This document shows positions 1 to 35,683 of a stretch of 35,683 nucleotides of DNA, piece after piece. The number at the start of each line of letters is the position of its first letter. Position 1 is the first letter of the stretch. Both the position numbers and the translations under genes were made by a program. This DNA is from Opitutaceae bacterium (GTDB lineage Bacteria; Verrucomicrobiota; Verrucomicrobiia; Opitutales; Opitutaceae), in NCBI GenBank assembly GCA_014879845.1, contig JACSRI010000181.1, positions 1 through 35,683 on the forward strand, written 5' to 3'. The notes beneath the pieces were generated by a model, which was given only the letters and a program-made list of their open reading frames with translations, made no database searches and was not told where the DNA came from.

Positions 1-475
1 TTCCGATGTCTTGGGCGAAGGTTACGACCACGTTTTTGCGGATAACGACGCTTTTTGTCTTCTCGGGGCTGGTCGCGGTGGGCGGGGTCTCCTGGTATGT
101 CCAGTCCTCGCCGCGCACCTCGAATTCGCGGCCGCGCTCGTAGCCGATCAGGCGGATGAGGCCGGGGCCGGAGACGGTGAGCGTCTTGCGCTCGAGCACG
201 GCGAAGGGGCTCTCGACCACGTTCTCCACGAGGCCGCGGTCGTCGCCCGAGTAGACGGTGAGGCGCAGGCTCTTGATCTCGGCGCGCTCCTCCTTGGGGT
301 CGAAGAGCGCCTCGCTGCCGCGCACCTCCCAGAAGCGGTAACCCTGCTCGTTGAAGACGGGCAGGCGGAAGTCGACGATCGGAGCGGTCGGGATGATCGG
401 TGTCGACGCGCCGATGAGAAGGGCGGCGACGGCCGTGAATCCCGCGGCGAAGAGCAGGCGGCGGTGCGGGATCAT
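1..475 (-). CDS. lptC: LptC-like LPS-export periplasmic protein (5' part; runs off the window)
   Basis: Reading the minus strand from the ATG at 475-473 gives 158 codons with no stop before the window edge, so the C-terminus is missing. The protein begins MIPHRRLLFAAGFTAVAALL, one hydrophobic segment typical of a bitopic anchor or signal peptide, followed by a beta-rich stretch (about residues 30-150: DFRLPVFNEQGYRFWEVRG, then repeated short strands). LptC proteins are anchored to the inner membrane by one helix and pass lipopolysaccharide to LptA. The start overlaps the kdsC stop as ATGA, which suggests translational coupling, and kdsC-lptC is the order known from Enterobacteria. Family assignment rests on topology and neighbourhood more than on strong sequence motifs. 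Another LptA/LptC-fold (OstA-like) periplasmic protein is the alternative. Confidence 0.66.
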   Translation of the reverse strand, partial: MIPHRRLLFAAGFTAVAALLIGASTPIIPTAPIVDFRLPVFNEQGYRFWEVRGSEALFDPKEERAEIKSLRLTVYSGDDRGLVENVVESPFAVLERKTLTVSGPGLIRLIGYERGREFEVRGEDWTYQETPPTATSPEKTKSVVIRKNVVVTFAQDIG

Positions 476-1023
476 GGGCGTGCGGCCGGCGCCGTCGTGT
501 GCGGCGGGATCACGCCGCGGGCCTGCAGGATGAGGTTGGCGACCTCGCGCACGGCCCCGCGGCCGGCCGGCAACGTGGTGATGTAGTCGGCGGCGGCGAG
601 CGCGGCGGGCATGCCGGTGGGCACGGAGATGCCGATCCCCGCGAGGAGCATCGCGCCCACGTCGATGTCGTCGTCGCCCATGTAGCAGAAGTCATCCCGT
701 TCGACGCCCAGCGTCGCGACGAGTTCCTTGAGGGCGACGGCCTTGTCGTGACGGCCCTGGATGAGGTGCGGGATGCGCAGCTCTTCGGCGCGTTTGGTCG
801 AGGCGCCACTGGCACGGCCGGAAATCCAGGCGAGCAACACCCCGTGGTCGCGCAGCCGCGTGAGGCCGAGGCCGTCGAGCACGGAAAACGCCTTGGATTC
901 CGATCCATCCGACGAGACGAGCACGGTGCCGTCGGTGAGCACGCCGTCGACATCCATGGCGAAGAGCTTGATGCGCGCCCAGCGGGCGGCGGCGATCGGC
1001 GGCTTGGCGGGAAGGGAGGACAT
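472..1023 (-). CDS. kdsC: 3-deoxy-D-manno-octulosonate 8-phosphate phosphatase (KdsC)
   Basis: This 183-residue HAD-superfamily phosphatase removes phosphate from KDO 8-phosphate to give KDO for the LPS inner core, in the cytosol. HAD motif I is DVDGVLTDG, with the nucleophile Asp24 and acid/base Asp26. A motif II-like WISGRAS and the motif III/IV region YMGDDDIDVGAM follow, and the length matches the compact, cap-less C0 KdsC subgroup. The ATG at 1023 is used; no Shine-Dalgarno sequence precedes it, and a run of heptamer repeats (1027-1061) takes up the leader. The stop overlaps the lptC-like start (ATGA). The E1 dehydrogenase gene lies 117 bp upstream on the same strand. Identification as KdsC, rather than another HAD phosphatase, is supported by the LptC-like neighbour. 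Confidence 0.92.
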   Translation of the reverse strand: MSSLPAKPPIAAARWARIKLFAMDVDGVLTDGTVLVSSDGSESKAFSVLDGLGLTRLRDHGVLLAWISGRASGASTKRAEELRIPHLIQGRHDKAVALKELVATLGVERDDFCYMGDDDIDVGAMLLAGIGISVPTGMPAALAAADYITTLPAGRGAVREVANLILQARGVIPPHTTAPAARP

Positions 1024-1026
1024 GGA

Positions 1027-1061
1027 AATGACGAGTGCCGAATGACGAATGCCGAGTGTCG
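1027..1061 (-). repeat. Five tandem heptamers in the kdsC leader
   Basis: On the plus strand the units are AATGACG, AGTGCCG, AATGACG, AATGCCG, AGTGTCG, five consecutive 7-nt copies. They begin four bases upstream of the kdsC start codon. Read in the direction of the gene, the units alternate between CGTCATT-like and CGGCATT-like forms. Similar heptamer runs with other units precede thrS and cysS. Confidence 0.85.
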
Positions 1062-1140
1062 GAGATCAGGTGCGGCAGGAGGCAGGCTGGGGCGGGCGTA
1101 TTTCCTCTTTTTGCCGTTTCGGTGTTTTTCTTTGGCCGAA

Positions 1141-3165
1141 CTATTCCAGCCAGCGAATGAGCTGATCGATAATGCTGTCGCGCGAGGGGCGGTAGGCGGC
1201 CTCGAGTTCGGGCGCGAACGGCACGGGGGTGTCGAGCGAGGCGATGCGCAGGGGCGGCGCCTCGAGGTCGAAGAACTGCTCGGTGGTGAAACGCGTGATC
1301 AACTCCGCGCCGAACCCCGCGTTGCGTCGACCCTCGTGGATCACGGCGAGCCGGTGTGTCGTGGCGAGGGAGGCTTTGATCGGTTCGAGTTGGAGCGGCG
1401 CGAGGGCGCGCAGATCCCACACGTCGAGTTCGTGCCCGTACTCACTGGCCAGATACTCGGCCGCCTCGGTGGCGAGGTGCACCATCTCGCCGTAGGCGAT
1501 GACGGTGGCCTTCGTGCCGGCGCGCACGTGGCGCGGCGACCAGACCGAGCGGTAGTGCGGGTCGAAGGCGACCTCGCCCTTGATGCCGCGGTAGAGGCGC
1601 TTGTGCTCGAAGAGCAGGACGGGATTGTCGTCCTCGTAGGCGGCGAGGAGCGCGTTGTAGGCGTCTTGCGGCGTGCTCGGGTAGAGGATCTTCAGGCCTG
1701 GCGTATGGGCGTACATCGCCTCGAGGTCCTGGGAGTGGAACGAACCGAAGGTGAGGCCGCCGCCGCAGGGAAGGCGCAGCACGAGCGGCACCTTCGCGCC
1801 GGAGCGGAAGTGGTAGGTCGCGGCGTTTTGCAGGATCTGCGTCGTGGCCTCGGTCGCGAAGTCGGCGAACTGGAACTCCACGATCGGCCGGTGCCCCGCG
1901 AGCGCGAGCCCGATGGCGTATCCAGTCGTGGCCGACTCGGCCAGCGGCGTGTTGAGCACGCGGCTGCGGCCGAACTCGGCGTAGAGCTTTTCCGTGACCT
2001 TGAACGGGCCGCCGTAGGTCGCGATGTCCTGGCCCATGACGAGCGACTCCGGCCGTTCGCTGAGGATCTTGTGGTGGGCGCGCTGCAGCGCCTGCGCCAT
2101 GGTGAGCGTCTCGGGGGCGCCGCCGGTCTTCCAGGCGATCTCGGCGCGGCTCGGCGCGCAGGTGTCCTCGGTCATGCCGGCGGGCGAGGGCGGCGGGAAC
2201 GTCATCGCCTCCTGCAGCACGGACTCGATGAAGGCCGAGTTGCCCGCCTCGATCGCCTCAAGACGCGCGGTGTGCCCGGCCCCGGCGAGGCGGGCGCGGA
2301 GCTGGACGAGCGCGTCGTCGTCCTGCCAGGCCTCGGTCTGGCCCGGCGGCAGGTAATCGCACGTGTCGTAGGCGGCGTGGCCGCGCAGGCGCAGCGTCTT
2401 CGCCTCGACGAGGAGCGGGCGGCCGGTGCGGCGCACCTTCTCGATGATCTCGTGCAGCGTGCGCAGGGTGTGCGCGGTGTCGCGGGTCTCGAGGACCACG
2501 CCTTCCATGCCGTAGCCGGCGGCGCGCGAGGCGAGGGACTCCACCGCGTACTGTTCGCTCGTCGGCGTGGAGTAGGCGTAGTGGTTGTTTTCGATGACGA
2601 ATACGATAGGGAGCCCGAGCAGGCTCGCGATGTTGAGCGACTCGTGCACGTCGCCGGTGCTGCTGCCGCCGTCGCCGAAGAAGGCCACACCGATCGCGGG
2701 CAGACCGCGGCGGCGCTGCGAGTCGGCCGCTCCGAGGACGTTGGAAAGCATCGCGCCAAGGTGGCTGATCATCGGCAGGCTGCGGTGCGCGGGATCGCCG
2801 TGGTGGATATTGCCCTCGCGGCCCTTGGTCGGACTGCCGCCGTTGGCGAAATACTGGCACGCATGGTCGACCAGGTGGCCGCTCCAGACGATGTGTCCGC
2901 CGAGGTCGCGGTGGGTCCAGGAGACCACGTCGATGGCCTTGTCGAGCAGCAGCGCGATCGGCACGCACAGGCCCTCGTTGCCCTGGCCGCCCGTGACCGT
3001 GCCCTTGATCAGGCCCTGGCGGAAGAGCTCGAGGAAACGGTTGTCCGCCGTGCGCGCGAGGTGCATCCACGCGTAGCACGTGACCAGGTCGGCGTCAGTC
3101 GGGGCGGAGGCGGCAGCCCGCAGGTCGCGGCGCTGCAGGTGCTCGGGATACTCGGGAAACGGCAT
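1141..3165 (-). CDS. Fused alpha-beta E1 component of a 2-oxoacid dehydrogenase complex
   Basis: The 674-residue protein joins the two E1 subunits in one chain. The N-terminal half (about 25-330) is the TPP-binding alpha part: GDGG at 164-167 and the closing NN at 193-194 form the thiamine-diphosphate motif. The C-terminal half (about 350-670) is the beta (transketolase-like) part, with TPLAES and the FQFADF stretch of branched-chain or pyruvate E1 beta subunits. It should decarboxylate a 2-oxoacid and acylate the lipoyl group of an E2 partner. Fused E1 chains of this size are familiar from Bacteroidota and Verrucomicrobiota, where they are usually annotated as 2-oxoisovalerate or generic E1 dehydrogenases. 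No E2 or E3 gene is near, so the substrate (branched-chain 2-oxoacid, pyruvate or acetoin-type) is open. The ATG at 3165 gives the first conserved residues and has no clear ribosome binding site. Confidence 0.88.
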   Translation of the reverse strand: MPFPEYPEHLQRRDLRAAASAPTDADLVTCYAWMHLARTADNRFLELFRQGLIKGTVTGGQGNEGLCVPIALLLDKAIDVVSWTHRDLGGHIVWSGHLVDHACQYFANGGSPTKGREGNIHHGDPAHRSLPMISHLGAMLSNVLGAADSQRRRGLPAIGVAFFGDGGSSTGDVHESLNIASLLGLPIVFVIENNHYAYSTPTSEQYAVESLASRAAGYGMEGVVLETRDTAHTLRTLHEIIEKVRRTGRPLLVEAKTLRLRGHAAYDTCDYLPPGQTEAWQDDDALVQLRARLAGAGHTARLEAIEAGNSAFIESVLQEAMTFPPPSPAGMTEDTCAPSRAEIAWKTGGAPETLTMAQALQRAHHKILSERPESLVMGQDIATYGGPFKVTEKLYAEFGRSRVLNTPLAESATTGYAIGLALAGHRPIVEFQFADFATEATTQILQNAATYHFRSGAKVPLVLRLPCGGGLTFGSFHSQDLEAMYAHTPGLKILYPSTPQDAYNALLAAYEDDNPVLLFEHKRLYRGIKGEVAFDPHYRSVWSPRHVRAGTKATVIAYGEMVHLATEAAEYLASEYGHELDVWDLRALAPLQLEPIKASLATTHRLAVIHEGRRNAGFGAELITRFTTEQFFDLEAPPLRIASLDTPVPFAPELEAAYRPSRDSIIDQLIRWLE

Positions 3166-3289
3166 GGCGCGGTATGCCGCCGAGAAAACGCGCGCCGTGA
3201 GGCACGCACGAGGAAAAACGGCGCGTCCGCCGGCGTCGGGTTTTCCCCTGAGCCGGGGACCGTCGTGTCGCGTTACCCGGGCGCGTGCG

Positions 3290-3676
3290 TCAGGCCACGG
3301 ACAACTGAGGCGTGCCGGCGCGCGCGGACTTTTTCAGATGGATGGTGAGGATGCCATCGCGCAACGCACCCCAGATGCTGCGCGTGTCGACCTGGTCACC
3401 CAGCTGCACGCGCAGCTGGTAGTGCGGCTGGACGGCCTCGAAGGCGGCGGCCTGGAAATTGGGACGCACGGGCAGCGCCTTGCGCGCGGTCACGATGAGC
3501 TCGTCGTCGGCTGTGACGGCGAGTTCGACGGCCCCGGCCTCGACGCCTGGTACGAAGACTTCGAGGTCGACCGTGCGTGCTTTCTCCCGGCACGCGAAAC
3601 GCGGCTTCTGATAACCGTGGAACGTGGCGGTGAGAGTCTGGAAAACGGGAACGATTTTCTTGATGAGTCGGCGCAT
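3290..3676 (-). CDS. Hsp20/alpha-crystallin family small heat-shock protein
   Basis: A 128-residue protein starting MRRLIKKIVPVFQTL. A central alpha-crystallin-type domain covers about residues 30-120 (VDLEVFVPGVEAGAVELAVTADDELIVTARK, then VQLGDQVDTRSIWGALRDGILTIHLKK), with the conserved A-x-x-x-(N/D)-G-(I/V)-L motif seen as ALRDGILTI. Such proteins hold unfolding proteins in solution as ATP-independent oligomeric holdases. The start at 3676 is chosen because GGGAGG lies eight bases upstream. The frame stays open further upstream, but that stretch is arginine- and proline-rich and shows no family similarity. The gene lies 124 bp upstream of the E1 dehydrogenase on the same strand; I see no terminator between them, so cotranscription is possible. 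Confidence 0.85.
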   Translation of the reverse strand: MRRLIKKIVPVFQTLTATFHGYQKPRFACREKARTVDLEVFVPGVEAGAVELAVTADDELIVTARKALPVRPNFQAAAFEAVQPHYQLRVQLGDQVDTRSIWGALRDGILTIHLKKSARAGTPQLSVA

Positions 3677-3957
3677 GGTGATGGCCTCCCGAGGGGAGCC
3701 CGTCTGCGTCGTCCGGTCGTGAACAAGACCGCGGTGGACGTCAGTGGGCTCGAGCGTGCTGGGTTTGCGGGTTGAAGGCATCCGCGCACGTCCGGCCGGC
3801 CTGCTTTCGCAGGGACGCGCGACGGACGACGATGGCGGGGATGCGGGACATGGTGACGTTGTGAATCGGAGGATTCGCCGGGAGTTTAAGCCGCTTCTGT
3901 GCCAATCGCGAGACGATGGCGTGAAAGGCGTGTCAACGATCCGGCGACGGTGAACCG

Positions 3958-5904
3958 CTATCGGGCGGCCCGGGGCGGCTGCGGGCGTGCGGTCTTCACC
4001 CAGGTGCCGCGTGTCGTGACGATTTCGAGACGCCGCGCGATCTCGAGGATGGCGGCTCGCAGGCGCCAGTATTCGGACGGCCGGTTGCGCGCATGCCACA
4101 CGGCGGCGAACTCCGCCTCGAATCGCCGCAGTTCCTGCGTGACCTCGAGCGCCGGCGCGAGGCCGCGAGGCGACGTGCGGCCGCGCGCGAGGCAGATGAG
4201 GTGCGCGCCGAGCCGGTTGAACAACGCCGAGCCGCGGCACCCGAGCAGCATCTCGCGTCGCGCGAGCGGCGTAGGCGTGTCTGCTTCGGGCACGAGACGG
4301 GCGAGGCGCGCGGCTATCATGTCGAGGCGGGCAGCGGCGGCCGCGGCACGGCGCGGGTCGATTGCGAGCAAGTCGGCCGGCAGGCCGGTGCGCTCGTCCC
4401 ACCAACTCGCCGGACGATGCGGCGTCGGGTCGAGCCAAAGGGTGAACAGGCGCCACGAGACTAGGTTGAGCCGACCGGCCTCGCGCAACAGGGCCGTGAC
4501 CCGGCCGCTGGCATCACCGTGCTCGAGGCGCGCGAATGCGGCGTCGAAGGCCTCGGCGTCGGTGCCGCGCGTGTTCCAGGCCGCGGCGGCGCCGAGGAGC
4601 AGGCCGTGGGCACTGTTGCCCAGGCAGTTGATGTGCCCGCGGTCGCCCCAGTCGGTGTTGAGCAGGCCGACCGCGCCGTCGCGCCGGCCGCGTCGGGCGA
4701 AGGCGAGGATGTTGGCCGTGGCCGTATCCAGATCGTTGAGCCAGCGGTCCCAGCCGGTCACGCCCGGGCAGACATAGAAAGGGACGCGCGCTCTTTTGAA
4801 CAGGCGCGACTTGGTGTCATGCAGGTCGGCCGAATAGTCCCAGTCGAGCGCCACGACGTCGCCCGGGAGTTCGCGCACGAGTTCGGGGTGGTTGCCCACG
4901 ATGTCGCCCCAGAACATCGGCGTCGCGCCGGCCTCGCGCACGACGGCGATGAGTTTCTTGAGGAAATCGAGGTAGAGCCGGCCGGTCCCGGAGCGCGCGG
5001 CCTCGACGGCGTTGCGCCCCTTGCCGAGGTCGAAGGTCTCGTCGCAGCAGAGGTTGAACCGGCTTGAGCGGAAGAGCGGTCTCAGCTCGAGGATCATCTC
5101 GCGCACGAGCGCGAGCGACGCGTCGTTGCGCGCATCCAGCGTGTAGTGCCCCATGCGGTCCCACCAGGAGAACGGCAGCTGCGAGGCGTCGATGGGCAAC
5201 TCGTTGAGATGGTGTTTCCGCGGGCTGACCAGCGCGGTGTAGAAGTGCCCGAACGTGCTGAGCGAGGGCACGAGCTCGACGTGGTGGCGCGCGGCATAGT
5301 CGTCGATCGCACGGATGTCCTCGGCCGTGAGCGGATCGGCGCCGGCCCAGATGTCGGGATGGTTCGCGAAAGCGAAGGTGTGCTCGATGTAGAGCTGGAG
5401 GTGATTGACCTTGTAGTGCGCGAGCTTGCGGACGAGCTCGAGCAGCGTCTCGCGCGTCGGGACCTTGCCGCGCGAGATGTCGTGATACACGCCGCGCACG
5501 GGATAGTCGGGGCCGTCGTCGATCTGCAGGGCGGGAATGCGGCCGTCGAGGGCCTGGGCGACGAGCTGCGCGAGGGTCTGGACACCGTAGTACAACCCGG
5601 CCCGGCCGCCGCCTGTGATGGTGATCTGGTCGGGCGTGACCTGGATCAGGTAGTGCTCGGCGCTGGCCAGTCGCCCGACCTGAAGGAAGACCGCCCCCGC
5701 GCGCGGCGAGGCGCCCCGGCCGATGGCCGGCAGGTGCCCCACGGGCCCGGCGAGCACGGCGGCGAGGGCGCGTGCCTCGTCGTCGGCGGACCCGGGCAGG
5801 GAGGAATCGATCACGATCAGTCCGAAGCGCGCGAGATCGGCGAAGCCGGTCCGCGAACGCAGGCGCTTGGGGGTGGGGATGAGACGCAACGGGGAGCTGC
5901 TCAC
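3958..5904 (-). CDS. Glycoside hydrolase family 20-like beta-N-acetylhexosaminidase
   Basis: With the GTG start at 5904 the protein has 648 residues. An N-terminal GH20b-like domain (about 5-125, containing LTITGGG-type strands and GLYYGVQTLAQL) leads into a TIM barrel opening with DDGPDYPVRGVYHDISRGKVPT. The paired catalytic residues of GH20 appear as Asp288-Glu289 in NLCCDETFDLGKG; in this family Glu is the acid/base and Asp orients the substrate N-acetyl group. WGDIVGNHPEL and NTDWGDRGH lie in the later barrel strands. No signal peptide is seen from this start, so a cytosolic role on imported oligosaccharides is possible. The frame remains open to 6231, but the extra sequence is low-complexity and arginine-rich, so I reject the longer start. 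It is divergent from an MFS transporter, which suggests joint uptake and hydrolysis of a GlcNAc- or uronate-containing substrate (inference). Confidence 0.8.
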   Translation of the reverse strand: MSSSPLRLIPTPKRLRSRTGFADLARFGLIVIDSSLPGSADDEARALAAVLAGPVGHLPAIGRGASPRAGAVFLQVGRLASAEHYLIQVTPDQITITGGGRAGLYYGVQTLAQLVAQALDGRIPALQIDDGPDYPVRGVYHDISRGKVPTRETLLELVRKLAHYKVNHLQLYIEHTFAFANHPDIWAGADPLTAEDIRAIDDYAARHHVELVPSLSTFGHFYTALVSPRKHHLNELPIDASQLPFSWWDRMGHYTLDARNDASLALVREMILELRPLFRSSRFNLCCDETFDLGKGRNAVEAARSGTGRLYLDFLKKLIAVVREAGATPMFWGDIVGNHPELVRELPGDVVALDWDYSADLHDTKSRLFKRARVPFYVCPGVTGWDRWLNDLDTATANILAFARRGRRDGAVGLLNTDWGDRGHINCLGNSAHGLLLGAAAAWNTRGTDAEAFDAAFARLEHGDASGRVTALLREAGRLNLVSWRLFTLWLDPTPHRPASWWDERTGLPADLLAIDPRRAAAAAARLDMIAARLARLVPEADTPTPLARREMLLGCRGSALFNRLGAHLICLARGRTSPRGLAPALEVTQELRRFEAEFAAVWHARNRPSEYWRLRAAILEIARRLEIVTTRGTWVKTARPQPPRAAR

Positions 5905-6240
5905 GGGAGCGCATCGTGCGCAATCGCGCTGCACGGCCAAGCGTTTACGCGCATTCGCGGTCCCTCGGGCCGGTCGGCCCGAGCCGGAAACAACGGACAT
6001 CGAGCGAAGGTGGGCGACTCGCATGGGTGGCCCGAAACGAGACCGGCGCATCGGGTGTCGGCCGAAGCGGCGGAGGGCGCTTTTCCGAAATTTCAGGCTG
6101 GGCTTTTGAACACGTGTCCGGAATATGGCGGGCCGTCTGTCACCCCTCGTCGTTTGCCCCGGCCGTGGCCCGCGGCCGGACGCCCGACGGCGAGCGTGCG
6201 CCTCACACTCCCTAGACCAACACCCCAACACCTGGAGACC
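5905..6240. other. Intergenic region between divergent GH20 and MFS genes
   Basis: This 336-bp stretch must hold the promoters of both divergent genes. I see an AT-richer core around 6081-6130 with the perfect palindrome GAAATTTC at 6087-6094, which could be an operator core. No pair of -35/-10 boxes with good spacing stands out on either strand. The MFS ribosome binding site (CTGGAG) is at its right end. No supported gene lies inside. Confidence 0.5.
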
Positions 6241-7644
6241 ATGTCCTTCGCGACCGTAAACCAGAAGATCGGCAACTACCGCTGGACGATCTGTGCGCTG
6301 GTATTTGCCGCCACCACCATCAACTACCTGGACCGCATGGTCCTCGGCCTGCTCAAGGAGACGCTGTCCAACGACGGCGTCTTCGGCGCGAGCAAGGCCG
6401 ATCAGGAGATCAACTATTCCACCGTGGTGATCTGTTTCCAGATCGCCTACGCGCTCGGCATGCTCGCGGCCGGCAAGTTTATCGACTGGGTCGGCACCAA
6501 GCGCGGCTACGCCTACTCACTTATCGGCTGGAGCGTCGCGGCTATCGGCCACGCGTTCGGTCACCACACCTGGAGTTTCGGCTTCTGGCGCGCCGCGCTG
6601 GGCGTGACCGAGTCCGGAAACTTTCCGGCGGCGAACAAGACCATCGCCGAGTGGTTCCCGAAGAAGGAGCGCGCCTTCGCCACCGGACTCTACAATTCCG
6701 GCGCCAACGTCGGTGCGATCGTGGCTCCCCTGACCGTGCCGTATATCGCCGAGTGGTGGGGCTGGGAATGGGCGTTCATCATCACCGGCGTGGTCGGCCT
6801 CATCTGGCTGGCCTTCTGGTTCACCATGTATGAGAGCCCGGCGAACAAGCTGAAGAGCGGGCATCTCCAACAAGCCGAGTATGACTTCATCCACAGTGAC
6901 GTCGACGAGCAGCAGGTCGAAAAGGCCGAGGATGCCAAGGACAAGGTGTCGTGGTTCAAGCTGCTGACTTTCCGGCAGACCTGGGCGTTCGTGGTGGGCA
7001 AGTTCCTGACCGACCCGATCTGGTGGTTCTACCTGTTCTGGCTGCCGGGTTTCCTCGGCGGGGAAAACGCGCGCAAGACCGAGGCGTTCCTCTTGGCCAA
7101 TCCCGGCTACACCGGCGAAAAGGCGGACATCCCCGGCATCATCAGCTGGATGCTCGCGCTGGCGGTCGTGTACTCGATCTCGACGGTGGGTTCGATCTTC
7201 GGCGGATGGCTGCCCAAGAAGTTCATCAACGGCGGCATGGACTCGAACAAGGCGCGCAAGCTCGCGATGTTCATCTTCGCGCTGTTCCCGCTGGTCGTGC
7301 TGGCCGCCTCGCGCCTGGGCGCGATCAACACCTGGCTGGCGGTGCTCACCATCGGCGTCGCTTGCGCCGCCCACCAGGCTTGGTCGGCCAATATCTTCAC
7401 CACGGTCTCCGACATGTTCCCCAAGAAGACGGTGGCTTCGGTCACCGGCATCGGTGGCATGGCGGGCGCGGTCGGCGGCATCCTCATCGCCCGTGCAGCC
7501 GGTCTGCTCCTGGCGCACTTCACGCAGAAGGGCCACGTGGAGGCCGGCTACGCGATCCTCTTCGTGATCTGCGGCTCAGCCTACGTCACGGCCTGGGTGT
7601 TGATGCACCTGCTCGTGCCGAAGTTTAAGAAGATCGAGGTCTGA
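6241..7644 (+). CDS. MFS transporter, anion:cation symporter (hexuronate/ExuT-like) family
   Basis: A 467-residue polytopic inner-membrane protein with about twelve hydrophobic segments. The first helix ends in NYLDRMVLG, a pattern typical of the ACS branch (ExuT, GudP, DgoT) of the major facilitator superfamily, and the loop between helices 2 and 3 carries DWVGTKRG, the MFS D-x-x-G-x-[KR]-R-type motif. GVTESGNFPAANKTIAEWFPKKERA is a strongly ACS-like helix 4-loop region. A charged cytosolic loop (about 205-235) separates the two halves. It likely imports a sugar acid or sugar with protons. CTGGAG five bases before ATG 6241 supports the start. It is divergent from the GH20 gene and followed by a strong terminator, so it is probably a single-gene unit. 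The substrate cannot be read from the sequence. Confidence 0.88.
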   Translation: MSFATVNQKIGNYRWTICALVFAATTINYLDRMVLGLLKETLSNDGVFGASKADQEINYSTVVICFQIAYALGMLAAGKFIDWVGTKRGYAYSLIGWSVAAIGHAFGHHTWSFGFWRAALGVTESGNFPAANKTIAEWFPKKERAFATGLYNSGANVGAIVAPLTVPYIAEWWGWEWAFIITGVVGLIWLAFWFTMYESPANKLKSGHLQQAEYDFIHSDVDEQQVEKAEDAKDKVSWFKLLTFRQTWAFVVGKFLTDPIWWFYLFWLPGFLGGENARKTEAFLLANPGYTGEKADIPGIISWMLALAVVYSISTVGSIFGGWLPKKFINGGMDSNKARKLAMFIFALFPLVVLAASRLGAINTWLAVLTIGVACAAHQAWSANIFTTVSDMFPKKTVASVTGIGGMAGAVGGILIARAAGLLLAHFTQKGHVEAGYAILFVICGSAYVTAWVLMHLLVPKFKKIEV

Positions 7645-7674
7645 CCTCGTCGCCTCGCCCCATGCGGGCATGAG

Positions 7675-7713
7675 ACGGCCCGTCGCCACTGTGGCGGCGG
7701 GCCGTTTTGTTTT
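7675..7713 (+). terminator. Rho-independent terminator after the MFS gene
   Basis: A 13-bp stem (7675-7687 with 7693-7705, one G-T pair) with the five-base loop ACTGT is followed by TTTTGTTTT. It lies 30 bp beyond the MFS stop and just before the end of the convergent RmlD-like gene. Confidence 0.9.
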
Positions 7714-7718
7714 CGGTA

Positions 7719-8663
7719 TCAGCGACCGAAATACCAATCCCGGCAGCCCGGCGGCACGGCCAGGCGCTCGAGCATCGCGTCAAACGACTCCTGGCGCGTC
7801 TTGATCAGCCCGGCGAGCGGCGCGCAATCGAGCGCAAGGCTCGGCTGGCGCGGCGGTGCTCCGGGGCGCGCATCGTCGGCCTGCCCTGCTTCCTCGACGA
7901 GTTCGTCGGCCGGGAGATTGAAGTGTCGCGCCACGCGCCGGCCCATCTCGGCGCGCGAGATAGGCTCCGCTCCGGCCCAGTGAAAGAGCCCGCGTGTGGC
8001 GGCGTCGTGCCGCTCGCAGAGCTCGACGATCATCTCCGCCACATTTTCCGCCGAGCACGGCTGGCGGATCTCGTCGCGATACAGGCGCGCGCGTTTTCCC
8101 GCCGCCCACGTCATGAAGAGCCGCTCGTGCAGGCTGCGTCGCCCGGTCAGGCTGTTGCCGCCGAGCAGGGGTAGGCGGATGGTCGCGCCGGTCTCCGGGG
8201 CGAAGCGCGCGACGAGTTGCTCCGACTCCACCTTCTGGCGCGCGTAGAGGTTCGGCGGGGCGACCAGGTCGGATGGGTGATAGGGCGCGCGCGTGCCGTC
8301 GAAGACCTGCTCGCTCGAGAGATGAAGGAAGCGCGCCCCGACGTGGTGGGCGACCTGGGCGAGGGTGGCGGGGAGCGCGACGTTGACTGCGTGTGAGCGT
8401 GCCGGGTCGGCCTCGCATTGCGGCACTTCCGAGATCGCGGCGGCGTTGACGATCGCATCCGGGAACACCTCGAGTGCGAGGGTCCGCACCGCCGCGTCGT
8501 CGGCGAGGTCGACCCGCTCCACGCGCGCCGCGCCCGGTATCGCGCCGTCGAAACGGCCGACGACCGCGATCACGTCGAATCCCCGCCGCGCCGCGGTGGA
8601 CGCGACGTTGGAGCCAACGAGGCCGGAGGCGCCCGTGAGGAGGAGTCGTGGAGAACGTGTCAT
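7719..8663 (-). CDS. RmlD-like NAD(P)-dependent sugar-nucleotide reductase/epimerase (extended SDR)
   Basis: A 314-residue extended short-chain dehydrogenase. The Rossmann glycine motif TGASGLVG is at residues 10-17, and the catalytic pair YxxxK is Tyr140 and Lys144 in LYARQKVES. HLSSEQVFDGTRAPYHPSD resembles the RmlD (dTDP-4-dehydrorhamnose reductase) substrate region (typically S-T-D-Y-V-F-D-G), with SSEQVFDG here. Likely a 4-keto sugar-nucleotide reductase or epimerase acting in the cytosol. The start at 8663 places the Rossmann motif at the usual distance from the N-terminus; the frame runs open to 8801 without useful homology. The neighbour upstream on the same strand (31 bp away) encodes an unknown membrane protein. 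Other rhamnose-pathway genes (rmlA, rmlB, rmlC) are not in view, so the exact substrate is uncertain. Confidence 0.78.
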   Translation of the reverse strand: MTRSPRLLLTGASGLVGSNVASTAARRGFDVIAVVGRFDGAIPGAARVERVDLADDAAVRTLALEVFPDAIVNAAAISEVPQCEADPARSHAVNVALPATLAQVAHHVGARFLHLSSEQVFDGTRAPYHPSDLVAPPNLYARQKVESEQLVARFAPETGATIRLPLLGGNSLTGRRSLHERLFMTWAAGKRARLYRDEIRQPCSAENVAEMIVELCERHDAATRGLFHWAGAEPISRAEMGRRVARHFNLPADELVEEAGQADDARPGAPPRQPSLALDCAPLAGLIKTRQESFDAMLERLAVPPGCRDWYFGR

Positions 8664-8694
8664 GTGCGGCGATGCGTGGGCCTCGACAGTCGTG

Positions 8695-9354
8695 CTAATC
8701 GCGGTACGCCTCGGCGATCTCGGCGAGGTCGCCGGCGATCTCGAGCATGTCGGGGAACCGGCCCAGGATCTTCGCGTTGGCGAATGTGCCCATCTCGGCA
8801 TACTTTACCTCGCCGCCCTCGGCGGTGAATGTGCCGAAGCTGCGGTGTTTCGCCAGGGCGTCGAGCAAGCGCATGCGCACCTCGGGGATGAGCGCGGCCC
8901 GGATGTAGCTCGCCTGCTTCGACTTCACATAGAACTTCTCGTCGAACGACGGATCCCCTGTCTCCACGTCGTCGATGCCGAAGACGCGGCCGGCCTTGGT
9001 AAAGAGGTTTTCGCCGGAGACCTTGAGCGAAAATCCCGCCGGGATGCGCGTGGTGAGCGAGATGGCGCACCATGTCGTGCGGCTCTTGCCCGAGCCGGTC
9101 GTGTAGGTGTAGATCCGCATCGGTCGGCCCCGGGACTGACCCTCGAGGCTCGCGCGCCCGAGGGCGAAGATGCCCGTCCCACCGGGTGCGTTGAGGCGCA
9201 GGCCGAGCCGGTCGGCCAGCGCCTGCAGGTTGGTGCGGGTCCTGCGCGCGGCGGTGACTGCGCCCCAGATGATCAGTCCCAGGACGGCGGCAAAGACCGC
9301 CGGGACGAGAAATGGGATGAACGACTCGACCGAGGAGGATTGTTCGACGTCCAC
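8695..9354 (-). CDS. Membrane-anchored protein of unknown function
   Basis: A 219-residue protein I do not recognise with confidence. One N-terminal transmembrane helix (about residues 12-35, FIPFLVPAVFAAVLGLIIWG) is followed by a basic stop-transfer patch (ARRTRTN). A soluble domain of about 180 residues then contains LADRLGLRLN, LEGQSRGRPMRIYTYTTGSG, a FGIDDVETGDPSFDEKFYVKS segment and a C-terminal FPDMLEIAGDLAEIAEAYRD helix. The pattern (TM helix, then a protein that reports on a folded beta-rich domain) is reminiscent of DUF3137-like proteins, but this is only an impression. It is probably cotranscribed with the RmlD-like gene and divergent from the SRAP gene, with 94 bp between the two starts. 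Confidence 0.6.
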   Translation of the reverse strand: MDVEQSSSVESFIPFLVPAVFAAVLGLIIWGAVTAARRTRTNLQALADRLGLRLNAPGGTGIFALGRASLEGQSRGRPMRIYTYTTGSGKSRTTWCAISLTTRIPAGFSLKVSGENLFTKAGRVFGIDDVETGDPSFDEKFYVKSKQASYIRAALIPEVRMRLLDALAKHRSFGTFTAEGGEVKYAEMGTFANAKILGRFPDMLEIAGDLAEIAEAYRD

Positions 9355-9448
9355 GCCGCGATCCTGCGCGCCCGGTGCCGGGCTGACAAGCAGGTTGCCG
9401 GGTTTGACTCGCCGGCCTGTCCGGCTCTGGTAGGTCCAAGGCGATCCG

Positions 9449-10201
9449 ATGTGCGGCCGCTACACGCTCAAGACCCATCGCAAGAAGATCCAGGAGCGCA
9501 TGGGCGTCGATGAACTGCCCGACCTCGTGCCGCGCTACAACCTCGGTCCCACGCAGGACGGCCTCGTCGTGCGCACGGGCGACTCGCCCGGCACACGCAC
9601 CGCGGCGATGTTGCGCTGGGGATTGATCCCGGCTTGGACGAAGGACAAGGCCTCGCTGCCGCTCCTGATCAACGCGCGCGCCGAGACCGTGGCGTCGAAG
9701 GGCGCCTTTCGCGACTCGTTCAAGCGCCGCCGCTGCCTCGTCGTGGCCGACGGTTTCTACGAGTGGTCGCGACGCGGCGCGCTCAGGCAGCCCTTTCACT
9801 TCACGGTCGATCACGGTGAACCCTTTGCCATGGCCGGACTATGGGACAGCTGGCACCCGCCCGGCGCGTCGCCGGGTGAGACGCTCGACACGTTCGCCAT
9901 CGTCACGACGACGGCCAACGAGATCCTCGCGCCGCATCACGATCGCATGCCCGTGATCCTCGAGCCGAATCTCTACGACGACTGGCTCAATCCACTGCTC
10001 ACCGACACCGGCGCGCTCGAGCGCGTGCTCGTGCCCTTCCCGGCGATACGCATGCTGGCGCGGGCCGTGAGTGCGCGGGTCAACAGCATCAAGTTCGATG
10101 ACGCCGCCTGCCTCGAGCCGCCGGAGAGCGAGGCGACGGCGCGCGCACGGCCGCCCAGGCCCGCGACCAGCGGAGATCAACTGGACCTGGGCTTGGGGTA
10201 G
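9449..10201 (+). CDS. yedK: SRAP-domain abasic-site processing protein (YedK/HMCES family)
   Basis: A 250-residue SOS-response-associated peptidase (SRAP). Cys2, exposed after removal of Met1, is the residue that in this family forms a covalent thiazolidine link to abasic sites in single-stranded DNA. Conserved family motifs are visible: MCGRYTL at the N-terminus, NARAET (Asn75 to Glu79), GFYEW around residues 102-106 with the key Glu105, and HHDRMPVIL near residue 170 with the catalytic-site His. The protein therefore should shield abasic sites at forks. AAGGCGATCCG before ATG 9449 offers a weak ribosome binding site. No LexA-type box was recognised in the 94-bp upstream region. The C-terminal 25 residues are an Arg/Pro-rich tail. 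Confidence 0.92.
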   Translation: MCGRYTLKTHRKKIQERMGVDELPDLVPRYNLGPTQDGLVVRTGDSPGTRTAAMLRWGLIPAWTKDKASLPLLINARAETVASKGAFRDSFKRRRCLVVADGFYEWSRRGALRQPFHFTVDHGEPFAMAGLWDSWHPPGASPGETLDTFAIVTTTANEILAPHHDRMPVILEPNLYDDWLNPLLTDTGALERVLVPFPAIRMLARAVSARVNSIKFDDAACLEPPESEATARARPPRPATSGDQLDLGLG

Positions 10202-10278
10202 GTCCGCGGGCGGCGGGGTCTCCGCGTTGGCTCTGACGAGATGCGCGAGTCGGTCGCGGGTGTCCCGGCGGGGCGTCG

Positions 10279-10959
10279 CTACCTTGCCTGGGCGATCAGG
10301 TGCGCGGCCATGGTCTCGAGAGAATCGACTCCGCGGAAATGATTCGGCGCGACGAGCCGGGGCTGCAGCGCCGCGGCCTTGCGCAGGCTGGCGGGAATCA
10401 GCTCCGGCGCCACGTTGAGAAACCTCGGCGGCTTCACCGTCCACCGGCCATACATCGCGACAAGATCGCCGCAGAAAAGCAGCCTGTGCCTCTCGCTCCA
10501 GAAGCCGCAGTGCCCGAGCGTGTGGCCGGGCAGGTGCACGACGCGCAGCCCGCCCCAGAAAGGCAGCACATCACCATCCGCCAGCGGGCGATCGATCGCC
10601 ACCGGCCGGTAGCGCGTCGCGGCGCGTCCGAGCGCCTCGAGCGCGCCGCAGATCCGTGTGAGCCCACGGTACGGATACACGCCGTCGATGTGTGCATGCT
10701 CGAGCGGGTGGGCTAAGACCGGCGCGCCGCTCCACGCGTGCAGCCAGGCGGCGTTGCCCGTGTGGTCGAGGTGACCGTGCGTGAGCAGGATCGCATCGAC
10801 GCTCGCGGGTGCGAGGGCGAGGCTGGAGAACAGGCGGCGAAACGCCTTCGCGTAGCCGATGAGCCCGCTGTCGATGATGACGGCACGCCGCCGCTCGTCG
10901 ACGAGGACATGGCAGGTCCCGAAGAGTCCACGAACATGATGCAGGCCCGCGGGGCGCAT
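10279..10959 (-). CDS. Metallo-beta-lactamase-fold hydrolase
   Basis: A 226-residue protein with the metal-binding motif THGHLDH (His61, His63, Asp65, His66), a later PGHTLGH and the bridging Asp in FCGDLV, which together define a dinuclear-zinc hydrolase of the glyoxalase II/MBL group. It has no signal peptide, so it is cytosolic. It lies 8 bp downstream of the MarR-family gene on the same strand and is almost certainly in one operon with it. Its substrate (a lactone, thioester or similar) cannot be read from sequence. The operon arrangement suggests a role in handling the small molecule sensed by the MarR protein. Confidence 0.85.
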   Translation of the reverse strand: MRPAGLHHVRGLFGTCHVLVDERRRAVIIDSGLIGYAKAFRRLFSSLALAPASVDAILLTHGHLDHTGNAAWLHAWSGAPVLAHPLEHAHIDGVYPYRGLTRICGALEALGRAATRYRPVAIDRPLADGDVLPFWGGLRVVHLPGHTLGHCGFWSERHRLLFCGDLVAMYGRWTVKPPRFLNVAPELIPASLRKAAALQPRLVAPNHFRGVDSLETMAAHLIAQAR

Positions 10960-10967
10960 GGCCGGCC

Positions 10968-11429
10968 TCAGCCCAGCTGGTCGTCGGCCAGAGCCGCGTC
11001 CGCCTGTTCGAGCAGGTCGCGCAGCTGCTTGAGTTTCGTCGCGCCGAGCGCGGCGGCGAGCCCGTCCTCGACCGCCGCACTGGCCTTGAGCAAGGCCGCG
11101 ATGAAAGCCTGGCCGCGCCTGGTCAGGCGCACCTGCTTGGCCCGGCCGTCGTTGGGATCGGGGTGGAGGCTGACGTACCCGTGCTCCTCGAGGTAGCCGA
11201 CGAGGTAGGCCATGCTCTGCTTGGTCAGCTCGGCCTGCTCCGCCAGATCGGTCAGGCGCGAGCCCTCCGGTGCGATGTGGCGGAAGACTGCGCTATGCGC
11301 CGGCCGTATCTCTGGAAATCCGCCCGCGGCGAGCCCGGCATAGAGCCGTTCCGCGAGCTTGCGGTAGGGCGCGCGCAGCAGGGCGCCGAGAGTGCGGGCT
11401 TGATCCGGAAAGGGGGCCGAAGGGACCAT
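10968..11429 (-). CDS. MarR-family transcriptional regulator
   Basis: A 153-residue winged-helix protein. The DNA-binding part spans about residues 55-110: SRLTDLAEQAELTKQSMAYLVGYLEEHGY forms helices 3-4 with the recognition helix, and the wing reads DPNDGRAKQVRLTRRG, matching the MarR signature D-x-R-[ASG]-x-x-x-x-L-T. Terminal helices would form the dimer. MarR proteins usually repress themselves and divergent genes, and release DNA on binding phenolic or other small ligands or on oxidation. Here the gene is divergent from a cupin gene, and the 59-bp gap contains two matching palindromes that I take as its operators. Its own operon also encodes the metallo-hydrolase. Confidence 0.93.
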   Translation of the reverse strand: MVPSAPFPDQARTLGALLRAPYRKLAERLYAGLAAGGFPEIRPAHSAVFRHIAPEGSRLTDLAEQAELTKQSMAYLVGYLEEHGYVSLHPDPNDGRAKQVRLTRRGQAFIAALLKASAAVEDGLAAALGATKLKQLRDLLEQADAALADDQLG

Positions 11430-11438
11430 ACGGAAAGC

Positions 11439-11484
11439 TTGACGATGGTCAGATAGTCTGTCGATGATAGACAGAGTATCTGAC
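11439..11484 (+). promoter_or_regulatory. Cupin promoter with two palindromic MarR-type operators
   Basis: Two 15-bp sites form a large inverted repeat: GTCAGATAGTCTGTC (11448-11462) and GACAGAGTATCTGAC (11470-11484), differing at one position when one is reverse-complemented. Each contains CAGA-N3-TCTG, itself a dyad. Their centres are 22 bp apart, two helical turns. A -35 TTGACG (11439-11444) and a -10-like GATGAT (11463-11468) are 18 bp apart, placing the -10 in the gap between the two sites. Binding by the MarR protein would block the promoter. Confidence 0.72.
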
Positions 11485-11488
11485 TACC

Positions 11489-11950
11489 ATGAGCACCGCC
11501 ACGACCATGAAACCCTCCCTCGTCCTTCATCGCGCCGGTCAGGCGCCCAAACTCGACGTATTCGGCGTGACCGTGCGGCCGCTGGTCGGCGGCGATTTCA
11601 CGCAGGGGCATTGCGCCATCGCGCACATCGAGTGCCGCCCGGGCGAGGACGCTCCGCTGCACCGTCACCGTCACGGCGAGGCGTTCTTCGTTCTCTCGGG
11701 GCAGGTGCAGGTGCGCTGCGATGACACGACCACGGTGCTCGGGGCCGGCGACTTCGTCGCCATCCCGCCTTGGGCGGTGCACACCTTTGGAAACGTCGGC
11801 ACGGAGGTGGCCACGTTGATCAATGTCGGCACACCCTCCGGGCACGACCTGTTCTTTCGCGATGCGGATGCGCTGGCGCGGAGCGGGAAGTTCTCGCCGG
11901 AGACGGCGGGGGAACTCTGCCGACGGCACGACATCGAGTTGGTGATGTGA
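11489..11950 (+). CDS. Cupin-domain protein
   Basis: A 153-residue single-domain cupin. Motif 1 is HRHRHGEAFFVLSG (metal ligands His58, His60 or His62, and Glu64), and motif 2 is GDFVAIPPWAVHTFGN with His98. The fold binds a metal and serves either as a small dioxygenase/isomerase or as a ligand-binding protein. The ATG at 11489 lies only four bases beyond the second operator, leaving no room for a ribosome binding site, and the promoter would start transcription near 11475. Translation from a very short leader, or from the internal ATG at 11507, is possible. It is the first gene of a two-gene unit with the SDR gene and is probably controlled by the divergent MarR protein. Confidence 0.85.
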   Translation: MSTATTMKPSLVLHRAGQAPKLDVFGVTVRPLVGGDFTQGHCAIAHIECRPGEDAPLHRHRHGEAFFVLSGQVQVRCDDTTTVLGAGDFVAIPPWAVHTFGNVGTEVATLINVGTPSGHDLFFRDADALARSGKFSPETAGELCRRHDIELVM

Positions 11951-11986
11951 TGGCATTGACGCGTCGCGCGTCGCAGGCGCAGGGTC

Positions 11987-12778
11987 GTGGCCATGGCCAC
12001 GGCCACGACGAAGCTCCAGGGCAGGCGCGCGCTCGTCACGGCGGGCGCGCAGGGCATCGGGCTTGCGATCACGCGGGCGCTCATGGCGGCGGGCTGCCAT
12101 GTGTTCGTGCATTACCGCAGCAGTCGCGAGGCGGCCGAAGCAGTCTGCGCTGAGGCAGCATCGCACGATGTGCGAGCCGCGTGCTGCGCGGGCGACCTGA
12201 CTGAGGCTCCCGAGTGCGTTCGCGTCGTCAACGAGGCTGTGAGGTTTCTCGACGGTCTCGACGTGCTCATCAATAACGCCGGTTCGATGGTCGCGCGGCG
12301 TCCGTTCGGCGAGGCCGACGACGAGTATTGGGCCGAGGTGATGTCGCTTAACCTCGGCAGCGTGCGCCGCGTCACGCGCGCCGCCGTGCCGCACCTCGTC
12401 GCGGCAGCGGCCTCGCGCGGCGGTGCGAGCATCGTCAATCTTTCCTCGCTCGCCGGCCGCAACGGCGGCGGGCCCGGCGCGCTCGCCTACTCGACGGCGA
12501 AGGGCGCGGTGCTCACGTTCACGCGCGGCCTCGCGGTGGACCTCGGTCCCAAGGGCGTGCGTGTCAACGCGGTGACGCCCGGCCTGATCCTGGGCTCGAG
12601 CTTTCACGCCACGCACACGCCGGTGGAAAACCAGAAGCGCATCATCGGCGGCATCCCGCTCGGGCGCGCCGGCACGACCGAGGACGTCGCCCGCGCTGTC
12701 CTGTATCTCGCGAGCGAGTACGACGGCTTCATCACCGGCGCCACGCTCGACGTCAACGGCGGCGTCTACTTCGGCTGA
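11987..12778 (+). CDS. Classical short-chain dehydrogenase/reductase (FabG-like)
   Basis: A 263-residue classical SDR. The cofactor motif TAGAQGIG is at about residues 18-25, NNAG follows at about 95, catalytic Ser lies in NLSS and the YxxxK pair is Tyr168 and Lys172 in AYSTAK. The C-terminal LASEYDGFITGATLDVNGG is typical of the FabG/glucose-dehydrogenase group. The acidic-versus-basic residue after the second strand is VHYRSSREAA, suggesting NADP(H) preference through the Arg residues. Either ATG 11987 or 11993 may be used; neither has a good ribosome binding site. It follows the cupin gene by 36 bp, so it is likely in the MarR-controlled unit. Substrate unknown. Confidence 0.9.
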   Translation: MAMATATTKLQGRRALVTAGAQGIGLAITRALMAAGCHVFVHYRSSREAAEAVCAEAASHDVRAACCAGDLTEAPECVRVVNEAVRFLDGLDVLINNAGSMVARRPFGEADDEYWAEVMSLNLGSVRRVTRAAVPHLVAAAASRGGASIVNLSSLAGRNGGGPGALAYSTAKGAVLTFTRGLAVDLGPKGVRVNAVTPGLILGSSFHATHTPVENQKRIIGGIPLGRAGTTEDVARAVLYLASEYDGFITGATLDVNGGVYFG

Positions 12779-12790
12779 GCTGCGCTGGCC

Positions 12791-13903
12791 TCAGAAATCG
12801 AGTCCGACCTGGAAGCGCAGGAGCGAGTAGTCGGCGATGCGCTCGTCCGGATTGTCGCGGCGGGACTCGTGGTGCAGACCGAGGCTGAGTGTGTCGCTGA
12901 ACTTCTTAGTGAGCTCGAACTGCTCCTCGCGACCGCGGTCGCCGCTGGCGAGGGAGTAGTACCATGTCGCGCGCGTCGCGATCGTGATGCGCCAGGGCAG
13001 GTCGAGACTCACCTCGCCGAAGAGCGACTGCGCGTCACGCGTGGCGTGGTCGCCGGTATCGATCGTCCAGAGATCGAAGACATTTTCGGCCAGGCCGAAG
13101 CTGGCCTTGGTGCTCTTGGTCTCGAGGAGGTTGACGCCAAACTCGATGGAGTGCTGGGCGAGCGCGTAGTCGGCCTCGGCGCCATCGATCTCGTGGTTGC
13201 GGTTCCACTCGAGGCTTGGACGGTAGCTGACGAAGAACGGAGCGCTGAAGTCGTGGCGCAGGGTACCGCTCGCCTTGAGCAGATCCGTCTGCACGTCGTC
13301 GTCGACCTCGGCGTAGTAGTAGTGCACTTCGATGGTCGCGCTGTTCTTGCTCCAGGTGCGCGCGAGCTTGAGATCGGCGCCGTAGTTTTCACCGTTGGAG
13401 GTGTCGTGTGTCATCGACATCGCCGTCGCGATGCGACCATCCCAATCGCGAAAGACTCCTCCGAGCGAGCCGAGCCAGGAGTCGGGAATCTCGGGCTTGG
13501 TCTCGGCCATTCCCGCGGTCAGTGAATCGGCGGCGGTCATCCGGGCTGTCAGGCTCGCGGGCATCGATGGCAGCGATTCTTCGGCGTTGAATCCGTGGTG
13601 CGACGGTAGATCGGGTATCGCCGCGGCGGGTTCGACGTGGGCCGTGCCCGCAGCGACGCGAAGTTCGCCGGCGCGAGCGGAGAGGAAGATGATCGTCTCG
13701 TTTTCGCGACCGAGGAGACGACCGGTCAGCCGGTCGCCGTCATCGAACACGAGCACATCCGGCCAGTTCGTCGGCCCAGGTCGGGCTGCTGAAGCATCGT
13801 TGGCCTGCGCAGGTGTGCTGCCGGCCGCGAAGAACAACACGGCCAGCAGGACGAGGAACGACAGCAAAGCGCGGTGGTGGTGTGGTAAGGTTGCGCAGCC
13901 CAT
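12791..13903 (-). CDS. Outer-membrane beta-barrel protein, DUF481-like
   Basis: A 370-residue exported protein. An N-terminal signal peptide (hydrophobic LLSFLVLLAVLFFAAG, likely cleavage after AQA near residue 34) is followed by a small beta domain with DGDRLTGRLLGRENETIIFLSARAGELRV, a pattern often found before DUF481 barrels. A linker leads to a C-terminal barrel (about 145-370) with alternating amphipathic strands (IEVHYYYAEVDDD, KASFGLAENVFDLW, ITIATRATWYYSLA). It ends in a terminal Phe (FQVGLDF), the outer-membrane insertion signal. The function of these barrels is unknown. The gene converges on the SDR gene (12 bp between stops). Upstream on the same strand is thrS, separated by 113 bp with a hairpin. 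Confidence 0.78.
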   Translation of the reverse strand: MGCATLPHHHRALLSFLVLLAVLFFAAGSTPAQANDASAARPGPTNWPDVLVFDDGDRLTGRLLGRENETIIFLSARAGELRVAAGTAHVEPAAAIPDLPSHHGFNAEESLPSMPASLTARMTAADSLTAGMAETKPEIPDSWLGSLGGVFRDWDGRIATAMSMTHDTSNGENYGADLKLARTWSKNSATIEVHYYYAEVDDDVQTDLLKASGTLRHDFSAPFFVSYRPSLEWNRNHEIDGAEADYALAQHSIEFGVNLLETKSTKASFGLAENVFDLWTIDTGDHATRDAQSLFGEVSLDLPWRITIATRATWYYSLASGDRGREEQFELTKKFSDTLSLGLHHESRRDNPDERIADYSLLRFQVGLDF

Positions 13904-13976
13904 CGCAGGCTACGACGCACCATACCTCGCATTGTTTCCGGTTTCGCCCCGGGTAATGTCAGTTTCGTCCCTTCCC

Positions 13977-14006
13977 AATCTGCGCGGCGCGAACGCCGCG
14001 CAGATT
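13977..14006 (-). terminator. Perfect 13-bp hairpin after thrS
   Basis: A perfect inverted repeat of 13 bp (13977-13989 with 13994-14006) lies 11 bp beyond the thrS stop. On the transcribed (minus) strand the loop is UUCG, a stable tetraloop sequence. No U-tract follows, so it may be a weak or Rho-assisted terminator, or an mRNA 3'-end stabiliser. Confidence 0.6.
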
Positions 14007-14016
14007 CACTGCGACC

Positions 14017-15846
<1,830 letters not shown>

Positions 15847-15858
15847 GGCGGAAGGAAA

Positions 15859-15886
15859 GTAGCGAGTAGCTGGCAGCGGGTAGCGA
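15859..15886 (-). repeat. Four tandem heptamers in the thrS leader
   Basis: Plus-strand units are GTAGCGA, GTAGCTG, GCAGCGG, GTAGCGA. In gene direction these are TCGCTAC-like copies ending 12 bases before the thrS start codon. Confidence 0.82.
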
Positions 15887-15914
15887 GGAGGAAATCAGCG
15901 GGGCCGGATTGAGA

Positions 15915-15989
15915 GTAGGGCGAGGCCTCTGGCCGAGCCGCGCACACGACGGGAGCACCGATGCGGCTCGGCCGGAGGCCTCGCCCTAC
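15915..15989. repeat. Palindromic element between cysS and thrS
   Basis: Two 27-base arms (15915-15941 and 15963-15989) are inverted copies with one mismatch, around a 21-base loop. Arms start GTAGGGCGAGG and end in GGCCGAGCCGC. Eighteen bases of the right arm (GCGGCTCGGCCGGAGGCC, 15963-15980) recur exactly at 29127-29144, which marks it as a dispersed element rather than a one-off terminator. Transcripts of cysS would fold into a very stable hairpin here. Confidence 0.85.
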
Positions 15990-16004
15990 CTGGGAGGCAA
16001 CGGC

Positions 16005-17369
<1,365 letters not shown>

Positions 17370-17383
17370 CGGAAGGTGGAGAT

Positions 17384-17408
17384 GTGCGGAGTGCGGAAGG
17401 GGTGCGGA
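17384..17408 (-). repeat. Heptamer repeats in the cysS leader
   Basis: Three copies of GTGCGGA on the plus strand (17384-17390, 17391-17397, 17402-17408), the last after a four-base spacer. In gene direction the unit is TCCGCAC, and the block ends 14 bases before the cysS start codon. Confidence 0.78.
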
Positions 17409-17571
17409 CGTAGCAGGTTTTTCCGCCGAGCGGAACGGCGTTTTGCGGCAAAGGCGGCGGGACCGGGGCTGCGGCGTAAGTTGGCTAACGGCTGTTGGAC
17501 CGACCCGGGCAACGGGGACTGCGACACGTCACCCCGAAGCCGCCCAGTTCGGCGCGCGTCGTCCGCCCGGC

Positions 17572-18861
17572 TCAGCGCGAGGCGTCGGCCGAGCAGACCC
17601 GCTGCAGGTGGAGGCCGAGGAGGCCCTGGATCATCGCGTTGGTCCGCGTCTCACGCGACCCCGGTGCGGCGAGTTGGCGGGTGGCGACGAGCAACGATTC
17701 GGCGATGTCACCCGGGGTCCAGAGCCGCCACCATGCTGCGGCGGTTTCCGCGTCGCGCCTGGGTGTGTCCGGTGCGGCAGCGAGGTAGGGGAGGATGAGG
17801 TTGATCGCGAAGGTATCGAGGCGCAGGCCGCCGAGCTCATCGCCGGTCAGTTCATGTGCGATCGCGGCGCGCAGGCGTGCATGGCCGGCGCGGCGGCGTT
17901 GCCTCACGACGGACTCGCCTGCCGGATGGTCGTCGATCGATGGCAGGGCGAAGGCGCGCAGGCGGCGGGGCCAGTCCGGCGCGCGCGTCATCCAGCGCTG
18001 GTATTGGACGAGTCGGAGTCGTGGCTGATTGGCCGGGCGAACGCCGCGAAGCGTCCAGTGTTCGCCGCCGGCGGCGAACAAGGCGTCGAGCGATGGTCCA
18101 CACCGACCGTCGATGACGGCGCGCGACCAGGTCGACCACGGGTGCGTCGTGCCGACGCGCAGCATGGCCTCGCGGTTGGCACGGTAGCCGAGGATCTCGA
18201 GCGCGGTGAGGTGACAGGCTTCGTCCCAGCCGCAACGCTCGAGTCGCAAGCGGGCGTAGCGGAGTTTCTCCTGCCAGCGCAGCTCGGCGGCGGCGCGCAC
18301 CGCGGCCATGCGGGCCGCGGGCTCGAGGGCGAGCAGGTGCTCGACGAGCGGCATCGCGTCGCGTCCGCTGAGCGCGGCGACGGCTTCGTCGGTCGCGTAC
18401 TCCTCGAGGTCGTGCCAGAGCAGGTCGACGAGTACGAGGACGGGGATCTCGCGGCCCCCGGTCGTGCGGGCGAGGGGACCGCCGCCGTGCGCCGGCGGCG
18501 GGAAAAGCACGACGTGCAGGACCACGCGGTCGTAGGCGCGATCCGTGTCGTGCCCGTGCTGTTTCCAGGCTTCGGCGTGGAAGTGCACCTCGATGTCGCC
18601 GGTCACCTCATGTCCATCGAGTAGGAGGCGCGCGTCGCGAAAGTCCGGGCCGGAGAGGCGATTCCACGTGCCGGGGTGGAGCACCGTCAGGGTCGCACCG
18701 GCCAGCGTGCGAGCGCGGGATTGGTCGAAGGCTCCGCGCAGCCAGATCTTCTGCAGGAGCAGTTCGCTGACGTGGTAGCTGCCATACCGCCCCTGAAACT
18801 CCGCGACCTCGGGCGCGTTCGCGGCGCCGGGTGTGGGCGAGGGTGAGGCGCGCGATTCCAT
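17572..18861 (-). CDS. DUF2851 family protein
   Basis: A 429-residue protein of unknown function matching the DUF2851 pattern as I know it: SELLLQKIWLRGAF near the N-terminus, then VLHPGTWNRLSGPDFRDARLLLDG, GDIEVHFHAEAWKQHGHDTDRAYDRVVLHVVLF, and a long helical C-terminal half ending LQGLLGLHLQRVCS. Paired His and Asp residues in EVHFHAEAW and HGHDTD suggest a metal or nucleic-acid site, but no activity is established. The start is set at ATG 18861 because it lies one base after the stop of the NYN gene and gives a sensible N-terminus; the frame is open to 19023 but that would overlap the NYN gene. The pair is probably one operon. Confidence 0.82.
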   Translation of the reverse strand: MESRASPSPTPGAANAPEVAEFQGRYGSYHVSELLLQKIWLRGAFDQSRARTLAGATLTVLHPGTWNRLSGPDFRDARLLLDGHEVTGDIEVHFHAEAWKQHGHDTDRAYDRVVLHVVLFPPPAHGGGPLARTTGGREIPVLVLVDLLWHDLEEYATDEAVAALSGRDAMPLVEHLLALEPAARMAAVRAAAELRWQEKLRYARLRLERCGWDEACHLTALEILGYRANREAMLRVGTTHPWSTWSRAVIDGRCGPSLDALFAAGGEHWTLRGVRPANQPRLRLVQYQRWMTRAPDWPRRLRAFALPSIDDHPAGESVVRQRRRAGHARLRAAIAHELTGDELGGLRLDTFAINLILPYLAAAPDTPRRDAETAAAWWRLWTPGDIAESLLVATRQLAAPGSRETRTNAMIQGLLGLHLQRVCSADASR

Positions 18862-18862
18862 C

Positions 18863-19348
18863 TCAGAGCGGCAGTTTGTTGCCCCAGGAGGCGCGTGTTT
18901 GTTCGCCGCGGCGCGCTGCCGCCCGGGTGACGCGAAGCCGGCAGCGCTCGCACCAAGCCTGCAGGTCTTCAGGCGACACGCAGGATCCGCCCGAAGCCGA
19001 CACCGTCTCGCGCTCGAGCGCATCGGCGGTCGCGACGGTGCATGCGTGCGGGTCGGGCGCGGAGGCCACGAGGTGCTCGATCACGCTGTCCGCGGTCTTG
19101 CCCGCCGGCGCAAAGAGCGCGGTGACGCCATGCCCGCTCGTCCCTGCATCGGTCGCCATCGTCGAGCCGCGTCCGTCGAACACGACCGTGACGGCCAGGC
19201 CCTCCACATCGCGAATCGTGCGTACGGCTTCGATCAGGCGGTCGCGAGCCGCCTCGAAGGCCGCTCCCGCGTCCCGGCCTGGGCGCAGCCACTGCCAGGC
19301 GTACAGGACATTGTAGCCATCGACAAAGAGGTGGCGGGGTTCGTCCAC
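18863..19348 (-). CDS. NYN-domain protein, YacP/Rae1-like predicted ribonuclease
   Basis: A 161-residue protein with LFVDGYNVLYAW at the N-terminus, the acidic signature of NYN (PIN-like) nucleases. VTVVFDGRGS and KTADSVIEHLV in the middle and VATADALERETVSASGG near the end supply further conserved acidic residues for a two-metal active site. The family includes the YacP/Rae1 ribonuclease, which cleaves mRNA on the ribosome in Bacillus. The gene is immediately upstream of the DUF2851 gene with one base between stop and start, which implies translational coupling. The C-terminus is basic (RVTRAAARRGEQTRASWGNK). Confidence 0.82.
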   Translation of the reverse strand: MDEPRHLFVDGYNVLYAWQWLRPGRDAGAAFEAARDRLIEAVRTIRDVEGLAVTVVFDGRGSTMATDAGTSGHGVTALFAPAGKTADSVIEHLVASAPDPHACTVATADALERETVSASGGSCVSPEDLQAWCERCRLRVTRAAARRGEQTRASWGNKLPL

Positions 19349-19655
19349 GCCGGGTTTCTCGCCGGGTCAGGAGCCCTTGGCAACATCCGGATGCGCGCGG
19401 CCCGGGCCGTCCGGGATTCGCTTGCGAAATCGCGCCATGGGGTTGCCCATCACGCGGATCCATCGATCCGGCTCATACGGAATTGCCGCGCCTGCCAAAT
19501 CCGCTCACCCTCCGCGACTTGGGTGCTTTCGACCACGGTTCATGCCTGCAAAATGAACAAGGGACGGCCTGCGGTGTCGCAGCGCTCTCCCGCGTCGTCG
19601 CGCGCCCACTGCCGGTCGTGCCGGGCCTAAGCAACTCACCCGTCACGCTGCCTCC
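19349..19655. other. Intergenic region upstream of the glycan cluster
   Basis: This 307-bp stretch separates the divergent NYN gene and glycan-cluster genes. It contains an inverted repeat GTTCAT-N9-ATGAAC (19538-19558) in an AT-richer patch about 100 bp before the first cluster gene, which could be an operator. I cannot name a convincing -35/-10 pair. A 27-codon ORF on the minus strand (19367-19450) is noted but not supported. Confidence 0.45.
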
Positions 19656-22334
19656 ATGAACGCTGACACCCGTGCCCTCGACGCTTCCCGCGCGGTCGCT
19701 ACACCGCTTCTGGAAACTGCCGAGATGCCTTCGACGAAAACGCCTGCCGCACCTGTCGCCGCCACGCCGCATCCCGCCGGGCCCGCTCCCGAGGCCGGCG
19801 CCGGGGCGCCGCGCCCGCGTGTGGATGGAAAATTCCTCTCCGTCGACGGCCGCCGCTTCTGGGTCAAGGGCGTGACCTACGGCACGTTCGCGCCGGATGC
19901 GGAGGGCCACCAGTTCCCGCCGCGCGCCTCGGTCGAACGCGATTTCGCGCAGATGGCGGCCAACGGGCTGAACTCCGTGCGCGTCTACACCGTGCCGCCC
20001 CGCTGGCTGCTCGACGTGGCGCAGGTCCACGGCCTGAAGGTTATGGTCGGCCTGCCTTGGGAGCAGCACATCGCCTTCCTCGGCGAGTTCGGCCGCGCCT
20101 CCTCGATCGAGCAACGCGTGCGCGAGGGCGTGCGCTCCTGCGCGAACCACCCCGCGGTGCTCTGTTTTTCCATCGGCAACGAGATCCCCGCGCCGATCTG
20201 CCGCTGGCACGGCCCGCGCGCGATCGAGCGTTTCCTGCGCCGGCTCTACGACGCGGCCAAGGAGGAGGATCCGGGTGCACTGGTCACTTACGTCAACTTC
20301 CCGTCGACGGAGTACCTGCGCCTGCACTTCCTCGATTTCATCACCTTCAACGTCTACCTCGAGAAGCAGGACCGCCTCGAGGCCTACCTCTACCGCCTGC
20401 AGAATCTCGCCGGCGACAAGCCGCTCGTCATGGCCGAGATCGGCCTCGATTCGCAGCGCAACGGTTTCGAGAAGCAGGCCTCGGTGCTGGAGTGGCAGGT
20501 GCAGACGACGTTTGCGACGGGCTGCTCCGGGGCGTTCATCTTTGCGTGGACGGACGAATGGTGGCGCGGCGGGCACGATATTCCCGACTGGGACTTCGGC
20601 CTGGTCGCGCGCGATCGCACGCCCAAGCCCGCTCTCGCGACGGTCTGCCGCGCCTTCGCGCAGGCGCCGTTCCCGCCGCGCGCAGACCTGCCGCACATCA
20701 CGGTCATCATCTGCACCTACAACGGCTCGCGCACGCTGCGCGACGCTTTTGAGGGCCTGAAGCGCGTCGAGTATCCGAGTTTCGACGTCGTGCTGGTCAA
20801 CGACGGCTCGACCGACAACGTGGCCGAGATCGCCGCGAGCTACGGCGCCACCGTCATCACCACGCCGAACCGCGGCCTGAGCTCCGCGCGCAACACCGGC
20901 ATGGAGGCCGCCAAGGGCGAGATCATCGTCTACCTCGACGACGACGCCTGGCCCGACCCGCACTGGCTGCGTTTCATCGCCGAGACCTACCTCGGCTCCA
21001 ATCACGCCGCCATGGGCGGCCCGAATCTCTCGCCGCCGCTCACCGGCGACATCGCCGACTGCGTGGACAACGCTCCCGGCGGCCCCGTCCACGTGCTCAC
21101 GAGCGACCGCATCGCCGAGCACGTGCCCGGCTGCAACATGAGTTTCCGGAAAAGCTGCCTGCAGGCCATCGGCGGTTTCGACCCGCAGTTCCGCGCCGCC
21201 GGCGACGACGTCGATGCCTGCTGGCGCATCATGGAGCGCGGTTGGACGATCGGTTTCCATCCCGCCGCGATGGTCTGGCACCACCGACGCAAGACGATCC
21301 AGACCTACTGGCGCCAGCAGCGCGGCTACGGCAAGGCCGAGGCGCTGCTCGAGCTGAAGTGGCCGGAGAAATACAACGCCGTCGGCCACGTCGGCTGGCA
21401 CGGCCGGCTCTACGGCAAGGGACTCACCCGCGTGCTCGGCCGCGTCAGCCGCATCTACCACGGCGCGTGGGGCTCGGCCGCGTTCCAGGCGCGCTACGAC
21501 ACGCACCCGAGCCTGTGGCGCGTGCTGCCCACCATGCCGGAGTGGTACCTGATCGTGGTCGCGCTCGGCATGATCTGCGCGATCACGCCGATCTGGCCGC
21601 GGCTGCTCTGGATGGCGCCGGTGTTTGTCGCCGCGCTCGGACTCACCATCGCCCAGGCCTTGCTCTCCGCTTCGCAGGCGCGTTTCAGCACGCCCGCCCG
21701 CGGGAAGAAGCTGCTCAAGCTCAAGATCGTCACCGCCTGGCTGCACATCATCCAGCCGATCGCGCGCCTGTGGGGCCGTCTGCGCCATGGCCTGCACGCC
21801 GGCCGCCTGCGCCTGCCGATGAAGATGACCTGGCCGATCGCCCGCTACCACACGAGCTGGTGCGAGAAATGGCAGATGCCCGAGGAGGTGTTGCGTAAGG
21901 TGGCGACGCGTCTGCGCGAGGACGGCGCCGTCATCATCTCCGGCGGTGATTACGATCGCTGGGACTTCGGCGTGCGCGCCGGCCTGCTCGGCGGCGCGCG
22001 CCTGCTCATGACCTGCGAGGAACACGGCGCGGGCAAGCAGCTCTTCCGCTTCATCGTGTGGCCGCGCTACTCCTTCGAGGGCATCGTCTCGGTCGTCGTC
22101 CTGGCCGTGCTGGCGTGCGGCGCGCTCTTCGACACGGAGTACAAGTTTCACGCCATCGCCTACCTGATCTTCTCGCTGCTCACGCTGCTCATCGCGTTCC
22201 GCGTCCTGCAGGAGGGCAGCGTCGCGCTCGCCGCCGTCGAGCGCGCGCTCAAGGAACCGTTCGACGCCGAGCCGGCGCCGGCGGCGCCGGTGTCGGTGGC
22301 GGATGTCTCGCCGCAGGACGCGACGAAGCAATAA
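19656..22334 (+). CDS. Glycoside hydrolase (clan GH-A type) fused to a membrane family 2 glycosyltransferase
   Basis: An 892-residue multidomain protein. Residues 1-55 are an Ala/Pro-rich tail with no signal peptide. Residues 56-340 form a TIM-barrel hydrolase related to GH2/GH17-type clan A enzymes: IGNE (Glu176, acid/base) and VMAEIG (Glu261, nucleophile), with a following FAWTDEWW. Residues 346-600 are a GT-A fold GT2 domain: VIICTYNGS, VNDGSTD, the metal-binding LDDD (428-430), the acceptor-side NMSF and AGDD (517-518), and a WRQQRGYG motif at 552-559. Two membrane regions follow (about 630-672 and 808-850), separated by a soluble part (about 700-800) that I cannot assign. The fusion suggests one protein that both extends and trims or rearranges a glycan, like the GH17-GT2 proteins of cyclic-glucan synthesis (NdvC). 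The start lacks a Shine-Dalgarno sequence. It is followed at 9 bp by the ABC exporter gene. Confidence 0.88.
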   Translation: MNADTRALDASRAVATPLLETAEMPSTKTPAAPVAATPHPAGPAPEAGAGAPRPRVDGKFLSVDGRRFWVKGVTYGTFAPDAEGHQFPPRASVERDFAQMAANGLNSVRVYTVPPRWLLDVAQVHGLKVMVGLPWEQHIAFLGEFGRASSIEQRVREGVRSCANHPAVLCFSIGNEIPAPICRWHGPRAIERFLRRLYDAAKEEDPGALVTYVNFPSTEYLRLHFLDFITFNVYLEKQDRLEAYLYRLQNLAGDKPLVMAEIGLDSQRNGFEKQASVLEWQVQTTFATGCSGAFIFAWTDEWWRGGHDIPDWDFGLVARDRTPKPALATVCRAFAQAPFPPRADLPHITVIICTYNGSRTLRDAFEGLKRVEYPSFDVVLVNDGSTDNVAEIAASYGATVITTPNRGLSSARNTGMEAAKGEIIVYLDDDAWPDPHWLRFIAETYLGSNHAAMGGPNLSPPLTGDIADCVDNAPGGPVHVLTSDRIAEHVPGCNMSFRKSCLQAIGGFDPQFRAAGDDVDACWRIMERGWTIGFHPAAMVWHHRRKTIQTYWRQQRGYGKAEALLELKWPEKYNAVGHVGWHGRLYGKGLTRVLGRVSRIYHGAWGSAAFQARYDTHPSLWRVLPTMPEWYLIVVALGMICAITPIWPRLLWMAPVFVAALGLTIAQALLSASQARFSTPARGKKLLKLKIVTAWLHIIQPIARLWGRLRHGLHAGRLRLPMKMTWPIARYHTSWCEKWQMPEEVLRKVATRLREDGAVIISGGDYDRWDFGVRAGLLGGARLLMTCEEHGAGKQLFRFIVWPRYSFEGIVSVVVLAVLACGALFDTEYKFHAIAYLIFSLLTLLIAFRVLQEGSVALAAVERALKEPFDAEPAPAAPVSVADVSPQDATKQ

Positions 22335-22343
22335 CATCGCCGC

Positions 22344-24092
22344 ATGTCCACGCCCGCCCGGCCCAAGAGCACGACCACGCTGCGTCGCCTCGCCCTGCAG
22401 GCGCGCCCGTACTGGCCGCACCTCGGCGCCCTCATGGCGCTCAGCCTGCTGGCCGTGCCGCTCTCGCTGCTCAATCCCGTCCCGTTCAAGCTCATCGTCG
22501 ACAGCGTGCTCGGCGACCACGAGCTGCCCGGCATCGTCCAGCGTATCCTGCCTGCGGGCACAGAGCGCACCAGCGCCGTCGCGGCCGGCATCGTGGCCGG
22601 GTTGATGGTCGCGATCGCCCTGCTCAAGCAGCTGCTCGACATGGGTTACGCGGTGCTGCGCACCTGGACGACGGAGAAGCTCGTGCTCGGCTTTCGCACG
22701 TCGATGTTCCGCCATTCGCAGCGGCTCTCGCTCGCCTACCACGACACGAAGGGCTCGGGCGAGGTCACCTACCGCATCCAGTACGATGCGCCGGCGATCC
22801 AGTGGATCATGGTCGACGCGCTCATCCCGCTCGCGACCTCGATCTTCACGCTCGTGTCGATGGTCGTGGTGCTCACGCGCATCGACTGGCAGCTCGCGCT
22901 CATCGCCATGGTCGTCGCGCCGGCGCTCTACGCCTCGTCGACCTTCTTCAGCAAGCGCCTGAAGGCCCACTGGCGCGAGGCCAAGCACCACGAGACCTCC
23001 GCCTACTCGGTCGTGACCGAGGTGATGGGCGCGGTGCGCGTGGTCAAGGCCTTTGCCGCGGAGGACCGCGAGCAGGAGCGCTTCGAGGCGCGCGCGCGGC
23101 GCTCGTTCCGCGAGCAGCTGCGTGTCTCGATCGTGAGCAGCCGTTTCGCGCTGGCCGTGGGGTTGACCATGGCGGCCGGCACTGCGGTCGTGCTCTATGT
23201 CGGCACGCGCCATGTGCAGGCCGGCCTGATCACGCTGGGCGACCTCGTGCTGGTGATGAGTTACCTGCCGATGCTGTATGCGCCGCTCGAGACGCTGACG
23301 CGCAGCGCGGGCAGCCTGCAGGGCTCGTTCGTGAGCGCGGAGCGCGCCTTCGAACTCCTCGACGAGGAGCCCGAGGTGAAGGAGGCCGAGCATCCGAAAA
23401 ACATCGGCCGTGCCCGCGGCGCCGTGGTTTTTGAGAACGTCAGCTTCGCCTACCGGCCCGATCGTCCCGCCATCTCGGATGTGAGTTTCGACATCCCGGC
23501 CGGCGCGCACGTCGGCATCGCCGGCCACACCGGCGCGGGCAAGTCCACGATCATCAGCCTGCTCCTGCGCCTCTACGATCCGTCGGTCGGCCGCATCCTG
23601 CTCGACGGCGTGGACTTGCGCGACCTCGCGCTCAAGGACCTGCGCAACCAGTACGCCATCGTCCTGCAGGAACCCGTGCTCTTCTCGGCGTCGATCGGCG
23701 AGAACATCGCTTATGCGCGCCCCGGTGCGACGCAGGCGCAGATCGAGGCCGCGGCCCGTGCGGCCAACGCGCACGACTTCATCTCCAAGCTCGAGAAAGG
23801 CTACGACACCGAGGTGGGCGAGCGCGGCCTGCAGCTCTCCGGTGGCGAGCGGCAGCGCATCTCGCTCGCGCGCGCATTTCTCAAGGACGCGCCGATCCTC
23901 ATCCTCGACGAGCCGACCAGTTCGGTCGACGTGAAGACCGAGGCGCTGATCATCGAGGGCCTCGAACGGCTGATGAAGGGCCGCACGTCCTTCATGATCG
24001 CGCACCGTCTGAGCACTCTCGACCTCTGCGACGTGCGCCTCGAGATCAACGGCGGCCAACTCACCTCGTTCACGTCGAAGCGCACGCCATGA
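22344..24092 (+). CDS. ABC exporter, fused permease and ATPase (MsbA/NdvA-like)
   Basis: A 582-residue type IV (exporter) ABC half-transporter. Six transmembrane helices cover about residues 20-330, with LGFRTSMFRHSQRLSLAYHDTKGSGE as a coupling region. The nucleotide-binding domain contains Walker A GHTGAGKST (394-402), the Q-loop in VLQEPVLFSAS, the signature LSGGE (498-502), Walker B ILILDE (Glu523, catalytic) and the switch His in IAHRLS. As a homodimer it would flip or export a lipid-linked or free oligosaccharide, or lipid, across the inner membrane. NdvA/ChvA-type exporters of cyclic glucans have the same architecture and size. It lies 9 bp after the GH-GT2 gene and overlaps the next gene by ATGA, so the three are cotranslated. 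Substrate is inferred from context only. Confidence 0.92.
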   Translation: MSTPARPKSTTTLRRLALQARPYWPHLGALMALSLLAVPLSLLNPVPFKLIVDSVLGDHELPGIVQRILPAGTERTSAVAAGIVAGLMVAIALLKQLLDMGYAVLRTWTTEKLVLGFRTSMFRHSQRLSLAYHDTKGSGEVTYRIQYDAPAIQWIMVDALIPLATSIFTLVSMVVVLTRIDWQLALIAMVVAPALYASSTFFSKRLKAHWREAKHHETSAYSVVTEVMGAVRVVKAFAAEDREQERFEARARRSFREQLRVSIVSSRFALAVGLTMAAGTAVVLYVGTRHVQAGLITLGDLVLVMSYLPMLYAPLETLTRSAGSLQGSFVSAERAFELLDEEPEVKEAEHPKNIGRARGAVVFENVSFAYRPDRPAISDVSFDIPAGAHVGIAGHTGAGKSTIISLLLRLYDPSVGRILLDGVDLRDLALKDLRNQYAIVLQEPVLFSASIGENIAYARPGATQAQIEAAARAANAHDFISKLEKGYDTEVGERGLQLSGGERQRISLARAFLKDAPILILDEPTSSVDVKTEALIIEGLERLMKGRTSFMIAHRLSTLDLCDVRLEINGGQLTSFTSKRTP

Positions 24093-25270
24093 AAGCCGTC
24101 GTCACCGGCATGATCGCCAACTACGCCGTCGGCGGCGTGGCGTGGGACTATGCCCAATACGCGCTCGCGCTCGAGCGGCTCGGCTTCGAGGTCTACTACC
24201 TCGAGGACACCGGCGAGATGCCCTACAACCCCGAGAAGGGCGACGTCTCCGAGGACTACTCCTATTCGCTGAAGTTTCTCGAGGAGAGCCTCGGCCTGAT
24301 GTCGCCGGCGCTCGCGCGCCGCTGGCGCGTGGTCGGCTTCGACGGTCGCGGCTACGGCGTCGACGCGAAGGAGTTCGCCGACGTGCTGCGCGAGGCCGCG
24401 CTGTTTCTCAACGTCTCCGGCTCCGCGCTCATGCGCGACGAGTATGTCGCGTGCCGCAAGAAGCTGATCATCGACACCGACCCGGGCTGGAACCATTTCC
24501 GCAACTACCCGAAGTGGGACGCCTCGCCCGGGTGGCAGGGCACGCATGGCTGGCGCGCGCACGACGTCTTCTTCACTTACGCGCAGCGCCTCGGGCGGCC
24601 GGGTTGCGCGCTTCCGGACTTCGGTATCCGCTGGTTTCCGACAGTGCCGCCCGTCGTGCGCGATTGTTGGGAAACGCCGGCGGCGTCCGGAGCCGGCACC
24701 GAGTGGACGACGATCCTGTCGTGGAACACCTACGCCAAGGGCATCGAGGGCAACGGTCGCACCTACGGCGCCAAGGAACTGGAGTTTCCCAAGATCGAGC
24801 GCGTGCCGACGCGCGTGCCGTCAGCCCGGCTCGCCATCTCCATCGCGAGCCACAACGCCCCGCGCGACGCCTGGCGCGCGCACGGCTGGCACATCCGCGA
24901 CGCGCACGCCGACTCGGCCACGGTCGCGCGCTACCGCGATTTCATCACCAGCTCGCGCGGTGAGATCAGCGTGGCAAAAAACGCCTACGTCGACACGCGG
25001 AGCGGCTGGTTCAGCTGCCGCAGCACCTGTTACCTCGCGGCCGGCCGGCCGACGGTCGTGCAGGACACGGGCTGGACGGACTTCATCCCGGCAGGCGAGG
25101 GCCTGCTGGCCTTCCGCGACGAGGCCGAGGCCGTGGCCGCGCTCGGGGAGGTCGAACGCGATTACCCGCGGCATGCACGCGCGGCGCGCGAGGTGGCGAA
25201 GAAATACTTCGACCACGCGGTCGTTCTGGGTGACATGCTGGAGAAGGCCGACGTGCCGCTCCCGCGATGA
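24089..25270 (+). CDS. Glycosyltransferase-like protein A (GT-B-type, no assigned family)
   Basis: A 393-residue cytosolic protein. The N-terminus (VTGMIANYAVGGVAWDYAQYALALERLGFEVYYLED) has the Gly-rich loop followed by a helix and strand seen in GT-B glycosyltransferases. The C-terminal part (about 290-345) reads EISVAKNAYVDTRSGWFSCRSTCYLAAGRPTVVQDTG and GEGLLAFRDEAEAVAAL, which matches the nucleotide-binding half of GT4-like enzymes. A paralogue with the same layout is encoded at 27889-29061. Sequence between residues 100 and 280 includes DTDPGWNHFRNYPKWD, possibly acceptor-binding. The start overlaps the ABC transporter stop (ATGA). I infer a sugar transfer step in the same glycan pathway; donor and acceptor are unknown. 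Confidence 0.72.
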   Translation: MKAVVTGMIANYAVGGVAWDYAQYALALERLGFEVYYLEDTGEMPYNPEKGDVSEDYSYSLKFLEESLGLMSPALARRWRVVGFDGRGYGVDAKEFADVLREAALFLNVSGSALMRDEYVACRKKLIIDTDPGWNHFRNYPKWDASPGWQGTHGWRAHDVFFTYAQRLGRPGCALPDFGIRWFPTVPPVVRDCWETPAASGAGTEWTTILSWNTYAKGIEGNGRTYGAKELEFPKIERVPTRVPSARLAISIASHNAPRDAWRAHGWHIRDAHADSATVARYRDFITSSRGEISVAKNAYVDTRSGWFSCRSTCYLAAGRPTVVQDTGWTDFIPAGEGLLAFRDEAEAVAALGEVERDYPRHARAAREVAKKYFDHAVVLGDMLEKADVPLPR

Positions 25271-25291
25271 ACCGCCTGATGATCGTATCCA

Positions 25292-25370
25292 TGGAGGGCC
25301 GGGCTCCCGCCCGGCCGCGAGTGTCGGGAGCGTCGGCATGCACTCGGTCGCGCGTGAGCGCGACCCTCCA
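25292..25370. repeat. Cloverleaf-like palindromic element
   Basis: Outer arms TGGAGGG (25292-25298) and CCCTCCA (25364-25370) enclose three hairpins: GGCCGGGC (25297-25304) with GCCCGGCC (25309-25316), GAGTG (25319-25323) with CACTC (25341-25345), and GGTCGCGC (25346-25353) with GCGCGACC (25358-25365). The element fills the gap between the glycosyltransferase A stop and the acyltransferase start, ending five bases before that start. It looks like a REP- or MITE-type sequence and could attenuate read-through. Confidence 0.8.
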
Positions 25371-25375
25371 CCGCA

Positions 25376-25966
25376 ATGACTCCTGAACAACTCGGACAAA
25401 TCACCGGCGACTGGGACACCTCGAAGCTGCCCGCCAACGTGCGCGTCGGTCCGGGTTGCTGGATCGAGCGCAAGGAGAGCTTCGATCGTTTCCGCAGCAT
25501 GCAGAACCCGGGGCTCGTCCTCGGCGCGCGGGTGCGCGTGCACACCTGGACGGTGTTCAATATCGACCCGGCTGGCGCGCTGGAGGTGGGCGACGACTGC
25601 GTGCTCGTGGGCGCGACGTTCATGTGCGCCGAGCGCATCACACTCGGCCGCGGCGTGGTCGTGTCCTATCATGTCACGATCGCGGACTCGGACTTTCATC
25701 CGCTCGATCCCGAGGCGCGCAAGCTCGACGCCATCGCCAACGCGCCTTTCGGCGACCGCGGCGAGCGCCCGCCGATCAAGACCCGACCGGTCGTGATCGG
25801 CGACGGCGCGTGGATCGGCATCGGCGCGATCATCCTCAAGGGCGTCACCATCGGGAAGAACGCGCGCATCGGCGCGGGCGCCGTCGTGGTGCGCGACGTA
25901 CCGGACGGCGGCGTCGTCGCGGGCAATCCCGCCAAACCCGCCGCCACCGCCGAACTTGGCATCTGA
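25376..25966 (+). CDS. Hexapeptide-repeat (LbetaH) acyltransferase A
   Basis: A 196-residue left-handed beta-helix acyltransferase. Hexapeptide repeats run from about residue 20 to 165 (VRVGPGCWIE, LEVGDDCVLVGATF, ITLGRGVVVSYHVTIADSDFH, then VVIGDGAWIGIGAIILKGVTIGKNARIGAGAVVVRDVPDG, ending VVAGNPAK). The His in DSDFHPLD corresponds to the catalytic His of the sugar O-acetyltransferase group. The C-terminal GNPAK is the usual end of the fold. The enzyme probably transfers an acyl group, most often acetyl from acetyl-CoA, to a sugar hydroxyl or amino group in a trimer. A second paralogue lies at 26453-26998. Start ATG 25376 begins five bases after the palindromic element; no ribosome binding site is seen. 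Confidence 0.85.
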   Translation: MTPEQLGQITGDWDTSKLPANVRVGPGCWIERKESFDRFRSMQNPGLVLGARVRVHTWTVFNIDPAGALEVGDDCVLVGATFMCAERITLGRGVVVSYHVTIADSDFHPLDPEARKLDAIANAPFGDRGERPPIKTRPVVIGDGAWIGIGAIILKGVTIGKNARIGAGAVVVRDVPDGGVVAGNPAKPAATAELGI

Positions 25967-26002
25967 CTCGTCCACTAAACCCGCGACTGGGAGCGCATCT
26001 CC

Positions 26003-26275
26003 ATGGCCACCGCAATCGTCCTCCTCAAAACCGACCGCCGCAAAGTCACCGACACCGCTGAGCGCATCCTCGAGATCCCGTCCGTGAGCGAGGTTTACTC
26101 GATCTCCGGCCGGCACGACCTGATGGTGATCATCAAGTGCGAGACCGTTGACATGATCGAGTATGTCATCACCGACGCGCTGCTCAAGGTCGAGGGCGTC
26201 CTCGACAGCGAGACGATGTTCGCCTTCCGCAGCTACGAAAAGCGCGAGGCCGGCCGCGCCGTCGACGTGGATTGA
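26003..26275 (+). CDS. Stand-alone AsnC/Lrp ligand-binding (RAM) domain protein
   Basis: A 90-residue protein consisting only of the effector-binding domain of Lrp/AsnC regulators: ATAIVLLKTD, then VSEVYSISGRHDLMVIIKCETVDMIEYVITDALLKVEGVLDSETMFAF, a beta-alpha-beta ferredoxin-like RAM fold. The helix-turn-helix half is absent, and the ATG at 26003 is 36 bp after the acyltransferase stop, so it is not a truncated coding error from an obvious upstream frame. Such small single-domain proteins form dimers or octamers that bind small ligands such as amino acids. It lies between the two acyltransferase genes and may sense a metabolite or control an enzyme here. No direct function is established. 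Confidence 0.88.
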   Translation: MATAIVLLKTDRRKVTDTAERILEIPSVSEVYSISGRHDLMVIIKCETVDMIEYVITDALLKVEGVLDSETMFAFRSYEKREAGRAVDVD

Positions 26276-26289
26276 ACCTGGCGGTGTTG

Positions 26290-26437
26290 AACCACGAATG
26301 GACACGAAATCAGGCAGGAAGCCTGAACAGCTGATCGAGACCGTGAGAAGACAGAGATCGGAACGTTTCATTCGGCTCCGACAATCGGTTCCCATGGTGG
26401 CGTCGGGATTGGTGTCCGTTCGTGTTCATTCGTGGTT
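26290..26437. repeat. 148-bp element with 19-bp terminal inverted repeats
   Basis: Left end AACCACGAATGGACACGAA (26290-26308) and right end TTCGTGTTCATTCGTGGTT (26419-26437) are inverted copies with one mismatch. Both ends are built from 10-base units (ACGAATGGAC-like). An inner hairpin TCAGGC/GCCTGA lies at 26310-26326. The interior carries no gene. The right end meets the acyltransferase B start region. Size and ends resemble a non-autonomous miniature element, but no target duplication was confirmed. Confidence 0.78.
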
Positions 26438-26452
26438 CCCTTTTCTTCTGAC

Positions 26453-26998
26453 GTGACCGCCGCGCGCCATCTCGACCACGACTGGTTTCCCCGGCCGTTG
26501 CCTGACAACGTCGAGGTGGCGGAGCGCTCGTGGATCTACAGTTCGTTTGCGTTTGTGCACAACACGGCGCGGCTGCCCTCGGCCGTGCGCGTCGGGCACG
26601 ACACGGGCGTCTACAACGGCACGTTCTTCGATCTCGGCCCCCATGCCGAGGTCGAGATCGGCGACTTCTGCACGCTCGTGGGCGTGATCATGCGCACCGA
26701 CGCGCGCGTGAAGATCGGCGACTTCACCTTCCTTGCGCACGAGGTGGTGATCGCGGACTCGCCGTTCGCCATTCCGCCCGCGCCCGAACCTGCGCCGGCC
26801 GCGCCGCGCGTGCCGGCGAGCGAGAGCGCGATCGTGCTCGGCGAGAACTGCTGGGTCGGCATGGGCGCGGTGCTTCTTTCTGGCACGCATTTGGGCGAGG
26901 GCTGCGTGGTCGGCGCCGGCGCCGTCGTCAACTTCGCCGCGCCACCGTGGTCGATCATCGCGGGCAATCCCGCGCGTGTCGTGGGCACGGCGCGTTGA
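26453..26998 (+). CDS. Hexapeptide-repeat (LbetaH) acyltransferase B
   Basis: A paralogue of the acyltransferase at 25376-25966, 181 residues from the GTG at 26453. Hexapeptide repeats are clear: VRVGHDTGVYNGTFF, AEVEIGDFCTLVGVIM, VKIGDFTFLAHEVVIADSPF, then IVLGENCWVGMGAVLLSGTHLGEGCVVGAGAVVNF, ending WSIIAGNPARVVG. Compared with copy A it has an Ala/Pro-rich insert (about 115-130) where A has the DSDFHPLD region, and the catalytic His there is not obvious (DSPFAIPP). The start is uncertain: a GTG at 26432 lies inside the right arm of the 148-bp element, and 26453 is the first start outside it. No Shine-Dalgarno sequence is seen for either. Probably an acyltransferase of the same glycan pathway, or a degenerate partner subunit. 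Confidence 0.76.
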   Translation: MTAARHLDHDWFPRPLPDNVEVAERSWIYSSFAFVHNTARLPSAVRVGHDTGVYNGTFFDLGPHAEVEIGDFCTLVGVIMRTDARVKIGDFTFLAHEVVIADSPFAIPPAPEPAPAAPRVPASESAIVLGENCWVGMGAVLLSGTHLGEGCVVGAGAVVNFAAPPWSIIAGNPARVVGTAR

Positions 26999-27143
26999 CC
27001 GCGCGGCTGGCGGGCCGACCCGCCGGCGCGGCGGCGCGTCACCTGGATTTTACGGAAACCGATCTTGGTTCGCTGCTGTCGCAGGGTCAGAATGGCGACC
27101 GCAAGGCGGCCGCGAGTTTCACGCGCCATCCGTGCTCATCTCC

Positions 27144-27869
27144 ATGTCCTCGGTCTACGACACGGCGTTCTTCCTCAAGCACCAGGCATCAGCCCGGAGC
27201 AGCGCGGATGTCGTGGTCCCGCATCTTGTCGACTTGGTTCGTCCGGCCTGCGTGCTCGACCTCGGGTGCGGCCTGGGCACGTGGCTGGCCGCGTTCCGTG
27301 CCCGGGGTGTGGCGGAGGTGTGTGGCGTGGACGGTGAGTACGTGCAGCGCGAATTGCTTGAGATCCCGTCAGTGCACTTCGTCGCGGCCGACCTGACTCG
27401 TCCCCTCGATCTCGGTCGCCGGTTTGACCTCGCGCTCTCGCTCGAGGTGGCGGAGCACCTCGACGAGGGGGCCGCGCCCGTCCTGGTCGATTCGCTCATC
27501 CGCCATGCCCCGGTCGTCGCCTTTTCGGCGGCCGTGCCCGGCCAGGGTGGGGAACACCACGTGAACTGCCGATGGCCGGACTACTGGGCGGAGCTTTTTC
27601 GTGCGCGCGGGTACGAGGTCGTCGATTGCCTCCGGCCCGTGATCTGGGGCCGGACCGATGTCGACTGGTGGTATCAGCAGAATCTCCTGCTCTTCGTCGA
27701 ACGTCGCCATCTTGCCGCGACGCCGCGCCTGGCCGAGGCGCACCGGCTGCATCCAGCGCCGCGCCTGCTCGCGCGGGTGCATCCGTGTCTGCTCGAGGAG
27801 GTGCTGGCCTGGGGCATGGAGCAGGCGCGTGCACGATGGAGCGTGCCTCCGCCGGACGCGGCGAAGTAG
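27144..27869 (+). CDS. Class I SAM-dependent methyltransferase
   Basis: A 241-residue protein with motif I VLDLGCGLGTWLAAF (Asp39 to Gly45), acidic residue in CGVDGEYV (motif II) and DLALSLEVAEHLDEG (motif IV region), consistent with an S-adenosylmethionine methyltransferase of the UbiE/WbdD-like group that modifies small molecules or glycans. The C-terminal part includes VNCRWPDYWAELFRARGYEVVDCLRP and a WWYQQN stretch, a pattern seen in methyltransferases of polysaccharide loci. The start ATG 27144 (MSSVYDTAFFLK) is preferred because it begins conserved sequence; the frame is open to 26976, but that stretch is Arg/Gly-rich and overlaps the acyltransferase B stop. It lies in the glycan cluster between acyltransferase B and glycosyltransferase B. 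Confidence 0.8.
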   Translation: MSSVYDTAFFLKHQASARSSADVVVPHLVDLVRPACVLDLGCGLGTWLAAFRARGVAEVCGVDGEYVQRELLEIPSVHFVAADLTRPLDLGRRFDLALSLEVAEHLDEGAAPVLVDSLIRHAPVVAFSAAVPGQGGEHHVNCRWPDYWAELFRARGYEVVDCLRPVIWGRTDVDWWYQQNLLLFVERRHLAATPRLAEAHRLHPAPRLLARVHPCLLEEVLAWGMEQARARWSVPPPDAAK

Positions 27870-27888
27870 GCTTCCGCCTTCGGATCCC

Positions 27889-29061
27889 ATGGCGGAACGT
27901 CTTCGCATCATCGTCCTCGGCTACGTCGTGCGCGGCCCACTCGGAGGCATGGCCTGGCACCACCTGCAGTATGTGCAAGGGTTGGCGCGCCTCGGCCATG
28001 ACGTGTGGTTCGTCGAGGACAGCGACGACTACCCATGCTGCTACGATCCGGAGCGGCAGGTCACGGACGGTGATCCGTCCTTCGGTCTGCGCTTCGCCGC
28101 GCGCGAGCTCGAGCGGATCGGACTTCGCGACCGCTGGGCCTATTGGGACCAGCACACGGGGCGGTGGCTGGGCCCGCACGGTGCCCAGATGGCGGATACG
28201 TGCCGGGCGGCCGATGTCGTGGTCAATCTCTGCGGCGTGAATCCGCTGCGGGAGTGGACGCAGGTGGCGCCGGTGCGCATCCTCGTCGACGGCGACCCGG
28301 TCTTCACCCAGGTGCGCAACCTCACCGACGCCTGGGCGCGCGAGCGCACGCGTCGGCACAACGCCTTCTTCACCTACGGCGAGAACTTCGGTCGGTCGGG
28401 CTGCCTCATGCCGGACGACGGGTTTCCCTGGAAACCGATCCGGCAGCCCGTGGTCGTCGAGGCGCTCGCAGTGTCTCCGCCGCGGCCCGACGGCGCCTTC
28501 TCCACGGTGATGCAGTGGCGCAGCTACGCGGCGCGCGAGTGGGCCGGAGTCACCTACGGCCAGAAGTCGGAGACCTTCCCGGAATTCCTCGAACTCCCGG
28601 GCCGGTCCGGCGCGCCCCTGCTGCTCGCAGCGGCGGGAGTCGCAGAACAGCGCGAGAGTTTGCTGGCGCGCGGATGGCGGCTCACCGACGCCGCCGCGGC
28701 GACCCGCGACGTGCCGACCTACGAGGCGTTCCTGCGCGGGTCGAAAGCGGAGTGGTCGGTGGCCAAGCAAGGGTACGTCGTCGCGCGCAGCGGTTGGTTC
28801 AGCGAGCGGTCGTGTGCTTACCTCGCGATGGGTCGCCCGGTCGTCGTGCAGGACACGGGCCTGGCCGGCCTCTTTCCGCTGGGCGAGGGTGTGTTGACCT
28901 TTGGCGACTGCGACGAGGCGGTCGCGGCTTTGCGCGAGGTGAACCAGCGCTATGCGTTCCACTGCCATCGGGCGCGGTCCTGGGTCGAGGAGCACTTCGA
29001 CGCGTCGCGCATCCTGAGTTCCATGCTCGAGCGTGGAGCGAGCGCGGCGGGTTCGGCTTAG
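27889..29061 (+). CDS. Glycosyltransferase-like protein B (paralogue of A)
   Basis: A 390-residue protein sharing its layout with the gene at 24089-25270: N-terminal VVRGPLGGMAWHHLQYVQGLARLGHDVWFVED, and C-terminal EWSVAKQGYVVARSGWFSERSCAYLAMGRPVVVQDTG, followed by a GEGVLTFGDCDEAVAAL stretch. The middle contains LVDGDPVFTQVRNLTDAW and a YGENFGRSGCLMPDDGF region where copy A has FTYAQRLGRPGCALPDFG, so both halves are homologous end to end. It is likely another GT-B-type sugar transferase. The start ATG 27889 gives the aligned N-terminus. It is the last gene of the cluster, followed by convergent tsaD. Confidence 0.74.
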   Translation: MAERLRIIVLGYVVRGPLGGMAWHHLQYVQGLARLGHDVWFVEDSDDYPCCYDPERQVTDGDPSFGLRFAARELERIGLRDRWAYWDQHTGRWLGPHGAQMADTCRAADVVVNLCGVNPLREWTQVAPVRILVDGDPVFTQVRNLTDAWARERTRRHNAFFTYGENFGRSGCLMPDDGFPWKPIRQPVVVEALAVSPPRPDGAFSTVMQWRSYAAREWAGVTYGQKSETFPEFLELPGRSGAPLLLAAAGVAEQRESLLARGWRLTDAAAATRDVPTYEAFLRGSKAEWSVAKQGYVVARSGWFSERSCAYLAMGRPVVVQDTGLAGLFPLGEGVLTFGDCDEAVAALREVNQRYAFHCHRARSWVEEHFDASRILSSMLERGASAAGSA

Positions 29062-29071
29062 CGGCTGGATG

Positions 29072-29102
29072 AAAAACCCGGGACCCGCACCTCGTCCCCG
29101 GG
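29072..29102 (-). terminator. Rho-independent terminator after tsaD
   Basis: On the minus strand a GC-rich stem with one bulged G (29094-29102 pairing with 29077-29084, nine-base loop) is followed by TTTTT (plus-strand A-run 29072-29076). It is placed about 55 bp past the tsaD stop. Confidence 0.72.
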
Positions 29103-29126
29103 CGGGGTGAGCCGTCCTGAAGTGCC

Positions 29127-29148
29127 GCGGCTCGGCCGGAGGCCGAGC
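29127..29148. repeat. Partial copy of the palindromic element at 15915-15989
   Basis: GCGGCTCGGCCGGAGGCC (29127-29144) is identical to 15963-15980. Here it forms an 8-bp hairpin, GCTCGGCC (29130-29137) with GGCCGAGC (29141-29148), between the convergent glycosyltransferase B and tsaD genes. Confidence 0.72.
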
Positions 29149-29155
29149 GCGTTCA

Positions 29156-30229
29156 TTACCCGCTTTCTGATGACCTCGCGATGCTGCCCGTCGCCGGGTG
29201 CGCATCGAGCGCGAGCGCCGGCTCGATGCGCCAGGCGAGCGAGTCGTCGCCGGGTGGCCGGGGTTCGGCCCACGCGGCGAAGGCGATCATGCCGGCGTTG
29301 TCGCCGGTGTGCCGCGGCAGGGCGGGCAGGAAAGGAATGTCCTCCTCGGCGGCGAGCGCGGCGAGACGCACGCGCAGCGCCTTGTTATTGGCCACGCCGC
29401 CGGAGAGGCCGAGGCTGCGTGCGCCCACGCGGTCGATGGCGAACTCGGCCTTGCGCACGAGCACGTCGATGACGGCGGCCTGGTAGCTCGCGCACAGGTC
29501 GGCGAAGCGACGCCGGGTTTCCTCGGGACCGAGGTCGGCGAGGCGGTAGCGCAGGCTGGTCTTCAGGCCTGAGAAGCTGAAGTCGAGGTTGCCGCGCTCG
29601 GGCAGCGCGCGCGGGAAATCGAAGGCGCGCGGGTCGCCGTCGGCGGCGTGCCGCTCGACCTGCGGGCCGCCGGGGTAGCCCAGGCCCAGGAGCTTGGCGC
29701 CTTTGTCGAGCGCCTCGCCGGCGGCGTCGTCGATGGTCGCGCCGAGCATCTCGAGGCGCCGGTCCTCGTGGATGACAAAGAGTGCGGTGTTGCCCCCGGA
29801 GACGAGCAGGCCGACGTGCGGCAGATGGTCGGCGAGACGCTCGCGGAAGGTGTCGGGCTTTTCCGCGTGCACGGGGATGAAGGCCGACCACGCGTGCGCG
29901 CGCAGGTGGTTGACGCCGGTCAGAGGCAACTCGCGCGCGAGGGCGAGGGACTTGGCCGAGGCGATGCCGAGCGCGAGGCAGCCGGCCAGGCCCGGGCCGG
30001 TGGTCACGGCGATCGAGGCCACGGTGGGCCAGTCGGCGTGGCGCGTCGCCTCGCCGATGAGCAGCGGTAGGGCGGCGAGGTGCTCGCGCACGGCGAGTTC
30101 GGGCACGACGCCACCGTAGCGCCCGTGCAGGTCGATCTGGCTGCTCACCCACTCGCCGGTGAGACCGCGCGCGGGGTCGAAGAGCGCGACGGCGCTCTCG
30201 TCGCAGGAACTTTCAATCGCGAGGATCAT
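29156..30229 (-). CDS. tsaD: tRNA N6-adenosine threonylcarbamoyltransferase (TsaD)
   Basis: A 357-residue ASKHA-fold protein with TGPGLAGCLALGIASAKSLAL and LLVSGGNTALFV, diagnostic for TsaD/Kae1. It completes t6A37 formation on ANN-decoding tRNAs, with TsaB, TsaC and TsaE. The metal-binding segment is NHLRAH (His108, His112) where most bacterial TsaD proteins read HMEGH; both histidines are kept but the Glu between is Arg. The distal Asp in HTGDNAGMIAF is present. ATG 30229 overlaps the protease stop by ATGA. The gene ends at 29156 and is followed by a terminator. Assignment is confident; only the Glu-to-Arg change is unusual. Confidence 0.95.
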   Translation of the reverse strand: MILAIESSCDESAVALFDPARGLTGEWVSSQIDLHGRYGGVVPELAVREHLAALPLLIGEATRHADWPTVASIAVTTGPGLAGCLALGIASAKSLALARELPLTGVNHLRAHAWSAFIPVHAEKPDTFRERLADHLPHVGLLVSGGNTALFVIHEDRRLEMLGATIDDAAGEALDKGAKLLGLGYPGGPQVERHAADGDPRAFDFPRALPERGNLDFSFSGLKTSLRYRLADLGPEETRRRFADLCASYQAAVIDVLVRKAEFAIDRVGARSLGLSGGVANNKALRVRLAALAAEEDIPFLPALPRHTGDNAGMIAFAAWAEPRPPGDDSLAWRIEPALALDAHPATGSIARSSESG

Positions 30230-31509
30230 GGCGCCGTCTTCATGCCCTCGCGGACATCGAACGCCATCATCCCGCGCAGGGCCTCGATCGCGGCGGTCAT
30301 CTGGCGGTCTTCGATCGGGTCGAACTCGAACTGCAGGCGAAACTCCTCGGGCGTCATCACGGGCAGCCGGTTGCGCTGGATGGCGAGCTTGTGGTCCTCG
30401 TCGGCCGTGAGCGGCACCTTGACCTGGGGCTCGAGGCCGTGGCCATTGATCGCCTCGCCGGAGGGCACATAGTAGAGTGCGGTGGTCAGGCGCAGCGCGC
30501 CGCCGCTGCGCAGCGACATCACCGTCTGCACGGAGCCCTTGCCGAAGGATTTCTCGCCGACGAGGATGCCGCGGCGCGTGTCGCGCAGCGCGCCGGCGAC
30601 GATCTCGGCGGCGCTCGCGCTGCCGCCGTTGATCAACACGGCGACCGGGTAGGCGCGGCGCGGCGCCGTCGATTCGGCGCGCATCTCATCCCGCGTGTCG
30701 GGCGTGCGGCCCTGCGTGTAGACGATCAGCTCGCCCTTTTCAAAAAAGGGCTGCACGACCTTCACGGCCGCATCGAGCAGGCCGCCGGGATTGTCGCGCA
30801 GGTCGAGGATGAGGGCGCGCATGCCCTGGCCCTCGAGCGCCGCAAGCGCCGCCTGAAACTCGTCCGCCGTCTTCTCGCCGAACTGGAGGATGCGCACCGT
30901 GCCGATATCCGGCGCGACCATGTGGGCCTCGCGCACGCTCTGCACCTTGATCACCTCGCGCACGATCGTGCGCTCGAGCGTCTCCTTCGTGCGGGGGCGG
31001 TGGACCGACACGACCACCGTCGTGCCGGGCGCGCCGCGCAGCAGGTCGAGGCAGCGGTCGAGGGACAGGCCCTCCATCTCCTGGCCGTCGACCTTCACGA
31101 ACTGGTCGCCGCGCAGCAGGCCGGCGCGCTCGCCGGGCGTGCCGGCGATCGGCGCGACGACGGTGAGGCGCTTGTCGCGCATCTCGATATGCACGCCGAT
31201 GCCGCCAAACTCGCCGCGCGTGTCGTCCTTGAAGTCTCCATACTCGCGGCGCGACATGAAGTCGGAGTGCGGGTCGAGCGAGTGCAGCATGCCGTCGAGG
31301 GCCGACTCGGTGATCTTGGGGTAGTCGACCTCGGCCTCGCGTACGTAGTATTTGTTCACCAGGCGCAGCACCTCCTCGACCTGGGCGGCCTGGCGCGCGG
31401 CCTCGCCCCCGAAGATGGGGCCGCGGCCGGTGAGCATCTGCAGACCGAGGGCGAGGGCCAGGCCGGCGGGCACGGCGGCGGCGACGGTGAGCAGAACGCG
31501 TTTGAACAT
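30226..31509 (-). CDS. S41 C-terminal processing protease (CtpA-like)
   Basis: A 427-residue exported serine protease. A basic N-terminus and hydrophobic helix (MFKRVLLTVAAAVPAGLALALGL) anchor or export it to the periplasm. A PDZ domain covers about 100-170 (FGGIGVHIEMRDKRLTVVAPIAGTPGERAGLLRGDQFVKVDG). The S41 catalytic domain has Ser297 in NGGSASAAEI and the general-base Lys324 in SFGKGSVQ, and includes ILDLRDNPGG. Such proteases trim C-termini of periplasmic and outer-membrane proteins and act in envelope quality control. The start 31509 gives a normal signal sequence; the frame runs open to 31647 but would destroy it. Its stop overlaps tsaD (ATGA). Only 34 bp separate it from the divergent MidA-family gene. 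Confidence 0.92.
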   Translation of the reverse strand: MFKRVLLTVAAAVPAGLALALGLQMLTGRGPIFGGEAARQAAQVEEVLRLVNKYYVREAEVDYPKITESALDGMLHSLDPHSDFMSRREYGDFKDDTRGEFGGIGVHIEMRDKRLTVVAPIAGTPGERAGLLRGDQFVKVDGQEMEGLSLDRCLDLLRGAPGTTVVVSVHRPRTKETLERTIVREVIKVQSVREAHMVAPDIGTVRILQFGEKTADEFQAALAALEGQGMRALILDLRDNPGGLLDAAVKVVQPFFEKGELIVYTQGRTPDTRDEMRAESTAPRRAYPVAVLINGGSASAAEIVAGALRDTRRGILVGEKSFGKGSVQTVMSLRSGGALRLTTALYYVPSGEAINGHGLEPQVKVPLTADEDHKLAIQRNRLPVMTPEEFRLQFEFDPIEDRQMTAAIEALRGMMAFDVREGMKTAP

Positions 31510-31510
31510 C

Positions 31511-31526
31511 CCGCCAGCTTTGGCGG
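31511..31526. promoter_or_regulatory. Inverted repeat in the 34-bp divergent gap
   Basis: CCGCCA-GCTT-TGGCGG (31511-31516, 31521-31526) is a perfect 6-bp inverted repeat two bases from the protease start codon. It may be an operator shared by the two divergent genes. Function is unproven. Confidence 0.35.
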
Positions 31527-31543
31527 AATCGCAGGCCTTGCAA

Positions 31544-32557
31544 ATGGATCCTTCGCCGGAGGCATCGAGGGGCGCGGAGGCGCGGTTGGTCGACCGCCTG
31601 CGCGCGCGTACGGGCGGCGACGGCCCCGTGTCGTTTGCCGAATACATGGATGTGGCGCTTTTCGATGCCGAAGTCGGTTACTACGCGGCGCGACGCGCGC
31701 GCGTGGGCAAGGGCGGGAGCACGGATTTCTACACGGCGACGACATTTGCCGGCGTCTTCGCGCCGCTCGTCGTTGCGGCCGCCGAACGCCTGGTCGGTGG
31801 CGCGGAGGCGGCGAAGTCGCACGCGTGGGTCGAGATCGGGGCCGAGCCGGAGCGTGCGTTGCTCGATGGCGTGGCGCATCCCTTCGCGGGCGCTGCTTGC
31901 GTGCGGTTGGGCGAGGCCGGCGGCATCCCTGCGCGCGCGGTCGTGTTCTCCAACGAGCTCTTTGATGCCCAGCCGTTCCATCGCCTGATCTGGCGCGCGG
32001 GCGCGTGGCGCGAGATGGGCGTCGCGTGGCGCTCCGGTCCGCTCGCGTGGACGGAGTTGCCGGCGCTCTCGGGCGAGCTCGCGCCGGTGGCCGGGCGCCT
32101 GCCCGTGTCGTCGGAGGATGGGTACACGCTGGACCTGCCTTGGCGCGCGGTGCGGTTGCTGGAGAAAATCGCGGCGCCGGGATGGCGGGGGTTGTTCCTG
32201 GCCTTCGACTACGGGCGCACCTGGCAGCAGATCGCCGAGGAGTATCCGCAGGGCACCGGCCGTGCCTATCTCGCGCATCGGCAGTCCGGCGACCTGCTCG
32301 CGTTGCCGGGGAACCAGGATCTCACCTGCCACGTCTGCTGGGACTGGCTTGAGGAGGCGCTGCGGAGGGCGGGGTTTCAGACCGTGCGGCGCGAGAGCCA
32401 GGAGGCGTTTTTTGTGAAACACGCGGCTGCGGCGATCGAGAATCTGGTGCAGCGGGAGCCGAACCCGATGGCGCCGGCCCGGTCGCAGCTCAAGCACCTG
32501 CTCCATCCGGCGCTGATGGGCCACAGGTTCGAGGCGCTCTGGGGTCTGCGCGCATGA
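31544..32557 (+). CDS. MidA/NDUFAF7-family (DUF185) methyltransferase
   Basis: A 337-residue protein with the family's N-terminal signature SFAEYMDVALFDAEVGYYA, followed by STDFYTATTFAGVFAPLV, and a later VVFSNELFDAQPFHRL, all typical of MidA/NDUFAF7. In mitochondria NDUFAF7 methylates an arginine of complex I; bacterial substrates are not established. The SAM-binding region is degenerate: where the family has a glycine-rich E-x-G-x-G-x-G stretch this reads WVEIGAEPERALLDG, and the sequence between it and NELFDA is short. The protein is somewhat shorter than typical members. ATG 31544 is taken because it lies at the head of the conserved region. Its stop overlaps the start of the following hydrolase gene by ATGA. 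Confidence 0.8.
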   Translation: MDPSPEASRGAEARLVDRLRARTGGDGPVSFAEYMDVALFDAEVGYYAARRARVGKGGSTDFYTATTFAGVFAPLVVAAAERLVGGAEAAKSHAWVEIGAEPERALLDGVAHPFAGAACVRLGEAGGIPARAVVFSNELFDAQPFHRLIWRAGAWREMGVAWRSGPLAWTELPALSGELAPVAGRLPVSSEDGYTLDLPWRAVRLLEKIAAPGWRGLFLAFDYGRTWQQIAEEYPQGTGRAYLAHRQSGDLLALPGNQDLTCHVCWDWLEEALRRAGFQTVRRESQEAFFVKHAAAAIENLVQREPNPMAPARSQLKHLLHPALMGHRFEALWGLRA

Positions 32558-33636
32558 GCGTGCCGAAGACGCGGACGGCTCGGGTCGGTGTCGCGGTGCT
32601 GCTTGCTGCGGCGATGCTGGTCGCCGGGGGGTGTGCGAGCGCGATGCTCGCGCCCCGGATCGTCACTGCGCCCAACGCCGCTGGCGCGCAGCGTCCAGCG
32701 TTGGCCGATGCCAATCCCGAGGCGCGCGTCGCGCTCGCGCAACTCTATGGGCGGACCTTGCGCGTGCCTGTCGCGGGATCCCCGCCGGTGGAGATCGCCT
32801 GCGGCGTGATCGAACCGGGCGACTACCAACACCAGTACGAGTTCATCGAGCAGACCGTGGATCCGAAACAACCGCGCTATTCGGTTCGGACCTGGTGGCA
32901 GCCGCTCGCGGCCAATGCGCCGCGGCTCGAGCCGAAGGGCACGATCGTCCTGCTTCACGGGATCTGGATGTCGCGCGAGTCGGTGTTGCACTGGGCGATC
33001 CATCTCGCCCAAGCCGGCTATCGCACCGTGCCGGTCGACCTGCGTGGCCATGGGACTTCGACCGGGGCGTGGGTGACCTACGGCGCGCTGGAGACGGGCG
33101 ACCTGGCGGCGGTGTTGGACGAGTTGCAGCGGCTCGGAATGGCGGGCGATCGGGTGGGGGTCCTGGGGATCTCCTATGGCGCGTCGGTCGGGCTTCTGTG
33201 GGCCTCGCGCGATCCCCGCGTCGGTGCGGTCGTGGCGCTCGAGCCGTTCAGCGACCCTCGCGAGGCGATCCGCCACTATGCCCGGGCCATGCTGAGTCCG
33301 GAAATCAATCGGAAGCTGAGCGACCAGGCCCTCGCCGGGGCAGCGAGCAAGGCTGCCCGCCTGGCCGGGTTTCGATGGGAACAGGCGGACGTGATCGGGG
33401 CGATGAAGCGACTGACCGTGCCGGTCTTGTTCATCCATGGCGAGGCCGACACCGTCATCCCGCCGGAGCACAGCCGCCGGCTCTGCGAGATCGCGCCCAA
33501 GGGCGCGAGGCTCATCGTGATGTCGGCCGACGATCACTTTTCCCTCCCGATGCGGCTGGACGGCCTGACCGAGGATGTGGTGCGGTGGTTCGACCGGGGT
33601 TTGGGTGACACGCCGGCGAGCGTTCTCTCGCCTTAA
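32554..33636 (+). CDS. Alpha/beta hydrolase, predicted lipoprotein
   Basis: A 360-residue protein. The N-terminus has a positively charged stretch, a hydrophobic helix and a lipobox-like LVAGGC with Cys27; the -3 residue is Ala instead of the usual Leu, so lipidation is likely but not certain. The hydrolase core contains the oxyanion segment LLHGIWMS, the nucleophile elbow GISYGAS, the acid Asp in HGEADTVIP and the His in ADDHFS. VDLRGHGTSTG is typical of the peptidase S9/BAAT-like hydrolase group. It would act in the envelope on an ester or amide. Its ATG overlaps the MidA stop (ATGA), so the two are coupled. Substrate unknown. Confidence 0.85.
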   Translation: MSVPKTRTARVGVAVLLAAAMLVAGGCASAMLAPRIVTAPNAAGAQRPALADANPEARVALAQLYGRTLRVPVAGSPPVEIACGVIEPGDYQHQYEFIEQTVDPKQPRYSVRTWWQPLAANAPRLEPKGTIVLLHGIWMSRESVLHWAIHLAQAGYRTVPVDLRGHGTSTGAWVTYGALETGDLAAVLDELQRLGMAGDRVGVLGISYGASVGLLWASRDPRVGAVVALEPFSDPREAIRHYARAMLSPEINRKLSDQALAGAASKAARLAGFRWEQADVIGAMKRLTVPVLFIHGEADTVIPPEHSRRLCEIAPKGARLIVMSADDHFSLPMRLDGLTEDVVRWFDRGLGDTPASVLSP

Positions 33637-33690
33637 GGGCCGGAATGGGCCTGCGGTCGGCAGCGAATTTCGGGCCCGAGGGCACCGGGC

Positions 33691-33719
33691 TTGACAGCGC
33701 CATCCCCGGAAAATTTAGT
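33691..33719 (+). promoter_or_regulatory. Sigma-70-type promoter of nusA-infB
   Basis: A perfect -35 TTGACA (33691-33696), a 17-base spacer and a -10 TTTAGT (33714-33719, four of six matches to TATAAT). Transcription would begin near 33726 and pass the leader terminator at 33747-33772. Confidence 0.7.
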
Positions 33720-33746
33720 GTAACCCTTTTAATGCCGGTCCATTAA

Positions 33747-33772
33747 GTGGGTCTTTGGCCCGCTTTTTTTTT
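33747..33772 (+). terminator. Intrinsic terminator in the nusA leader (possible attenuator)
   Basis: A 7-bp stem with two G-T pairs (33747-33753 with 33757-33763, TTT loop) is followed by nine T residues (33764-33772), 17 bases before the nusA start codon. An alternative 8-bp hairpin, TTAAGTGG (33743-33750) with CCACTTAA (33773-33780), uses the same 5' bases and would compete with the terminator stem. Confidence 0.78.
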
Positions 33773-33789
33773 CCACTTAACACGCCACT

Positions 33790-35046
33790 ATGAGCAACGA
33801 AATCCTTTCCGTTCTTGAGTACATGGAGAAGGAGAAGGGGATCAGTCGCGATGACATGATCTCCACGATCGTCACGGCCATCAAGAACGCCGCGGTGAAA
33901 GGCCCCAACGCCGGCCAGGAGCTCAAGATCGAGATCAACCCGAAGAACGGTGCCCTCAAGGCGTGGCAACTCTACAAGGTCGTCGACTCGGTCAGCGATC
34001 CGAAGAAAGAGATCCATCTTGAAAAGGCCGGGGCCCTCAAGCCCGGCGCCGTCATGGGCGACATCGTCGAGCGCGAGATCGATCCCGCGCTTCTGGGGCG
34101 CATCGTGGCCCAGGTGGTCCTCCAAGCCATCCGGCAGCGCGTCCGCCAGTTCGAGAAGGATCGCATCTACGACGAGTACAAGGACACCGTCGGCGACATC
34201 GTCTCCGGCACGGTGCGGCGGCGCGAGCGCGGCGACCTGATCATCGACCTGGGCAAGGCCGAGGCCATGCTGCCTGCGCGCGAGCAGGTGCCCGGCGAGG
34301 AATACTCGCCCGGCGAGCGTATCCGTTGTCTCCTGCTGGCGATCGAGTCGTCGAGCCGCGGCCCGGAGCTGATCCTCAGCCGCTCGAGCCCGCGTTTCGT
34401 GCGCCGGCTCTTCGAGCTGGAGGTCACCGAGATCAATGACGGCACGGTCAAGATCGAGGCCTTCGCGCGCGAACCCGGCTATCGCACCAAGATCGCCGTG
34501 AGCAGCGTCGACAAGAAGGTCGATCCTGTCGGCGCGTGTGTCGGCGCCCGCGGCGCCCGCGTGAAGAGCATCGTGCGCGAGCTCGGCGGCGAGAAGATCG
34601 ACATCATGGAATTCCGCGCCGACCCGCGCGAGATGCTCATGGAGTGTCTCAAGCCGGTCCAGCCGCGCGCCATCCACCTCGACGATCGCAACCACCGCCT
34701 CGAGGTCGAAGTCAGCGAAGCCGATCTCGCCATCGTCATCGGCCGCCGCGGCCAGAACGCGCGCCTCACCTCCCGCCTGCTCGGCTGGAAGATCGATATC
34801 GTCAAGGAGCGCGCCGCCGTCGCCGACATCGACACGAAGAAGGCCGGCGCTGCCGCTTCGCTCACCCAGATCCCCGGCATCTCCGAGGAGACCGCCCGCC
34901 GCCTCGTGCCGCTGGGGCTCATCTCGGCCGACGCCTTCGCCGAGGCCAGTGTCTCCGACCTCACCGACGGCGGGTTTTCGCCCGAGGAGGCCCAGGAGGT
35001 CATGGACAAGGTCCAGGCTTTCCTCAGCACACACGGCCAGGGCTGA
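33790..35046 (+). CDS. nusA: Transcription termination/antitermination factor NusA
   Basis: A 418-residue protein with the NusA order of domains: N-terminal RNA-polymerase-binding domain (about 1-135), S1 (about 135-205, ending in [18 protein letters not shown]), two KH domains (about 210-350, with [22 protein letters not shown] and [22 protein letters not shown]), and a C-terminal helix-hairpin-helix-like repeat (about 355-415, [17 protein letters not shown]). It is shorter than the 495-residue E. coli protein, with one C-terminal repeat. NusA controls pausing, termination and antitermination. The start ATG 33790 lacks a Shine-Dalgarno sequence. infB follows at 64 bp, the usual nusA-infB order, but rimP is not found upstream, where a lipoprotein-like hydrolase gene lies instead. 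Confidence 0.97.
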
Positions 35047-35110
35047 TCCGGCCGCTTCATCCGTTTCCCTCGTTCGCTTCAGCTCTCGTTCGACCCGACA
35101 GCACCACTAA

Positions 35111-35683
35111 ATGAGTATTCGCATTCACCAGCTCTCGAAGAAGATCGGCATGGACAACAAGGACCTGCTGACGTTGCTGCAGCAGCGCGGTTATCAGGTC
35201 ACCAGTCCATCGAGCACGATCGACAACATCTCCGCCGAGTCGCTGGTGCAGGAGTTTGGCAGCAAGTCTTCCGCCGAGGACACCCACGCCGAGACGCCGG
35301 CCGGAGAGACGCCGGCCGGAGAGACGCCCGCAGCTGGCACGGAGGTCGCTCCTGCGACCGACGAGTTCACCGAGGCGCATCCGGTTTCGCCGGCCATCCC
35401 GCCCGGGGTGTTTGTGAAGTCGAAGGAACAGATCGACCAGGAGCATCGCGAGAAGGAGGCGGCCAAGGTCGCCGCCCTCGCCGCCGCCGTGATCGCGCCG
35501 CCGCCGCCCGCGCCGCCGGCGTCGCGCAATGTCCCGTTGCCGCCGCCCGGCCGCCCCGCACCGGCCGTGCCGCCGCGTCCGGTCTCGCCCGTATCCACGA
35601 CGCCGCCACGCGGCATCTCCACGCCCGGTTCTGCGCCGGCCCCGTCGACCGCGACCCCCGTCCCGCTGCGCCCGCCCGCGGCG
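35111..35683 (+). CDS. infB: Translation initiation factor IF-2 (5' part; runs off the window)
   Basis: The frame from ATG 35111 is open for 191 codons to the window edge. The N-terminal IF-2 domain MSIRIHQLSKKIGMDNKDLLTLLQQRGY is the conserved first helix bundle, followed by an Ala/Pro-rich linker (about 70-190) typical of high-GC IF-2 proteins. The GTPase core lies outside the window. The linker contains two exact copies and one altered copy of a 15-base unit (GAGACGCCGGCCGGA, 35291-35320, then a variant), encoding ETPAG repeats. The leader lacks a Shine-Dalgarno sequence. IF-2 brings fMet-tRNA to the 30S subunit. Confidence 0.95.
   Translation, partial: MSIRIHQLSKKIGMDNKDLLTLLQQRGYQVTSPSSTIDNISAESLVQEFGSKSSAEDTHAETPAGETPAGETPAAGTEVAPATDEFTEAHPVSPAIPPGVFVKSKEQIDQEHREKEAAKVAALAAAVIAPPPPAPPASRNVPLPPPGRPAPAVPPRPVSPVSTTPPRGISTPGSAPAPSTATPVPLRPPAA

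Follow-up and report, generated by a model that had tools for sequence, protein, structure and literature searches.

What would a glycoside hydrolase (GH) do on the side of the membrane where glycans are built? Glycosidases are normally kept from that cytosolic side, Cgs being an exception. A gene in the 35,683-nucleotide stretch of Opitutaceae contig JACSRI010000181.1 analysed here (the window) raises this question. It was originally predicted to fuse a hydrolase to a GT2 glycosyltransferase in one protein that lacks a signal peptide, with the hydrolase acting on the nascent chain, for example as a transglycosidase.

A hydrolase and a glycosyltransferase in one protein

The reading frame spans positions 19656..22334 of the forward strand, exactly as first described, and encodes 892 residues from an ATG start; none of the 33 in-frame codons upstream is an ATG, GTG or TTG start. 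Its translation, Pfam matches, motifs and the architecture of its relatives define a clan GH-A barrel (residues ~50–338), a linker of ~9 residues, a GT2 domain and a membrane-anchored C-terminus. The motifs named in the original prediction all sit where it placed them (IGNE at 173–176, MAEIG at 259–263 with Glu261, LDDD at 427–430, GDD at 516–518 and RQQRG at 553–557).

We confirm that the hydrolase and GT2 domains are fused in one protein. As the original prediction had proposed, we looked for the same fusion across genomes and found it to be recurrent. Among the best 80 of 520 genome relatives, the two domains share one frame in 78 and lie in adjacent frames in two (L105 and L125), where the following frame, a little further along, encodes part of the GT2 domain. 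Given this arrangement we reject the idea that the fusion arose by chance or misassembly; the invariance of catalytic and GT2 motif residues across many phyla also speaks against chance. The linker is 7–11 residues long in all 78 single-frame fusions. The titles of the relatives span 14 bacterial phylum-level groups together with archaea-labelled metagenome-assembled genomes, and the cultivated carriers include Algoriphagus zhangzhouensis and Segetibacter koreensis. The GH domain is about as conserved as the GT2 domain, with mean pairwise identities of 0.60 and 0.65, respectively, compared with 0.23–0.56 for the parts after residue 555.

Among the viral contigs scanned there were 30 pattern matches, none of which encodes a relative. 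In the plasmid collection 697 records match, none covering 80% of the query, and the 20 listed match the GT2 part only. In the single-contig relatives G003, G004 and G020, the flanking genes TsaD and DUF2851 are separated by ~55 kb to 1.5 Mb, so no empty site can be defined. A search of the open-access literature found no description of this particular fusion, which does not prove that none is in print.

The GT2 domain (residues ~346–620; 20691..21515, forward strand) matches PF00535 (Glycos_transf_2) at residues 349–446 (E 8.4e-28; 97.8 bits against a cut-off of 23.3) and PF13641 at 346–555. Its motifs are complete, as predicted: D383, D428, D430, D517, D518, D520 and Q555 are invariant in 58 of 58 aligned relatives, as is Y558 (this alignment omits L136, in which the central part of the GT2 match is missing within one frame). 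We take D383, D428, D430, D517 and D518 to fill the NDP-sugar and metal-binding and catalytic Asp roles. The closest NCBIfam model to the domain is that of MftF (TIGR03965; 134.8 bits, well under the cut-off of 280), a protein with no GH domain to our knowledge. The accessible part of the source describes MftF as a 470-residue GT2 protein, the mycofactocin oligoglucosyltransferase, that adds up to nine β-1,4-linked glucoses (PMC7491314).

The hydrolase barrel and its predicted catalytic pair

The (α/β)8 barrel (19803..20669, forward strand) matches Pfam Glyco_hydro_2_C (PF02836) at residues 56–330 (E 1.8e-14; 54 bits against a cut-off of 21), as do all 51 members of an alignment of its relatives, A3 (E up to 0.001). 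No Pfam match to the N-terminal sugar-binding or Ig-like sandwich domains of GH2 enzymes was found in the window protein, and upstream of the barrel there are only ~50 residues, modelled with low confidence. The GH domain itself is modelled with a pLDDT of 94.2.

The barrel superposes on GH157 and GH2 structures at Z ~29–33. The top structural match among those listed is the β-1,3-glucanase LaGH157 (PDB 9fz9, 9g4n and 9g5g; Z 32.7, rmsd 2.5, 298 residues aligned, 18% identity), and the other LaGH157 entries (Z 31.0 and 30.8) are level with the galacturonidases and glucuronidases of GH2 (Z 31.0). LaGH157 has the barrel fold and both catalytic Glu positions in common with the window protein but is a 537-residue GH protein, a chain length that leaves no GT2 domain. 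The A3 profile matches LaGH157 (5.1e-16), GH2 enzymes, GH158 and the GH72 enzyme GAS2. Pfam Glyco_hydro_72 is matched by 21 of the 51 A3 members (E up to 0.001), with the window protein below the cut-off (14.8 bits against 25.9).

The original prediction had named GH2, GH5 and GH17 as families for comparison. Among the matches listed, the best solved families are GH157 and GH2, not GH5 or GH17. The matches listed in full-length fold searches are dominated by the GH barrel, and GH5 is represented there by two GH5_18 entries, at ranks 13 and 30 of one search, with an rmsd of ~11, too loose for use. GH17 gave no Pfam match in the window protein or the A3 members and does not occur among the structural matches listed.

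The predicted acid/base, Glu176 (20181..20183, forward strand), belongs to an Asn-Glu pair after strand β4, and the predicted nucleophile, Glu261 (20436..20438, forward strand), lies on strand β7. No substitution of Asn175, Glu176 or Glu261 occurs in any of the 58 aligned relatives; the Glu pair is also invariant in all 22 members of a second set, which overlaps the first in that the window protein is common to both. In the structural alignment Glu176 falls on the Asn-Glu of both LaGH157 and the GH2 enzymes, and Glu261 on LaGH157 Glu224, the residue mutated to Ala in 9g4n. The model strands 168–175 and 257–262 bear these three residues at their ends. The complete retaining-type Glu pair of the original prediction is backed, only indirectly, by the superposition of the barrel on GH157 and GH2 enzymes and by the alignment of both Glu with the catalytic Glu of these enzymes. 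Sequence and model together place the domain in clan GH-A as a retaining-type barrel with a predicted catalytic pair.

Asn-x-Lys is the motif of GH2 β-glucuronidases. The GH2 β-glucuronidases and galacturonidases have the barrel fold (Z ~29–31) and the Asn-Glu and Glu positions in common with the window protein. However, the N-terminal sandwich domains of GH2 enzymes are missing, and the glucuronidases 5c70 and 6u7i carry Asn-Lys-Lys (NKK) where the window protein has Asp-Trp-x (DWx). For want of Asn-x-Lys we rejected a β-glucuronidase identity. Distant fold relatives, at 18% identity, suggest that the GH domain may be specific for glucans.

Membrane placement and gene neighbourhood

The predicted absence of a signal peptide is borne out: 19-residue hydropathy means peak at 0.32 for segments starting at residues 1–80, and at 0.92 for those starting at residues 1–340. 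A simple hydropathy scan, which overlooked a lipoprotein-like start in the control L076, found the window protein and 72 of 72 complete relatives free of hydrophobic segments up to the point where GT2 ends. Two natural variants of ~690 residues (L074 and L075) have no hydrophobic segment anywhere. Because no such segment occurs up to the end of the GT2 domain, the GH domain would share the cytosolic side with the NDP-sugar-using GT2 domain, and this placement, foreseen in the original prediction, is supported by both the scan and the two variants. Hydropathy and the model predict transmembrane helices 1 and 2 at residues ~628–673 (21537..21674; model helices 630–642 and 648–673) and helices 3 and 4 at ~806–866 (22071..22253; model helices 807–824 and 832–866), all on the forward strand. 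Between the two pairs is a conserved region (residues ~683–805; 21702..22070, forward strand) that is modelled as a long helix and a small α/β domain and has no Pfam match. Q700, R704, R708 and Q795 in this region are invariant in 58 of 58 relatives, and W735, D770 and E788 are conserved in 57.

The GH17–GT2 cyclic β-glucan synthases NdvB and Orphan of pseudomonads are likewise membrane proteins with the GH barrel ahead of GT2, and their GH domain is proposed to remodel the glucan that GT2 makes (PMC10237404, in its accessible part), a role comparable to the one proposed for the window protein. The same part of that paper describes a signal peptide before GH17 and three membrane helices before GT2, making the GH domain periplasmic, whereas in the window protein the two domains are joined by ~nine residues that contain no membrane segment. 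The GT2 motif also differs, being Q(Q/R)xRW in NdvB/Orphan (PMC10237404) and QQRGY at residues 554–558 of the window protein. Orphans of P. syringae without a signal peptide have a predicted cytoplasmic GH17 with a distorted model, which the authors take as non-functional (PMC10237404). An external GH domain of the NdvB kind would fit the common domain order (PMC10237404), and hydropathy scans can overlook weak signals, as with L076. However, with no counterpart of the three NdvB/Orphan helices in any of the 72 relatives, and with soluble variants in L074 and L075, we regard this arrangement as exceedingly improbable and reject it on topology.

Nine base pairs after the fusion gene is a gene for an MsbA-like ABC exporter whose single chain combines membrane and ATPase domains (22344..24092; PF00664 and PF00005), for which the top NCBIfam model is MsbA (421 bits, under the cut-off of 602). 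The next gene overlaps the exporter stop by 4 bp and encodes a putative glycosyltransferase with a weak Glyco_trans_1_2 match (24089..25270; PF13524, E 8.4e-5, 23 bits against a cut-off of 25). It is followed by genes for two hexapeptide-repeat acyltransferases (25376..25966 and 26432..26998; PF00132 in both), a methyltransferase (26976..27869; PF13489) and another putative glycosyltransferase with a weak match (27658..29061; PF13524, E 1.4e-5, 25.5 bits against 25), the true start of which is probably internal. All of these genes are on the forward strand. By a strict test, 37 of the 64 testable loci have a gene for an MsbA-like ABC exporter downstream of the fusion, and no ABC exporter is found in the other 27, which include all nine testable Desulfobacterota-type loci. 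ABC exporter-like genes occupy the +1 position relative to the fusion gene in 42 cases and the −1 position in none.

Possible roles of the hydrolase domain

We see an even chance that the protein is a bifunctional glycan-assembly enzyme at the inner face of the cytoplasmic membrane, its GH domain acting on the chain made by GT2 and the ABC exporter exporting the product. The GT2 domain would make a β-linked oligosaccharide, probably glucan-like, from an NDP-sugar, and the cytosolic GH domain would process the nascent chain with retention. We infer that transglycosylation, which would branch, cyclise or transfer the chain, is its most likely action, with hydrolytic trimming the next option. The co-encoded putative glycosyltransferases, acyltransferases and methyltransferase could then decorate the product, and the adjacent MsbA-like exporter would move it across the membrane. 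Cgs unites a glycosyltransferase and a retaining transglycosidase in one membrane-anchored protein with cytoplasmic soluble domains, as the window protein would if this reading is right; the product of Cgs is exported via an ABC transporter. The domains differ, being GT84, GH189 and GH94 in Cgs and GT2 and a clan GH-A barrel in the window protein, which has no Pfam match to GH94 up to E 1.

The nearest solved relatives among the matches listed are hydrolytic, comprising GH2 exo-glycosidases and the endo-β-1,3-glucanase families GH157 (PMC10229575) and GH158 (PMC7157763), both as given in the accessible parts of those papers. The GH domain could accordingly be a plain cytosolic hydrolase that sets the length of the GT2 chain or releases it, with no transglycosylation; the available part of a paper on Cgs describes a separate length-control domain there (PMC10901819). 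We find this reading credible but doubtful: cutting beside the maker of the chain would be wasteful unless tightly controlled, and the 21 A3 members that match Glyco_hydro_72 resemble GH72 glucanosyltransferases.

It is unlikely that the GH domain works on some other cytosolic or membrane-bound compound, for instance an oligosaccharide taken up by the cell or a lipid-linked intermediate of another enzyme, with the fusion merely coupling two steps of a pathway. The further putative glycosyltransferases of the cluster could supply such a substrate, but loci without these neighbours exist and the linker is fixed at 7–11 residues (78 of 78), both of which suggest joint action of GH and GT2. Since GH activity is so far predicted only, the domain could also be a catalytically dead glycan-binding or structural module; invariance of Asn175, Glu176 and Glu261 in 58 of 58 relatives at ~60% mean domain identity makes this very improbable. 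Transglycosidase action on the nascent chain is the reading that we prefer, and a compact, confidently modelled GH domain with located predicted catalytic residues makes the question testable.

Beyond this locus, we tentatively suggest a multi-phylum class of glycan synthases in which a cytosolic GH-A transglycosidase held tight to GT2 may cyclise or branch a β-glucan-like chain before export by an MsbA-like transporter. The fusion of a retaining barrel to a glycosyltransferase that builds chains, conserved at ~60% mean identity among relatives with titles from 14 bacterial phylum-level groups, points to a common glycan, on the surface or secreted, that is named by none of the NCBIfam models matched, and the gene cluster suggests steps for its export and decoration. 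If the GH domain transglycosylates, the fusion would offer a one-gene handle on branched or cyclic glucans made from sugar nucleotides.

Domain organization and conservation of the fusion

The gene at 19656–22334 (+ strand) opens with ATG and encodes an 892-residue protein in which Pfam places a GH2-type glycoside hydrolase (GH) barrel at residues 56–330 and a glycosyltransferase (GT2) domain at residues 346–555. All of the motifs named in the original prediction are present at the expected residues, and third-position G+C is 0.91, close to the 0.93 and 0.90 of the next two genes. The N-terminal ~50 residues are Ala/Pro-rich, modelled with low confidence and not hydrophobic by hydropathy, in agreement with the proposed lack of a signal peptide. 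The 33 in-frame codons upstream of the ATG contain no ATG, GTG or TTG start, so no signal peptide begun at such a start has been overlooked.

Aligning the window protein with 57 of 69 complete relatives (58 full-length proteins in all) shows that Asn175, Glu176 and Glu261 of the GH domain are invariant, and likewise Asp383, Asp428, Asp430, Asp517, Asp518 and Gln555 of the GT2 domain. Across these proteins GH and GT2 average 0.60 and 0.65 pairwise identity, more than the other parts (0.56 in residues 556–620, 0.44 in the C-terminal region, 0.36 and 0.23 in the two membrane regions and 0.08 in the N-terminal tail); both domains have thus evolved under comparable constraint. The pairwise identities of the two domains are moderately correlated (r = 0.51), a value on which we do not rely. 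The linker between the HMM-aligned domain ends is 7–11 residues long in all 78 single-frame fusions described below, and 9 residues in 49 of them. The C-terminal region (residues 683–805, window 21702–22070) is flanked on each side by a pair of predicted membrane helices; it has no Pfam match, and Gln, Arg, Trp, Asp and Glu positions within it are invariant or nearly so.

Occurrence across genomes

A relatives search of 38 genomes, including that of the organism itself, found a close homologue (76% identity) in only one other genome, G013, with ten more giving weak matches only (best E 4.8e-11). In a sample of the phylum, matches with E no higher than 1e-20 occur in 38 of 387 genomes, the organism's own among them; with its own match set aside, the matched places number 38. 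Of these, 37 fall in open frames of at least 688 residues and the last, in genome G236, in a frame of 560. Long stretches were fetched for 21 loci, one from G013 and 20 from the phylum sample, and 20 of the 21 encode GH and GT2 in one ORF. The remaining locus, in G236, is GH-only (L076:4704–6383): this unfused relative from another class of the same phylum has, by eye, a lipoprotein-like N terminus and is possibly an exported cousin of the fused domain.

The original prediction had suggested looking for the same fusion across genomes, and it does recur. Public genome contigs yielded at least 520 confirmed relatives, and among the best 80, which as top matches to the query reveal little of remote or unfused relatives, 78 carry GH and GT2 in one ORF. 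The C-terminal region was detected in 74 of these 78, and three of the other four reach a contig end; at locus L103 this region lies in a different frame. At L105 and L125 the ORF comprises GH alone, with part of the GT2 domain in the next frame.

Record titles of the best 80, tallied by hand, name Desulfobacterota-type organisms (13, including Deltaproteobacteria labels), Actinomycetota (11), Gemmatimonadota (10), Bacteroidota (8), Chloroflexota (7), Acidobacteriota (6), archaea (6), Cyanobacteriota and Planctomycetota (5 each), Verrucomicrobiota, Nitrospirota and Pseudomonadota (2 each) and Tectomicrobia, Eisenbacteria and Ignavibacteria (1 each), most of these records being metagenome-assembled genomes (MAGs), which may be mislabelled. 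The nine non-MAG records belong to Bacteroidota, Cyanobacteriota, Desulfobacterota and Pseudomonadota. The archaea-labelled MAG loci are L097, L129, L132, L137, L148 and L149; in L097, L137 and L149 an epimerase-like cluster gene (family taken from one representative) lies directly upstream of the fusion.

Fold and membrane side of the hydrolase domain

For the GH domain, modelled with 50 of the best 80 relatives, mean pLDDT is 94.2 and pTM 0.92 (full-length model 86.3 and 0.85). Foldseek and VIA-align 2 place LaGH157 first (9g4n, Z 32.7, rmsd 2.5, 298 aligned), whose structures were solved with laminari-oligosaccharides; GH2, one of the families named for comparison in the original prediction, comes close behind, its galacturonidases and glucuronidases (Z ~29–31) scoring level with the other LaGH157 entries (Z 31.0 and 30.8). 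A family profile detects LaGH157 (5.1e-16), GH2 enzymes (3e-12 at best), GH158 (8.7e-9) and the GH72 glucanosyltransferase GAS2 (3.3e-5). Glu261 aligns with LaGH157 Glu224, which is replaced by Ala in 9g4n, and with the equivalent Glu in galacturonidase 6ncw and in glucuronidases 5c70 and 6u7i; Asn175-Glu176 aligns with the Asn-Glu of the same four enzymes. In GH158 the corresponding N136, E137 and E220 are each required for activity (excerpt of PMC7157763), and GH157 acts on linear β-1,3-glucan (excerpt of PMC10229575). The GH157 and GH158 likeness, together with Asp-Trp-x where glucuronidases have Asn-Lys-Lys, favours β-glucan as the probable substrate by analogy with distant relatives.

A hydropathy scan (segment threshold 1.6) of 72 complete fusions found no segment before the end of GT2 in any of them. 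Beyond GT2, 30 fusions have four segments, another 30 have three, nine have two, two have one, and a single fusion, probably the 1475-residue ORF L153, has eight. The scan found no segment in L076 despite its lipoprotein-like start; it can thus miss weak signals and is not to be leaned on alone. Natural ~690-residue variants with GH and GT2 (L074:7862–9928 and L075:9230–11302) are free of membrane or hydrophobic segments and may represent a soluble version of the enzyme; judged by eye, they retain a remnant of the C-terminal domain. GT2 domains using NDP-sugars sit in the cytosol, and GH, a few residues away, should be cytosolic too. Both the scan and the segment-free variants support the predicted cytosolic placement of the hydrolase.

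The nearest described architecture, the GH17–GT2 NdvB/Orphan proteins, has its GH outside the membrane; Pseudomonas syringae forms whose GH17 is predicted to be cytoplasmic are also noted, with a distorted model that the authors took as non-functional (both from an excerpt of PMC10237404). Our search of the open-access literature found no description of the present fusion. Fourteen NCBIfam models match any of the 58 aligned proteins at E up to 1e-10; all are glycosyltransferase models and none describes a GH–GT fusion. Every NCBIfam match of the window protein falls under its cut-off.

Gene neighbourhood and proposed role

An MsbA-like ABC exporter gene (22344–24092) follows the fusion gene after 9 bp. 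Its product scores 421.2 bits against NCBIfam MsbA (cut-off 602) and nearly as much, 410.7 bits, against the 'cyanophycin metabolism-associated ABC transporter' (cut-off 880). Beyond it lie a putative glycosyltransferase gene (4-bp overlap), two hexapeptide acyltransferase genes, a methyltransferase gene and another putative glycosyltransferase gene. The 465-bp gap between the hexapeptide transferase genes (25967–26431) wholly contains no ORF of at least 120 residues. Elsewhere in the window, 5146–7644 encodes an 832-residue major facilitator protein with two passing MFS_1 stretches, the best starting only at residue 386; the N-terminal half may therefore be of another kind.

Genes were called crudely, taking the longest ORF first, and antisense ORFs displaced some real genes; both exporter counts are therefore rough and probably low. 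Clustering gave 59 exporter-like genes in 53 of 101 loci, with 42 of the genes at position +1, 12 at +2 and none at −1. A strict test, which required BLAST E of 1e-40 or lower on the same strand and no more than 6.5 kb away, was applied to those 64 of the 80 loci that extend 2.5 kb or more downstream. Of these, 37 have an exporter, which begins within 300 bp in 25 of them, and 27 have none, including all nine testable Desulfobacterota-type loci. Some exporters found by clustering, those of L102 and L121 for example, are missed by the strict test. The 114 operon-like genes scanned, out of 183, include 26 ABC exporters, 16 hexapeptide transferases, 12 APH-type kinases, five epimerase-family proteins and the split GT2 part of L125. 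APH-family phosphotransferases, an unusual partner, thus recur in these glycan clusters (L141:6634–7608, L114:5500–6624 and other related loci); their phosphorylation target might be a sugar or lipid acceptor.

The NCBIfam model closest to the GT2 domain is MftF (134.8 bits, under the 280 cut-off), which adds up to nine β-1,4-glucoses (excerpt of PMC7491314). The best-supported reading is of a cytosolic, membrane-associated enzyme in which GT2 would make a β-linked chain and the adjoining GH would remodel it before export. The analysis shows the architecture, its conservation, the topology as read from sequence and the gene neighbourhood, whereas the donor sugar, the linkage, transglycosylation and product export are what we infer. 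We assign the fusion to the glycosyltransferase–glycosidase glycan synthases, as a cytosolic-side member that combines its parts in a new way.
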